DNA of 57,992 nucleotides. Origin: Planctomycetota bacterium. GTDB lineage: Bacteria > Planctomycetota > Planctomycetia > Pirellulales > Pirellulaceae. The DNA lies in contig JAGWWZ010000003.1 of assembly GCA_018970165.1 (NCBI GenBank), positions 1-57,992 on the forward strand, written 5' to 3'. The notes under the pieces were generated by a model. That model searched no databases. It was not told the origin of the DNA and worked only from the letters and a program-made list of their open reading frames with translations. Both the position numbers and the translations under genes were made by a program. Every line of letters starts with the position of its first letter. Positions within the stretch are counted from its first letter, which is position 1. This document shows positions 1 through 57,992 of this stretch, piece by piece.

Positions 1-96
1 GAAGCGATCACCGCTGTTACCGGCCAACGCCAGGGAGACCAGATCGAACGCTTGGTCGAACGTATCAAGTTCGCCCCGCCGCGCAAGCCGAACTGA
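1..96 (+). CDS. C-terminal end of an unidentified protein (partial, cut by window start)
   Basis: An open frame runs from the first base to a TGA at 94-96 and encodes 31 residues ending in KFAPPRKPN. The tail is polar and charged with a proline/arginine-rich end. Too little is present to name a family. It points convergently at the minus-strand hydrolase gene that ends 21 bases further on, so it is the end of a separate transcription unit. Confidence 0.5.
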   Translation, partial: EAITAVTGQRQGDQIERLVERIKFAPPRKPN

Positions 97-117
97 GTAT
101 CCGAAATTCCTACAATC

Positions 118-1104
118 CTACGGCTCCAACCAGCGGACCATGGTCTTGGTGACTTGGTCGGCGGCGTCCTGCTGAACGAAGTGATCGGCGTCGGGGATCG
201 TTACTAAAGTCAGATCCCGATCGAGCCATTGCCACGTACCGTCGAGCGCGTCGGACAAGAGCGCCTTGTCCTTGAGTCCGTGAAACATCAGCACCGAACA
301 TTTCACTCGCGGCCCCGGATCGGTGGGTGCCGTGTACGGCTCGCGAGGATAGTTGGCTTTGTAGTAATTGAGCATCCCTTCCATGCTCGATCGCTTCAGC
401 GCCTCGAGATACTTTTCTTTCGCATCTGGATCCTTGACCCATCCGACCAGCGTGTCGACCTTTACCAGCTTGGACGCCTCGGCGGTTTGAAAGAATCGTG
501 CATAGGCGCTGTTCTTCTGCTGCTCCGGGTTGCTCGCCAATTCACGCGAAAGACCATTGGGATGCGGTAGATTGAGAATGATCAACTTGCTGGTCGCCTC
601 CGGATAACGCATCGCGAATTGCCATGCCACCATCCCGCCCCAGTCGTGCCCAACGATGATGGCTTGATCGCGCTCGAAATGCTTGACCACCGCGAGCACA
701 TCATCGACTAGGTGACTCATCGCGTAGGCTTCGACCCCTTCGGGTTGGTCGCTCCAGTTGTAACCGCGCTGATCGATCGCAACGACCTGATGATTCTCCG
801 CCAGGGCTGGCATTTGTTTTCGCCACGTGTACCAGTAGTCCGGAAAACCGTGGATCATCACCACCAGCGGCCCAGTCCCCTTGGTCACGTAATGGATCTT
901 GGTCCCGCCTGAATCGGCGAAGCCGTGTGTTCCGAGTCCTCCCTCCGCAGGATCCCCTACAGCAGGTTTTCCTGAACCTGCAGGCTTCGATGCCCCCGCA
1001 GACTTCGCTTCCTGGGCCTGGATGCACGGTAGCGTCATCCACGCCACCAAGAACAAAACGGACCAACCACTCAGCGAACCAATTCCGACCCGACGAATCA
1101 TCAT
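118..1104 (-). CDS. Secreted alpha/beta hydrolase, epoxide hydrolase / haloalkane dehalogenase-like
   Basis: A 328-residue protein with a signal peptide (hydrophobic about 14-28, likely cleavage after IQA) followed by a Gly/Ala/Pro/Lys linker to about residue 55. The rest is one alpha/beta-hydrolase domain. HGFP at 85-88 is the oxyanion-hole motif. GHDWGG at 152-157 places Asp154 as nucleophile, as in soluble epoxide hydrolases and dehalogenases rather than Ser esterases. Asp279 (GLKD) and His308 (DADH) fit the acid and base, and NYY at 246-248 resembles the lid tyrosines of epoxide hydrolases. It probably hydrolyses an epoxide or alkyl halide outside the cytoplasm; the substrate cannot be read. 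It is divergent from the SGNH hydrolase gene. Met2 is an equally possible start. Confidence 0.85.
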
Positions 1105-1173
1105 GGCAACCCTCCCATCAGCATGGTAACATCGAACAGGTCTCGCCGGTTCGCTGCAACAGGGAAATTCATT

Positions 1174-2124
1174 ATGTGGATACGAGTACTGCTCTTCTTG
1201 ACCGCCATTGCTTCATGCGCTCCCAGCATGGCTCAAGAGCCTCCCAAAGCCAAACGCATCCTCTTTCTTGGCGACAGCATTACCTATTCGGGTGGCTACA
1301 TCGCCAGCCTCGAGGCTGCGTGGATCGCGCAGTACCCGGATCGGAACACGGAGTTCCTGAACCTAGGGCTTCCGAGTGAAACGGTTTCGGGGTTATCGGA
1401 ACCCGGCCATGCCGGCGGTGCGTTCCCGCGACCGGACCTCCATGAACGACTGGAACGGGTGCTCGATCAAACCCAACCGGATTTGGTCATCGCATGCTAC
1501 GGCATGAATGATGGAATTTACTATCCGCTCGGCGAAGAGAGATTCCAAGCGTTCCGCTCCGGTCGAGAACGACTGCATGACGCAGTGGTCAAGCGAGGCG
1601 GCAAAATCATTCATTTGACTCCCGCATACTTTGATGCCCTGCCCATCCGCGATCGGTTGCTCCCAGCGGGCCGCGATGAATACCGTCAACCGTACGAAGG
1701 TTACGACGATGTCCTCGAGGCCTATGCCAAGTGGCTGCTCGACCAACGCGATCGAGGTTGGCAGGTATACGATGTTCATGGTGCGATGAAGCAAGCGGTG
1801 CTCGAGGCGCGAAAAACCGATCCGACCTTTACGTTCGCCAGCGACGGTGTGCATCCCAACGCCGCTGGCCAAGTGATCATCGCAGGACCGCTTGCCAAAG
1901 CGTGGGGCCTGCGCATCAAGGATGACGGTTCCCCTGATCACGCTGAGGGAAAGAAGATCTTGGCTCTCATCGCCAAACGTCAGGAGATCTTGAAGCATGC
2001 GTGGCTGACCAAGACCAAACATGTTCGGCCTGGGATACCCGAGGGACTGCCGATCGATGTGGCGCAGGCTCAAGCAGGAGAGATAGCAAAAGAGTTGGCA
2101 ACACTCGTCGGTAAAAGTCGTTAG
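1174..2124 (+). CDS. Secreted SGNH/GDSL hydrolase
   Basis: Predicted 316 residues from the ATG at 1174, which opens directly with a signal peptide ([14 protein letters not shown], likely cleavage after SMA). An upstream ATG at 1123 would add 17 polar residues and leave no promoter room from the divergent hydrolase. GDSIT contains the nucleophile Ser35; YGMNDG is the block III Asn; SDGVHPN near the end gives Asp224 and His227. This is the full SGNH set of secreted esterases, lipases and carbohydrate acetylesterases. Planctomycetes carry many such proteins for polysaccharide deacetylation, but the substrate here is not evident. Confidence 0.85.
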
Positions 2125-2357
2125 GCGGGGTCTTTGAACTGAGACGTTGACCGAGGGGTTGACTATTTTTTCCTCGGTGCAATCGTTGCGATCGATACAA
2201 CCGGACTGTCTCGAGAGGATTCTTATCGAGGTCGGTCGTTTTGTTTCATGTTTCGATTGACCCCGGATACCAGCGTGGCATCTCATTAGTGCGAGACCAT
2301 GGTTCGGCTTTGTCCGGCCTTGGCATCATCGCCGCCCCAAATCATCGGAAGCACCTC

Positions 2358-3722
2358 ATGAAGCGATTCCTCCACCTGATCCCTGTGTTTGCCTTTTTTC
2401 TAGGTGGAACCGCAATCAGCCTATGGGTCGGATCGGAGCAGGCGAATGCTCAGGGTTGCTGCTTTGGCTCGCAACGTCCACCTGCATATCCCGTCGGACC
2501 ACCCGTCCCGATCAATCCAACGGCACCGGCAGGAACTGCGATGAATAGTTATTACGGTAGCTATGGGACGCTGCCTCCTTCGCCTGGTACGTTGCTCCCT
2601 GCAGGCTTGCCTCAGTCCACCGCTGCGTTCTTTCCGACCGCTGCCTACGACACTCGCTGGATGCAAACCCCCGTAACGTACTACCGCCCCGTGACGCAGT
2701 TCGATCCGAATTATGGAACCACGGTGACATCGCTCCAGCCGTGTACTTCGTATCAATATCAAGCCGCACGTGTCCCATTGGTTTCCCCGCGAACGATCGG
2801 CGACTATTCTTACTCAGCAAATCGTTGGCCAATCGCTGCCACTCCAGGTTACTACCCCAACAACGTTGTTCCTGCAGGTACGGTCCCTGTTGGCGCCGTT
2901 CCCGGTGGTGTCACTTATCCAACCATGCAACAACTGCCCGCGGTTGGTACTCCGGTAACTTCAGGCATGATGGGCTATTCATCGACCGGGACCAGTTCTG
3001 GACCTGCATCGACTCTGCCATTAGCCACGATGCCGTCCCCCGTCGGCGGTGTTGTTACCGCCAATCACATGGCACCTATGGGTTCGGTTCCTATGGGTTC
3101 GGTGCCCTTCGGAACAAGCCAGTATGCTGCAAGTCCTGCAACCGCTTGGATGCCCGCGACCGCAGCGCCGATCTCTCAAGTTCCGATCACATCGGCTATC
3201 CCGGGTACGGGCACTCCGATCTACACCGCACCTGCCTACACCGCACCTGCAACTGCACCGACGTCCTCGCTCGTACCAGCAAACACAATGAGCCCATGTC
3301 CCAATGGGGTGTGCGCACCAGGTAGTGTGCCTTCGATCCCGGGTGCAACGTCTGTGGTTCCCATTCTTCCAAACGCCGGTGACATTAGGCCGATCATGCC
3401 TCCGACGAGCAGTTCCGATCCGGAAGCGACTCGCCAACCCTCGCTGGGAAGTTCTGCGTCGACCTTTCCACTCAAACGAGTGCCAGTGGCTGAGTTCGAT
3501 CGTCCGGCAACAAGCATGCAAGAGGAATCGCGAGCCCGCGTGAGCATTCCTTCGAACATATCCCCCAACGGATTATCTCCCAGCAATACGCTCCAGCCAC
3601 TGAAAGCACCGAGCGATTTGGATGCCAAGCCGAGATGGAACCCGAAGCTCCTTCCTCCGTCGAAGGGGGATAGCGGCGAAACCGTAGCATCGACTTCAAC
3701 GAGTTTCTGCGTTACTGTATAG
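2358..3722 (+). CDS. Secreted low-complexity Pro/Thr/Ser/Val-rich protein
   Basis: A 454-residue protein from the ATG at 2358, where a signal peptide begins (MKRFLHLIPVFAFFLGG, cleavage near ANA); an in-frame ATG at 2241 would put 39 polar residues before it. After a short CCFG segment the chain is built from loose repeats of Pro, Gly, Thr, Val and Ala (for example MGSVPMGSVPFG). The last 120 residues are more charged. No enzymatic motif is visible. It resembles proline-rich surface or wall-associated proteins of planctomycetes by composition only; function unknown. Confidence 0.75.
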   Translation: MKRFLHLIPVFAFFLGGTAISLWVGSEQANAQGCCFGSQRPPAYPVGPPVPINPTAPAGTAMNSYYGSYGTLPPSPGTLLPAGLPQSTAAFFPTAAYDTRWMQTPVTYYRPVTQFDPNYGTTVTSLQPCTSYQYQAARVPLVSPRTIGDYSYSANRWPIAATPGYYPNNVVPAGTVPVGAVPGGVTYPTMQQLPAVGTPVTSGMMGYSSTGTSSGPASTLPLATMPSPVGGVVTANHMAPMGSVPMGSVPFGTSQYAASPATAWMPATAAPISQVPITSAIPGTGTPIYTAPAYTAPATAPTSSLVPANTMSPCPNGVCAPGSVPSIPGATSVVPILPNAGDIRPIMPPTSSSDPEATRQPSLGSSASTFPLKRVPVAEFDRPATSMQEESRARVSIPSNISPNGLSPSNTLQPLKAPSDLDAKPRWNPKLLPPSKGDSGETVASTSTSFCVTV

Positions 3723-3767
3723 GCATTCAATTCCGGTCACTTCGCGGGATCCTGTAGCGGTAATGGC

Positions 3768-5711
3768 ATGAAGACTTGGACCACTCTCGCGTTGCATGGT
3801 CCCAATCGCTGGTCTTCCCGAAGCGTTTTGGAGCTTCATGTTGTACCGGATCTCGCTTGCCAGCCCGCACCTGCGGCCCTTTCTCGCAACGCAGCGGACG
3901 TACTAAAGGATTTTCTGGACTCTGGGAACTACACAACGACTCATCCCCAGAGTATCAACGTAGCGACACGCGTTCTCGATGAAATCCGCAGCGCATCGAC
4001 CCGCAGTGAACTCTGGGGGGCCCTCGCGCATTGGATGACCGCCATGGCCGGTGTCCCCTCCCGTTTCCTCTCCCCTCCCTCCTTCAAGTCCGCTTCGTCC
4101 CTTCTGTCCTCTTCGTCCCTTCCGTCCTTTCCGTCCTCTTCGTCCTTTTCCCCGATCGCCGCTTTGGAAATGGAAGAGGAACTCCTCAGTCATCGCGCAT
4201 TCGATATGGCTCGCCAGATGATCGAGGCGTTGGAATCGCGTACCGAATTCCCGATCGCTGTCAAATTCCGTGAGTTATTCGATTACGCAGACGATGTCCG
4301 ATTGGGTCCCAGTTCGCGCGCGATCCTCGAGGCGGCGACAGAGCGAGGCATCCCCTATTATCGGATGACTTCCGGGTCATTGTGTCAGCTCGGCGAGGGG
4401 CGATGGCAACGCAGAATATGGACTGCGGAGACCGATGCTACCAGCGCGATCGCCGAATCGATCGCCAGCGATAAAGATCTCACCAAACGATTGCTGCGCA
4501 ACGTCGGAGTACCGATTCCTTTGGGACGCATGGTCACTAGTCCCGAGGATGCATGGGCAGCCGCTCAAGAAGTCGGATTCCCTGTAGTAGTCAAACCTCG
4601 CAACGCCAATCATCAACGCGGTATTTCCATCGAGCTGACCGAACAAGAGGAGATCCTTCGCGCCTATCACTGGGCGATCGAAGATGGCCAAACTCAAGAT
4701 GTTATGGTCGAGCAATTTGCAAGGGGCCAACATCATCGACTGTTGGTGGTCGGCGACTCCCTGGTCGCAGCCAGTCGCGGTCACGTAGAAACTGTCACCG
4801 GGGATGGTATCCACACCGTCGAACAACTGGTCCATCGGTTGAATCAGGATCCGCGGCGTGGCGAAGCCTACACTGACCCCCTCGGGGTTGTCAAAATAAT
4901 TGCCGCCACCCATATCGAACTAGCCAAACAAGGCCTAACGGCCGATTCGATTCCCGAAGAAGGAAGAGTCGTGCTAGTCCAAAGGACTGGCGATTTAACA
5001 ACTGACTGCACCGAAGTTGTCCATTCTGAAACCGCTCGACAAGCAGTCTTGGCCGCGCGCGTGGTCGGATTAGACATCGCTGGACTCGATGTTCTTGCGG
5101 AAGATATCTCGCGGCCGTTAGCACAGCAGCGGGGTGCGGTTGTCGAGGTGAATGCGGGGCCCTCTCTTTCCCCGCACGTAGCCCCCCTGTTTGGCGAACC
5201 GCGGCCGGTGGGTCGAGCCATCATCGACATGCTTTTTCCCGCAGGTCGCCAAGCCCGCATCCCGATCACATGTATTGTTGCTCCCCAGCTCCCTGCCGCA
5301 CTTGGTCGATTGGCTGAGTGGCACGAGCAAACCAGTGCAACGCATGCGACCGCAGGTTCGGTCGGCGCCGATGGCATACAAGTCGGATCCGAGTGGATCC
5401 CTCTTCCCGAAGCCGCCATTCCCAGCCGCGTTCAATCCCTTCTGTCGCATCCGCATCTCGATGCTATGGGAGTTGCTTGCGAGTTAAAATCGCTTGCCGA
5501 CCAAGCGTGCCCCGTGCCCCGCATCGATCGCTTGATCATCGTTTCACCTCCCGAAGGACGGGAGTCTTCCATGGTTTGCGATGATGCATGGCGGACGATC
5601 GGTCACGCGATTCATCCCACAACCGAGATCGACTGGAACAACACACCCGACCCGCTCCGAATCGCGATCGAGTCGATGTGGAGCGAACTCGACGCATCTG
5701 CCATCCACTAG
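3768..5711 (+). CDS. Cyanophycin synthetase-like ATP-grasp ligase with degenerate, truncated Mur-ligase region
   Basis: A 647-residue protein. Residues 1-170 resemble the cyanophycin synthetase N-terminal domain (LHGPNRWS at 9-16), interrupted at about 101-130 by a Ser/Pro/Phe low-complexity insert. Residues 205-490 are an ATP-grasp domain: DKDLTKRLL at 235-243, Lys276 in VVVKP, and VVEVNAGP with Glu460 and Asn462. The full family continues with a Mur-ligase domain opening with a TGTNGKTT P-loop. Here RIPI at 497-500 is followed by TCIVAPQLP, and only about 150 residues remain; DGIQVG at 535-540 and the following helix still look like the eroded family pattern. It probably joins amino acids at the ATP-grasp site only, resembling CphA2-type enzymes in architecture. 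No cyanophycinase or full CphA is nearby. Confidence 0.75.
   Translation: MKTWTTLALHGPNRWSSRSVLELHVVPDLACQPAPAALSRNAADVLKDFLDSGNYTTTHPQSINVATRVLDEIRSASTRSELWGALAHWMTAMAGVPSRFLSPPSFKSASSLLSSSSLPSFPSSSSFSPIAALEMEEELLSHRAFDMARQMIEALESRTEFPIAVKFRELFDYADDVRLGPSSRAILEAATERGIPYYRMTSGSLCQLGEGRWQRRIWTAETDATSAIAESIASDKDLTKRLLRNVGVPIPLGRMVTSPEDAWAAAQEVGFPVVVKPRNANHQRGISIELTEQEEILRAYHWAIEDGQTQDVMVEQFARGQHHRLLVVGDSLVAASRGHVETVTGDGIHTVEQLVHRLNQDPRRGEAYTDPLGVVKIIAATHIELAKQGLTADSIPEEGRVVLVQRTGDLTTDCTEVVHSETARQAVLAARVVGLDIAGLDVLAEDISRPLAQQRGAVVEVNAGPSLSPHVAPLFGEPRPVGRAIIDMLFPAGRQARIPITCIVAPQLPAALGRLAEWHEQTSATHATAGSVGADGIQVGSEWIPLPEAAIPSRVQSLLSHPHLDAMGVACELKSLADQACPVPRIDRLIIVSPPEGRESSMVCDDAWRTIGHAIHPTTEIDWNNTPDPLRIAIESMWSELDASAIH
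4093..4147 (+). repeat. In-frame 18-bp tandem repeat inside the cyanophycin synthetase-like gene
   Basis: An 18-bp unit beginning CTTCGTCCCTTC occurs at 4093-4110 and 4111-4128 with one mismatch, followed by partial 9-10 bp units to 4147. The surrounding bases 4051-4150 are a biased C/T tract. Because 18 is a multiple of three, expansion keeps the frame and writes a Ser-rich loop into the N-terminal domain. It looks like slippage-generated sequence. Confidence 0.75.
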
Positions 5712-5720
5712 GAACGCATC

Positions 5721-6221
5721 ATGGCCAAAAAAGGACCGGCATCGGTCGACGAGTATTTAGCGGCCTTGCATGATGATCGTCGAAGCGCTTTGGAAGCCGT
5801 TCGTAAAGTCATCCTCAAATCGATTCCGAAAAAGATCGAGGAGGGGATCCAATACGGGATGATCGGTTATTACATTCCGCACAGCGTTTATCCCAGTGGT
5901 TATCATTGCGATCCCTCGCAACCTGTGCCCTACATCGCCCTCGCATCGCAAAAGAACTACATGTCCCTGTACTTGATGTGCCTGTACATGCGTTCGGATT
6001 GGAAGGACGCCTTCGAGTCCGCCTATCGAGCTACCGGCAAGAAACTCGACATGGGGGCCAGTTGCGTACGCTTCAAACGCTTGGAGGATTTGCCACTCGA
6101 AGTGGTTGGCAAGGCGATCAAGCAAGTGTCGCTCAAGGACTACATCGCTTGCTACGAATCGACTCTCGATACGCGGTCGATGCGAGCCAAGCAACGATCG
6201 CGACCGAGCAAGCCCACATAA
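5721..6221 (+). CDS. DUF1801 (YdhG-like) family protein
   Basis: A 166-residue cytosolic protein starting [16 protein letters not shown], 9 bases after the ATP-grasp gene, so probably cotranscribed. The pattern of an N-terminal helix, [12 protein letters not shown], a [16 protein letters not shown] core strand and a basic tail fits DUF1801/YdhG, a small frataxin-like fold whose members have been linked to iron handling in some bacteria. No catalytic residues can be assigned. Its last 70 bases overlap the 3-prime end of gltX on the opposite strand. The exact role is unknown. Confidence 0.75.
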
Positions 6222-7717
6222 TCGAAGACTCCCAGCCCGGTGCTCTTGCCGGTCAGGGCTACGCGAAGTGCATTGATACACACGCCGAGCTTGAGCCCTT
6301 TCTCTGTTGCGTAGTCTTTGATGAGAGGTTCCAGAGTGGCTTGATCTAAGACCGCGCTCTTTTCGATCAACGCGCGAATCCCCCGGAGCGCATCGATCGC
6401 GCCGGGCTCATTCTTGATCCGTTTGTTTAAAAGATCTGGGTCGATCGCCAATTGATTATCGTCGCAGAAGAGTTCATCGAACTGCAAGATATCGCCCGCC
6501 ACTTTGATCCGATCGCCAGCCGCCGCGACCACGCGCGTCAGGTACTCCGACGACGAACATGGAGGAGGCGTTTCGATCCAACCTGCTTGTTGCAGGAAAG
6601 GAAGGACCATAGCGACCTTCTTCTTGATTTCCAACTGGCTCATCCATCGGGCTTGGAACGCCAGCAGTTTCTGTGGGTCGAAGGATGCGGGCGCCTTGTT
6701 CACTCGTTCGAGCGAAAAGTGCTTGATCGCATCCTCGAGGGTAAAGTGTTCGGTGCTGTCATCGAGCGACCATCCGAGCAAGAGCAGATAGTTCAAAATC
6801 GCCCCAGGAAGAAATCCCGTCTCGCGATAGAAGTCGACCACGACAGGATTGAAGGTTTCGGGTGTCGTCTGCAGATTGGCTTTCTTGGCGATGGTATCGC
6901 CGAGCTGAAAAAGGGTGGCGAAATCCTTCTGCTTGAGATACTTATCGAGTTTTCGTTTGCTCAGTTTCGCAGTCCCACCCGGCTCGGCAACATACGGAAG
7001 GTGCGCGTAAATAGGGATTGGATAGCCGAGGCTTTGCGCGATGAAAATCTGGCGAGGGGTATTGGGAAGATGCTCTACTGCCCGGACGACGTGCGTGATG
7101 GCGAAATCGTAGTCATCGACCACACTCGCTAGATGATATAGGCAGTTACCGTCGGCGCGCTGAATGACATGGTCCTGTTCATCGGTCCATTCAAAGCTGC
7201 ATTCACCACGAATTTTATCTTGGAAAACGCATTGCCCCTCGCGCGGTATCTTGAGACGCACAACGCTCGTCCGTCCCTCGGCGATGAATTGAGCCTCTTG
7301 ATCGGGATCGCTAGCCATGAAGGAGCGATCGTAGATAAAGGCTTTTCCTTCCTGTTCGGCTTTCGCCTTTGCGGCAGCGATTTCCTCCGGCCTGGCGAAA
7401 TCTCGGTAGGCGAATCCTGAACGCAAAAGTTGTTCTACCGCTTCTTGATAGCGTGCAGATCGCTGCGATTGGAAATAGGGTTGATAGGGGCCACCGACTT
7501 CGGGCCCCTCGTCCCACTGGAGTCCGAGCCATTTGAAGCCTTCGAGGATTGGCTGGAGGGCGGCTTCGACGTTTCGAACTTGGTCGGTGTCGTCGATGCG
7601 CAGCAGGAACTGGCCCCCGGACTGTTTGGCTAACAGATAGTTGAACAATGCGGTTCTGACCCCGCCGATATGGAGGTAACCGGTGGGACTTGGAGCGAAA
7701 CGGGTACGTATCGTCAT
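6152..7717 (-). CDS. gltX: Glutamyl-tRNA synthetase (GltX)
   Basis: A 521-residue class I aminoacyl-tRNA synthetase that charges tRNA-Glu (and possibly tRNA-Gln) in the cytoplasm. The N-terminus shows the HIGH-type motif in [10 protein letters not shown] and the KMSKS-type motif is KLSKRK in mid-protein. The C-terminal anticodon-binding region ends with the family pattern [19 protein letters not shown]. The start codon overlaps the mtfA stop by 4 bases (ATGA), so translation is coupled. It is the last gene of a seven-gene minus-strand run and its end overlaps the convergent DUF1801 gene by 70 bases. Confidence 0.95.
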
Positions 7718-8493
7718 GATCTATCCATCGCGTGCGCGAGGTCGGTGACATAAAAATCTTGGAGCAGTTCGTACAGCTCGGGATGGTACTCTCGCAGATC
7801 CCAAGGGATCTGAAAATAGCACTCGGAGGCTACCGCAAAAAATTCGCTTGGATGGGTCAACCCATAATCATCGATGACGATCTCCTCCCCTTGCTCGACC
7901 ATTTCGCGAGCTAGGTGAAATTCTGTCTCGAAGTCTTCCCGCCACTGCTCTGCATCCAAGCCAGGAGGCAACGGTGGGATACCATCCGCCTTGGGATCGT
8001 CGCACATATCGAGCTGGTGCGCGAACTCGTGAAGAACGATGTGGTCGCCATCGTTGTCGCGATGGATTGCTCTTTGGATATCGTGCCAATTGAGAGCGAT
8101 GGGACCGCGGGCAACGGTTTCGCCGGAGCGATAGTACTCGCCCCCCAAACCATGATGCAGATCGCCCCCTTTGGAGCGCGCTTTGTAAGGTCTCGGATAA
8201 ACCAGGATCGTACGTGTAGACGGAAAGGTCCATTCGGGATAAGCCAGAACCAAGAGTGACGCGTTCAAGGCGATGGTTTTTTTGACCTCGTCGTTGATGC
8301 GAAATCCGTTGCAGCCCTCCCAGTGCTTGCTGGCGATGAATCGCTTGGCCCATAGGACCATCGAGCGACGTTTCGAATCATCCAACCAGCATGCTTGCCA
8401 GACATACCGGTCCAACTCTTCCAGGTCTTGTGGTTCGACGTTGTCCGACGATGGTCGCCTCCCCCACCAGTTCCACCAAGCGCTAATCGGCAT
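7714..8493 (-). CDS. mtfA: MtfA-type zinc metallopeptidase (M90 family)
   Basis: A 259-residue protein from the ATG at 8493, chosen because a strong ribosome-binding site (GGGAGGGA) lies just upstream; longer in-frame starts have none and would run deep into the preceding gene. HEFAH at 155-159 is the zinc motif, and [13 protein letters not shown] near the C-terminus holds the third-ligand region of the M90 family. The length matches Escherichia coli MtfA (about 265 residues), a cytosolic peptidase that binds the repressor Mlc. Whether that target exists here is unknown. It overlaps the upstream gene by 11 bases and gltX by 4. Confidence 0.88.
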
Positions 8494-8890
8494 CGCTCCC
8501 TCCCGGCGGATGCAGCGATGGATCGCGGATCGCACCATAGATCGCTGTAGGTGTTGTCCAGTTTTCGTTCGCGACGTCATGAACTCGCAATGCGGAATCG
8601 TATGCTCCCGATTCGGGTGCATCATCAGTCAATGCCGTCATCAACCGGTTCCACATCTCCGGGATCAGGTCTCCTTTGAGCTCCAGGTATTCAATCGCTC
8701 CGTCTCGATCGTATACCATGCCGTCGAGTTGGTACCGGCGACCATCGGAAACAAACGCCCACACAAAGGATCCATCGAGTTCAATGTACATTCCATGCCA
8801 TAGGCTCAGGATATCGACAAACGACTCGAACGATGTTGATAGCCGTTTTCCTTCGTGCGCATAGACTCGCAGAAACATAGACGGGATCAC
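8483..8890 (-). CDS. Conserved-looking small hypothetical protein
   Basis: A 135-residue soluble protein I cannot assign. The GTG at 8890 overlaps the stop of the permease gene as GTGA, which favours translational coupling; an ATG at 8878 would shorten it by four residues. It contains a mixed region with several Trp/Tyr (LWHGMYIELDGSFVWAF, GRRYQLDGMVYDRDG) and an acidic C-terminus. The central pattern looks like a small beta-sheet fold. It has no signal peptide or membrane segment. Its position between a metal transporter and MtfA is the only functional hint. Confidence 0.65.
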   Translation of the reverse strand: MIPSMFLRVYAHEGKRLSTSFESFVDILSLWHGMYIELDGSFVWAFVSDGRRYQLDGMVYDRDGAIEYLELKGDLIPEMWNRLMTALTDDAPESGAYDSALRVHDVANENWTTPTAIYGAIRDPSLHPPGGSDAD

Positions 8891-10218
8891 GAACTTTCGG
8901 GTGGAATATGCTTGCCGTGGGGGTCGGTGGGTGCGGCGCCGATCACTCGATCTAGCTCATCTCGCATCTTGCTATCGGTGTAATGCTCGAATGACTCAGC
9001 TTGAGCGTGCAGACGCGGATCGCTGACTCCGACCTCGAGGCTTAGATACTGCTCCCACTGGCGGTGGGATCGGATCAGGTTTTGTGCATACCGCAGTCCC
9101 TCGTCGGTCAGTAGGCATGCACCATCCCACGAAGCGACGTAGCCTCGCTGGACCATATCCCGAACCGCTGCAGCGATTTTCGATGGATGGGATTTCAGCT
9201 TCTTAGCGATTTCACTTTGGGTCAATCCTTGCGGTTGGGTCAATCCTTGCGGAGGATGGGTTTGCGATTCGGTTTGGCGATACAGCAGAGCCAAGATATC
9301 TTCGCTCAGGATACGGCGAGCCAATCGCTGTCTGGCAAGCCACTGAACCACGATGCCCCCTTTGCCGCTCCCGAAAATCGCCATGACGAGGAGCACTCCT
9401 GAAACGAGAGCCATCATCGCTGCAGAGTTTGCACTTTTGAAGCCAAACATATGGGGAATCGTGATGGCCGCGATATGTCCAAAAAGAGCGACTGCGATTG
9501 CCGCAACCAGACTGAATAGGATCATGTTCGACAGTCGCGAACAACACAAATAAGCGATCGAAGGTGGGACGATGAGCATCGCGATTACCAGAATGTTTCC
9601 CACTGCACGAAAAGCAACAATGCAGGTGACCGCTACCATCGCGGCGAGCAAGTAATGAAAAAAGGCTGGCGAGATTCCCTGCGCAGCAGCCAAACCGGCA
9701 TCAAAGGTGCTGAGGGTCCATTCCTTGTAGAGCACTACGATCAACACAGAGTTTAACAAGAAGATGCACCCGAGTTCCAACACGACACGCGGAACGGCAC
9801 CTAGCGGCGTCGCCACGGTATCGAGAACGATGGTTTCGAGATTGCCATACAAGACGCAGGAAGGATCGAGATCGACATGATCGGTCCGGGCGATCATCAT
9901 CAATCCGAGGGCGAACATCGCCGTAAACACGACGCCGATCGCAGCGCTTTCCTCAACTCGTCCGTAGCGCCGAATGAACTCGGTGAGCCAAACGGTGAGT
10001 ACACCGACAATTGCGGCTCCCACCATCGCAATCCATGTGCTGCGCGACCCGGTCCACAGATAAGCTGCGGCGATACCTGGCAATACCGCATGACTGATCG
10101 CATCCCCAATCAAACTCAAACGACGCAGGACCAGAAAGTTACCGACCAGGGCGCACGACATCGCGCACAGCGCTCCAGCAAGCACCATCCAGCCATCGAC
10201 TTGCCAGTACCAATCCAT
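8887..10218 (-). CDS. Metal ABC transporter permease fused to an MntR/DtxR-like domain
   Basis: A 443-residue protein. Residues 1-290 are an ABC-3 family (ZnuB/MntB type) permease with about eight hydrophobic segments and the family loop LIGDAISHAVLPG at 36-48. Residues 300-443 are a cytosolic winged-helix plus metal-binding domain of the DtxR/MntR type. By alignment with Bacillus MntR, Asp307, His385, Glu408, Glu411 and His412 correspond to Mn ligands D8, H77, E99, E102 and H103; the E11 equivalent is Ala310. A Glu rather than Cys at 408 suggests manganese rather than iron. No ATPase or binding protein is adjacent, so those parts must lie elsewhere. The fused domain may gate import by metal level; DNA binding from the membrane is less likely. 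Confidence 0.85.
   Translation of the reverse strand: MDWYWQVDGWMVLAGALCAMSCALVGNFLVLRRLSLIGDAISHAVLPGIAAAYLWTGSRSTWIAMVGAAIVGVLTVWLTEFIRRYGRVEESAAIGVVFTAMFALGLMMIARTDHVDLDPSCVLYGNLETIVLDTVATPLGAVPRVVLELGCIFLLNSVLIVVLYKEWTLSTFDAGLAAAQGISPAFFHYLLAAMVAVTCIVAFRAVGNILVIAMLIVPPSIAYLCCSRLSNMILFSLVAAIAVALFGHIAAITIPHMFGFKSANSAAMMALVSGVLLVMAIFGSGKGGIVVQWLARQRLARRILSEDILALLYRQTESQTHPPQGLTQPQGLTQSEIAKKLKSHPSKIAAAVRDMVQRGYVASWDGACLLTDEGLRYAQNLIRSHRQWEQYLSLEVGVSDPRLHAQAESFEHYTDSKMRDELDRVIGAAPTDPHGKHIPPESS
9217..9252 (-). repeat. Perfect 18-bp tandem duplication inside the permease-regulator fusion gene
   Basis: TTGGGTCAATCCTTGCGG is present twice in perfect tandem (9217-9234 and 9235-9252). On the coding strand it writes PQGLTQ twice (residues 323-334), in the loop before the second helix of the winged-helix domain. 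It keeps the frame and looks recent, since the two copies are identical. Confidence 0.9.
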
Positions 10219-10227
10219 GGAAGTCCC

Positions 10228-10989
10228 TTACTTGCTGACCATGTACCCGACATCGTCCAACGGCTTGATCCAGACGTTGCGGAAGCGGGTGGGGCTCCCG
10301 TGATCTTGGAGAAAGACCGGTCCGATCTGTTTAGCGCGCATCTCAACCTTGATCTTATCGAGATAGGGGGTGTTTCCGTAGCGGAATGGATGATAGACCG
10401 AACGAGGTTCTTCGAACTGAGTGTTGCGCTGCACGCACTGTCCGTTGAGCCATGCAGTCACCGACCCAGGAGTCACGATCTTGCCTGTTTCGTCTCTGCG
10501 CGGAGCTCGATAGCGAATATCGTACACCTGCCACTCTCCAGGTTTTCGCGAAGCGTTGACCAGCGGCGGAGCGAAGCCGTACAAGGCACCCTCATCTTGC
10601 TCGGTGGGGGATGCGACTCCATAGGAATTGAAGATTTGTAGTTCGTAGTTTCCATGGAGGTACACGCCGCTATTCCCTTCGGCGATTTCGGAGACCATGA
10701 ACTCGACATGCACATCAGCGTCCCGGAAATGCCATTCGGAGACAATGTGATTGACCCGCCCTTCGCTGCGAGTGGAGACCAGGCATCCGTCTTCGATAGG
10801 CCAATTGATAGGGCCACCCTGCATGCTTCGGAATCGAGCCGTAGTGCCATCGAACAAGACGACGGCGTTTTCGGGAGGAGGGACCGGAAGCACCGACTGC
10901 TCCGGCTGAAAAGCATTGTCGTCTTGTCCCCAAGCGATCGAGCTCGAGAGAATCAGACACAATGCGAGGATGCGATTGAGATCAAGCAT
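10228..10989 (-). CDS. Secreted DUF1080 protein (3-keto-disaccharide hydrolase-like, concanavalin-type fold)
   Basis: A 253-residue protein with a signal peptide (hydrophobic 7-18, cleavage near AWG). It shows the DUF1080 pattern: VVLFDG near the start of the mature chain, GNSGVYLHGNYELQIFNS in the middle, the GEWQVYDIRYRAP strand, AWLNGQ and IGPVFLQDHGSPTRFRNVWIKPL at the end. DUF1080 is abundant in planctomycetes and some members hydrolyse 3-keto-glycosides. The substrate here is unknown. Its start overlaps the EboE-like gene by 8 bases and the permease gene follows 9 bases later. A second DUF1080 gene lies at 37822-38574. Confidence 0.88.
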   Translation of the reverse strand: MLDLNRILALCLILSSSIAWGQDDNAFQPEQSVLPVPPPENAVVLFDGTTARFRSMQGGPINWPIEDGCLVSTRSEGRVNHIVSEWHFRDADVHVEFMVSEIAEGNSGVYLHGNYELQIFNSYGVASPTEQDEGALYGFAPPLVNASRKPGEWQVYDIRYRAPRRDETGKIVTPGSVTAWLNGQCVQRNTQFEEPRSVYHPFRYGNTPYLDKIKVEMRAKQIGPVFLQDHGSPTRFRNVWIKPLDDVGYMVSK

Positions 10990-12211
10990 GATGTTCGAAT
11001 CCGGTTGGTTGAACTTTGGCCTTTAGTCTGCCGTGCAGCCATTGTAACTCGCGAGCGATCCCTTGGTGCAGATGTGGTTCACGCAACGATTCTGGAAGGA
11101 CTCCCCATGCATAGGTTTCGACTTCGAGATGCATTTCCGGGGAACCGAAGTCTTTCTGCACCATCATCAAGTCCAAGAACCGATCGATCTCGTCTTGGGT
11201 CGATTCGATTCTTCCCCAGGACGCAATGTCGATGGGGACGTGAAAATGGATCCGCCATTCGTTGAGCAACCGCTTGTCTTCCGGCCCCGAGATATCTGCG
11301 AGCAACCCCGGCAGGTCTTCTACGAGTTGGCTTGTTCCGTCCGAATAGCGGACGAGTGTTTGGTGCAGATAGCGATCCTCAGCGAATTGACCGATTTCTT
11401 GCAGCGCGGCGACTCGGCCCTCCGAATCGAGTTTGTTCCATGCAACGCGGATTGCCGAGGAGATCTGCACCTTGCCGATGCGGATCCCTTCGCTGCGACA
11501 CGCGACGAATTCCGCTTGTTGATCTTCGGCCATCACCGCCGCGTGGCAGACATCATGGCACATGGTGATGTAGGTTCGCGCGAGCTCGGCTCGCGAAGCA
11601 CCCAGCGTCCGCTCGGAAAGATGGTCGATGTAAAAACGTCGCAACGATGCAGTATCGGTGATCGCGCAACCGGGCTCTGGTTCGAGGGCCAATACGATCC
11701 TTCGACCGGTGGATTCATACAGGTGGGAGAGTTGTTCCGCGATCGTCATCAGTTGATCCGCCGCCGAGCGCCATTGATCCGATGTCGGTTGAGGTGAACC
11801 CCACGCGATCGGCAGAGTCGAAATCGAACCGAAGCGACCCGGCTCCAACAGTTGATCGAGCAAACGGATCAGGTCTTGGGTGTACTTCAAGCGTGAAGGC
11901 TCCCACCATGTGGGCCGATAGACTCGATGCTTGACCACCGCGCTGTGGAAATCTCCTTGAGGAAAGCCATTGAAAGTGTAGGGAACCAATCCCATCTCTC
12001 GCAAAGAATGACGGATGCGATCCAAGTTCGGAGTCTCAATCGCCTCGCGGACCGCGTTCTCGGAAAACCAAAGACCGACCGGCAGGGCTCTCAGTGCCAG
12101 CGACTGCCGAACGGAATACGCGTGAGTCCTCAGATTGCTGAGGATCGCATCGACATTCACTCCTGCATGGACATTGGTACAGTAGCCGACGATCGGCGCC
12201 GGTTCACTCAT
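10982..12211 (-). CDS. eboE: EboE-like TIM-barrel protein (metabolite traffic family)
   Basis: A 409-residue protein starting at the ATG at 12211, preceded by AAAGGAGC; an ATG at 12238 lacks such a site. The fold is a xylose-isomerase-like TIM barrel. Family-specific stretches are GYCTNVHAG at the N-terminus, PYTFNGFPQGDFH, ALEPEPGC, MCHDVCHAAV, IHFHVPI and EVETYAWGVLP, which I recognise as the EboE pattern. Ebo proteins accompany export of prenylated or aromatic secondary metabolites in cyanobacteria and algae, normally with EboA-D and EboF. None of those partners is in this window. It overlaps the pseudouridine synthase gene by 8 bases and the DUF1080 gene by 8 bases. Confidence 0.78.
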   Translation of the reverse strand: MSEPAPIVGYCTNVHAGVNVDAILSNLRTHAYSVRQSLALRALPVGLWFSENAVREAIETPNLDRIRHSLREMGLVPYTFNGFPQGDFHSAVVKHRVYRPTWWEPSRLKYTQDLIRLLDQLLEPGRFGSISTLPIAWGSPQPTSDQWRSAADQLMTIAEQLSHLYESTGRRIVLALEPEPGCAITDTASLRRFYIDHLSERTLGASRAELARTYITMCHDVCHAAVMAEDQQAEFVACRSEGIRIGKVQISSAIRVAWNKLDSEGRVAALQEIGQFAEDRYLHQTLVRYSDGTSQLVEDLPGLLADISGPEDKRLLNEWRIHFHVPIDIASWGRIESTQDEIDRFLDLMMVQKDFGSPEMHLEVETYAWGVLPESLREPHLHQGIARELQWLHGRLKAKVQPTGFEHHA

Positions 12212-13214
12212 CTTTGCTCCTTTTATTCCTTCTCCCATCGGTTCGTTTAGAGTCTTCCTGATGAGTCGATTGCCGTCCCTTTTCCCGCGATACGGCCCGC
12301 TGGAAGTCGCGGAACTCCTGAGGCCAGGGAGCTTGAAAGGAGAGAACTTCGCCCGAAGTTGGATGCATTAGCGACAGTGTCTCCGCGTGCAGAGCGATGC
12401 GTCGATGCGGCCATGCGTTGTGCATTGCTGTCTCCTTGCGATATCGCGGATCACCTAGGATCGGATGGTTGGCTTCCGCCAAGTGGACACGGATCTGATT
12501 GCGGCGACCTGTCTCCAAGCGAACTTCGACCAAGGAAGCGTCGTTCCAGACAACCTTGGTCACATAGTGCGTGATCGCCAGTTCTCCCTGGGCGGGATCC
12601 TGGACCGAGAAGCGATTCAAGTCTGCATCGGTTGCGAGGTAGCTGGTGATGGTACCGCTAGGAGGCTCCATCGCCCCCGCGATCAAAGCAATGTACTTGC
12701 GCTCCGGTTTGCGGGCCGCAAACTGATCGCGGATCGCTTCGGCTGCTTGCAAACTCTTTGCGAAGACCAGAACACCTGAAACATCTCGATCCAAGCGATG
12801 TACGCAGTAGACCTTGGCCTTCGGGTCGGAACTTTTGAGACGCCTTTCCACCGAAGAGATCAGTGTCCGCGCCTCGCCGTATTGAGTAGGGACCGTCAAC
12901 AAGCCTGCGGGCTTGACCACCACGCACAGGTCCGCATCATCGTATAGGAACTCGATCGCCGAACGATTCGCCTGGCGTTTAGACACGCGTGGGGAAGCGA
13001 CCGGCATGGGGACCCAATCGATGTCCAGCACATCCCCTGGCTCGACACGTTCCCGCACTCGCCGGCAAATACGCTGGTTGATTCCAACGCATCCGTTTTC
13101 TATCAGCCACTGGCTGTGGCTAGCCGGAATCCCCAGTAAATTTTGCAGGACACTTCCCAGCGAACGTGCGGGGAATGGAATCGAAGTTGGAACAGTAAGC
13201 GATTTGTGCGACAT
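12204..13214 (-). CDS. RluA-family pseudouridine synthase
   Basis: A 336-residue cytosolic enzyme that isomerises uridine to pseudouridine in structured RNA, most likely 23S rRNA. The N-terminal 80 residues resemble an S4 RNA-binding domain (GCVGINQRICRRVRERVEPGDVLDI). The catalytic motif is VHRLDRDVSGVLVFAKS with HRLD containing the Asp nucleophile. RRNQIRVHLA and HPILGD are the C-terminal family motifs. The last 30 residues are basic (QEDSKRTDGRRNKRSK). Whether it is RluC or RluD in specificity cannot be told. It is the first gene of the seven-gene minus-strand run. Confidence 0.9.
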   Translation of the reverse strand: MSHKSLTVPTSIPFPARSLGSVLQNLLGIPASHSQWLIENGCVGINQRICRRVRERVEPGDVLDIDWVPMPVASPRVSKRQANRSAIEFLYDDADLCVVVKPAGLLTVPTQYGEARTLISSVERRLKSSDPKAKVYCVHRLDRDVSGVLVFAKSLQAAEAIRDQFAARKPERKYIALIAGAMEPPSGTITSYLATDADLNRFSVQDPAQGELAITHYVTKVVWNDASLVEVRLETGRRNQIRVHLAEANHPILGDPRYRKETAMHNAWPHRRIALHAETLSLMHPTSGEVLSFQAPWPQEFRDFQRAVSREKGRQSTHQEDSKRTDGRRNKRSKDE

Positions 13215-13388
13215 ATCGCCTATTAGGATAACTCACAATACCGAAATTGGCTCCTGGAAATTGAACCCTTCCCGATCGATCGATTCTTGCAATGCCGATC
13301 ATGCGACGATATCGTGATGCGGTTCGTTCAGTTGTTTTCCTTTGGCTTTTCCCCGTTTTCAACAACTATTTTGACGGGTCTTTCGATC

Positions 13389-13727
13389 GTGTCCGACGCA
13401 GAACCTCAAGCATCCCCTTCGCAAGCCGCATCGGCCCAAAGTCCCTCGCCAGCAAGAGGAAAATCGTCCAACAAATCTCTGATTGTCCTGGCTGTTTTAT
13501 TCGCCCTATCCGGACTCTCGGTCGTAGTGGTCCCCCAGATCCTTCAAGGCATCTACTACCAAGAAGAGGAAGCCAAGCGCGACGAAAATCCAGTGATCGT
13601 CGGAACACGGACCGATCTGAAACCTCCACCGGGCTTATCGAATCCTTTCGCGGGAACGCCGCCTCAGCAAGTTGGAAACCCTGCGGAGGGTGGAGAGAAC
13701 TCCGAACCGAACCCAAGTCAGAAGTAA
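13389..13727 (+). CDS. Small single-pass membrane protein of unknown function
   Basis: A 112-residue protein if the GTG at 13389 is used. The N-terminus is Ser/Ala/Pro/Gln-rich, followed by one transmembrane segment (SLIVLAVLFALSGLSVVVV) and a polar Pro/Gly/Asn-rich tail. An ATG at 13317 would add a second hydrophobic stretch; I prefer the shorter form because the extension looks untidy, but this is uncertain. The frame differs from that of the dioxygenase gene beginning 29 bases later, with which it is probably cotranscribed. Family unknown. Confidence 0.55.
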   Translation: MSDAEPQASPSQAASAQSPSPARGKSSNKSLIVLAVLFALSGLSVVVVPQILQGIYYQEEEAKRDENPVIVGTRTDLKPPPGLSNPFAGTPPQQVGNPAEGGENSEPNPSQK

Positions 13728-13756
13728 CCATTAACCAATACTCTGCGGAGCATCCC

Positions 13757-14341
13757 ATGGCGACCGTCCATATACCCGAGCAAAATCGCAACCTGACCGA
13801 ACACGATCAGATCATCGATTTCCTCAAACCGTTCGGAATTTGGTTTGAGCGTTGGCAAGTCGCTGGCCGACTCGCCGAAAATGCAACCGATACCGATATC
13901 CTCCAAGAATACGCACCGGAAATTGAGAAGGTAAAAGCCTCCGGCGGATACGTCACCGCAGATGTGATCAATGTCCATGCAGGGACACCCAACCTCGATG
14001 CCATGCTCCAGAAATTCAACAAAGAGCACACACACTCCGAAGACGAAGTTCGATTCACCGTTGAAGGCCGTGGAGTATTTCATCTTCATCCTGAAAATGG
14101 ACCTGTCTTCAGTGTCACTGTCGAAAGCGGAGACATGATCAATGTTCCCTGCGGTATGAAGCATTGGTTCAACCTGTGCGATGATCGCCGAATCCGTTGT
14201 ATCCGTTTCTTCGAAGATCAAGCTGGATGGACACCTCATTACATCGAACAAGGAGTGCACAGCGACTACAGCCCCATGTGCTTTGGAACATCCTACGTTT
14301 CGGGTTCCAACTCCGACGCCAAACCCTTGATCAAGACCTAG
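13757..14341 (+). CDS. mtnD: Acireductone dioxygenase (methionine salvage)
   Basis: A 194-residue cupin enzyme that cleaves acireductone in the methionine salvage pathway. The start is the ATG at 13757; the same frame is open for 465 bases upstream, but that sequence is not homologous and overlaps another gene. Metal ligands are visible as His91, His93, Glu97 and His136 (HTHSEDE and GMKHWF), matching the family H-x-H-x3-E...H pattern. The bound metal (Fe or Ni) decides the product and cannot be read from sequence. The mtnC gene follows 6 bases later. Confidence 0.93.
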   Translation: MATVHIPEQNRNLTEHDQIIDFLKPFGIWFERWQVAGRLAENATDTDILQEYAPEIEKVKASGGYVTADVINVHAGTPNLDAMLQKFNKEHTHSEDEVRFTVEGRGVFHLHPENGPVFSVTVESGDMINVPCGMKHWFNLCDDRRIRCIRFFEDQAGWTPHYIEQGVHSDYSPMCFGTSYVSGSNSDAKPLIKT

Positions 14342-14347
14342 TGCTCG

Positions 14348-15130
14348 ATGGTTCATGATTCCGCGGAAACCGGAATGATTCATCGCACCGCACGATGCGT
14401 GCTTCTCGATATCGAAGGGACTGTTGCCGATGTGCGATTCGTCTACGATGTCATGTTCCCTTTCGTGCGCCGGGAAGTGGCTGCCTTTCTCGCAAGCCAT
14501 TGGGAGGATGATTCCCTCAAGGAACCTCTGCTCCTCATCGCCGCTGAAAGTGGCCTGAGCACCACCGCAGACCCGTGGCGTCAATCGGAAGTTGATCGCA
14601 ACCACGCGATCGATAACGCGGTCGATGCTGTCAACCGACTGATGGATAGCGACAGCAAGACCACCGGTCTCAAGGCTCTGCAGGGCAGAATCTGGGAGTC
14701 GGGCTTCCGCTCCGGCACCCTGAGATCCGAACTCTTTGACGATGTCGTACCTGCCCTTCGCAGATGGCAAGAGGTTGGACTCGAACTACGAATCTATTCC
14801 TCCGGCAGCATCCTCGCACAGCAAATGTTCTTCGGACACACGACGCAAGGAAACCTGACGACCATGTTCGCCGCCCATTACGACACCACTATCGGCAACA
14901 AGAAAGAATCCATCAGCTATCGCCGAATCGCCGAAGACTGCAAACTCGAACCACACGAGATTCTTTTTCTCTCCGATGTCGCCGCTGAGCTGATCGCAGC
15001 AAACGAGGCTGGCATGCAGGCAATCGCATGTATCCGACCGAACAACGCGCCCTTGCCGGAATCCTACCAGGGGACAACGCTCGCCAGCTTCGATCAGCTC
15101 GAGATCTCGCTTCCCGACATGCGGTTGTAA
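14348..15130 (+). CDS. mtnC: Enolase-phosphatase E1 (methionine salvage)
   Basis: A 260-residue HAD-superfamily enzyme that enolises and dephosphorylates 2,3-diketo-5-methylthiopentyl-1-phosphate to acireductone, the substrate of the upstream MtnD. HAD motif I is LLDIEGT, motif II is IYSSGS, the motif III lysine is in IGNKKES, and motif IV is FLSDVAAE. The full length matches the family. An internal ATG at 14375 would trim nine polar residues and is possible. The MtnD-MtnC pair is cotranscribed; other salvage genes (mtnA, mtnB, mtnP) are not in the window. Confidence 0.93.
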   Translation: MVHDSAETGMIHRTARCVLLDIEGTVADVRFVYDVMFPFVRREVAAFLASHWEDDSLKEPLLLIAAESGLSTTADPWRQSEVDRNHAIDNAVDAVNRLMDSDSKTTGLKALQGRIWESGFRSGTLRSELFDDVVPALRRWQEVGLELRIYSSGSILAQQMFFGHTTQGNLTTMFAAHYDTTIGNKKESISYRRIAEDCKLEPHEILFLSDVAAELIAANEAGMQAIACIRPNNAPLPESYQGTTLASFDQLEISLPDMRL

Positions 15131-15186
15131 CACGGACTTCCCAGTCCGTGGTGGTGATAGACGACCGACTAGGAAGTCCGTCGTAC
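15131..15186. repeat. Palindromic intergenic repeat, copy 1
   Basis: Directly after the mtnC stop lies CACGGACTTCCCAGTCCGTG, itself a hairpin (ACGGACT / AGTCCGT), a 20-base spacer and then CGACTAGGAAGTCCGTCGTAC, which is largely complementary to the first half. A close relative is at 50891-50950. Two unlinked copies of the same composite palindrome indicate a dispersed REP-like family, and the position suggests it may serve as a transcript-end hairpin. Confidence 0.85.
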
Positions 15187-15589
15187 GGATAAGGATCCGG
15201 CGTTTTGGGTGACCGTACCTTGCTAGCGATGAAGCGTGGCTTGCAGCGGCACGAGGCCGCTGAGGAACCTCTCAGAAAGCATCGCAATTGCTAGCATGTG
15301 TCGCTGCTCTTGCCTCGGTGCAGTGGTTGGTTAGGATTACAAACGCAACGGAAGCCCTTACAAAGCTGACGGCCTGCATCGCGTGGGCTCCGTCGGCATA
15401 ACGCGGATTTTCCGAGTTTTAGGAATCTTTATCCAGGATGGAACGATGGTTGCAGTGTGAGTTTGCAATCACACAATGGCGACGTGAGGGACTTGAATCG
15501 CAAGACCTCAGGTGTCACCTCCATCGACGATGCAAGGAACTAACCCCGCTCGTTCATGATGTCAGCGACAAGGAGTTCCAACTACAATC
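15187..15589. other. 403-base gene-free region with a possible structured RNA element
   Basis: No convincing gene. A compact foldable stretch lies at 15226-15285: GCGATG pairs with CATCGC at the ends (60 bases apart), enclosing a CAGCGGC / GCCGCTG hairpin (15244-15262) and an adjacent TGAG / CTCA hairpin. The remaining part is probably the leader of the downstream secreted-protein gene; the sequence CAAGGAG about 20 bases before its ATG is a possible but distant ribosome-binding site. A 65-codon open frame at 15438-15635 is not supported. Confidence 0.4.
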
Positions 15590-16681
15590 ATGCCACTACC
15601 TTATGTTTTCAAGCGATGCGTTAAATTCATTTTAGGATCACTGGTCCTCGGTTGGTCGATTGCTAGCCTGGGCACGGCCTATTCTCAGGTCGTCTTTGAC
15701 GTGAATTCCGTTGTCCCGGCGCGTAGTGCCGATTCGATTGGAATCATGGCTCGTATGCCGCAATCCCGGTTTGTCGAAGTCCGATTGGAAACTTCCGCCC
15801 TGTTTCAGCCTGCATGGGCCAACGCTATCCAAGAGATCACGGTCAGCGCGATCAGTCGGCATGACGATGTGCGGGTCGCAGATTATTATCCTCGGACCGA
15901 AATGCAGACCGATGTCTTTGGCCCGATGCAGGTCGCTGTCGATTCGGAACGACTTCGCGAAGGGGGAGTCCAGGGACTTGGTGGCTACCCAGGAGTGGGA
16001 TCGGTTTCCGGATTCGCCTATCAGATGGAGAGCGGACAACAGACGGTTCATTTCGCTCAGAAACCCGCGCTCGAAATGGTGACCACCGCAGGCACATTGC
16101 AACGACAGCAAGGGGTCTACTTCAAGCAACGACAATCTTCGCAGTCAACACTCGAGGGGGCGCGAACCTTCCGCATCATCTTCGAAGTCCCCGAAGCTTG
16201 GCGCGCGGATCTGCTCGATGTCACTATGGAAGCAGTCGGTTACGAACATCCCAAGTCGCGACGTTCCGTAGTACTATCCAGCCAACGTTTCGTCGTCGCG
16301 GTCTATCAAGAGCGCGACGAAGTTGCTGCTCGAGCCGCGTTGAATTATCGCAAGCAACATGGCAATCTTCTGACGATGGTCGATACCCATGCATGGGAGA
16401 TCAAACATCGCGCGTTCCCCACACCCTTTCACAAACTCGGAGCCAAGCTCGATATTTATGAACCGGAACTTCCATCCAATTGGTTGGAAATCATCATGCA
16501 TCAACCCGGCGTTTCGTATCCAACCTACAAACTATCGATTCTGCCGGTCGATGTGCGAGTCGCCATCATGAACTACCTAGACCAAAAAATCCGCATCGAA
16601 TCCCTTTCCAACAGCCGCGACATAAAAAACATGTCAGGGGAGGAGTTCGTGGCAAACCATGGTCAAGTCGCACGCAGATAG
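15590..16681 (+). CDS. Secreted hypothetical protein
   Basis: A 363-residue protein with a signal peptide (basic MPLPYVFKRCVKF, hydrophobic core ILGSLVLGWSIASLG, cleavage near AYS). The mature chain has a beta-rich look with a central segment FRIIFEVPEAW and a mixed C-terminal half including two Trp/Pro-rich stretches (AFPTPFHKLGAKLDIYEPELPSNW). No catalytic motif or named domain is apparent. It is convergent with purB, 25 bases away. Probably a planctomycete-specific exported protein. Confidence 0.7.
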   Translation: MPLPYVFKRCVKFILGSLVLGWSIASLGTAYSQVVFDVNSVVPARSADSIGIMARMPQSRFVEVRLETSALFQPAWANAIQEITVSAISRHDDVRVADYYPRTEMQTDVFGPMQVAVDSERLREGGVQGLGGYPGVGSVSGFAYQMESGQQTVHFAQKPALEMVTTAGTLQRQQGVYFKQRQSSQSTLEGARTFRIIFEVPEAWRADLLDVTMEAVGYEHPKSRRSVVLSSQRFVVAVYQERDEVAARAALNYRKQHGNLLTMVDTHAWEIKHRAFPTPFHKLGAKLDIYEPELPSNWLEIIMHQPGVSYPTYKLSILPVDVRVAIMNYLDQKIRIESLSNSRDIKNMSGEEFVANHGQVARR

Positions 16682-16706
16682 CGAGTAGATCATCGAGCCA
16701 CCAAAC

Positions 16707-18143
16707 TCAGACGCGAACATCGGCTGAGAGTTCGGTATCCGATTGGCCTTGCATGCTCTTTAACAGAAGCGGCGAGACAACTTCATCGAGAAACTCTCGG
16801 ACCTGTTCCGGTGCTCGGCCTACGTATTGCTCGGGAGCCAAGACGTCGGATACCGAGACGTTGGCAAACGCTGGATCATCAGCCAATCGCTCGAGCAGGT
16901 CGTTGGGCAACCCTTCCTGTTTGACACGATTGGCGGCTGCTTGGCTGTGAACCCGAATCACTTCGTGCAGATGTTGTCGGTCTCCCCCGGCAGCCACACC
17001 GGCCATCAGCAGCGACTCGGTCGCCATGAATGGCAACTCCTCGCGCAAATTCTTCTCGATGGTCTTGGGATAGACCACCAAGCCTTGCGTGACATTCTGC
17101 AGTAACACCAAACATGCGTCGATTGCGAGAAATGCTTGCGGGATGACCAATCGGCGATTGGCACTATCATCGAGAGTCCGTTCCATCCACTGAGTCGCCG
17201 CAGTCATCGACGGACTCGATTGCAAACTCATCACGAATCGAGCCAGAGAACAGATTCGCTCGCATCGCATCGGGTTCCGCTTGTAAGCCATCGCGGAAGA
17301 TCCAATCTGCTGTGCTTCGAAGGGTTCTTCGATTTCTTTTTTGTGGGCCAGGATCCGAAGATCGGTGGCTAGCTTGTGAACCGTGACCGCGATACCCGCC
17401 AAGGTGTCCAGCAGGAATGCATCGACTTTTCGCGAATAGGTTTGTCCGGTCACGGCATAGGACTCGCCGAATCCGATCTTGCGCGCTACACGGCGTTCCA
17501 ATTCGCGAACTCGCTCATGATCACCATTGAACAACTGCAGAAAACTGGCCTGCGTGCCTGTCGTACCCTTGGCACTTCGGGCTTTCAGGGATTGCAAGCG
17601 ATGCTCGACTTCGTGCGCGTCCAACACCAGGTCGTACATCCAAAGCGTCATCCGTTTCCCCACCGTGGTCGGCTGGGCAGGTTGTAAATGCGTGTAAGCC
17701 AAACAGGGCAGTTGGGCATGCCGACGCGCAAATTCCCCCATCGTTCTCAGACAGTTCAACAATCGCCGATGGACCATCCGAAGTGCGTCTCGCATCACCA
17801 TCAGGTCGGAGTTGTCGGTCACATAGCAACTGGTCGCACCCAAATGAATGATCCCGCGAGCGTCCGGACACTGATCGCCATAGGCATGCACCTGAGCCAT
17901 CACATCATGCCGCAGTTCCCGCTCATAGGCGTTGGCTACATCGAGATTCAAGTCGTTCCGAAATGCTTTCAATTGATCGATTTGGGAATCGGTGATCGGC
18001 AAACCGAGTTCCTGTTCCGTTTCGGCCAGGACGATCCATAGTTGGCGCCACAGCCGGATTCGGTGCTCGGTTGCGAAGAGTTGTGCCATTTCCCGAGACG
18101 CGTACCGGGAGATCAGGGGGTTGTCGTAAACAGGTTCGGACAT
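16707..18143 (-). CDS. purB: Adenylosuccinate lyase
   Basis: A 478-residue lyase of the fumarase/aspartase superfamily, acting twice in purine synthesis (SAICAR to AICAR, adenylosuccinate to AMP). The ATG at 18143 ([10 protein letters not shown]) is chosen; an in-frame ATG at 18215 would add 24 residues not typical of the family. [12 protein letters not shown] is the first conserved region, [11 protein letters not shown] the second, and [14 protein letters not shown] the superfamily signature loop. It is divergent from the hypothetical gene at 18199, sharing a 55-base promoter gap. Confidence 0.94.
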
Positions 18144-18198
18144 CGATCGTTGAGGGAATGCTATTCCGCTGATAGGGAGGATTTTGTATGGATAAACG

Positions 18199-18732
18199 AT
18201 GCAAGAATATAGCATCCAACGAAGTCAACGTCGTTGCCAACAGACCGATCGACCATTCCTTCCGGGTGAATCTTATTACTCGGCCGTGATGGTTCGCAGT
18301 GGCGAGCTGCGCCGAATCGATCTGTGTGCGGATGCTTGGAACGGGCCTCCCGAGGGAGCGATTGGCTGGTGGCAGAGCCGGGCCCCCGAGGAACGCAGGA
18401 GCCCTGCAAAACCCGCTCCGACCCATGTCCTACTCTCCACGTTGGAAACACTCTTGATGGAAGGGACACAGCCTGTCTTGGCGACGATGCTAGCCCTCCT
18501 GCTGGTTCGTCGCCGAATCTTGAGTGAACCCGCCATGCCACTCTCCGAGGCTGCCAAGCCACTCCAGCTCCACGAGTCCGAATTCACTGAAGTCATTCCC
18601 GCCGAAAGCATGCTCCACTTGGTTCATGTCCCCACCGATCGGGAGTTCCACATCCCGCTATGCGAACCTCCGCTCGAAGACTGCGACACCTATCAAGATC
18701 AATTGACCCAGCTCCTGTTCTGCGAAGATTGA
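18199..18732 (+). CDS. Conserved hypothetical cytosolic protein
   Basis: A 177-residue soluble protein. The N-terminus [23 protein letters not shown] followed by RIDLCADAW and GWWQSRAP resembles a small protein family I have seen in planctomycetes and verrucomicrobia, where a Cys and TGRPF-like turn open the chain; no function is established to my knowledge. The C-terminal half has a hydrophobic helix ([15 protein letters not shown]) that looks buried rather than membrane-spanning, then an acidic end. The next gene starts 7 bases after its stop. Confidence 0.65.
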
Positions 18733-18739
18733 GGGGCCT

Positions 18740-19744
18740 GTGAAGAACGTAGATCCTGACCAGAACCCAAAGATTCATAACTACCCCATGGCCCGACAAA
18801 GCGTTGGGTGGCTTGCGATCCTGACGCTCTTTTTCGCGACCTCGGGTGCAACGTGTGTGCCCAAACGAAACATACCTGAATTCCAACCGAAACCCATTTT
18901 CACCAGCACGCCATCAGCCGATCAGATTCTCGAGGTCTTGAATCGCTCACGAAACATCCAATCGCTGCAGTCGAATTTCGTGACAGTGAATCCGAACAAG
19001 ATTCGAAACCTCGATGCAACATTGGTTTGGCAACGGGAAAGACGATTCCGCGTTTCGGGTGGGATTTCCCGAATGATGGGAAACAACTTCGATGTCGGCA
19101 GCAACGATGAATGGTTCTGGATGGCGGTCCGCGATGGGATGAATCCGCAGCTGTATGTCGCTCGCCACAGCGAGTTCGATGCCCAGGCCCAACGCCGCAT
19201 ACTCCCCGTTTCCCCCCTCTGGATCGTGGAAGCTCTGGGAGTGATCTCGGTCGATCCCCAGCAGTTGATGGGAGCCCCGATCGAACGACCCGATGGGATG
19301 ATGGAAATCAGTACTCTGGCTCCCTCTCCGACTGGAACCTATACCCGCACCGTCGTCGTCGATCCCAAGTTCGGTTACACGCGCCAATTGGTTTTACGAG
19401 ATCCATCGGGACGCTTGGTGGCGACCGCGAATCAACTTGATCACGAGTACTATCCCTCGATTGGGATGTCCCTTCCGCATCGCGTGGTGATCCAACTGGT
19501 TCCGGCGCTGGACCCCCCGACCGAGATCGACATCACTGTCGGCAAGTATGCCGTCAATTCCCTCGATCCCAATCAAGTTACGGGCTACGATCTTCCTCAC
19601 AGCGCTGGTTATCAGATCATTAACTTGGTTCAGTACAGTCAAGGGTTGCCGCAAGCCGTCACACCGGTTCAGGTCGCTCCCGGTAACACTCCGCCGAATA
19701 CCGCTTATCGCGGCGTTCCTTGGGAAGGTCCGCTGTTTCGCTAG
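18740..19744 (+). CDS. Exported LolA/LppX-like hypothetical protein
   Basis: Up to 334 residues from a GTG at 18740; an ATG at 18788 would start directly at the signal peptide (MARQSVGWLAILTLFFATSGATC). A Cys at the end of the hydrophobic core could be a lipoprotein site but the lipobox is poor. The mature chain begins with PSADQILEVLNRSRNIQSLQSNF, followed by alternating strands (ATLVWQRERRFRVSG, TYTRTVVVDPKFGYTRQLVLRD), which resembles the LolA-like half-barrel fold that binds lipids or lipoproteins. This is a fold-level guess. It follows the hypothetical gene closely and is likely cotranscribed. Confidence 0.6.
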   Translation: MKNVDPDQNPKIHNYPMARQSVGWLAILTLFFATSGATCVPKRNIPEFQPKPIFTSTPSADQILEVLNRSRNIQSLQSNFVTVNPNKIRNLDATLVWQRERRFRVSGGISRMMGNNFDVGSNDEWFWMAVRDGMNPQLYVARHSEFDAQAQRRILPVSPLWIVEALGVISVDPQQLMGAPIERPDGMMEISTLAPSPTGTYTRTVVVDPKFGYTRQLVLRDPSGRLVATANQLDHEYYPSIGMSLPHRVVIQLVPALDPPTEIDITVGKYAVNSLDPNQVTGYDLPHSAGYQIINLVQYSQGLPQAVTPVQVAPGNTPPNTAYRGVPWEGPLFR

Positions 19745-19919
19745 ATCTCGGTTTTGAATGCATTTCGATCGATGTTGATTTTAGATGCCGTACCCGAGTA
19801 CAGTCTCGGACAAAGTGTCGAAGCCAACGAAGCAATCGAAGTGAACGCGCGACGAAACATGCGTGTGCATCGATCTGCTCCGGGCTCGATGAGAAAGATT
19901 CCATCATTTGGACCGATCC

Positions 19920-21584
19920 ATGTTTGCGCGCTGGACCATTCGCAAGAAGCTGCAGATGACGATGATCGTCTTAGGGATGGTCATTGCCGTGCTGGGTTAC
20001 AGTAGCTTTCGCGGTGTCTATGCCTACAAAGAGCTAGCCGCTTCATTGAGCGTTCGAGCAGCCGAAATTCCGGTCACTTCGGAGTTAACCCGCGCCATCG
20101 ATGAACTCCGGATCGACTTCGAGAATCAACCGTTACCGACTCAGGAATTGTTCCAGATATCGGCGGGTACGACGAGCGATCCCTCGCAGGATAATTTCCT
20201 GAAACATGTTCAACGAGTGCGGGAAGTTCTCGCTGGCTACAAATCCCGGCTTGAGAACACTCATGCGGCCGAGCAATTTCTATCCGATCGGAGCGAGGAG
20301 TTAGGACAGGCATCGCAGATCAGTCAGTTGCTCAACGAAGTCTCGTGGCGCTGGCAACAGAATGAAGATACGTTTCATCCCAAGGCGAGATCGGAACAGT
20401 TGCAGGACTTGCGTGAATTATCGGATCTGGCCCATCAACTCCCGATCCTTCTGACCAATCGGATGGTCAGCTTTCGTGACGAAGTCCGCATGCGTTATCG
20501 CACATGGATCGTGATGACCTGGAGCAGCGCTTTATTGTCTGGCATCCTGCTGGTCGGTTTGATCATCTATGCAAGGATTTCCGTGGTCCGACCGTTCAAG
20601 GAGTTACTCGAAGGCGCTCGCCGAGTCGCCGACGGCGATTTCCACGTTCAGATTCCCGCTTCGCAATCGGACGAAATCGCCGAGTTGGCTCGGGCCATCA
20701 ACCACGGAGTTCAGAGCTTTCTAGCGATCGAACGCGATCTTGAGGAGCAAGTCCGTCAGCGATCCGAAGAAGTGATTCGCAACGAGCAGTTGGCCAGTGT
20801 TGGATTTTTGGCAGCCGGAGTGGCCCACGAGATCAACAATCCGCTTGCTTCCATCGCGTGGAGTGCCGAGGCTCTCGAGGCCAGATTGCACATGATCCTC
20901 CATCCATCGGCGAACGATTCCTCGGATTCCACCTCCGCATCGGAAGATACCGTCTCGGCAGGTATTGATGTCGGGACATTGAGAACCTATCTGCGACGAA
21001 TCCAGGACGAAGCGTTTCGTTGCAAGGGGATCACGGAGCGGCTCCTCGATTTTTCGCGACTAGGAAACATTCAGCAGCGGCAATCGATCAACATGTCAGA
21101 GATCGTTTCCGATGTAGTCGACATGGTCAGGCATTTGAGTGCCTATCGGCGTCAGAGAATCGAGTTTCGAGTCCCTTCCGAACCGATGATCGCCTGGGCC
21201 AGTCCGCAGGAGATGAAACAGGTCGTACTCAACTTGTTGACCAATGCGCTCGAATCACTCGACCCGGAATCGGGGGATGGGTGTGTGAAAATCGCCCTGC
21301 ACCCGCACCCTAACGGAGTCCGACTAACGATCGAGGACAATGGCTGCGGCATGAGCGAAGAAGTGCTCAAGCGCCTTTTCGTGCCATTCTTTACTCAACG
21401 CCGCGATGGCCGCGGGACCGGACTGGGCCTCTCGATCACCAATCGCATCATCACCGATCATGGCGGTCGGATCACTCCTCGCAGCGATGGACCTGGAAAG
21501 GGTTCATCCTTCGAAGTCACATTACCTTCCCAACCATCCAATAACGCATCGTATGACAACCACCAAAAGCTCACCGCAGCATGA
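19920..21584 (+). CDS. Membrane sensor histidine kinase (NtrB/ZraS-like)
   Basis: About 554 residues. A transmembrane segment (residues about 10-25), a periplasmic helical sensor region to about 190, a second transmembrane segment (SALLSGILLVGLIIYARI) and a HAMP domain (VVRPFKELLEGARRVADGDF) lead to the kinase core. The phosphoacceptor is His303 in GVAHEINNPLASI. The N box is NLLTNALES, G1 is DNGCGM and G2 is GRGTGLGLSI. The ATG at 19920 is used; a TTG at 19908 has a GAGAAAG site at better spacing and is an alternative. The gene overlaps the response regulator by 32 bases, so the two form a pair. Confidence 0.9.
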   Translation: MFARWTIRKKLQMTMIVLGMVIAVLGYSSFRGVYAYKELAASLSVRAAEIPVTSELTRAIDELRIDFENQPLPTQELFQISAGTTSDPSQDNFLKHVQRVREVLAGYKSRLENTHAAEQFLSDRSEELGQASQISQLLNEVSWRWQQNEDTFHPKARSEQLQDLRELSDLAHQLPILLTNRMVSFRDEVRMRYRTWIVMTWSSALLSGILLVGLIIYARISVVRPFKELLEGARRVADGDFHVQIPASQSDEIAELARAINHGVQSFLAIERDLEEQVRQRSEEVIRNEQLASVGFLAAGVAHEINNPLASIAWSAEALEARLHMILHPSANDSSDSTSASEDTVSAGIDVGTLRTYLRRIQDEAFRCKGITERLLDFSRLGNIQQRQSINMSEIVSDVVDMVRHLSAYRRQRIEFRVPSEPMIAWASPQEMKQVVLNLLTNALESLDPESGDGCVKIALHPHPNGVRLTIEDNGCGMSEEVLKRLFVPFFTQRRDGRGTGLGLSITNRIITDHGGRITPRSDGPGKGSSFEVTLPSQPSNNASYDNHQKLTAA

Positions 21585-22971
21585 ACCATTATCCATTCTG
21601 TTTGCCGACGATGAGGTATCGTTGCAGGAATTGATGCGGATCGAATTACCGCTTCTGGGATATCGTGTCACCGTATGCCCCGATGGTTACACCGCAATCG
21701 CTGCACTCGAACGGGAATCCTTCGACTGTTTGATCGTCGACCTCGATATGCCGGGCATGAACGGTATTCAAGTCATCGAACGGGCTCTGACGTTATCGCC
21801 CTCTACAGAGGCGATTGTCCTGACGGGTAAGCAGTCGTTGGAGTCGGCAATCGCGGCCCTTCGATTCGGGGTGGTCGATTACTTGAGCAAGCCATGCCGA
21901 CTATCGGACCTTCATTCGCTTCTCGGCCGCGTTGCCCAGCGTCGATCGCTCAAACGCAAAACGGCGAGCATGGAACGCGCGGAACGCAGCAAGGAACCCA
22001 AGGCACCCCAACTGGTCGGGGCCTCCCAGCCCATGAAAATGGTCGCCAAACTGATTGCTAAGGTCGCTCCGACACAAAGCACCGTTTTGATCCGAGGCGA
22101 AACGGGATGCGGCAAAGAACTCGTTGCCCGTTCGGTGCACGAGCAGAGCCTTCGTCGCAATCAACCTTTCATCGCGATCAACTGCGGTGCCCTTCCAGAG
22201 CACCTGATCGAAAGCGAACTGTTCGGTCACAAGAAAGGTGCCTTCACCGGTGCCGATATGCAACGCAATGGACTGTTCGAAGTTGCCAACGGCGGCACGA
22301 TATTCCTCGATGAAATCGGCGAATTGCCCCTCGCGATGCAAGCCAAACTGCTTCGCGTTTTGGAGAGTGGCGATATTCGCCGCGTTGGTGACAACGAAAC
22401 GCTTCGAGTCGATACGCGAGTCATCTGCGCGACGCACCGCGACTTGGAAGCCATGGTCGAGGGTGGTCGTTTCCGTGAAGACCTTCTGTTCCGAATCAAC
22501 ACATTTGAGATTCATGTCCCCCCGCTTCGAGAACGGCTCGAGGATGTCATGCCACTGGCCCGCCACATGTACCTTCGGCATCGGCCAGAGCATTCGCAGA
22601 TCCAAACACTCTTCTCCGAAGAAACCGTTGCGGCCTTGATGCAACACCCTTGGCCCGGCAACGTCCGCGAACTGGCGAATGTGATTGAGCATGCAACCAT
22701 ACTGTGCGAACATCCGCCGATCCTGCCCGACCATCTGCCTCGCCATTTCGTCGATCGTCGGCTCCGCAAAGAAGTTCGATCCGGCAGCAGCCCGGCTCCT
22801 CTGGTATCGACCCCCATGAGCCTTCGGGAATTGGAGGTTCTGGCCGTTCAGGAAGCGGTGAATCGACACAACGGCAACAAGCCAGCAGCCGCCGAGGAAT
22901 TGGGGATCAGTCTCAAAACCCTCTACAATAAACTCAACCAGTCCGATCCGGCCAACAAAAAAGCAGCGTAG
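21553..22971 (+). CDS. NtrC-family sigma-54-dependent response regulator
   Basis: A 472-residue protein with three domains. The receiver (about 1-125) has the acidic pair in LFADDE and the phosphoacceptor Asp63 in VDLDMPGMNG. The AAA+ domain (about 155-390) has Walker A GETGCGKE, the sigma-54 contact loop GAFTGAD and Walker B IFLDEIGEL. The C-terminus is a Fis-type helix-turn-helix (NKPAAAEELGISLKTLYNKL). The ATG at 21553 (MTTTKSSPQHEPL) is chosen; the longer frame is only noncoding read of the kinase gene. It should activate sigma-54 promoters when phosphorylated by the preceding kinase; no matching promoter was found in the window. Confidence 0.93.
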   Translation: MTTTKSSPQHEPLSILFADDEVSLQELMRIELPLLGYRVTVCPDGYTAIAALERESFDCLIVDLDMPGMNGIQVIERALTLSPSTEAIVLTGKQSLESAIAALRFGVVDYLSKPCRLSDLHSLLGRVAQRRSLKRKTASMERAERSKEPKAPQLVGASQPMKMVAKLIAKVAPTQSTVLIRGETGCGKELVARSVHEQSLRRNQPFIAINCGALPEHLIESELFGHKKGAFTGADMQRNGLFEVANGGTIFLDEIGELPLAMQAKLLRVLESGDIRRVGDNETLRVDTRVICATHRDLEAMVEGGRFREDLLFRINTFEIHVPPLRERLEDVMPLARHMYLRHRPEHSQIQTLFSEETVAALMQHPWPGNVRELANVIEHATILCEHPPILPDHLPRHFVDRRLRKEVRSGSSPAPLVSTPMSLRELEVLAVQEAVNRHNGNKPAAAEELGISLKTLYNKLNQSDPANKKAA

Positions 22972-23096
22972 GGAAATCAGCCATCCCACGAGGGAAGTTT
23001 AGGAATATACTATTTCCTTCCCATTGGGCTTCATCGACCCAACGGAACACATCGATCCTTTCCCTTCGATCCTCGACCAACGATTGGAGTTTCCTT

Positions 23097-23945
23097 ATGA
23101 AGTACGGGATGAATCTGCTCCTCTGGACCGGCGAACTTAACGACGGCTTGATGCCGATCTTGGAAAAACTCAAGAGCTTTGGTTTCGACGGGGTCGAAAT
23201 CCCGATCTTCAATACAGAACTCGATTACGCGGCATGGGGCAAGCGTCTCGATGCAATCGGCCTGGAGCGAACCGCTGTAACGGTTCGAAACGTCGATGAT
23301 AATCCGATCAGCCCAGACGCTGCCGTGCGACGCAAAGGGATCGAAGGGAACAAACGAATGCTCGACTGCTGCGCTGCCGCAGGTGTGCAGACCGTGGTCG
23401 GTCCCTACCATTCGGCTCTCGGCCACTTCACCGGCAGCGGACGAACCAACGACGAATGGAAATGGGGTATCGACTCCATGCGCGAAACAGCTGAGTATGC
23501 TGGTAAGGTCGGCGTGCTGTTGGGGATTGAACCCTTAAACCGATTCGAAGTCTACTTCCTCAACGCCCAGGCCGATGCCGCCGAGTTCTGTCGGCAAGTC
23601 GGCCACCCCTCCTGCCGCATGATGTACGACACCTTCCATAGCAATATCGAAGAGAAGAGTATTCGCAAAGCGATCCACGACATCCAGGACATGGTCTGCC
23701 ATATCCACATCAGCGAGAACGACCGAAGCACTCCCGGCGCAGGCAACGTCCGATGGGACGAAAACTTCGATGCCATTCAGGAAATCGGATACGACGGTTG
23801 GCTGGTCATCGAAGCCTTCGGCCTCGCTCTCCCTGAACTCGCGGCTGCCACCAAAATCTGGCGCCGCATGTTCGATAATGAACTCACGCTCGCTCAAGAA
23901 GGACTGGCATTCATGAAGTCTCAAGTCGAAAAGCGACGCAAATAG
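23097..23945 (+). CDS. Sugar 3-epimerase / isomerase (D-tagatose 3-epimerase family)
   Basis: A 282-residue TIM-barrel enzyme. The four residues that hold the Mn ion in D-tagatose/D-psicose 3-epimerases are all present at constant spacing: Glu145 (GIEPLNRFE), Asp178 (MYDTFH), His204 (HIHISENDR) and Glu239 (VIEAFG). This predicts epimerisation of a keto-sugar or a close derivative. Exact sugar unknown. It follows the two-component pair by 125 bases and is in the same direction as the peptidase gene 19 bases downstream. Confidence 0.9.
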   Translation: MKYGMNLLLWTGELNDGLMPILEKLKSFGFDGVEIPIFNTELDYAAWGKRLDAIGLERTAVTVRNVDDNPISPDAAVRRKGIEGNKRMLDCCAAAGVQTVVGPYHSALGHFTGSGRTNDEWKWGIDSMRETAEYAGKVGVLLGIEPLNRFEVYFLNAQADAAEFCRQVGHPSCRMMYDTFHSNIEEKSIRKAIHDIQDMVCHIHISENDRSTPGAGNVRWDENFDAIQEIGYDGWLVIEAFGLALPELAAATKIWRRMFDNELTLAQEGLAFMKSQVEKRRK

Positions 23946-23964
23946 GCTGATACCAAGAGGGCTT

Positions 23965-25716
23965 ATGGTGCGCAGCGGTCTCCACTCGAGAGCAAGAACG
24001 ATATGCATCGCGATCGGTGCGACTCTCGGATCGTTGACCGGTGTGTCGGCACAGCAACCTACTTCGAATCGAATAACGGCCGAGACATCGCCGCACGCTT
24101 CGGTCATCGTAGTTCGGCCTTCACGATGGCAGTCGGCACTCGAACGCTGGACTGAGTATCGCAGCCGTGAATATCGGATCATCGAAATCGACTCGCAGAG
24201 TACCGCTGAACAGCAAGTGCAAGCCATCCGCAAAGCAGCCAAAGGGTGCAACCCACCTGCCGTCGCGATCCTGTTATGTGGCGATGTAACCAGAGAAGTC
24301 GATGCGAGTGAACCCGGTCGCAACAATGCAGCTTTCCCAAGAAAAGCAACACGTCGCCTTGAAGTCTTGACCCCCTGCATCGTCCTCGACACGACCGTAC
24401 GTCTAGGTCCGACGACGACACCCTCCCTTTGCACCGATGCGGGCTTCGGCGATCTCGACGGCGATGGCTGTCCCGATCTTGCCGTCGGACGACTCCCCGC
24501 AAAGACCCCTGCCGAACTCGAACGGATGCTCGAACGCAGTATCCTCTACGAGTCGGTGGCGCCGGGACCATGGAACGATACCGTCCATGTCACTGCTGGC
24601 GTCGGAGGCTTCGGAGTCTTGGCGGATGCAGCCATCGAGACCGTCACACGACGATTCCTGACCGAAGGGGTCCCCGATCATTTTCGATTGCAGATGACGT
24701 ATGCAAGCTGCACCAGCACCTATTGCCCCAGCCCCCTCAAGCTGCGCGACTCGTACATCGAACGAATCAACGGCGGCGGATTGTTTTGGGTCTATATCGG
24801 TCACGGATCGGTCACCCATTTGGATTACATGCAGGCTGGGAATGCATGGCTGCCGATCGGCGAAGCGGATGATGCAGGACGATTCCGAATACGCTCTCGG
24901 CCACCCATCGCTATCATGCTCGCATGCTATACCGGTGCCTACGATGCAAACGTCGATTCCTTTTCCGAGCGACTGCTCGCTCAGGAATCTGGACCTGTAG
25001 CAGTGATTGCTGGCTCTCGAGTTACGATGCCCTACGGCCTGAGCCAACTGGCCAGCGAAATGATCAACGGTTGCTTTCGCGACCGCATCCCAACGCTAGG
25101 GGCAATCGTACTTCAAGCGAAACAAAAAATTTGGATCGATGATGAAGTTACCGATCCACAATCTTCGGATACCGAATCACAACAGAATTCATCGCGCATC
25201 GATATTCGACAGCGGTACCGCCGTATCGTCACCGATATGGCCACTGCACTCAATCCAGGAAACCATGATCTTTTAGCGGAGCGCCGCGAACATGTTCGCT
25301 TGATGAATCTGCTCGGCGATCCACTACTGAAACTTCCCTATCCAGACATCATTGAAATCGAGGCGGCTGAGACCTTGGAACCCGGATCGACCGTACCGAT
25401 TCGCGGTACGACTCCCATCGGCGGCAGGCTGATCGTCGAACTCGCACTGGTCAGGGACCGGCTTCCCGAGGGAGTGGTTCCGTTATCGAATTATGACGGA
25501 AGCCCGGCACAACTCGAACAGATGCAGACCACCTATGACACAGCCAACGATCTGCGCGTCGCTCGTTTTGAACAAGTCGTTGCGCCGGGGGAGTTCGAGA
25601 TGCAAGTCGCAGTCCCAGACGATCTGAAGGGTCGCTGCGTGATCTCTGCCTACGTTTATGGCGATGATCGCTGGGCGGTCGGCTCAGGACGCGTTGCGGT
25701 GCGAAAGCCCAAATGA
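23965..25716 (+). CDS. Secreted gingipain-like cysteine peptidase (C25 family)
   Basis: A 583-residue exported protein (signal peptide with hydrophobic core about 14-27, cleavage near VSA). Residues 45-395 resemble the C25 caspase-like fold: LCTDAGFGDLDGDGCPDLAVGRLPA at 155-179 is the calcium-binding and GRLP region, VYIGHGS gives the catalytic His280, and LACYTG gives the nucleophile Cys321. A C-terminal beta domain (about 455-580) matches the Ig-like domain position of gingipains. No Bacteroidetes-type sorting tail is seen. A good ribosome-binding site (AGAGGG) precedes the ATG. The stop overlaps the RNA methyltransferase start by 4 bases. Confidence 0.82.
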   Translation: MVRSGLHSRARTICIAIGATLGSLTGVSAQQPTSNRITAETSPHASVIVVRPSRWQSALERWTEYRSREYRIIEIDSQSTAEQQVQAIRKAAKGCNPPAVAILLCGDVTREVDASEPGRNNAAFPRKATRRLEVLTPCIVLDTTVRLGPTTTPSLCTDAGFGDLDGDGCPDLAVGRLPAKTPAELERMLERSILYESVAPGPWNDTVHVTAGVGGFGVLADAAIETVTRRFLTEGVPDHFRLQMTYASCTSTYCPSPLKLRDSYIERINGGGLFWVYIGHGSVTHLDYMQAGNAWLPIGEADDAGRFRIRSRPPIAIMLACYTGAYDANVDSFSERLLAQESGPVAVIAGSRVTMPYGLSQLASEMINGCFRDRIPTLGAIVLQAKQKIWIDDEVTDPQSSDTESQQNSSRIDIRQRYRRIVTDMATALNPGNHDLLAERREHVRLMNLLGDPLLKLPYPDIIEIEAAETLEPGSTVPIRGTTPIGGRLIVELALVRDRLPEGVVPLSNYDGSPAQLEQMQTTYDTANDLRVARFEQVVAPGEFEMQVAVPDDLKGRCVISAYVYGDDRWAVGSGRVAVRKPK

Positions 25717-26576
25717 CGATTCATCGGATTGCATCGTTAGAGGATCGAAGGCTCGATCCCTATCGCCATCTGAGGACCAGCAACCTCACACGCTTCAGCG
25801 GACGATTCATCGCGGAGAGCCGACCTCTCGTGCAGCGACTTCTTGCCAGTCCACTCGCTGTCGAGTCGGTGTTGATCGATGAAAGGTTTCTTGAGGAAGC
25901 GATGTCCTGGGTGCCTGAGACTGTCTCGGTTTTGGTAGTTCCCAGCGATGCGATCGCGGAGCTGGTCGGCTTCCATTTTCATCGTGGTTACCTCGCCTGC
26001 GGTATCCGGCCAGCCAAGCGAACATGGCCAGAGCCCGAAACCGGCTCCGAAGCTCCCCACGCCGAATGCCATAATTCCTGGACAGGCGCCTATTTGATCG
26101 GTGTTCAAGACCCGGAAAACATGGGGTCCATTCTCCGATCATGTGCCGCGTTTGGAATCCAGGATGTGTTGATCGGTCCTGAGTGCGTCGATCCATTCGC
26201 GCGGCGTGTATTGCGCGTTTCGATGGGTAACGCCTTCAAGATCCATCTGTTTGATGCCCCTGACCCAATCCCGATCCTTGATACGATGCATGCGATGAAC
26301 ACGGAGACTGTCGCTGCATGTCTGCGCGATGACAGCGTGGAGTTGATTCAGTGGCAGCGGCAAAATCGCGTCGCAGTGTTGCTCGGCAACGAAGCTCACG
26401 GATTGCCTGCAGACATCCTCGACTCGGTGAGCCAACGGGTGAAGATCAGTATGGAATTGGGAACTGACTCACTGAATGTGAGCGTTGCAGCGGGTATCTT
26501 TTTGCATCGAGCTCGACCCAATCAGGACATACGCCCTTCCGCCGCAACAACCACGAAGAACAATTATTCGTCATAG
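25713..26576 (+). CDS. SpoU/TrmH-family RNA 2-prime-O-methyltransferase
   Basis: A 287-residue protein. Residues about 1-110 are a variable substrate-binding domain. The SPOUT knot follows with motif 1 GVQDPENMGSILRSCAAFG, motif 2 LLGNEAHGLP and motif 3 DSLNVSVAAGIFLH. It methylates a ribose in tRNA or rRNA using S-adenosylmethionine; the target is not evident. Its ATG overlaps the C25 peptidase stop (ATGA), so the exported peptidase and this cytosolic enzyme are translationally coupled, probably for layout rather than function. Confidence 0.87.
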   Translation: MTIHRIASLEDRRLDPYRHLRTSNLTRFSGRFIAESRPLVQRLLASPLAVESVLIDERFLEEAMSWVPETVSVLVVPSDAIAELVGFHFHRGYLACGIRPAKRTWPEPETGSEAPHAECHNSWTGAYLIGVQDPENMGSILRSCAAFGIQDVLIGPECVDPFARRVLRVSMGNAFKIHLFDAPDPIPILDTMHAMNTETVAACLRDDSVELIQWQRQNRVAVLLGNEAHGLPADILDSVSQRVKISMELGTDSLNVSVAAGIFLHRARPNQDIRPSAATTTKNNYSS

Positions 26577-26604
26577 AAGAAAAGCATGCGCCGTTCTTCG
26601 TGGT
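26550..26604. repeat. 12-bp perfect inverted repeat at the convergent end of two transcription units
   Basis: ACCACGAAGAAC at 26550-26561, inside the last codons of the methyltransferase gene, is exactly repeated inverted as GTTCTTCGTGGT at 26593-26604. The 31-base loop contains no T run and none follows, so this is not a classic intrinsic terminator, but it lies between two convergent genes and may be a bidirectional transcript-end structure. Confidence 0.7.
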
Positions 26605-26651
26605 CTTGATGAGCACTTTCCTTCCGCGTTTAAGGCTCGCGGATAGAAAAT

Positions 26652-27014
26652 CTAATCCAGCGCGATGTCGAGAGTCGATTGACCCGCGGACACCGTGACC
26701 GTTCTGGTCATACTGGCCTGTCGGAAGTCGGCAGGGACTTTATCAATGGCACCGGGCTTGCCTTCGTTCGCGGTTACATAGTAAGCATACTTACCGGGAA
26801 TCACTTCGCCGCGAAAACTACCGTCAGCTCCGACGCTAATAGGGACGACATGTCCGGTGTCCAGAGGCTGAAGTGTCAGAAGAACATCTCCAACAGCCGC
26901 GCCGGACGCAGTCAATTTCCCGGAGACGGAAACCGGACCCTGGTTCATTTCCACCTTGGGGCCGCATCCTATCAAGAGTGCGAGCCCCGCTAAAACCGCT
27001 ATCCATCTAGACAT
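26652..27014 (-). CDS. Small lipoprotein with a carboxypeptidase-regulatory-like fold
   Basis: A 120-residue protein with a lipoprotein signal (MSRWIAVLAGLALLIGC, lipobox LIGC). The mature part has the pattern VSVSGKLTASGAAVGDVLLTL ... GADGSFRGEVIPGKYAYYV, a transthyretin-like beta-sandwich common in planctomycete lipoproteins. It lies 17 bases after the DUF1559 pseudopilin gene and is almost certainly cotranscribed; this pairing is frequent in planctomycetes. No catalytic activity is expected. Confidence 0.8.
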   Translation of the reverse strand: MSRWIAVLAGLALLIGCGPKVEMNQGPVSVSGKLTASGAAVGDVLLTLQPLDTGHVVPISVGADGSFRGEVIPGKYAYYVTANEGKPGAIDKVPADFRQASMTRTVTVSAGQSTLDIALD

Positions 27015-27031
27015 ACGTAATCCTGTTATCC

Positions 27032-28204
27032 TTACTCAGGAACTTCATAGACCGTACCATCGTTTCGCCCAACCATCCACTTGGCGATTACACCATCGGT
27101 GTTCGCGGAGAGGAAACGAACCGAACCGTCACCAAACGTAGCGTTCAATCCAGCACCGTGGAACGAGAACGGCTCATCATTGACGCCGCAATTGTTGACC
27201 ACCCAACGGCATTCCGGCGGACCTCCTGTAGGAGACTGGTAATTGTTGAATCGTGCCAGTCGTGATCCAGGAGCAATAGCGTTGCTCGGACCAGAAAAAC
27301 CGTTGGTAACGGAGTCTGGATCAGCCCACGCCCACATGTGGCGTCCGGTAGTCCCTGTCGCAGCAGCTGCGGTACCGACAGGAAACGCAGGTGCGGCAAC
27401 TGGACCGTTGCGTGCCGAGAGCGCACCGAAAAGGGAAACGTTCGGGTGAGCCCGGCCAGCATCCTCGATGCAGAGAAGAGTGTTGGAAGTTCCGTCGGTG
27501 GTGCTCGCCATTTTGCTTTGGTCGCAGTCGAGCATACCTTGAACTCTCATCTGTGCGATTTGCGGATCGCTGGACGAGGTTCGGGATCCATACGTAGGCG
27601 AACCTACACGACTATCGATATCGGACAGGTCAATGAACATATAGTCCCAACCTCCGAGTCGATACAAAGGATCCCGCGTTCCAGTATCAAGAGGAGTTGA
27701 TGGGCAAACGTAGCTTGGAATCGAGGTCTGAGCAGCCAGTCCTCCAGATGGATGCGCTGGGTCGTCGAACGCTCTACCCTTGGTGTTGCGATGCAATAAA
27801 GCCCCAGTTGCGGAGACCAACAAGTGGCCGCTCGCTGCATCGGTTGTTGCGCCGTACGCAACCGTAGGCAATGTGGTCATGTCGAACATCTGGAAAACTG
27901 TCTGCTGCTCGATGTAAGGCAGAATTTGAGTTGCCGTAGAGTGGATTTGGTAGACCGTTGTGTTGCTACCAGTAGATCCGCACTGACCCGAACCAGGAAA
28001 TCGCTTGTAAGCCGACTCATGGTTCAAAACACCCAAACCGATCTGCTTCATGTTGTTCGAGCAGCTCATGCGTCTCGCGGCTTCGCGAGCAGCTTGTACG
28101 GCAGGCAACAATAGCCCCACCAAAATACCGATGATGGCAATCACCACCAGCAGTTCAACGAGCGTAAAACCTGCTCGCTGACGACGAGAAAAATCATTCA
28201 CCAT
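27032..28204 (-). CDS. DUF1559 type IV pilin-like secreted protein
   Basis: A 390-residue protein from the ATG at 28204 ([18 protein letters not shown]), preceded by [37 protein letters not shown] is the prepilin leader, cleavage before Phe, with the hydrophobic helix that assembles pseudopili. The C-terminus carries the DUF1559 pattern [21 protein letters not shown]. Planctomycetes have dozens of copies; the role is probably in surface or pilus-like structures, but is not established. A small lipoprotein gene follows. The 5-prime region contains repeated CTTAACA-type words and a palindrome. Confidence 0.92.
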
Positions 28205-28518
28205 GTCAAAAACTCCGAAAGGATTAATACGACGCACGACGCCCAACCTCTTCCGGCGTCAGACTCTCGAAGAATATCCACGATGGTAAAGATGAATAGC
28301 TTTGAGATGGCGAATTCCCCAAGACTTAACAGAACCGGGCTGTTCGCCCAATTGCTTAACACGAAACACACAATAACCCTTGTTAATTCTTAACAATCTT
28401 TAGAGGATCGCTCTGCGAAGGGGGTGGACGTCCGCTCCAACCAACACGCCCTAATTACCGGATGGCCTCTTCGAAGACTCAGGGACGTGCCACCCACTCC
28501 AACTAAGATCGATGATGG
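28205..28518. promoter_or_regulatory. 314-base upstream region of the DUF1559 gene with an operator-like palindrome
   Basis: No gene. The region is AT-rich around 28350-28400. A perfect palindrome TTGTTAA-TTC-TTAACAA lies at 28380-28396, and the words CTTAACA or its complement occur several more times between 28324 and 28396 (for example ACTTAACAG and GCTTAACAC). This spacing near the start of the DUF1559 gene resembles a repressor or activator site. I cannot assign the regulator. Confidence 0.45.
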
Positions 28519-29145
28519 CTACCGGTTCAATGAATCGCCTGGGATTCGAGAGGAGTCCTTGCTCGCAACCGTATCCGTTTTCATAGTCTGCGCCTCTTTT
28601 TCTCGCAGGAATTGCAGAGAGTATCGGTTCGTGCCGTGAATGATGCGAACGGAGTTTTCTTGGCGATCGATCGTTCCCAGAAAGATCCTGTGGACCAACC
28701 AGGCTGGATGGTCGGGAGCGATTTTGTTCGGAGGAATCATTTCCAGATGGATCCACAGCCAACCCCGTTCTGATTCCATGCCGACCCAGCGCAGTTCCGA
28801 TTGCGGCGGCGGCGACTCCTCGCTATCCATGCTATCCATCGCAGCAATCACTTCAGAGACCGACTTTGATGCGGGCAAATCGACGATCGCGAATTGCTTG
28901 TTGAGAAACGGGATCACTTGTTCCGAGAAATGGGAATCGTCAATCGAGCAAGGTTTGCGTTGTGCCTGTGCGACGGCGCGTTCGAGGTCTTGTGGATGCA
29001 CGCGAAGGGAAACCTCCCAGTGTTGTTTCTCTTCATTCCATTCCATTTGCCCGACGCAAACATGAAACGGATGGGCACCGATGCCATTCGCCGCGCACGC
29101 TACCACCAGAAGAATCGCAGTCCAATCTGCCAGGAATCGCATCAT
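28519..29145 (-). CDS. DUF6702-like exported protein
   Basis: A 208-residue protein with a signal peptide (MMRFLADWTAILLVVACAANGIGA). The mature N-terminus HPFHVCVGQMEWNEEKQHWEVSLRVHPQDLERA matches the opening of the DUF6702 family. In Bacteroidetes such proteins frequently sit beside M1-type metallopeptidases, and here the gene starts inside the stop of an M1 gene (4-base ATGA overlap). The later part has SERGWLWIHLEM and NSVRIIHGTNRYSLQF strands. Function unknown; a periplasmic partner of the peptidase is an inference from the shared gene pair. Confidence 0.72.
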   Translation of the reverse strand: MMRFLADWTAILLVVACAANGIGAHPFHVCVGQMEWNEEKQHWEVSLRVHPQDLERAVAQAQRKPCSIDDSHFSEQVIPFLNKQFAIVDLPASKSVSEVIAAMDSMDSEESPPPQSELRWVGMESERGWLWIHLEMIPPNKIAPDHPAWLVHRIFLGTIDRQENSVRIIHGTNRYSLQFLREKEAQTMKTDTVASKDSSRIPGDSLNR

Positions 29146-31613
29146 GTTTTCACCTTGCGCTTATTGGTCTCTTTGCGATCCTTCTTTTTCTTCTTCGGCA
29201 CGTCCGGTTTCTTCTCTTCCTCTGGTTGCTTAGGGGCTTCGGCCGTTGCTTCGTTCTTTTGAGCCTCCTCTTTCTTCTGTGCGTCGCGGCGGGCTCGCGC
29301 CATAGGGTTGTCTCCTCCTCCGCGTCGCTGGGCTTTGAAGAGTTGGAATCGCGAAGGCTCAATGACAGGCGGGAAGTGGTTATTGTCACGATCGATATCG
29401 GCGGTTTCCCGATAGGGATCAAGCTCGAACTTGACGATCGGTTGGTCGACGATAATGGTCGTCTCGCAGCGATTGGAATCGATTCGCCAGATTTCGGCGG
29501 GGATTCGAAACTCTTGTTCCGATCCATCTTCGAGGGTGACCATGAGGATCACCGGCATCACAAGGCCTCCGACGTTCTTGAAGGAGACTCGGTAGAATCG
29601 ATCGGTGGATTCGAGCAGGGCTCGTTCTTTGTCGGATAACTCAGCCAGGGCTTTTTCGTAGGCTTTTCGCTGTTCATCGGTAACGGCGGCGGGATCGTAT
29701 TCGTTGTAAAAATCTTTGAGCTCAGGAAACTGGTCGGCTCGTTTGGGGAGCGACTCGTTTCGCTGTTGTGAGAGGGTTTTGCGGCGCGATTCTTTTTTTG
29801 CCTTGGCATCCTCGGCAGCTTGATCGGGGGTGCGTGGATCGACCAGATAGACACCGATTTTGTCGATTGCGATATCGCAGTGGTCGGTCGTGTAAAACCA
29901 GCCTCGCCAGAACCAATCCAAATCTCGTCCGGTCGCATCTTCCATGGTGCGAAAGAAGTCGGCGGGCATCGGACGCTTGAACTTCCATCGCCTCGCATAT
30001 TCCTTGAACGCGAAGTCGAACAGTTCTCGTCCGAGGATGGTTTCCCGCAAGATGTTCAGGGCAGTGGCAGGTTTGCTGTAGGCATTGGGGCCGAACTGCA
30101 TGATCGAATCGCTGTTGGTCATGATCGGCACTTGCTCAGTGCTTTGCATGTAGGGGACGATCAGTTCGGGCTCGCCGCGCTGGGAAGGATAGTTCTCTTC
30201 CCACTCCTGTTCGGAAAGATATTGAAGGAAAGTGTTGATCCCTTCGTCCATCCAGGACCATTGGCGTTCGTCGCTGTTGACGATCATGGGAAAGTAGTTG
30301 TGACCCACTTCATGGATGATCACCGAGATGAGGGCGTACTTGGTCGCAGCGGAATAGGTTCCGTCCTCGCCGGGTCTGGGGCCATTGAAGCAGATCATCG
30401 GGTATTCCATCCCGCCGACCGGACCATTGACGCTGATAGCGACCGGATAGGGATAATCGAAGGTGTATCGGCTGTAGACGTTGAGCGTATGAATGATCGA
30501 GTGGGTGGAGTATTTGCTCCATAGCGGTTCCCCTTCGTTGGGGTAGAAACTCATCGCCATCACTCGATTGTCGTTGACTTGATGACCCTGCGCATCCCAG
30601 ATGAATTTTCGGCTCGATGCGAAGGCGAAGTCGCGTACGTTTTCGGCGTAGAAAATCCATGTTTTGGTGGAGTCGGTTTTTTCGGTCTCGTTTGCCTTGG
30701 CTTCTTCCGGGGTGACGATGAAGACCGGGCGCTCGGCTGTCGCGGCCTGCTCGAGTCGTTCGCGCTGCTCCTGCGTTAGGACTTCGTTGGGGTTTTGCAG
30801 TTGGCCGGTAGAGGCCACGATGTGGTCGGATGGGACGGTGATGCGCACCAAATAGTCGCCGAACTCGAGCGTGAACTCACCCTGGCCGAGATACTGTTTG
30901 TGTTGCCAACCGGTCACGTCGGTGTATGCGGCCAATCGAGGAAACCACTGCGCAATTTCATAGATCGCGTTTTGATCCTTCTCAAAGAACTCGTAGCCGG
31001 TTCTCCCTCCGATGAATCGCGTGTTATTGATCTTGTAAGACCAGCGAATCTTGAGCGTGTACTCCTCGCCACTCAGCAGGGTTTGCGGCAGATCGATCCG
31101 CATCATCGTGTCGACAACGAAGTTGGGTAGCGGACGGTCCTGAGCATCGGTAACCGCTTCTATTTTGCAACTGCCGTCAAAGGTTCGCCGTTCGAGTTGA
31201 GCTTCGAATTCCGAGGTGGGTACACGCGGGGAGGTCATCATCCGTCCGCTGCGCGTTCGGTTGGCATCGCTTTGAGGCGAGAAGATGTTGGGATCCACCT
31301 GCACCCAAAGATATCGAATCGCGTGTGGGGATTGATTTCGGTAGCGAATCGTTTCCGATCCCGTGATCGATTGGTCTGTTTCATTGAGAACAACATCGAT
31401 GGTGTAATCGACCTTCTGTTGCCAATAGTCCGGACCAGGTTCTCCGGCAGCGGAGCGATAGCTGTTCGGGGTGGGGAGGATCTCCTCGAGCTGACGGAAC
31501 TTATCCTCTTGGCCGTATTTTTTGTTCGGGAAAGGCTGAGACCAAGCATCCGAAGAATGGAAAGACCAAAACAATCCGAGAGCTAGGATAAAAACATATT
31601 TGTAGGCAGGCAT
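29142..31613 (-). CDS. M1-family metallopeptidase, exported
   Basis: An 823-residue protein with a signal peptide (MPAYKYVFILALGLFWSFHS). The zinc site is HEVGH at 434-438 with Glu457 (MDEG) 19 residues after His438, the HExxH-x18-E pattern of M1 aminopeptidases. GGMEYP upstream corresponds to the GxMEN substrate loop, with Tyr-Pro in place of Asn. The last 60 residues are Lys/Glu-rich low complexity (KKKKKDRKE), which is unusual for the family. It probably trims peptides in the periplasm. The DUF6702 gene follows with a 4-base overlap. Confidence 0.9.
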   Translation of the reverse strand: MPAYKYVFILALGLFWSFHSSDAWSQPFPNKKYGQEDKFRQLEEILPTPNSYRSAAGEPGPDYWQQKVDYTIDVVLNETDQSITGSETIRYRNQSPHAIRYLWVQVDPNIFSPQSDANRTRSGRMMTSPRVPTSEFEAQLERRTFDGSCKIEAVTDAQDRPLPNFVVDTMMRIDLPQTLLSGEEYTLKIRWSYKINNTRFIGGRTGYEFFEKDQNAIYEIAQWFPRLAAYTDVTGWQHKQYLGQGEFTLEFGDYLVRITVPSDHIVASTGQLQNPNEVLTQEQRERLEQAATAERPVFIVTPEEAKANETEKTDSTKTWIFYAENVRDFAFASSRKFIWDAQGHQVNDNRVMAMSFYPNEGEPLWSKYSTHSIIHTLNVYSRYTFDYPYPVAISVNGPVGGMEYPMICFNGPRPGEDGTYSAATKYALISVIIHEVGHNYFPMIVNSDERQWSWMDEGINTFLQYLSEQEWEENYPSQRGEPELIVPYMQSTEQVPIMTNSDSIMQFGPNAYSKPATALNILRETILGRELFDFAFKEYARRWKFKRPMPADFFRTMEDATGRDLDWFWRGWFYTTDHCDIAIDKIGVYLVDPRTPDQAAEDAKAKKESRRKTLSQQRNESLPKRADQFPELKDFYNEYDPAAVTDEQRKAYEKALAELSDKERALLESTDRFYRVSFKNVGGLVMPVILMVTLEDGSEQEFRIPAEIWRIDSNRCETTIIVDQPIVKFELDPYRETADIDRDNNHFPPVIEPSRFQLFKAQRRGGGDNPMARARRDAQKKEEAQKNEATAEAPKQPEEEKKPDVPKKKKKDRKETNKRKVKT

Positions 31614-32049
31614 GTTTGATGTGCTGGTTAGAGGATGAATGACTCGGATACATCAAGTTTGCGGGTTGGCGAACGCATTCAGTCTGATCCATTTTGCGAG
31701 CGTGTCAAAGCCGCGAATCAGCAACTAAAGGTTTCCTGAGTGTCGAAGTGGCTGATTTTCAGAAAAGTTTTAGCAGATGCTACAAGTTCGCCCACGCGCA
31801 CCCGTGGTGGAAAAGGGACGCGGAATAGAAAAAACATCGATCCAATCATTTGCCGAACGAGAAATCGAGAGCAAGACTTTCGCAGTGCCTGGAAAAAGGT
31901 CGTGGTAGCGAAGCCCGCCGAGGTGTCGCGCTCGGTGAATGTGACTAAACGTTGTCACGCTCATAGGGATCATTTCGACTGCCATTCCTTTGCTGGTACG
32001 CGGAACGGATGCTTTGGATCACGGACGAGAATTGAAAAAAGGATTTACT
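31614..32049. other. 436-base divergent intergenic region
   Basis: Separates the M1 peptidase gene (minus) from the Cys-rich secreted protein gene (plus), so it must hold promoters for both. The strand ends with AAAAAAGGATTT before the ATG at 32050, which is a usable ribosome-binding site. A small inverted pair GTGAC...GTCAC is at about 31941-31958. An open frame at 31740-32117 has no coding look. Otherwise I see nothing specific. Confidence 0.4.
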
Positions 32050-32658
32050 ATGCGACGCATGATGCAATCGCTCTTGGTTTTGGCTCTGCTGGCCACTTCT
32101 GCCTCGGCTCAAAGTGAACTGACTTTGGATGCCGCACCCGGTGCTGAAGCGGAAAGCTGCAATACGTGCACTTCCAACCAAATCCCACAGCCATCGATGA
32201 GTGGTTGCGGAAATAGCGTTGGGTCGCAAGTAGCGGCCTACATGAACGCCTATCCAACGCATCCCAATCTTTGGGCTTCTTATCCCGCAGAGCGTTCGAA
32301 GCGGTTAGATTGTCTGTATCGCCACGTTAATGATTGCAATTGCGAAGACCCGAAGCGGAATCTCTATGCTCATCCTTCCACGATCTGCACAAAAAGTTGT
32401 GGAACGAGTTGTGGTGCCGGCGAAGGGAAGGGTTGCGAAACGGAGGTCGGTCCATTGACGTCCGCAGTGAATGGGAAAGTCGCATCTGGATTGGCCCAAC
32501 TATATACACAGCCATCTTCTGTGATCTACACCCAGCCAGCGGTGGTTGTGCTTGGAAAAAATAAGCCAATCGCACCGCGAGCGAATACTGCCCGCTTGTC
32601 TGCGGTTCCTGTCGCTAAACCGGTCAATGCAGGATTGACGGTAAAGCCATTGCGGTAA
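32050..32658 (+). CDS. Cys-rich secreted hypothetical protein
   Basis: A 202-residue protein from the ATG at 32050, which opens a clean signal peptide (MRRMMQSLLVLALLATSASA). The mature chain has 11 cysteines in the first half (SCNTCTSN, GCGN, DCLYRHVNDCNCED, CTKSCGTSCG, GCE), a spacing that suggests disulphides or metal. The C-terminal half is Ala/Val/Pro-rich without cysteines. I do not recognise a family. A rho-independent terminator lies 175 bases downstream. Confidence 0.7.
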   Translation: MRRMMQSLLVLALLATSASAQSELTLDAAPGAEAESCNTCTSNQIPQPSMSGCGNSVGSQVAAYMNAYPTHPNLWASYPAERSKRLDCLYRHVNDCNCEDPKRNLYAHPSTICTKSCGTSCGAGEGKGCETEVGPLTSAVNGKVASGLAQLYTQPSSVIYTQPAVVVLGKNKPIAPRANTARLSAVPVAKPVNAGLTVKPLR

Positions 32659-32832
32659 GCAACTCGTAGTGTGTCGCGATGGGCTTTGTGCCGAGCATGC
32701 CGAGAGTGCCAACTGCGCCAATTGTGACAGCCGTTGTTTTCTTACTGTGGATTGAGGCGATCCTTCGCCGATCGTGAACAAGGCATGGATTGGTGAGCGA
32801 CCGTCTGTCAACGATGGTCCTCCGACAATGAG

Positions 32833-32872
32833 GCCATGGTGTGACGATGGAGCGACATGCCATGGCTTTTTT
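32833..32872 (+). terminator. Rho-independent terminator
   Basis: GCCATGG at 32833-32839 pairs with CCATGGC at 32860-32866 (TGT/ACA extends the stem with a bulge), followed at once by six T. It is in the right direction to end transcription of the Cys-rich secreted protein gene and sits before the convergent minus-strand gene ending at 32885. Confidence 0.65.
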
Positions 32873-32884
32873 CGTTCTTGGAGA

Positions 32885-35437
32885 TCATTCCCAAGTGGCG
32901 AATGCTGCGTCGATTTCGGTCAGCGGTCCCATCAGAACGAGTTCCTCGGTCACTCCGTTGTTCTTTTCATCGTAGTCGGAGTTGATTTGCTCCCATGTGG
33001 TGCAGCCTGGGCATCCGCATCGGTCTGGACCCTCGCGTCGGATTGGGCTGGTTCCTGATCGATAAACGATCCATGTGGTCGGATCGTTTTCCGACTTGTC
33101 CAAGGCGAACGATTGCAAGCGAGGTTGTTCGCTGCTGTGGATGGATTCGATCACAACGGGAGGGGCGGTAAATTCACCTTCACCCGCGCCTCCCATTCCA
33201 GAACCACCCCGTTGATTGATGTAATTGATGACCATCAAAACATCGAGTGGCCCAAGAGTTCGATCGCCATCAACATCCAGGTAGGGAGGAGGAGTGATCG
33301 GCGAGCCGGAGAGGGGGCGAGCCCCGCTTTCGTTGATTTCGTTGATCAGGATGAGCACATCGAGCGGAATAATGCTGCCATCTCCGCTGACATCTTCTGG
33401 TATCCCAGGATTTTGCCATGGGCTGGGCGGAATATAGACCCCGAAATCAACATGTGTTACCGATGGCTGGGATCCATAGGCGACGTTTAGAATTCCACCG
33501 ATCGTGTTGGTATGAACGGTATCGCTTACTGGGTTGACTACTTGGACTCGATAATCGCCGGCGGGGAGATTCTCCAGGAAGTAACTTCCATCGGAAGCGG
33601 TTCGCGTTTCGCTCTTGGGCCCGAAGCGAAGGTAATCGAACTTCACAAAGGAGTTTTGGAATCCTCGGGCGATAACATAGGATATGCGGGCATCACCGGT
33701 TCCGACCTCCATGGTAACACGCTGGTTCCGCAGCATGCCGCGTCGCTCGAACCTTTCAATCAGGGTTCCATCGGCTGCATAGGCATCGAGCCGGATGTTG
33801 GTGTTGTCTGCGGCAGCGATGGCATCAAGCGAAACAAAAGAGGTCGGCGTGTCGAATCGAGCTCGAAGCTGATACGACTGATCGTTGAACGACTCGACGT
33901 ACCTTCCAAGCCGAAACGAAAAAGGACGAAAGATGCGACTTCCGGTCGTCGCGCTGGTATCGTTGAATATGCCAATGGTGCCGTTGGCATCATTACCGAC
34001 TACATCTAACCTGACACCTCCAAGGTTACCCGAAAGCGCTCCGACGGGGTAATTGTCCGGTTCGATGACTCGCTGAAGAGAAATCGGCTGATTCTGTTCG
34101 TCTATCAATCGGACTGTGAGACCTTCAAAGCCGGATTCCGTAGCGTTCCAAGCTCGGTTCTGGTCTGAGTCTTTCCATACGAATCCCTGGATGGCATGCC
34201 TTGTAGTTGTATCTGGAACGTCGCCGATTCGTCCGTTGAAGATGTTGCTGAAGATGCCGATGCGAGGTTCAACAGCTCGTAGTTCGATGGTCTTTCCGAC
34301 ATCTGATGGAAGAATCTGAATCTTGAGATCCAAGTTCACGGTGTATGCGTTCGGTTCGCTCAGGGTTGTCCACGGGCCCGCTCCGATTCGATACTCAATG
34401 CGCCCAACGCGATTGAGCGTTATGTCGTTTTGAAACCCTGACGAATTCCGGTTGGGCAGCGTTTGCACGCTCGCCTTGCCGCTGAACAAGTACGATGAAG
34501 TCGTGGGCTCAAAACGGCCGGTACCTTCTAGACTGAGCGGCACATCGAGAACATCGAAAATGCCATCGCTGTCCGAATCTCGCCACCCGAGCATGGCCAA
34601 TGTCGAATCCGGTGAGATCACCAGTTCGTAGGCCTGCTGAAGCGATGTACTAGCAGACATGATGCTCGGAGCTTGTTGGAACGTGGGATTCGGATTGTTA
34701 TCGATCGCGTTGCTGTTTTGCGCATCGTAATAACCTCGGCGATCGTAGAAAGAACCGCTATTCTCGTATTCATCGCGAGCCCAGAAAATATGGCCTGTCT
34801 CATGCGCATACGTTGAGTCGGGACGCCCGGACGGGATCACCATGAACAAACCGCCTGCAAACGCGAAGGCTCGTGAGAACGATCCTCCTACGGCGAAGGA
34901 ATCGTCGAAATCCCGATCGGAATTGACGATAAAGACGGTAAAGGACCAGTCGGTCTGTAGCTTGGCTCTCTGCGATTGATTGAACGAGCGAATGTTTTGC
35001 TCAAAGTCGAAGCTGTTCGAAAAGCCGGTGTCACTGAGGAATTGGCCAATCCACGATTCGTATGCGTTGGATACGCGATTGATCGGCTCATAGGGTGTCG
35101 CCAAACGGTTGTCGACGTAGGTGCGATCGATCACCCATTCGATGGTGTGGACGGAACTCTCTTTCGCGAGGAGTTGGTTCCACCAATTCAGTCCCCGCTG
35201 CAGATTGTTCATGACAAACGACACATGGGACGGGGTCCAGTCCTCGGTGCTGGGATCGAGTGTGCCGTTGCTCTCCAACATCACGGGAGTGACCGCGATG
35301 CGACCGAGCATGAATTCGCCAAGATCGTTGGTGCTGGCCCCGAACGGCAGTCCAGCCATGACACGACGAGCCTCAAGGCTCTCAAAAGAGAGCTTTCGGA
35401 ATCGTTTATCGAGGTGGCGAGGTGACCGTTGACTCAT
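32885..35437 (-). CDS. Large LEPR-XLL-type secreted protein with putative metalloprotease and dockerin-like repeats
   Basis: An 850-residue protein. FESLEARRVMAG at 18-29 is the LEPR-XLL-type N-terminal motif of planctomycete exported proteins. HETGH at 212-216 followed by Asp222 fits HExxHxxxxxD, the zinc-ligand spacing of metzincin-like peptidases such as snapalysin. Residues from about 415 show an SdrD B-like segment (IQGFVWKDSDQNRAWN), then a beta domain. DVSGDGSIIPLDVLILINEIN and DVDGDRTLGPLDVLMVINYIN are two dockerin-type calcium-binding repeats. The C-terminus has a CGCPGC cluster. It probably acts outside the cell. The proteolytic role is an inference from the zinc motif. Confidence 0.8.
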   Translation of the reverse strand: MSQRSPRHLDKRFRKLSFESLEARRVMAGLPFGASTNDLGEFMLGRIAVTPVMLESNGTLDPSTEDWTPSHVSFVMNNLQRGLNWWNQLLAKESSVHTIEWVIDRTYVDNRLATPYEPINRVSNAYESWIGQFLSDTGFSNSFDFEQNIRSFNQSQRAKLQTDWSFTVFIVNSDRDFDDSFAVGGSFSRAFAFAGGLFMVIPSGRPDSTYAHETGHIFWARDEYENSGSFYDRRGYYDAQNSNAIDNNPNPTFQQAPSIMSASTSLQQAYELVISPDSTLAMLGWRDSDSDGIFDVLDVPLSLEGTGRFEPTTSSYLFSGKASVQTLPNRNSSGFQNDITLNRVGRIEYRIGAGPWTTLSEPNAYTVNLDLKIQILPSDVGKTIELRAVEPRIGIFSNIFNGRIGDVPDTTTRHAIQGFVWKDSDQNRAWNATESGFEGLTVRLIDEQNQPISLQRVIEPDNYPVGALSGNLGGVRLDVVGNDANGTIGIFNDTSATTGSRIFRPFSFRLGRYVESFNDQSYQLRARFDTPTSFVSLDAIAAADNTNIRLDAYAADGTLIERFERRGMLRNQRVTMEVGTGDARISYVIARGFQNSFVKFDYLRFGPKSETRTASDGSYFLENLPAGDYRVQVVNPVSDTVHTNTIGGILNVAYGSQPSVTHVDFGVYIPPSPWQNPGIPEDVSGDGSIIPLDVLILINEINESGARPLSGSPITPPPYLDVDGDRTLGPLDVLMVINYINQRGGSGMGGAGEGEFTAPPVVIESIHSSEQPRLQSFALDKSENDPTTWIVYRSGTSPIRREGPDRCGCPGCTTWEQINSDYDEKNNGVTEELVLMGPLTEIDAAFATWE

Positions 35438-35561
35438 GGAAATCCTTGGGAAAACACCTATTCATTCGATGATAGTCCGACGAAAAGATTCCCCGACCAG
35501 GTAGACAAAATTTCTACTTTTTCACGGAAGGAAGTTCCTGTCGTGATGCGGGAAGTAACGG

Positions 35562-36638
35562 TTAGACGGCCGGAACCGGGTTGGCGGCAAGCGCCGCCAC
35601 CGCAAAAGCCGGGGCCGACCGAGACAGTTCCGGACCGATCATCTCTCCGACCGCAATGGTATCTGAGAAGGGGGCAACGAGCTCGAGAGCGGCTTGTGCG
35701 AGAAACTCTCCATGACCGCAAAGAACAATGGATTTTTGCGGAGATCCCTCCTGAATCAATCGGCGATCAAGCCGACCGGACACTTTGCGAATCGCCCGGG
35801 CGAGCAACGATGTTTGTCGCTGAAACACGTGCTCGGCGATCGCTGTGACGTCCTGGTCGGCCAGGGTCGAACTGTCCTCGCCCACCAACCTCGCCAAACG
35901 ATGCCTAGCCGATGACAAGTCAGCAGGCCGCCCATCGGCGGTATTGCAGTCATTTGGATCGGGCTCCAGCAGTCCGAGCCACAAGTAGACATCTCGCGTG
36001 GTCGCAAATTGCTCGTTCATGACCGGGCACCGTTTCCCGAAAAGGGGCGCCCACGGGACCACTCCCGCCAGATTCGAGCGTTCCACTCCGGTATAGATCA
36101 GCTCCCGACGGCGCAGTCGCTGGGAATCGGTCTTGGAGCCGGTCGCTACTCCGTTGGGGCCGAGGGGAATCACATCGATTGTCGTGGAACCGACATCGAC
36201 GACGACCCCATGCGATTGTGCGATCCATCGACTCGACCACTGGGCCAGCGCGTGCCAATTCGACGCAGCAGCCAACCACGGCTCACGCGCCGCTTGTGAC
36301 GGGCTGCGCCAGCAACCATCGACACAATACACTCGCACCATGGTTGCGGGAAGGATGCTGGTTACCTGCTCAAGGATGACCGCCACCCCTTCGGCTCGCG
36401 TTGCAAAGCAATCGGCTAGTTCGCCGGTCATGGTCAACGCGATACCTTCAAACGCAGGTGCGTCATCGATCAGTTTCGCAAGCTGCAGCGCAAGCTGATT
36501 GGCCTCGCGCCACATCGGAAAGCAAACCGATCGCGTCCACCCATGAGTGTGTGCGGCCTTGAGATTGGCACCACCGATATCCAATCCCAACCACGGTGCA
36601 ATATCCGTTGGATTCGATGATGAAGAACTGGAACTCAT
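35562..36638 (-). CDS. H4MPT-pathway hydantoinase/oxoprolinase-type protein (MfnF-like)
   Basis: A 358-residue cytosolic protein. The chosen ATG at 36638 begins a Ser-rich stretch followed by WLGLDIGGANLKAA, an actin/sugar-kinase-type phosphate loop; an ATG at 36683 would overlap queA. VVVDVGSTTIDVIPL is the second phosphate motif and LCGHGEFLAQAAL the adenosine motif. This matches the protein family linked to tetrahydromethanopterin-dependent C1 transfer, which includes the methanofuran enzyme MfnF. Planctomycetes are known to have H4MPT genes. It lies 26 bases downstream of queA. Confidence 0.78.
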   Translation of the reverse strand: MSSSSSSSNPTDIAPWLGLDIGGANLKAAHTHGWTRSVCFPMWREANQLALQLAKLIDDAPAFEGIALTMTGELADCFATRAEGVAVILEQVTSILPATMVRVYCVDGCWRSPSQAAREPWLAAASNWHALAQWSSRWIAQSHGVVVDVGSTTIDVIPLGPNGVATGSKTDSQRLRRRELIYTGVERSNLAGVVPWAPLFGKRCPVMNEQFATTRDVYLWLGLLEPDPNDCNTADGRPADLSSARHRLARLVGEDSSTLADQDVTAIAEHVFQRQTSLLARAIRKVSGRLDRRLIQEGSPQKSIVLCGHGEFLAQAALELVAPFSDTIAVGEMIGPELSRSAPAFAVAALAANPVPAV

Positions 36639-36664
36639 ATTGCCGCACCCTGCTGTTGCAATGA

Positions 36665-37747
36665 TCAAATAATCAGCATGCAATCGCCATAACTGAAGAA
36701 CCGATACTTCTCTTCGACTGCCTTGCGATAAGCTTCCAACATTAAGTCCCGTGACGCAAATGCGCTGACCAGAACCAGCAACGTGCTTCGCGGCAAGTGA
36801 AAATTCGTGAGCATGAGATCCACGGCTGCAAATCGATGGCCCGGTCGGATAAACAGATCGGTTTCACCGGTCCATTCGGTGAGTTGTCCGTTTCCTTTCA
36901 AGGCCGCTGTTTCCAGGGTGCGAACCGAAGTTGTTCCAACCGCCAATATCCGTCCCCCTTCGGCTCGCGAGCTCAACAATCGGCGGACAACATTGCCTTG
37001 GATCTGAGCCCACTCGCTATGCATCTTGTGGGCGTCGAGCGAAGTGACCTGGACCGGTCGGAAGGTTCCCAGCCCAACATGCAATGTCACCGATGCGAGC
37101 GCCACTCCGGCGGATCGAACCTTTTGCAGAAGGTCTTCGGTGAGATGCAAACCAGCCGTCGGTGCAGCGACCGAACCAGGGTTTCGTGCATAAACTGTCT
37201 GGTATCTCTGGCGATCTATCTCGGTCATCTGACCATCGCGGATATACGGAGGCAACGGTACTCGCCCCGATCGTTCGAGCATCTCAAACCAATCTAGCTC
37301 CGGGTCGAGGCGAACCAGCAGTTTCCCCTCATCTGCATGGCCGACAACGATCAAGTTTTGAATCTCTCGCCCTTCGGCATCGCGAAGAACGATCCGTTCG
37401 CCCATCGTGAGTCGACCACGGGTTTTGGAGAGGAGCTCTCCGATGCCGTTTTCCACCCGCAGGAACAAACCTTCCCAGCGGCCGCCGGTTTGTTTGCGAT
37501 AACCGATCAGGCGAGCAGGGATCACCTTCGAATCATTCACAACGATCGCATCCCCTGCCCGCAACATCGATGGCAAGTCGCGAATCGATGCATGTTCGAT
37601 CCGTCCGGTGCGCCGATCGATGATCATCATGCGAGCATCGGTTCGATGGAGGGGTGGCTCCTGGGCAATCAATTCCCGAGGCAACTCGAAGTCGTACAAA
37701 TCGAGTTCATTGGGGGTGGCGTTGTCGGGAGCTTTTGGAGAGGTCAT
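36665..37747 (-). CDS. queA: tRNA ribosyltransferase-isomerase QueA (queuosine synthesis)
   Basis: A 360-residue enzyme that transfers the ribosyl part of S-adenosylmethionine to preQ1 in tRNA, making epoxyqueuosine. The ATG at 37747 (MTSPKAPDNATPNELDLYDFELP) fits the family start; 46 upstream codons are open but not conserved. LDLYDFELPRELIAQ, GDAIVVNDSKVIPARL, SVAAPTAGLHLTEDLL, LHVGLGTFRPV and LTNFHLPRSTLLVLVSAF are the family motifs. It lies between a DUF1080 gene and the MfnF-like gene on the same strand. No preQ1 riboswitch is visible upstream. Confidence 0.93.
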   Translation of the reverse strand: MTSPKAPDNATPNELDLYDFELPRELIAQEPPLHRTDARMMIIDRRTGRIEHASIRDLPSMLRAGDAIVVNDSKVIPARLIGYRKQTGGRWEGLFLRVENGIGELLSKTRGRLTMGERIVLRDAEGREIQNLIVVGHADEGKLLVRLDPELDWFEMLERSGRVPLPPYIRDGQMTEIDRQRYQTVYARNPGSVAAPTAGLHLTEDLLQKVRSAGVALASVTLHVGLGTFRPVQVTSLDAHKMHSEWAQIQGNVVRRLLSSRAEGGRILAVGTTSVRTLETAALKGNGQLTEWTGETDLFIRPGHRFAAVDLMLTNFHLPRSTLLVLVSAFASRDLMLEAYRKAVEEKYRFFSYGDCMLII

Positions 37748-37821
37748 CGGTTCTCTTGTTTCGCGATGGAATTCACAGCAGCATTCTATCCATCGCAGAG
37801 CATTCGTCGAACCATTTGAAA

Positions 37822-38574
37822 TTAAGGGAGTTCCCGAATCCGAATGTTTCGGAACTCGACGGGAGCACCCTCGGATTCCAAACACAGATAACCCTCGGCG
37901 GGTGAAGCATCCGAACCGCCAGAGACTTCATGGCCGTTGACCCACAATCGAACTTCTCCGCCGATGGCTCGAACGTAATAAAAATTCCATTGAGGCGAAG
38001 GGAGGCTGAATTGCCCCTTGGGAAAACTTCGCGAACCGTCGGGCGAAAGAGGAGGAAAGGGTTTCAGTTTCGATTTTCCAACAGGAAAAATATCGCCATG
38101 GGTGGTAAACCAAGTGGCCTTCTTGCCGGAGGATTTTTCATACAGTTCGGTATAGCCATGATCGAGTACTTGGACTTCGATCCCGGCGCTGGGCAAACGA
38201 TTGGGTGGAAGTCCCTCGAGCGCTTCCTCGGGGGTCCACAAAAAGAACCCCGAATTGCCTCCGTGTGACAGATGCCTCCACCAGCCGACGAATTCCAGGT
38301 TGCGATATTTCTTAGCTGATCGAAGGACACCTACAGGATTTCCCGTGCAATGGACCCGTGGGCCGTCCCATGTCCATGTCGCTTCATCGCAATTGGCCCG
38401 CACGAAATCAGACGCTCCGAGTTCCACCCAACCATCGGCCGTTGTGTCGATCTGAATCTTCGGGGACCCCTGGCCCACCGAAGGATCCTCTTGTGCCACT
38501 ACGCTTGAAGCGGGAGCGATAAGAAGAAATGCCATTCCGGCTAGTGAGAGATCGAGCAGGGCTTTCTTAAACAT
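37822..38574 (-). CDS. Secreted DUF1080 protein, second copy
   Basis: A 250-residue protein from the ATG at 38574 (MFKKALLDLSLAGMAFLLIAPASSVVAQ), preceded by GAGGAAACC. The signal peptide is clear. The DUF1080 pattern is visible as WVELGASDFVRANCDEATWTW, GNSGFFLWTP, PSAGIEVQVLDHGY and EGYLCLESEGAPVEFRNIRIRELP. The second gene at 10228-10989 is a diverged paralogue with the same domain. It is likely an extracellular or periplasmic sugar-related protein. The gap of 64 bases to radC suggests a separate start. Confidence 0.87.
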   Translation of the reverse strand: MFKKALLDLSLAGMAFLLIAPASSVVAQEDPSVGQGSPKIQIDTTADGWVELGASDFVRANCDEATWTWDGPRVHCTGNPVGVLRSAKKYRNLEFVGWWRHLSHGGNSGFFLWTPEEALEGLPPNRLPSAGIEVQVLDHGYTELYEKSSGKKATWFTTHGDIFPVGKSKLKPFPPLSPDGSRSFPKGQFSLPSPQWNFYYVRAIGGEVRLWVNGHEVSGGSDASPAEGYLCLESEGAPVEFRNIRIRELP

Positions 38575-38638
38575 GATGTTCTGGTTTCCTCGAATGATAT
38601 TGAACTTAGGATTGGATTGGTGAAGGGGGTATGTGGGT

Positions 38639-39586
38639 TTACCGTCCAGCAATGATACTATGGCCGCGCTCTTTCGAAACGATGATGTGATCGAGAACTC
38701 GAATTCCAAGGAGCTCGCCGACTTTGGTCAAGCGATCGGTGACTGCATGATCCTCGCGGCTGGGTGTTGGATCGCCCGAAGGATGGTTATGTACCAGTAG
38801 GATCGCAGAGGCGCTATCCCGAATCGCAGGCTTGAACACTTCGCGAGGATGAACCAAGCTCGCGTCGAGAGTTCCAACGGTGATCCGATGCGATTGGATC
38901 GGCCCGTGCTGGGTATCGAGTGTGACGATGTGAAACTCTTCTTGTTTGCCATCGGTCGCGAGCCGCGCGAATTTTTGCACGCAATAATTCACGGCATCGT
39001 CTGAGCCTCGGATTCGTACCGGGATGTCAGGCTTGTCATCGCGCAGGGCAGCGACGCGCCGTCCCAACTCGATCCCAGCCATGATCTGGCAGTAACTGTC
39101 TTTGCGTATCGCAGGGGAAATCGCCTTCAGTTCCGCAAGTCCTGCTTCGCACAACATTCCCAAGCGAGAGTCTCCATACTTCTGCATCAATCGGCGTCCG
39201 GCTTGAACCGCCGACTCGCCGGTGACTCCAACTCGAATCAGGATCGCCAGCAACTGAGCTTCGGTCAGATGCGCTGCGCCATCGCTGAGCAACTGTTCGC
39301 GCGGCCGATCGGAAACCGGAGACTGCTTGACTTGGTCGCCAAAAACTTGTCGATCGATCCACATGTCGACAGGATGGGGTGCGTCATTACGCCAGCGATA
39401 GAGCGTCTCCTTTCTATCTTTGCTCTCCACCAAATGGCCAGCCTGGGCCAATTGCTTCAAGACCCGCGTCACATAGGCCGGACTCAAATCGCGGCATTGC
39501 AATTTGGCCCACGCGACGGAAAAAGAATCATCGGTCTTGATCGAATAGACCAACTGACGCAGTTTGCGTACGCGATCTTCACTCAT
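38639..39586 (-). CDS. radC: RadC/JAB-domain protein with an added N-terminal winged helix
   Basis: A 315-residue protein. Residues about 95-315 are RadC-type: REQLLSDGAAHLTEAQLLAILIRVG, then the JAMM metal site with Glu217 (KQEEFHI), His266 and His268 (HNHPSGDPTPS) and Asp279. The first 75 residues are an extra region (AYVTRVLKQLAQAGHLVESKDRKETLYRW) that reads as a winged-helix DNA-binding domain, not usual in RadC. RadC proteins are widespread with unclear function; the JAMM site suggests a metallopeptidase-like activity. The added domain suggests DNA targeting. Confidence 0.83.
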   Translation of the reverse strand: MSEDRVRKLRQLVYSIKTDDSFSVAWAKLQCRDLSPAYVTRVLKQLAQAGHLVESKDRKETLYRWRNDAPHPVDMWIDRQVFGDQVKQSPVSDRPREQLLSDGAAHLTEAQLLAILIRVGVTGESAVQAGRRLMQKYGDSRLGMLCEAGLAELKAISPAIRKDSYCQIMAGIELGRRVAALRDDKPDIPVRIRGSDDAVNYCVQKFARLATDGKQEEFHIVTLDTQHGPIQSHRITVGTLDASLVHPREVFKPAIRDSASAILLVHNHPSGDPTPSREDHAVTDRLTKVGELLGIRVLDHIIVSKERGHSIIAGR

Positions 39587-39620
39587 GATGCATTTTCAGT
39601 TCCCTCATTCCATTCATCCG

Positions 39621-40088
39621 CTACAAGCCGAAGAATAGTCCCGCCGCGATTCCTCCACGCGCGGACCAAGCGATCGTTCGGATCCAGTTTGTAGCGATCA
39701 AGCGATCAATTGTATCGGGATTTTTTCCGTGCTGCAGACGGTTGTGAAGCGGCACTTGGATAAAAAATGTACTCCACCAGTTGATCGCTGCGAGCACCGA
39801 CCCAACCACTGAAAGCCCTAAAGTGATCGAGTTCGGAGCGAGAAACAGCAAACCGGCCGCGATCGCGCCCTCCAGGATCATGATCGGAGCAACGATCTGC
39901 CCGATCCGATCGCAATGCATCTTCTCAAAGGCTATGAATCGATCCGGTTCCGCATAATGCATGCTCGGATAATGGACTCGCTGAACGATCCAGATCAGTC
40001 CGACCAAAAACCAAGTCACCGCTCCATGCGCCACGATCGCGATCGTCCACCATGGCATTGCGTTGGCTTCGAACAAGTTAAACGCCAT
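39621..40088 (-). CDS. Four-helix integral membrane protein (DUF1772-like)
   Basis: A 155-residue protein with four predicted transmembrane segments: IVAHGAVTWFLVGLIWIV, IVAPIMILEGAIAAGLLFL, ITLGLSVVGSVLAAINWWSTFF and a C-terminal AWSARGGIAAGLFFGL. The loop QRVHYPSMHYAE and the segment VPLHNRLQHGKNPDTIDRLIATNWIRT resemble DUF1772-type proteins. A GGAG ribosome-binding site precedes the ATG at 40088. Function unknown. Confidence 0.7.
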   Translation of the reverse strand: MAFNLFEANAMPWWTIAIVAHGAVTWFLVGLIWIVQRVHYPSMHYAEPDRFIAFEKMHCDRIGQIVAPIMILEGAIAAGLLFLAPNSITLGLSVVGSVLAAINWWSTFFIQVPLHNRLQHGKNPDTIDRLIATNWIRTIAWSARGGIAAGLFFGL

Positions 40089-40129
40089 GAATTAAGCTCC
40101 ACGAATTAAGCCCCAGGGGATAGTGGCAT

Positions 40130-40891
40130 TCACTTGCGGTTCGGGGATCGCAACTCGGCAAAGGTATCACCGTTGTTGACCGCAGACGTTCGATAGCCAC
40201 GCTCCTTGAGGAACTCAAGGCTTCGCGCGTACTCCTCCGCCGGGAGATGAAGGTTTTCGTAGTAGATGAATTGCGGGAAACTCGGCAAGCTGTCGATTTG
40301 ACGGACGATCTCAAAATCGAATCCTTCGGTATCGCTGGTGAGGAGATCGACTCTCGGAAAACCGCGCTGCTGGATTACTTCTGAGAGCGGGACGCATGGG
40401 ACGGTTTCGGAAACGATCCAGTTCTCGATGTCGGGAATGCGATCGCGATGGCTGGCAATCACTTCCCTGCGAGCGGAGGCAAGTTGATTGGCCCAGTGCG
40501 GTAGTCCTTGGACATCATCGCGAACCTTGTAGAGCGTGAGAGTGCGGGCGGTATCGCTGTCGCGAGCGTCAGGTTTCGATTCCGGTCCGATGGCTGCATG
40601 AACGATATGGATGTGTTCTCGGTCTGCATAGATGGATCGCAGTACGTCGATGCATGAAGACTGCGGTTCGACGAGGATGGCTCGCCACTCGATCCCTTCG
40701 AGCAGAAATCGGTGAAACGGATCGGATGTGATCCCGTTGTGAGCGCCGATCTGAACAAAGTAAAACGGTTCGTGCGTGAGCTCCCAGTTCCGTATCGCTC
40801 GCTCAAACGGGTGAATGCGAACCAGCCGAAATCCAAATCGGTGAACCGCACGGTGAAGCGAACTTCGAAGGATGGATCGCAAAGTACGCAT
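40130..40891 (-). CDS. FkbM-family SAM-dependent methyltransferase
   Basis: A 253-residue protein. FVQIGAHNGITSDPF is motif I (glycine loop) of the FkbM family, followed by AILVEPQ with the acidic residue for SAM ribose. RVDLLTSDTEGFDFEIVRQI is the typical VD...KIDxEGxE motif. The enzyme probably O-methylates a sugar or polyketide. No glycan biosynthesis genes lie beside it. The start is uncertain by a few residues. It is divergent from thiC across 197 bases. Confidence 0.85.
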   Translation of the reverse strand: MRTLRSILRSSLHRAVHRFGFRLVRIHPFERAIRNWELTHEPFYFVQIGAHNGITSDPFHRFLLEGIEWRAILVEPQSSCIDVLRSIYADREHIHIVHAAIGPESKPDARDSDTARTLTLYKVRDDVQGLPHWANQLASARREVIASHRDRIPDIENWIVSETVPCVPLSEVIQQRGFPRVDLLTSDTEGFDFEIVRQIDSLPSFPQFIYYENLHLPAEEYARSLEFLKERGYRTSAVNNGDTFAELRSPNRK

Positions 40892-40944
40892 CAGAAAAAC
40901 CGTCGGCTGTAGCGTGGAGACCGGATGATATTCCAGGGAAGTAA

Positions 40945-42423
<1,479 letters not shown>

Positions 42424-42459
42424 ACCCATAGCCAGGACTCTTCGACAGCGAGTAGGATC

Positions 42460-43284
42460 ATGAAGCAGCGCTTCGATCGCGATAGGGCGCTGCAAGCGAT
42501 CGATCAACTTGGTTACTTTCAGAGCGTGCGTTGGTGGGAAGAAATCGATTCCACCAATCGATGTTTAGCGAGAGAATTGAAGTCCGATAATCCCCCTTCG
42601 TTGCCAGCGCTTCTCGTCGCCGATCGGCAGCTTGCCGGAGTCGGTAGAGGACGGAACAGTTGGTGGTCCCCGTCCGGTTGCTTGATGTTTTCGATGGCTG
42701 TGCCTTGGTCGATACCCGAATCGGAGCGAGCGACGCTTCCCCTCCAGGTTGGATTGGCGGTAGCTCAATCGCTCGCGGATTGGTCGGTCGATCAACCGAA
42801 AGTGAAATGGCCCAACGATGTCTACATCGAAGATCGGAAGGTCTGCGGTATATTGATTGAATCTTCGACACGCAGGATGGATGGGAATGTAGAAGAGTAC
42901 TCTATCATTGGCATCGGCATCAACTGTTGCATTGATTGGACGGGAGCGCCGGAAGAACTGCGCGCATCGGCTATCAGTCTCCACGAGGCGTCGCCTAAGA
43001 GTTTAGCGGAATCGATTTCACCCGAATCGATTCTCGTATCGGTCTTGCAACACTGGCGCAACGTCTCTGACAGATCGAGAATGGATAAACAGTGGCTGGG
43101 CAGAGAATGGGCGGAGTGGAGTTGGCTGGAGGGCAAGTGGGTTGAGATCGTCTCCAGTGGATCTTCGTTGATTGGTCTCGCTAAGGGAATCAATTCCTCA
43201 GGGGCGCTGTTGATCGAAGATCGGTTCGGTCGAACGCACGCGGTTCTATCCGGTACGGTCCGTGCGATCGAAGACGGTTGTTAG
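42460..43284 (+). CDS. birA: Biotin--protein ligase, short form without a DNA-binding domain
   Basis: A 274-residue enzyme that attaches biotin to carboxyl-carrier proteins. The N-terminus starts directly in the catalytic domain with WWEEIDSTNR, and GVGRGRNSWWSPSG is the biotinyl-AMP loop. VKWPNDVYIEDRKVCGILIES holds the catalytic lysines, and YSIIGIGINC is the following strand. No winged helix precedes it, so it is a group I enzyme and not a repressor. AGTAGGATC gives the ribosome-binding site. The pairing with thiC links biotin and thiamine cofactors in layout only. Confidence 0.9.
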   Translation: MKQRFDRDRALQAIDQLGYFQSVRWWEEIDSTNRCLARELKSDNPPSLPALLVADRQLAGVGRGRNSWWSPSGCLMFSMAVPWSIPESERATLPLQVGLAVAQSLADWSVDQPKVKWPNDVYIEDRKVCGILIESSTRRMDGNVEEYSIIGIGINCCIDWTGAPEELRASAISLHEASPKSLAESISPESILVSVLQHWRNVSDRSRMDKQWLGREWAEWSWLEGKWVEIVSSGSSLIGLAKGINSSGALLIEDRFGRTHAVLSGTVRAIEDGC

Positions 43285-43301
43285 TCACGATTCTTGATTG
43301 T

Positions 43302-44453
43302 TTAAGCGAAGCAAGCTCGCGCGCGTCTCTGTCCTGGGTGAAAGGACAGGTCGCCTTTCACCGCTAACTCTTGCAAGCGGTCGGGGGAACCTGCGCCTCG
43401 GCTTCGTCCGAAGTACTTCTTGAAGCCCCACACCAGATCGCACCACATGTCTCCTGCGATCCCCAATCGCTCCAGGATCGGCATGTGATCATCCGGGATC
43501 TTACCCGGTTTGTCTGGTCGTCCTTGGCGACCGGTCCAGTCGAGCAGTTTCAAGTAATCCGCGAGCGAGATACTCAAGAAACCTTTGTCGCTTGCTCGCA
43601 AACCCTGCTTATGTGCCATCGGGCCGTGGGCACGGGGATTCAACGTCATCGGGGCTAGCCATCCATCTCTGGGGATCTTTGGGCCCTTCCGTTTTGCTGC
43701 GGCCTTGCGGCGTTCTTTGAGTTGATCAGGCGTGGAGGTCTTCAGGATGGTTGCCGCCTCTGCTTGCGAGATCGTTTGCATGGCGGCGGCCGAGGATTCG
43801 ATTTCCTTGCCTTTGAGAGCCTCGATACGATCGCAGGCGGATGTGTACTTGGATTTCTCGAGCGATTCGGCCATCGCGGCCCGGATCGGGTTCAGATCGA
43901 CGTACATGCAACAGGCCAGCAAGGCTGCTTCGTCGATGATGCGTTGAGCGCGAAAGCGACCTTGCCAGAAGGCGCCGGTGCATTGGTCTTGGAGATTGGC
44001 CAATCGGGCGATGGGTTCCGAGAGGGCTTTCATGAACCAGGAGACATCCGACAAGCGTTGGCGGATGATTGCGATTCGTTGAGCGTCATGGGCGAGGATA
44101 TCCACATCGTTGGTAGTGGGGTCACCGAGTTGTTCATCGATACGTTTACCGGGGAAGATCTGTAGCCAGCGGAGGGCGACTTGTCGATCGGACCAGGTTT
44201 CCACGACATCGGGTCGATTGCGCAGGACGATATGGAGGTGGTTGGAAAGAATGGCGTAGGAGAGGACATCGATCCCGAAGACGGAGGCGAGTTTCTCGAT
44301 CCGTTGTCGGATCCATTCTTTTCGGTAGGAGAAGTCTTTTCCGGTGACTTGGTCGAACCCGCTGAGGTAAGCGCGTCGGACGCATCGCTGAACGACGTGG
44401 AGGATCGAAACCTCCAGTGGGGAAAAAATCTCACATCGTTTCGGTCTCGGCAT
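43302..44453 (-). CDS. REP-associated tyrosine transposase (RAYT-like, Y1/HUH)
   Basis: A 383-residue protein from the ATG at 44453 (MPRPKRCEIF), preceded by GAGGAG. The HUH pair is His72 and His74 in LSNHLHIVL, followed by RWLQIFPG and the DxxxxAFWQGRF segment. YVDLNPIRAAMAESLE holds the likely catalytic Tyr of RAYT proteins, which act as domesticated single-strand transposases on REP palindromes. The C-terminal third is unlike small IS200 TnpA. No inverted repeats of a classic IS surround it. It is convergent with birA, 17 bases apart. REP-like hairpins lie just upstream. Confidence 0.82.
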   Translation of the reverse strand: MPRPKRCEIFSPLEVSILHVVQRCVRRAYLSGFDQVTGKDFSYRKEWIRQRIEKLASVFGIDVLSYAILSNHLHIVLRNRPDVVETWSDRQVALRWLQIFPGKRIDEQLGDPTTNDVDILAHDAQRIAIIRQRLSDVSWFMKALSEPIARLANLQDQCTGAFWQGRFRAQRIIDEAALLACCMYVDLNPIRAAMAESLEKSKYTSACDRIEALKGKEIESSAAAMQTISQAEAATILKTSTPDQLKERRKAAAKRKGPKIPRDGWLAPMTLNPRAHGPMAHKQGLRASDKGFLSISLADYLKLLDWTGRQGRPDKPGKIPDDHMPILERLGIAGDMWCDLVWGFKKYFGRSRGAGSPDRLQELAVKGDLSFHPGQRRARACFA

Positions 44454-44485
44454 AGCAAATCTCCTCAAAAGCGTACCATAACAAA

Positions 44486-44579
44486 TTGCCATCACCATGG
44501 CAATAGGTGCCAGGCACATATTGTCTGGGGGAGGTCGGTGACAAGCACCGACTGGGTTTGCCAGCTTCGCTGGGCAAAC
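44486..44579. repeat. REP-like hairpin cluster upstream of the RAYT gene
   Basis: Three stem-loops follow closely: TTGCCAT/ATGGCAA at 44486-44503, GTCGGTG/CACCGAC at 44534-44552 and GTTTGCC/GGCAAAC (with AGC/GCT inside) at 44556-44579. Between them is AATAGGTGCCAGGCAC, a word of the type that often flanks RAYT genes. The cluster sits between the transposase start and the porin terminator and is a good candidate for the palindromes recognised by the adjacent RAYT protein. Confidence 0.65.
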
Positions 44580-44613
44580 AAAAAAGATGCCTCACGTTTC
44601 CGCGAGGCATCTT
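44578..44613 (-). terminator. Rho-independent terminator of the porin gene
   Basis: On the minus strand, AAGATGCCTC (complement 44604-44613) pairs with GAGGCATCTT (complement 44584-44593), a perfect 10-bp stem with a 10-base loop, followed directly by TTTTGTTT. It lies 61 bases after the porin stop codon in the correct direction. Confidence 0.88.
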
Positions 44614-44674
44614 CCAGATTTTTTGATTTGACTGGCGATCGGCGATCTGAGACCAGTCTGACTTCTAGTTCGGA

Positions 44675-46078
44675 CTAGAACGTGAAGATCATGTCGCCAC
44701 CGAGAGCGGCTTGACTCCAACGATGTTGAGGTTCGTTGAATCCGATCCCCTGCTTATCCCATACCCATCGGCATTCCGGACGGAAAAGAAGGTTGGACGA
44801 AGCTCTGTAGTTGAAACCTGCAGTGTAGTTGTACACGTCTGCATTTTGCAGAAATCCTTGAGTCAAGAAGTTCTGGCCACCGGCGTTGAACCACTCGAAG
44901 CGTTGACCAAAGGCCCACCGATCGTTTACTTGGTAGATCAAATAATTGATGTTACCAAAGGTGTTGCGAAGGGTGTTCTGATTCTGATCCTTCGTGTAGA
45001 GAACGTCGGTCTGCGAGATAAAGGTCAGTTTGTCTGACAGTTTACCCGTTAGGATACCACTATGGATCTGACCACGCTCACGAGCGTAGGTAGCCGCACC
45101 CTCACCGAAGCGACCTTGGCAAGTTCCATAAACGAATGACCAAGTGTCGGTCAAAGTGCTCTTGAAACCACCTAGATACGCATCACCGTTGTTGTCGAAA
45201 CCGCTGTCCCAGCCGGTCACCCAACCATTGTAAACTTCGGTATTGTCGTCCAACTTGTAGGTGGTCAACGCACCGGTATGGGTGAAAGGCTCAGCGTTGT
45301 AGAAAGTGAACTGACGGCTGTAGAAGAAGTTGCCGGTTGCGGCGACCACTTCATTACCGATGATCGTGAAGAATTTCCCAACCTTCACACTGAAGTCACC
45401 CATGGCAACTTCCCCGTAAAGCTGTGGGAGAGCGTTGCCGTAGTAAGCACCGTTGTCCCAATTGGTATCCCAGTGGCCTGGCTTGCCGAACGCTTGAGTG
45501 TCAGGCGCATCAGTACCGTAGAGGTAGTCAACGCGACCACCAATGTCGATGCCGTTCGCACCATTCGCTTTCCGTTCTGCGTACAACCATTGTTGCTGCA
45601 GTTGAACATTCCGAGGGTAGTCGTTGAAGCTACGGGGATTCGCGGGGGTACCATTCCCATAAGCATGGTAACCAACAGCAGTCCAGCCACCGATGGTGAA
45701 ACCACCGATTGGGCATGGGAACAGTTTCCATGGGTTGTCCAGGCATCGGTTGTGGTCGAGCAGTCCGCCGCCGAGAAGACCTCCACCGAGAAGACCTCCA
45801 CCACCTCCACAGAGGCTGTCGCAACCGTTGCCATCGCAACCGTTACCCAGATCGCAGGCACCTTTATCGCAGCCAGCGGTCGCAGTCGCTGGTGCTACAG
45901 GAGCCGCAGCACCGTCGCTTGGGGACGTTGCTGGTGCAGCAGTTTTCCCTTCGTCGTAGTAGCTGTAATAAGTGGCGGGAGCGTAACGGGGAGCAGTTCG
46001 GTTGGTTTGACCGAAGGCCGTTCCCGAGATGCAAGCGCTGGCAATCATTGCACTGAGCGCGAGTCGGCTAAATTTCAT
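44675..46078 (-). CDS. BBP2-type outer-membrane beta-barrel porin
   Basis: A 467-residue protein from the ATG at 46078 (MKFSRLALSAMIASACISGTAFGQ), which gives a clean signal peptide; an upstream in-frame ATG at 46216 would add 46 residues. After a linker comes a Cys/Gly-rich stretch (about 75-110, GGGLLGGGLLGGGLLDHNRC) and then alternating amphipathic strands typical of a barrel (GGWTAVGYHAYGN, YGEVAMGDFSVKVGKFFTIIGNE, YLIYQVNDRWAFGQRFEW). The chain ends with DMIFTF, the C-terminal Phe signal for BAM insertion. It resembles planctomycete BBP2 porins. The substrate is unknown. Confidence 0.87.
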   Translation of the reverse strand: MKFSRLALSAMIASACISGTAFGQTNRTAPRYAPATYYSYYDEGKTAAPATSPSDGAAAPVAPATATAGCDKGACDLGNGCDGNGCDSLCGGGGGLLGGGLLGGGLLDHNRCLDNPWKLFPCPIGGFTIGGWTAVGYHAYGNGTPANPRSFNDYPRNVQLQQQWLYAERKANGANGIDIGGRVDYLYGTDAPDTQAFGKPGHWDTNWDNGAYYGNALPQLYGEVAMGDFSVKVGKFFTIIGNEVVAATGNFFYSRQFTFYNAEPFTHTGALTTYKLDDNTEVYNGWVTGWDSGFDNNGDAYLGGFKSTLTDTWSFVYGTCQGRFGEGAATYARERGQIHSGILTGKLSDKLTFISQTDVLYTKDQNQNTLRNTFGNINYLIYQVNDRWAFGQRFEWFNAGGQNFLTQGFLQNADVYNYTAGFNYRASSNLLFRPECRWVWDKQGIGFNEPQHRWSQAALGGDMIFTF

Positions 46079-46271
46079 GGTTCTGGAACTCCTATCCTGA
46101 ACTAAATCGGCAACGCTTAACGTTTGGTTTGCGGCCTTCAACAAATACGGCCATTCGTGTTGCGGAACGTCCATTTCCAATCGAGAACCGATCCTCCGTG
46201 ACGGCATATGCGGCAAGAAAGGGGTTCATCCATGAACGACCTGCACCCCTGAGTATCGGAGGTTGATTTCC
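46079..46271. promoter_or_regulatory. Divergent promoter region between the porin and the small ORF / dehydrogenase unit
   Basis: The whole porin-to-dehydrogenase gap is 306 bases; the right end is occupied by the small ORF at 46272. The left part contains no recognisable gene. CTGAGTATCGGAGG before 46272 carries the ribosome-binding site of the small ORF. I see no distinct -10/-35 boxes that can be assigned with confidence. Confidence 0.3.
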
Positions 46272-46388
46272 ATGAAGTTCACGACAATCTCAACTCCAAG
46301 CCACATCCGAATCCATGAATTTGCCAAAACTGGTAAAATGTACTGGTTAAGAGAAAAGTTCGGCCGTGAAGCGAGAGGTATCGATTGA
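46272..46388 (+). CDS. 38-codon small ORF, translationally coupled to the iron alcohol dehydrogenase
   Basis: ATG at 46272 lies 9 bases after an ideal GGAGG (46258-46262). It reads 38 residues beginning MKFTTISTPS and ending REARGID, then TGA at 46386-46388. That stop overlaps the TTG start of the dehydrogenase (46385-46387) as TTGA. The peptide is basic and moderately hydrophilic, with KMYWLREKFG in the second half. It could be a leader peptide that recruits ribosomes to a weak TTG start, or a small protein in its own right. No homologue is known to me. Confidence 0.5.
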   Translation: MKFTTISTPSHIRIHEFAKTGKMYWLREKFGREARGID

Positions 46389-47554
46389 TTGACTACCGTT
46401 TACGAACCCGCATCGTCGCTGGCGAAGGGGCAATTGAACGCTTAGGAGCTTTGGCAAAGGAAATTGGAGTTGGCAAGGCGGTCATTGTCAGCGATTCCGG
46501 GGTCGTCGACGCCGGGCTCTACGACTCGGGTGCCCGCTCTCTGGCAGCCGCAGGGATAGAGACTCAAGGATTTCACGCTCTCAGTGAGAACCCTACCACA
46601 ACACACGTCGACAGCGGCTTGGAAATTGCCCGACAGTTCGAACCCGACCTCATCGTCGGTCTCGGGGGAGGCTCGAGCATGGACTGCGCCAAAGGAATTA
46701 ATTTCCTTTATTCCTGCGGCGGAAAGATGGCAGACTACTGGGGAGTTGGCAAGGCAGGCAAGCCGATGCTCCCCTTCATCGCAATCCCCACCACCTCCGG
46801 CACCGGGAGCGAGATGCAGTCATTTGCTCTCATCAGCGACCCGGACACCCATGTGAAAATGGCCTGCGGGGACTCTCATGCTGCGGCGGCGATCGCGATC
46901 CTCGACCCTCTCCTGACCCTCACACAACCCCCAAAGGTCACTGCGCTTACAGGTATCGACGCTCTGACTCATGCCCTGGAAACCTACGTCACCACCAAAC
47001 GAAACGCGGTCTCGGAATGTTTTTCGCGCGAGGCCTGGTCGCTGTTGTCCCGCGGGTTTCCACGCGTTATCGAAGACGGTTCCGATATCGCGGCACGTAC
47101 CCAAATGCAACTCGGGGCCGCGTTCGGAGGGATGGCTATCGAAGCGTCGATGCTCGGAGCCGCACACGCGCTGGCAAACCCGCTCACGGCATTTCTCGGA
47201 GTCCCTCATGGACAAGCCGTCGGATTGATGATGCCTCACGTCGTCCGATTCAACCATGCCATGGTCGAGCATCGTTATGAGGAGTTGGCCCATCTTCTTC
47301 CGAATGTATCGCGCGATGATCGACGGTCAGGAGCAGAGATCGTCGCCGATCGCTTTACCGATTGGCTTCGCATGGCCGGTCTAGCAACGCGACTGAGCGA
47401 TCTGGAATCCTGGGATGGCAGCCAAGATTCCTCACGAATCGAAGAACAACTTCATGCGATGTCGGAGATGGCCGGCAAGCAGTGGACGGGGTCCTTCAAC
47501 CCTCGTCCCGCTTCGGTGACTGATTATTTAGCCCTCTATCGAACGGCCATGTGA
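46385..47554 (+). CDS. Iron-containing alcohol dehydrogenase
   Basis: A 389-residue group III alcohol dehydrogenase. GGGSSMD at 94-100 is the NAD(P)-binding loop, and PTTSGTGSE at 135-143 is conserved. The four iron ligands are Asp192, His196, His261 and His275, at the usual spacing. It should interconvert an alcohol and an aldehyde or ketone with NAD(P)H. The TTG start overlaps the stop of a small ORF, consistent with coupled initiation. LarC follows convergently after 3 bases. Confidence 0.92.
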   Translation: MIDYRLRTRIVAGEGAIERLGALAKEIGVGKAVIVSDSGVVDAGLYDSGARSLAAAGIETQGFHALSENPTTTHVDSGLEIARQFEPDLIVGLGGGSSMDCAKGINFLYSCGGKMADYWGVGKAGKPMLPFIAIPTTSGTGSEMQSFALISDPDTHVKMACGDSHAAAAIAILDPLLTLTQPPKVTALTGIDALTHALETYVTTKRNAVSECFSREAWSLLSRGFPRVIEDGSDIAARTQMQLGAAFGGMAIEASMLGAAHALANPLTAFLGVPHGQAVGLMMPHVVRFNHAMVEHRYEELAHLLPNVSRDDRRSGAEIVADRFTDWLRMAGLATRLSDLESWDGSQDSSRIEEQLHAMSEMAGKQWTGSFNPRPASVTDYLALYRTAM

Positions 47555-47557
47555 TCT

Positions 47558-48976
47558 TCAGCGATCGCTCCAGGGCGAACTATCCCAGCGATACCAGTTG
47601 GTCTCATCGCCATCGTCCCCGCCCTCCCGGTCGTCCTGGTCATCCCGGTCCTTGACTTCGTCTGGGATGCTCGAAGGCTCATCCATCAAGCCTTCGAACA
47701 ACTTCGGTGCATCGACTTGTTCGTATTTCGATTGCTGGTAATCCGACAGGTCGTCCGAGGGTTCCGTTTCTTCGGATTCCTCGGATTGTGTTTCGTAGCA
47801 AGCTCGCACTTCTTCGGTAACATCCGATAGTCGAAGTCCTTCTTCAGAGGCGATCTCGCGGCATGCATCGTATTCGGGTGAGAAGAGCACCTGGCCGTCA
47901 GGAAGTTGATATACCTTGCCGGGAACCAAGCCCCATGGGGTTTCGACATCGATGGCCGCACGTGTCAAAATCGTTCGGGATTGATAACGCCATCGAACGC
48001 CGAGAGTCCCCGTGTGCTGGAACAAAACCGATTCCATAGTTTCGCGATCTTCAGGCTTGGCGATCACCGAAAGGAGCGTGCCGGGACGATTTTTCTTCAT
48101 TTGGATCGGGATCAGGAAAACATCGAGGGCACCTGCATTCCAAAGTCGCTCGACGGCAAAGCCTATTTGTTCGCCGGTAACGTCATCGAGATTGGTTTCG
48201 AGGACGACGACAGTGGAACCATCATTCTTGCGAGCCGTCCGTTTTCTCGATGCCGTTCGAGCGACGGACTCACCGATCAAAAGCCGAAGCAGATTGGGGC
48301 GATCCTCGAGGTCGCGCGCGCCAGCCCCATAACCGATGCGTGCAACTTGCATCGATGGCAGTGAGCCATACTCGTGAACCAGTTCCCTTAGAATCGCCGC
48401 CCCCGTCGGAGTCGTCATTTCTTTCGGAATGCTACACGGAGCGATCGGCACATCGCGAAGCAACTCGGCGGTCGCAGGGGCTGGAATAGCGACTCGGCCA
48501 TGAGCGATCTCGATCCAACCGGTCCCGGTGGGTACCGGCGATGCAAAAGCCTGTTCGATTTTCAAACTGGTCCATGCGATCGCAGTACCGACAATATCGA
48601 CAATCGAGTCGATCGCTCCTACTTCATGGAACGTAACTCGATCGATGGTCGTGCCGTGAACTTTCGCTTCGGCTCTGGCCAAGCGTTCGAAGATGCGAAG
48701 GGCGAGCCTTTGAGCCGATTCCTCGATCGAGCTGTTTTGGATCACTGCATGGACATCGCTCAGCGTTCGATGGGAATGTTGCTCCGGATGCTCGATCCGC
48801 ACGGCCAGCCCACGGAACCCTTGCTTTGTGACCGAGACGAAATCTACTGAGGCGAGAAGATCGAGGCTAGCGACCCCGCTGAGAATCCGATCTGGATCCG
48901 CACCCGCGTCGACCAGGGCACCTAGGCACATGTCCCCCGCGATACCACTGAAGCAGTCCAAGTAGGCGATTCGCAT
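47558..48976 (-). CDS. larC: LarC nickel-pincer cofactor synthesis protein
   Basis: A 472-residue protein from the ATG at 48976 (MRIAYLDCFSGIAGDM), which matches the family start; upstream open codons are not homologous and cross a repeat element. LarC inserts nickel into the pincer cofactor used by lactate racemase and related enzymes, using a CTP-dependent reaction. Family motifs include VTFHEVGAIDSIVDIVG, PTPTG-type loop PVPTGTGW, MTTPTGAAIL and VVVLETNLDDVTGEQIG. The last about 70 residues are an unusual acidic tail (DDQDDREGGDDGDE). larB, larE and larA are not nearby. Confidence 0.92.
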   Translation of the reverse strand: MRIAYLDCFSGIAGDMCLGALVDAGADPDRILSGVASLDLLASVDFVSVTKQGFRGLAVRIEHPEQHSHRTLSDVHAVIQNSSIEESAQRLALRIFERLARAEAKVHGTTIDRVTFHEVGAIDSIVDIVGTAIAWTSLKIEQAFASPVPTGTGWIEIAHGRVAIPAPATAELLRDVPIAPCSIPKEMTTPTGAAILRELVHEYGSLPSMQVARIGYGAGARDLEDRPNLLRLLIGESVARTASRKRTARKNDGSTVVVLETNLDDVTGEQIGFAVERLWNAGALDVFLIPIQMKKNRPGTLLSVIAKPEDRETMESVLFQHTGTLGVRWRYQSRTILTRAAIDVETPWGLVPGKVYQLPDGQVLFSPEYDACREIASEEGLRLSDVTEEVRACYETQSEESEETEPSDDLSDYQQSKYEQVDAPKLFEGLMDEPSSIPDEVKDRDDQDDREGGDDGDETNWYRWDSSPWSDR

Positions 48977-49515
48977 GGCATTGACGCTTTGCATTAGGAT
49001 GGTCGCTAAGGAGCGATTTCCCAGGGGTGCGAACAAGGGATGGTAGTGGGTATCCCCGGGGAAACCCACTTGACCCTCTGATTGTAATTGGACGGTTGGC
49101 GGTCGGCCGACGGGCGGGTTTTGAAGTTTGGCTTTTGGGAATAATCTCAACCCGAAACGTAAGTTTTGATGTTGCGCTTTTGGTTCCACCAGGCCGGTGA
49201 ATTGACGATTTCTCAGGTTTTTCGCAACCCGACGCGTGAGCGAGGGACGAATGAGGTAAGGCGTCGCAAGCGACGTAAATCCATCCCTCGCTTACGCTTC
49301 GGGTGGAGATCAGCTCGAAAAGCGCCATGGCAAAGATTGCCATTTGGGTTCGAAGCCTGTCGACAAAGAACACCAGGATTTTTGCTGTTGCCTCCACCGG
49401 GGGCGTGGATATACTTTCCCTCCCTGAAACAAATCGCAAATCCTTTTGAAACAGCAGGATTCCTTGGTGAGCGCTGCGGCGTCCGAGGCCCATGCCGCAG
49501 CAGGAGTTTGATACA
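48977..49515. other. 539-base gene-free region between larC and rpmJ
   Basis: No gene is supported. It contains the palindromic repeat at 49226-49304. The right end holds AGGAG at 49502-49506, the ribosome-binding site of rpmJ, with an unassigned promoter before it. Open frames here (for example 49166-49519) translate the repeat and are not genes. Confidence 0.4.
49226..49304. repeat. 79-bp composite palindrome (CCCGAAGCG / GCGAGGGA type)
   Basis: AACCCGACGCGTGAGCGAGGGA at 49226-49247 is repeated inverted as TCCCTCGCTTACGCTTCGGGT at 49284-49304, with an inner hairpin GTCGC-AA-GCGAC between. The outer arms pair over about 20 bases with a few mismatches. I recall this same word as a highly dispersed repeat in Rhodopirellula-type genomes, so it is a taxonomic mark as well as a structure. 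Confidence 0.85.
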
Positions 49516-49668
49516 ATGAAAGTCGTTTCATCCATTGGTGCATTGAAATATCGTCACCCTGACTGCCAGGTTGTGCGTCGCCGTGGCCGGATCTATGTGA
49601 TTTGCAAGAGCAACCCTCGCTACAAGGTTCGTCAGGGAAACGCCAAGTGCAAGCGGCGCAAGCGCTAA
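49516..49668 (+). CDS. rpmJ: Ribosomal protein bL36, zinc-free (YkgO-like) type
   Basis: A 50-codon gene below the usual ORF length cut. The protein begins [17 protein letters not shown] and contains [23 protein letters not shown], which is diagnostic for bL36. It has cysteines only at 17, 30 and 45 and no CxxC pair, as in the zinc-independent YkgO form of Escherichia coli. The tail KCKRRKR is a short basic extension. AGGAG precedes the ATG by 9 bases. It is alone rather than in a ribosomal operon, which fits a second, stress-type copy; whether a zinc-binding copy exists elsewhere is unknown. Confidence 0.93.
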
Positions 49669-49804
49669 CTTCAGCACTCGCTCGGCCTGCTCTCTCGCGA
49701 TGACGTTGGATCGTTCATGGTCCAGCACATTTTGGCTGGGTCATCGAACAAGCATTTCATTGCGAGTCGATTGTTAGGCCGAGTTTGTCGCGGTGGGGTA
49801 CTTC

Positions 49805-50818
49805 ATGAAGTTGCGATTGGGATTGATCGGTTTGGGTCGCGACTGGCAATCCCGTTACCTTCCGGCTCTGCGCTCGATGCGCGATCGGTTTCAAGTCGTC
49901 GGTGTATACAACAGCGTCTCCGTCCTTGCGGAGACAGCTGCCCGCGAATTAGAAGCCGAACGCTTCGACAGCTATCGCGCTATCATGGAAATGCCCAACC
50001 TGGATGCCGTGATGGTACTCGAGGACGACTGGTATCGATTGATGCCTTTGTGGGCCGCATGCGAGTATCGCAAGTCGGTATTCTGTGGCTCCGAGGTTGA
50101 TCTCGATCCATCCGTTGCCGCGAGCATTCATGAGCGCGTTCGCGATTCTGGGATCGCGTTCATGAACGAGTTCTCTCGCCGTTTCGCTCCTGCAACCCTG
50201 CGTCTCAAAGAGCTGATCGCGACGAGGCTCGGCCGACCTCGGCTTCTGTTTTGTCATCGACGCCTCGCCTGCGAATCTCCCGATCCACGATTGAGCCGTT
50301 CGCTCGAACTGCGGGCCCAGCGCGAGCTTTTGGAGCTGATCGATTGGTGCAAATACATCGTCGGAGAATCGCCGACCTGGGTGCAAGCGATTCGTCACGC
50401 CAGTTTGCCGAGCCCGGAAAATGCCGACTATCAAATCTTCAGCCTGGGGTTTGGTTCGCCCGAGAAAGATCCGCGCGCGATCTTGGCCCAAATCAGTTGC
50501 GGGGCATATATTCCGGCGATATGGCAAGAGGCGATTGCATATCGACCTCCCGCAGCGGTTCAAGTCTGTTGCGAAAAAGGTTTGGCCTTCGTTGATCTTC
50601 CATCGACGCTAGTCTGGTTCGATAACGCGGGGCGGCATCAAGAGTCGCTCGACACCGAGCTATCGATCGGCCAGCAGATGTTGATCCAATTTCATCGAGC
50701 GATTACTTCGTTGGTGTGCCATGTCAGCGACCTGGAAGAGACCTTTCAAGCCATGCAGATCCTCGATGCTGCACGGAAAAGCACCGAACAACACGAACGT
50801 GTCTCGGTCGCTTTTTGA
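49805..50818 (+). CDS. Short Gfo/Idh/MocA-like oxidoreductase lacking the EKP motif
   Basis: A 337-residue protein from the ATG at 49805 (MKLRLGLIGLGRDW); a GTG at 49793 is possible. LGLIGLGRDWQ is a dinucleotide-binding loop and MEMPNLDAVMVLEDDWYRLMPLW is the second Rossmann strand. In typical members the next motif is EKP (Lys catalytic); here the equivalent reads FCGSEVDL, so the catalytic Lys is absent. The region FMNEFSRRFAPATLRLKEL is normal. It may bind NAD(P) without the standard oxidation, or act on an unusual substrate. It lies 136 bases after rpmJ on the same strand. Confidence 0.75.
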   Translation: MKLRLGLIGLGRDWQSRYLPALRSMRDRFQVVGVYNSVSVLAETAARELEAERFDSYRAIMEMPNLDAVMVLEDDWYRLMPLWAACEYRKSVFCGSEVDLDPSVAASIHERVRDSGIAFMNEFSRRFAPATLRLKELIATRLGRPRLLFCHRRLACESPDPRLSRSLELRAQRELLELIDWCKYIVGESPTWVQAIRHASLPSPENADYQIFSLGFGSPEKDPRAILAQISCGAYIPAIWQEAIAYRPPAAVQVCCEKGLAFVDLPSTLVWFDNAGRHQESLDTELSIGQQMLIQFHRAITSLVCHVSDLEETFQAMQILDAARKSTEQHERVSVAF

Positions 50819-50890
50819 GGTGATCCGTTCATCGACAGGGGATCAAACGCATGAGTTCTGTCAGCCCGTCGGCGATCCCCCCGTAATTCG

Positions 50891-50950
50891 TAAGACGGAC
50901 TTCCCAGTCCGTCTTGCTACTCTCGCCGACGGACTGGAAGTCCATCGTAC
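50891..50950. repeat. Palindromic intergenic repeat, copy 2
   Basis: Contains AAGACGGACTTCCCAGTCCGTCTT, a hairpin with a long stem, then a 10-base spacer and GACGGACTGGAAGTCCATCGTAC, which is complementary to the first half. It matches the copy at 15131-15186 in layout and most bases. Both copies lie downstream of plus-strand genes. Confidence 0.88.
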
Positions 50951-51209
50951 CGGTAAAGTACGGCCACCGCATAGCAACAGTAGCTACCGTCGTAGGTTCT
51001 CCAGGATTCAGGTGAACGCCGGCTTAACGACCGCGCCGCAGCCAACGCCCGCGAGAGGGGACGCCATGATTGCGATACTGGTTAGTGCGCGAAGAGTAGC
51101 CTCGAGACGTGGAGGAACTTGAACTGTTTTTGAGCATCAACCAGAGCGATTCTCGAAGGTCATTATCTATCGATGCTTACGAGGAGTAAGGTTTATGTTG
51201 AAAATTGTA

Positions 51210-51231
51210 GAACAGCAGTCCTCTGCTGTTC
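51210..51231. repeat. Perfect 9-bp stem hairpin
   Basis: GAACAGCAG-TCCT-CTGCTGTTC is a perfect inverted repeat with a 4-base loop. No T run follows on either strand. It may be part of a further dispersed family or a processed transcript end of the preceding gene. Confidence 0.75.
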
Positions 51232-51398
51232 CCACGCTGCGTTACTCATTGTCTTGACGTTCCAATCTTGCCGCACCGCAACAAATCAGTGACTCGTTGG
51301 CATGGTGCAATCGCTCGCATCTCTTTCCTGTTGGCAACGCTGGGCGGGAGCAGTTGAGGACAACGGCTCTACACTGTCCCCAAACGTTCGCTCAAACC

Positions 51399-52835
51399 TC
51401 AGCTAAGAATCTCGCTCACGAGTCGGCCGTGGACGTCGGTCAGGCGATAGTCGCGACCTTGGAATCGATACGTCAATCGCTGATGGTCGATCCCTAGCAG
51501 ATGAAGGATCGTAGCGTGCAAATCATGAACATGCACCAGTCCCTCAGTTACCGAGAAGCCTAATTCGTCGGTGGCTCCATGAATCATCCCGGGCTTGATC
51601 CCGCCCCCGGCGACCCACATCGTGAAGGCATCGACATGGTGATCGCGACCGGAGGATTCACGGACTTCACCCATCGGCGTGCGACCAAACTCGCCACCCC
51701 AAATCACCAATGTTTCATCGAGCAATCCACGTCGCTCCAAATCGAGGACCAATGCAGCCGACGCTTGATCGACCTCCATACAGACTTTGTCCAGATCCGC
51801 GTTGATGTCTTGGTTCTTGCCTCCGTGATGGTCCCAATCGGTGTGATACAACTGCACGAATCGGACCCCGCGTTCCACCAGCCGTCGGGCAAGCAGGCAA
51901 TTGTTTGCAAAGGAACTGGTGCCGGGCCGCGCGCCGTAAAGATCGAGCGTCTCAGGGGTCTCATCGTCGATCCGCATCAATTCCGGAGCGGAAGTTTGCA
52001 TTCGAAACGCTGTTTCATACGCCGCGATGCGCGTCTGAATCTCCGGATCGGAGACTTCCTCGTACCGCATGCGATTCAAATCGTTGGTGGTGTCGATGAA
52101 ACTCTGCTGTAAGCTGCTCGAGATTCCCTTTGGATTGCTCAGGTGCAGGATGGGACTCCCCTGACTGCGGAGCGGTACCCCTTGGAACTTGGATGGAAGA
52201 AATCCTGCAGACCAGAGGGTATTTCCACCTCGAGGTCCACGCGGGCCCGATTGTAAGACAACAAAACCTGGCAAGCTTTCCGATTCGGATCCGAGCCCAT
52301 AGGTAACCCACGATCCAATGCTCGGACGACCCGGGGCCTGAAAGCCACAATTCATGAACAGCTTCGCCGGACCATGGTTGAATACGTCGGTCTTCATCCC
52401 TCGAAGCCAACAAACCTTGTCGACAATCTGCTGGTGATAAGGCAGGAGCGAACTGAGTTCCATGCCGCACTGTCCGTAGCGCTGGTATGTGCGATTGGTC
52501 CCCATCAGCTTCGCATCGGCAGGCAAGAACGCAAATCGTCGACCTTGGGTCAGGCTCTCCGGTGGAAGCTTGCCATGGAACTCCTTCAGGACCGGTTTGT
52601 CTTCGAAGAGTTCCAGTTGGCTCGGACCACCCGCCATGAAGAGGAAGATCACATTCTTGACTTTGGGAGGCACATGGAACTGGCCGATTGCACCACGTGC
52701 TGCTGACGCCTCCTGGGCAGAACTCTCCTGTGCGATCAGCGACTTGAGTGCCAACGAACCGAATCCAACTCCAGCAGCGCTGAGGAACGCCCTGCGTCGA
52801 TGTTGTTGCAAAAGATCGGATGGGCCGTCGAGCAT
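51399..52835 (-). CDS. DUF1501 (sulfatase-like) Tat-exported protein
   Basis: A 478-residue protein. The N-terminus QQHRRRAFLSAAGVGFGSLALKSL is a Tat-type signal. The DUF1501 pattern is present: VIFLFMAGGPSQLELFEDKP, RGMKTDVFNHGPAKLFMNCG, GWVTYGLGSES-like SWVTYGLGSES, WDHHGGKNQDIN and VIWGGEFGRTPMGE with DHHVDAFTMWVAGGGIKPG. The fold is alkaline phosphatase-like. These proteins are coded next to a cytochrome-DUF1549/1553 protein, as here (3 bases apart), throughout planctomycetes. Their joint role is not established but probably involves extracellular polymer breakdown. Confidence 0.92.
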   Translation of the reverse strand: MLDGPSDLLQQHRRRAFLSAAGVGFGSLALKSLIAQESSAQEASAARGAIGQFHVPPKVKNVIFLFMAGGPSQLELFEDKPVLKEFHGKLPPESLTQGRRFAFLPADAKLMGTNRTYQRYGQCGMELSSLLPYHQQIVDKVCWLRGMKTDVFNHGPAKLFMNCGFQAPGRPSIGSWVTYGLGSESESLPGFVVLQSGPRGPRGGNTLWSAGFLPSKFQGVPLRSQGSPILHLSNPKGISSSLQQSFIDTTNDLNRMRYEEVSDPEIQTRIAAYETAFRMQTSAPELMRIDDETPETLDLYGARPGTSSFANNCLLARRLVERGVRFVQLYHTDWDHHGGKNQDINADLDKVCMEVDQASAALVLDLERRGLLDETLVIWGGEFGRTPMGEVRESSGRDHHVDAFTMWVAGGGIKPGMIHGATDELGFSVTEGLVHVHDLHATILHLLGIDHQRLTYRFQGRDYRLTDVHGRLVSEILS

Positions 52836-52838
52836 GGC

Positions 52839-55800
52839 TCAGTCTCGGTTGACAAATTCGTCGGTATTGAAAAGAACACGAGCAACCTGTGCATCGGTAG
52901 CGCGGTCTACGTCTAACCCGCCAAGGCTTTCCAGTTCCTTGGTGTTCTGCCGATAGTATTCTAAAGTCGACGCACGGAACTGACAAAGACGATCCAACTC
53001 CGAATCGCTTGGAGCACGACACCATGCAAGTAACACCATGCGTCGGATTCGATCCTGTGCCGAAACAAGGGTCTGGTCGGAATGGATTGCCAAGGGTGTT
53101 TGATTGAGCTCGCGTTTCGCACGATCAGCGAGCTGGAGTGATAACTCCCAAAAGACAGGATCATTCGCGAGGGTCAATGCCTGCAAGGGAGTGTTCGTTC
53201 GACTGCGGCGCGTGCAAACGGTGCTGAAGTCCGGGCTATCGAAGGTGGTGAACAGCGGATAGGGGGCACTGCGATAAAACTCCGTGTACATCGTCTTGCG
53301 ATATCGATTCGCGCCGGTGTCTTCCGTCCAGTTCTTGACGTTTTGCGTGAAGTTATAGACGCCGGCGGGTTGTGGCGGATGGACACTTGGACCACCGATG
53401 CGTGTTGTCAGAGAGCCGCTGGCACTGAGAGCTCGGTCGCGAAGGATTTCGGCATCGAGCCGAATGCGCGACTGACGAGCCAACAAGCGATTGGCTGGGT
53501 CGATCTCGACAAGATCGGCTCGCCAATCGCTGCTTTGCTGATACGTTGCCGAAGATACGATGCGATGAATCAGATGCTTGAGCGACCAGCCTGAATCAAC
53601 CCAATCGCTTGCTAACCAATCGAGCAGTTCCGGATGGCTCGGCGCGGAACCTTGAAGGCCAAAGTCGTTTTCGGTTTCAACCAGTCCTGTGCCGAACAGC
53701 TTCATCCAAACCCGATTGACCATGACTCGAGCCGTGAGTGGGTTTTCGGGTGAGACGAGCCACTTCGCTAAATCCAGTCGATTGGTCATCGGGAGATCCT
53801 CGCCATCCCGGAAGATCGATGGGATCGATGGGCTTAAGGGTCCGCTCTCTTGGTCGGGGCTTAGAAAATCACCTCGCAACATCCGGTAGGTTGTCGGTGG
53901 TTGCGGCTGATCTTGCGAGACCATTTGTGCTACAGGTCTGCCTTGATTGGGCAGGCGACGACTGAGCTCGGCGATCTGCGCCTTGAGTTCTTCCAGTTGC
54001 TGCGTTGGGACTGGATCGTGGACCGGGAGTGGACTGGTACTCTTGTCCAACGCGAATCGACCGATTAAGTAGTCCTTGTTGATTTCGTGCATCAAGAAAA
54101 CTTCGATCGGAGCACTTGCCGGAGCGATGGGACTCGCAAGCGCTAAGACTGCTGAGTGGGGAGTGTTCATTTTCAAGTCCGGCTTGGCTTGGACTTGAGC
54201 CGCATCGGTGTTGATCGCCCAACCGGTCTTTGGATCGGCATCGATGGCATGAGCGACTGGATACTTGGGTTGCGAGTGATCTGCCCAAGCTTGGGAAAAC
54301 GGATGTTTGTTCTTGTTGGTAAGGATTTGGATTTCGGTAAGAACGAAATTCCCGTTGCTCGCTCTTCCGGGTCCGTTTTGAGGGAGCGAATCGTGCGTTA
54401 GGGTGCGGAGTCGCAAGGCCGTGATCGGCTTGGCATCGTTGCCCGTGTGGACGAATTCGAACTTTAATGTCGCATTCCCTCGAATTGAATCTGGAACGAG
54501 GACTGAACCATCGTCGAGGGGGATCAACGCCAAGGATTCCTCTCCTTCGAATCCAAGAGCATGTTGGATGGGGACAGGCTCCCATGCGAGTTCGGGTTCG
54601 GGGGCTTCGTTCACCTTCTTGATTCGAGCCTCGAGTTCTTGGAGTTGTTGGCTGAGCTGTTGGAGTTTTGAGAGATCGGCCAAGACGGACTCGGGGAGTC
54701 CAAAGACTTCTCCCTCTAAAACATCGATCGTCGGTCCTGCAGCATTGCTGTCTGAGCATGCATTGAAGAATGCATACAGGCGATAGTAGTCATCGATGCT
54801 AATCGGATCGTATTTGTGGGTATGGCACTGGGCACATCCGATCGTTAGGCCGAGCCACACGGCTCCGGTCGTATTGACACGATCGACGATCGCTTCATGT
54901 CGGTATTGATCCGCTTTGACACCTCCTTCTTCATTGATCATCGTGTTGCGCTGAAACGCGCTTGCGATGAGTTGGTTCTTGGTCGGTTTGGCTGAGTTGG
55001 AATCAACCGGTAGCAGATCGCCTGCAAGTTGTTCGATGGTGAATCGATCGAACGGCATGTCGGCATTGATCGCTGCGATGACCCAGTCGCGATAGGGCCA
55101 CATCGGTCGCGGGCCATCGATGGTGAATCCGTTCGAGTCCGCGTAACGGGCTTGATCTAGCCAGAATCGGCCCCAGCGTTCCCCGAATTGCGGACTCGCC
55201 AGAAGGTGTTCGATCAAGCGATCGATCTTGTCTGGCTGAGGATCCACTTGGATCGCTTCGACTTCTTCAAGGCTTGGCAGTGTTCCGATCAGGTCCAGGT
55301 ACAGTCGTCGAACGAGCGTGGTGGTGTCCGACTGGGGAGCGGGTTTCAGTTTGCGGCGTTCGAGTTCCGACCGGATCCAGTGGTCGATGGGGTTGCTCGC
55401 GATACTTGCAGCGGAGAAGTTGTTTGGATCAGCGATCTCGGGAGGCGTGGGTCGTGTGAGAGGGGCGAATGCCCAGTGTTTCTCGTAGTGGGCACCTTGG
55501 GCAATCCAGCGCTCGAGGACGGCCTTCTGGGTTGCCGAGAGAGGTTTCTTGGTGGACGGGGGAGGCATGATCTCATCCGGATCCTCCGAGAGGATTCGGC
55601 GAACCAGTTCGCTTGAGCCCGGGTGCCCTGGGACGATGGTTGGAGCGGCTCGATTGGGATCGGTGGGATCGGATGGGAGATCGAGTCGGAGGTCGGCTTG
55701 TCGACTCTTGTCGTCGAATCCGTGGCAAGCGAAGCAGTGGTTGGCCAGGATCGGCCGGACTTCTTTCTGGAAGTCGACTTTTTGGGAATGGCTTTTTTTC

Positions 55801-55889
55801 GAATCGGCGTGCGGATGCTGGTAGGCAAGCAATGCGTTTGCCCAGCTAATCAATAGAACTGCTATGACGACGATTCGTTTGCACATCAT
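52839..55889 (-). CDS. PSCyt1-DUF1549-DUF1553 multidomain exported protein
   Basis: A 1016-residue protein with a signal peptide ([22 protein letters not shown]). The planctomycete cytochrome C1 domain follows with haem motif Cys52-Phe-Ala-Cys55-His56, then DUF1549 ([41 protein letters not shown]) and DUF1553 near the C-terminus ([51 protein letters not shown]). A linker of about 250 residues between them reads as a beta domain. It is the standard partner of the downstream DUF1501 gene. The haem suggests electron transfer outside the cytoplasm. Confidence 0.94.
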   Translation of the reverse strand: [1016 protein letters not shown]

Positions 55890-55998
55890 CCACGCATGCG
55901 CTAACCAAGGTGGTGGAATTCTTTTTTGCCCTAGCGCAGTGTAGTCCGCCGAGGGGGTTGTGCGTAGGGATTGCTATGATTTCATCACCATCCCCACC

Positions 55999-56072
55999 AG
56001 GGACACTCACTGTCACGTCCAGCGATACAAATGCATGCATTGCCGTCTAAGCGACAGGGAAGTGTGTGTCCC
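55999..56072. repeat. Imperfect inverted element with an inner palindrome
   Basis: AGGGACACTCACTGTC at 55999-56014 pairs imperfectly with GACAGGGAAGTGTGTGTCCC at 56053-56072. The loop contains the perfect palindrome AATGCATGCATT. A related word, GGGGACATTCACT, lies after the oxidoreductase at about 57770-57782. The layout resembles a small non-autonomous element or a RAYT-type flanking motif. Confidence 0.55.
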
Positions 56073-56087
56073 CGGATCAACATCCAT

Positions 56088-56137
56088 CAGTCAGATCGGT
56101 CGGATCAGTCAGATCGGACCGATCGGTCGGATCGGGG
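56088..56137. repeat. 18-bp tandem array of GATCGG-type units
   Basis: CAGTCAGATCGGTCGGAT at 56088-56105 and CAGTCAGATCGGACCGAT at 56106-56123 differ at two bases, followed by a partial unit CGGTCGGATCGG. A second cluster of the same word lies at 57793-57829, so the oxidoreductase gene is flanked on both sides. The units are themselves near-palindromic (GATCGGACCGATC). Confidence 0.75.
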
Positions 56138-56270
56138 GACTATGGCGGGGCATCGCCAGGTTCAATGCAGCGAGCCCTCGAATCGATTAGAATTTCTTCC
56201 TTGCAGATCTCAGATCGGATCCATGCCGATTCCATTCCCCCTTTCCCGCCTTGAGGATTTCCCATTAATC

Positions 56271-57758
56271 ATGTTGAACCACCATAACCGATCCTCGGTG
56301 AGTCGACGCCGATTTCTGACCAACACAGCCGCCGTCGGGACCGGACTGATACTAGCAGGGACGAAGGCATCGGGACGCGTCTTCGGAGCAAACGATCGTT
56401 TGCGAATCGCGGTCGCCGGACTCAATGGCCGCGGTAAGAGCCATATCGGCGGATGGCTTCAGCAAGAAAATGTCGAGATCGCATGGCTCATCGACCCGGA
56501 CACGCGAGTGCTGAATTCGGCAGCGGCCATGGTCGAGAAAAATTCTGAGGGACGCAGCAAGCCGAAAGTCGCCGCCGACATTCGGATGGCTTTGGAAGAC
56601 CCGACCGTCAACGCCGTCTCCATCGCGACTCCTAACCATTGGCACTCGTTGATGACGATCTGGGCGGCCCAGGCCGGCAAGCATGTCTACGTCGAAAAAC
56701 CGATGAGCCATGACATCGATGAAGGTCGTATCGCAGTCGCAGCACAGCAAAAGTACGGCGTCGTGGTTCAGCACGGGACGCAGAATCGAAGCAACGCCCA
56801 AATCGCTGGCCTGCATGAAGCGATCCACGCGGGCAAGTTCGGACGCTTGAAGATCGCCTACGGTTATTGCTGCAAGCCGCGAGGTTCGATCGGCTTCAAG
56901 GACGCTTCGCAGCCACCGGAGAATCTCGATTGGAACCTTTGGCAGGGGCCAGCCGTCGTCCCTCAGTTTCATGCGAACTATGTTCACTACGGTTGGCACT
57001 GGTTCTGGAACACCGGCAACGGCGACTTGAACAATCAAGGAACCCATCAACTAGACATCGCTCGCTGGGCCATCGATCCCGATCAAACCCATCCGGTGCG
57101 AGCGATGGCGGTCGGCGGTCGCTTCCAATGGGACGACCAAGGGGAAACCCCCAACACCATGTTCGCGATCGCTGAGTACCCCAACGGGCAGCAAGTCTAT
57201 TTCAATGTCCGCAACGTGAATTACGAGGGATACGAAAAGCAAGTCGAGAACGAGTATTACTTCGAAGACGGCGGAAAGATCATACGCAAACGATACTACG
57301 CCAAGGGAGATTCCGAGGGAGTGGCCATCGATGTTCCGGACGGCAACGTGACACCGGGTGGCAATTGGGGATCCTTCATCGCCGCATGCCGAGCTGGTGA
57401 TCCGCAGATGGCCAACGGCAACGCGCTCGACGCCCATTACGGCTGTGTCTTGGGACATCTCATGAACAACTCCTACCGTTTAGGACAGTCTATGCCATCG
57501 GATCGAGTTTCCAAACTCTTCGCCGATGGCCCCATGCGCAACAGCGCAGATGCGGTTGAGCATTTTGCGAAGTTACACGCCATCATGAGCCAAGGCGTCG
57601 GCGTCTCGTTCGACAAAGCCCAATACACGGTCGGTCCCTGGGTGACCTTCGACCCGAAGACGGAAACGCACGTCGGGGAATACGCGGAACTGGCTAACGC
57701 ATTACGCAAGGACAAGAATCGAACCGGATTTGAGATCCCCGCGGTCGAGCAGGTTTAA
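56271..57758 (+). CDS. Tat-exported Gfo/Idh/MocA oxidoreductase
   Basis: A 495-residue protein from the ATG at 56271. The Tat signal is SRRRFLTNTAAVGTGLILAG (11-30). LRIAVAGLNGRGKSH at 44-58 is the NAD(P)-binding loop; VEKPMSHD at 141-148 includes the conserved EKP lysine Lys143. GNGDLNNQGTHQLDIARW carries the family His in HQLD. The second half is the substrate-binding alpha/beta domain. These planctomycete proteins oxidise or reduce sugar derivatives in the periplasm. An upstream ATG at 56223 is possible; one at 56031 would translate a repeat. Confidence 0.9.
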   Translation: MLNHHNRSSVSRRRFLTNTAAVGTGLILAGTKASGRVFGANDRLRIAVAGLNGRGKSHIGGWLQQENVEIAWLIDPDTRVLNSAAAMVEKNSEGRSKPKVAADIRMALEDPTVNAVSIATPNHWHSLMTIWAAQAGKHVYVEKPMSHDIDEGRIAVAAQQKYGVVVQHGTQNRSNAQIAGLHEAIHAGKFGRLKIAYGYCCKPRGSIGFKDASQPPENLDWNLWQGPAVVPQFHANYVHYGWHWFWNTGNGDLNNQGTHQLDIARWAIDPDQTHPVRAMAVGGRFQWDDQGETPNTMFAIAEYPNGQQVYFNVRNVNYEGYEKQVENEYYFEDGGKIIRKRYYAKGDSEGVAIDVPDGNVTPGGNWGSFIAACRAGDPQMANGNALDAHYGCVLGHLMNNSYRLGQSMPSDRVSKLFADGPMRNSADAVEHFAKLHAIMSQGVGVSFDKAQYTVGPWVTFDPKTETHVGEYAELANALRKDKNRTGFEIPAVEQV

Positions 57759-57792
57759 GACCCTTAGCGGGGACATTCACTCGGCGAGATCC

Positions 57793-57829
57793 TCAGATCC
57801 GACGGATCGGACCGATCAGACCGATCGAT
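57793..57829. repeat. GATCGG-type repeat cluster downstream of the oxidoreductase
   Basis: TCAGATCCGACGGATCGGACCGATCAGACCGATCGAT repeats the 9-bp word GATCGGACC and its complement. It matches the array at 56088-56137 and contains self-complementary stretches. It is 35 bases after the oxidoreductase stop and may act as a transcript-end structure. Confidence 0.65.
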
Positions 57830-57893
57830 TCAATAGCATGCGACCGGCGGAGTATAATCCCGGTTGTTGACCGTTTAAACCAGGAGTTGACAC

Positions 57894-57992
57894 ATGATTC
57901 TCCGCACCTTGCATTTGAGTCTGGCCGAATACGATGCGATGGTTCTCAAGGGAGCCTTCGATGATTTGAACCGGCGGGTCGAGTTGATTCGA
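57894..57992 (+). CDS. Uma2-family (DUF820) putative endonuclease, 5-prime end
   Basis: ATG at 57894 with AGGAG upstream opens a frame that runs to the window end (33 codons). It reads MILRTLHLSLAEYDAMVLKG and continues FDDLNRRVELIR, which is the Uma2/DUF820 opening (a weakly conserved PD-(D/E)XK fold of unknown function, abundant in planctomycetes and cyanobacteria). The catalytic residues lie beyond the window. Confidence 0.8.
   Translation, partial: MILRTLHLSLAEYDAMVLKGAFDDLNRRVELIR

Follow-up and report, generated by a model that had tools for sequence, protein, structure and literature searches.

A DtxR-type metal-sensing domain fused to an ABC-3 permease of Planctomycetota and its probable role in gating metal import

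The DNA analysed here (referred to as the window) is a stretch of 57,992 nucleotides from contig JAGWWZ010000003.1 of a planctomycete genome. On its minus strand, at 8887..10218, lies a gene, termed permB, for a protein of 443 amino acids in which an ABC-3 permease is fused to a DtxR-type metal-sensing domain, as judged from the open reading frame, Pfam matches, an AlphaFold2 model and structural matches. The reading frame starts at the ATG at 10218, and the matching frame of the plus strand has many stops; the preliminary description of the gene had named no strand. permB belongs to a same-strand run of unrelated genes. A gene of the 3-keto-disaccharide hydrolase family (ORF and Pfam; 10228..10989, minus strand) ends 9 nt upstream of it, and an open reading frame for 135 amino acids, for which Pfam gave no match (8483..8890, minus strand), overlaps its stop by 4 nt. 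Part of this run recurs in a locus labelled Pirellula (L152), and a homologue of the 135-residue product adjoins permB in L152, L155 and L056 (the last from the congeneric genome G133). The preliminary description of this DNA had remarked that neither an ATPase nor a binding protein stands beside the permease. We confirmed this with Pfam for the neighbours between 3768 and 13214, and the whole-genome matches to these two components also include none on the window's contig.

The membrane part comprises residues 1–283 (9370..10218, minus strand), with the ABC-3 family (PF00950) matched at 11–281 (E 2.3e-42; 145.8 bits against a curated cut-off of 20.1). In the AlphaFold2 model, a single chain predicted from an input alignment of 75 sequences (mean pLDDT 93.5, pTM 0.86), residues 1–292 match the PsaBC permease chain (7kyp_D) with a Z score of 31.4 and an rmsd of 2.2 over 264 residues. 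An unbroken helix, residues 289–318 (9265..9354, minus strand), leads from the membrane exit into what corresponds to helix 1 of DtxR and bears D307. DtxR-type domains 1 and 2 occupy residues about 300–443, which superpose on residues 3–137 of DtxR (2qq9) with a Z score of 18.8 and an rmsd of 1.8 Å over 134 residues. They consist of a winged-helix half, residues 330–371 (9106..9231, minus strand), and a metal-binding and dimerisation half, residues 372–440 (8899..9105, minus strand), which holds H385, E389, H404, E408, E411, H412 and a DPHG motif and is matched by Fe_dep_repr_C (PF02742) at 371–439 above the curated cut-off (E 1.9e-16). Hence, the central claim of the preliminary description, a metal permease with a built-in metal site, was borne out by both Pfam families and by the superposition. 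In true DtxR proteins the winged-helix half is the DNA-binding part, and its fold is retained in all our models. From its sequence, the best explanation of permB is a permease subunit, one of two, in an ABC importer of the Psa/Mnt/Znu type that takes up Mn2+ and/or Fe2+.

For the comparative analyses we used 39 stretches from 38 genomes of the same order together with 80 named loci. The latter are the best 80 of at least 579 relatives encoded among at least 594 pattern matches; they are mostly metagenome-assembled genomes whose taxon labels may be wrong. The ligand and segment counts for fused permB refer to 110 proteins, the window's own included and identical proteins counted once, and leave out 8 of 118 permB proteins that lack the metal half, among them L076, which is truncated where its contig stops. 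As the selection of loci L152–L231 relied on two search patterns, one of which covers HRLWE around H385, it is relevant that the 34 proteins outside this selection gave the same segment pattern (mean pairwise identity 0.230 in the winged-helix half and 0.468 in the metal half).

We verified D307, A310, H385, E408, E411 and H412 at the permB positions where the preliminary description had placed them, five ligands with alanine in place of a glutamate. In the AlphaFold2 model D307 superposes on Met10 of DtxR. By superposition and phmmer alignments, H385, E408, E411 and H412 correspond to His79, Cys102, Glu105 and His106, while E389 and H404 take the positions of Glu83 and His98, which we take to be ancillary ligands of DtxR. 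The preliminary description had asked whether a structure prediction would set its five residues apart; instead, the model together with these alignments places them as in a DtxR/MntR site. The corresponding columns were nearly invariant in the 110 fused relatives: Asp in 108 at D307, H385, E389, H404 and P433 in all, E411 and H412 in 109 each, and H434 in 101, the motif DPHGxxIP being near invariant. Position 408 was freer (E 81, H 11, M 6, D 4, S 3, T 1, and others). All 110 fused permB proteins have a tryptophan at the third position after H385, as part of an HRxWE motif, which was found in 0/25 stand-alone regulators.

An IdeR review states, in the text available, that Met10 is replaced by Asp or Asn and Cys102 by Glu in MntR proteins (PMC10317159), and on the strength of these Asp/Glu substitutions the primary site of permB looks Mn-type. 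Glu11 is likewise described among the six ligands of MntR (PMC6860424), and the equivalent position 310 was Gly in 58, Ala in 48 and Ser, Lys or Arg in 4 of the 110 fused relatives, and Glu in none, so that the fused family as a whole lacks the six-ligand set of MntR of the B. subtilis/E. coli type. The label "MntR-like" given earlier was therefore apt for the primary ligands and loose for the site as a whole, because Glu11 is missing in all 110 and the additional DtxR-type positions E389 and H404 are kept. Judged by its residues, the permB site is of the DtxR type, and its primary ligands are those of MntR, with Asp at the Met10 position and Glu at that of Cys102. As to membership of the DtxR family, the metal-binding and dimerisation domain with its ligands is present, whereas an N-terminal DNA-binding domain is not recognisable in permB, though the predicted fold is winged-helix-like.

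We compared the conservation of the two halves. In the fused permB proteins the mean pairwise identity was 0.217 for the winged-helix half and 0.457 for the metal half (n = 110), and in the second fused permease of the relatives' operons (permA, see below) 0.304 and 0.462 (n = 26, leaving out 5 of 31 without the domain). Stand-alone MntR proteins gave 0.681 and 0.590 (n = 19; one of 20 loci, L129, did not match the motif) and stand-alone DtxR proteins 0.631 and 0.737 (n = 24, with 2 of 26, L104 and L111, set aside as longer than 330 amino acids). At a matched metal-half identity of 0.70–0.75, the winged-helix identity was 0.27 for permB (11 pairs), 0.50 for permA (6), 0.77 for MntR (4) and 0.63 for DtxR (53), and the permB value lay below those of MntR and DtxR in every metal-half bin with data for these. 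In the bins 0.50–0.60, DtxR pairs (0.36–0.38, 43 pairs) came close to permA (0.33–0.35). Such pairs are mutually non-independent, and the winged-helix alignment is uncertain at this divergence. On these sequence comparisons, stand-alone DtxR-family proteins conserve both halves, and the fusions conserve the metal half much more.

The Pfam counts (E ≤ 0.001) ran the same way. Among fused permB proteins PF02742 was matched in 75/75 and a family of the DNA-binding type (PF25213) in 1/75; among permA proteins the figures were 16/16 for PF02742 and 0/16 for a DNA-binding family; and among stand-alone regulators beside such operons they were 25/25 for PF02742 and 24/25 for PF01325. In the window's permB, DNA-binding families matched around residues 297–366, all under their cut-offs; the best helix-turn-helix match was MarR_2 (E 0.0013, below cut-off), and PF01325 was not among them. 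In the part of the literature available to us, Pro39 and Gln43 are given as base contacts of the DtxR family (PMC10317159). The equivalent positions of the 110 fusions are mostly hydrophobic (L29 W26 F10 for Pro39 and L36 I11 V10 for Gln43). The rate of non-synonymous change (dN) was also higher in the winged-helix than in the metal half in 25/25 close pairs listed, and in 11 disjoint pairs, chosen by hand from these 25, the ratio of the two ranged from 1.6 to 5.7 with a median of 3.0, as computed for fused pairs. We used dN alone and not the dN/dS of the segments, because many dS values were saturated and one close pair, L216/L222, ran in the opposite direction (dN/dS 0.063 in the winged helix and 0.222 in the metal half). 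The domain can evidently be lost, and of the eight permB proteins without a metal half, two (L071 and L075) still have a stretch resembling a winged helix beyond their membrane part; as far as their sequences go this is the reverse of what a sensor without a reader should look like.

The join between membrane and sensor was of constant length. From residue 284 to D307 there are 24 residues in 110/110 permB proteins, the helix 289–318 has 30 residues without a gap in 110/110, and an invariant glycine at the membrane exit (Gly288) stands 20 residues from the first ligand in 110/110; in permA this distance was also 20, in 55/55 and in 26/26 proteins of two sets. The loop after the helix varies from 3 to 35 residues in permB and from 6 to 43 in permA. 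A helix of fixed length would be more than a flexible tether or a cutting site should need. The N-terminal helix of DtxR is described as conformationally coupled to its primary metal site (PMC10317159, in the text available), and by this analogy the state of the site could plausibly be transmitted by a helix that runs on from the membrane part.

We searched for the missing partners in the window's genome (5.2 Mb in 330 contigs, 95.9% complete), as the preliminary description had proposed, and found candidates for both. One ZnuA-type binding protein is at C78:21421-22233, and the best ATPase, at C240:6982-7554, reached 206.8 bits to AztA (model cut-off 220; the next scored 112.5). Both match the operon genes of relatives. 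The genome has two ABC-3 matches, permB and a gene at C192:1927-2736, both of which carry PF02742, and a whole-genome search found no further PF02742 protein. Each of these components stands alone in the stretches read, the C192 gene at 1.4 kb from its contig end, and the importer genes of close relatives are likewise scattered. The nearest named relative among the best 80 named loci, L152, has a permB 77% identical to that of the window; in the congener G133 the binding protein and the ATPase are together with permB elsewhere, and a second ABC-3 permease was not found, perhaps because the assembly, 96% complete, has a gap. The partners are thus absent locally, as had been noticed, but this does not imply an orphan: because they exist on other contigs, and because relatives usually have an operon with two fused permeases, we consider permB to be probably part of an importer, all four components of which are in the genome.

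In the relatives the usual order is binding protein, ATPase, permA, permB; a single operon of Rubripirellula obstinata CECT 8602 (L162), for example, comprises all four genes, each permease being fused. We analysed 74 operons (of 87) in which binding protein, ATPase and permB lay within 9 kb and at least 1.2 kb was shown upstream, with duplicates removed. Both permeases were fused in 60; the fusion was confined to permB in 5 and to permA in 1 and was found in neither in 3, while a fused permB without permA occurred in 5. The named loci carry labels of Planctomycetota, Phycisphaerae, Verrucomicrobia, Kiritimatiellae, Lentisphaeria, Desulfobacterial and Spirochaetal groups, Sumerlaeota and others. 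Matches to permB at E ≤ 1e-10, not all of them fused, occur in 125 of the 146 genomes of the window's own order, with the window's genome counted among them.

The ligand columns of permA differ from those of permB. In 55 proteins (L162 numbering), H419, E423, D438, E445 and H446 were each present in 55 and D442 in 54, and the position equivalent to D307 was His in 43, Asn in 11 and Asp in 1. Two of 26 proteins in a separate set, L061 and L079, have lost most ligands. The winged helix of permA has a conserved R-x-W motif (R in 53/55, W in 54/55). Its structural model is weaker (mean pLDDT 85.5, with blocks of 57–76 in the metal half), and the matches to DtxR and MntR, with Z scores of about 10 and rmsd of 3–5.6 in most rows, are too modest to serve as sole support.

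We also looked at which regulators accompany these operons. A stand-alone MntR or DtxR gene lay within 1.5 kb of 27/74 operons (MntR-like 19, DtxR-like 8), a count that is a minimum wherever the sequence shown was shorter than this, and 24 of these 27 have both permeases fused. In 17 intergenic regions between regulator and binding protein we found a palindrome of width 20 (score 229 against 114–119 in three shuffles), scoring at least 12.9 in 15 of the 17. Such an MntR-like operator preceded the binding protein in 25 operons, and 11 of these belong to the 47 that have no regulator gene next to them, so that 38/74 operons have an adjacent regulator and/or the operator. These separate regulators imply that in many relatives another protein can handle transcription. 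A simple exchange of the fused domain for a separate regulator would fit G053, in which both permeases are without the metal half and an MntR is present; we rejected it because the 24 operons with both permeases fused also have an adjacent regulator.

In the window's genome the situation is different. No stand-alone PF02742 protein and no MntR-like protein at E ≤ 1e-6 was found in it or in G133, so the fused domains are the only DtxR-family sensors found in the window's genome. Such a sole sensor fits a brake on transport, but it might regulate genes. No MntR-like operator was found near the four importer genes in the stretches scanned; the hits over a score of 9, at window position 31767 and at L147:2520, both lie more than 18 kb from the importer gene of their contig. 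A candidate MntR regulon of this genome was discarded: there were 33 pattern matches (18 exact), but the reversed control gave 66, and 17 of 20 fetched sites fell inside mechanically called open reading frames of at least 90 amino acids, some in duplicated stretches. A normal MntR with targets of its own, close to part of a condition that the preliminary description had named as refuting its idea, is found in many relatives, though not in the window's genome; this weakens the idea of a regulator for the relatives and leaves that of gating unaffected.

The metal half of the domain is constrained, its DNA-binding half much less so, and its join to the membrane is of invariant length, which favours gating. 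The most likely function, in our view, is that the importer is gated in response to metal, probably through pairing of the permA and permB domains; we give this a probability of roughly 60%, on the evidence of comparative sequence analysis. When cytoplasmic metal is plentiful, it would bind at the D307/E408/E411/H412 and the H385/E389/H404 positions; the permA and permB domains would pair as DtxR subunits do; the helix from the membrane exit to the first ligand would pass the change to the permease; and uptake would be slowed or stopped, a trans-inhibition. Metal binding, the identity of the metal, the pairing of the permA and permB domains and inhibition by that pairing are steps that we infer. 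A fuller version has about even odds in our estimate: both permeases captured a DtxR repressor, whose domains now join as a heterodimer with two unlike metal sites and act as a metal-feedback brake, coupled to the pump by helices of fixed length, DNA binding having been given up, and the class is widespread. The preliminary description had left the choice between gating and a membrane-bound regulator; it was right about a fused sensor, and the comparisons favour gating over the regulator.

In an alternative that we regard as unlikely, cleavage would release the domain from the permease, and it would then work as a free repressor that depends on metal. Its precedent, which the preliminary description had left unmentioned, is chlamydial, YtgR being described as cleaved from YtgC of the YtgCR fusion, after which it represses in a metal-dependent manner (PMC7755916), and permease–DtxR fusions are reported, through a citing paper, from 11 phyla (Thompson 2012, cited in PMC5599777). 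The window's genome, having no stand-alone PF02742 protein, would also leave room for such a repressor. However, the DNA-reading half shows weak conservation and is recognised in very few relatives, separate regulators stand beside 27/74 operons, and the join has no variable linker (24 residues in 110/110, helix 289–318 ungapped). A cut in the variable loop 319–333 would remove a ligand, as D307 lies in the helix. We also rejected an internal translation start as a source of a free sensor domain, considering ATG only: no Met is conserved between residues 284 and 330, each column having at most 10/110, although 44/110 proteins have one somewhere. The conservation of ligands and segments together with the Pfam counts took weight from the cleaved repressor.

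Very unlikely, in our judgement, is a repressor that stays uncut and binds DNA at the membrane, perhaps as a pair of permA and permB domains. The R-x-W motif and lesser divergence of the permA winged helix compared with that of permB would suit it, as would the lack of a stand-alone DtxR-family protein among those found in the window's genome, and a membrane-anchored LacI is described as a precedent (PMC5599777, in the text available). On the other hand, a Pfam DNA-binding match was lacking in 16/16 permA and 74/75 permB proteins, and the stretches scanned around the window genome's four genes yielded no MntR-like operator, another type of operator being possible. Finally, we think it highly doubtful that the domain accepts or buffers metal where it leaves into the cytoplasm, or serves for dimerisation, without regulating transport: conserved ligands and needless DNA contacts would be expected of it, and the different permA positions (H/N, H, E, D, D, E, H) suggest a second kind of site, but a full DtxR-type ligand set with a helix of fixed length should exceed what a buffer needs.

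If metal-responsive gating is correct, a domain taken from a transcription factor now works as the allosteric valve of a transporter, feedback acts directly on Mn/Fe ABC importers, and the chlamydial YtgCR may represent one branch of a broader class. In the titles and opening parts of abstracts searched, the fusions found were chlamydial, with none on gating by DtxR domains, and "DtxR" does not occur in the main text of a review on transporter switches from 2023 (PMC10710835). Permeases fused in pairs, a poorly conserved DNA-reading half, a lever of fixed length and separate regulators alongside appear to be new in this literature, although double fusions may already be in print in the survey of Thompson et al. 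2012.

The closest known system is YtgCR of Chlamydia trachomatis (CT069, ytgABCD), likewise a permease with a C-terminal DtxR-like domain, whose operon, as described, also has a binding protein, an ATPase and a second permease, as the operons of the relatives do. By its make-up permB is, like YtgCR, a permease–DtxR fusion; with regard to cleavage to a DNA-binding repressor, the sequence evidence leans against it. The available descriptions place the repressor domain of YtgCR on YtgC only and have it cleaved to a working repressor. In contrast, 60/74 operons here fuse both permeases, the DNA-reading half is poorly conserved, the join is a helix of fixed length, and a separate MntR or DtxR is often adjacent. 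With DtxR, IdeR, MntR and SloR, permB shares the fold of domains 1 and 2, the metal-ligand positions and a primary site of the Mn-type Asp/Glu kind; unlike them, it is fused to a membrane part, is without the SH3 domain and Glu11, and has lost the DNA-contact positions. Its permease part is like those of the PsaBC, Mnt and Znu importers (Z 31.4 to 7kyp_D), and a ZnuA-type binding protein and an ATPase are in the genome, whereas the alignment with the PsaBC permease chain ends at model residue 292, that chain having no counterpart of the fused domain. The logic proposed for permB is that of MetNI and ModABC, where, according to the part of the review consulted, substrate on a dimerising domain of the ATPase subunit stops transport (PMC10710835). 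Inhibition is shown for those systems and proposed for this one; their regulatory domain is on the ATPase, whereas here it is on the permeases and has the DtxR fold.

The palindrome TGTAGCNNNNGCTACA, which follows an MntR-like operator pattern derived from the intergenic regions between regulator and binding-protein genes of relatives, was located by pattern search at positions 31769–31784 of the window and also genome-wide. A whole-genome search allowing ≤1 mismatch returned 33 matches in the window genome, 18 of them exact, and the same search in seven relatives gave 2–8 matches each (0–2 exact); the reversed control of the pattern had 66 matches in the window genome. Open reading frames enclose 17 of the 20 sites fetched (L240–L259), and some of the sites lie in duplicated stretches. 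This sequence is an interspersed palindrome in the window genome.

Elsewhere in the window, an acireductone dioxygenase gene adjoins that of a HAD hydrolase (13292–15130), and the two look like a methionine-salvage pair. Within the gene of the fused permease permB, we observed by eye a perfect 18-bp tandem duplication at 9217–9252, encoding a QGLTQP-QGLTQ repeat that sits in the variable loop of the protein (residues 319–333).

In one relative (L066, genome G053), the importer operon is complete and the fused domain is absent from both permeases; a divergent MntR and its operator are retained beside it. This locus offers a natural domain-free control. Two permB relatives (L071 in G117 and L075 in G109) represent a loss opposite to that in the fused permeases, whose winged-helix half is the poorly conserved one: here the metal half is gone and a winged-helix-like stretch follows the membrane part.

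Five operons (L067, L068, L072, L073 and L074) each encode a single fused permease of 512–529 amino acids, without permA, and these proteins carry an extra C-terminal stretch past the DPHG motif. Inspected by eye, this stretch appears to resemble the SH3/FeoA part of full-length DtxR. A DtxR-like protein of another genome (L111, G017; open frame of ∼344–346 amino acids) has a long tail which, likewise judged by eye from its sequence, appears to resemble FeoA-type repeats.
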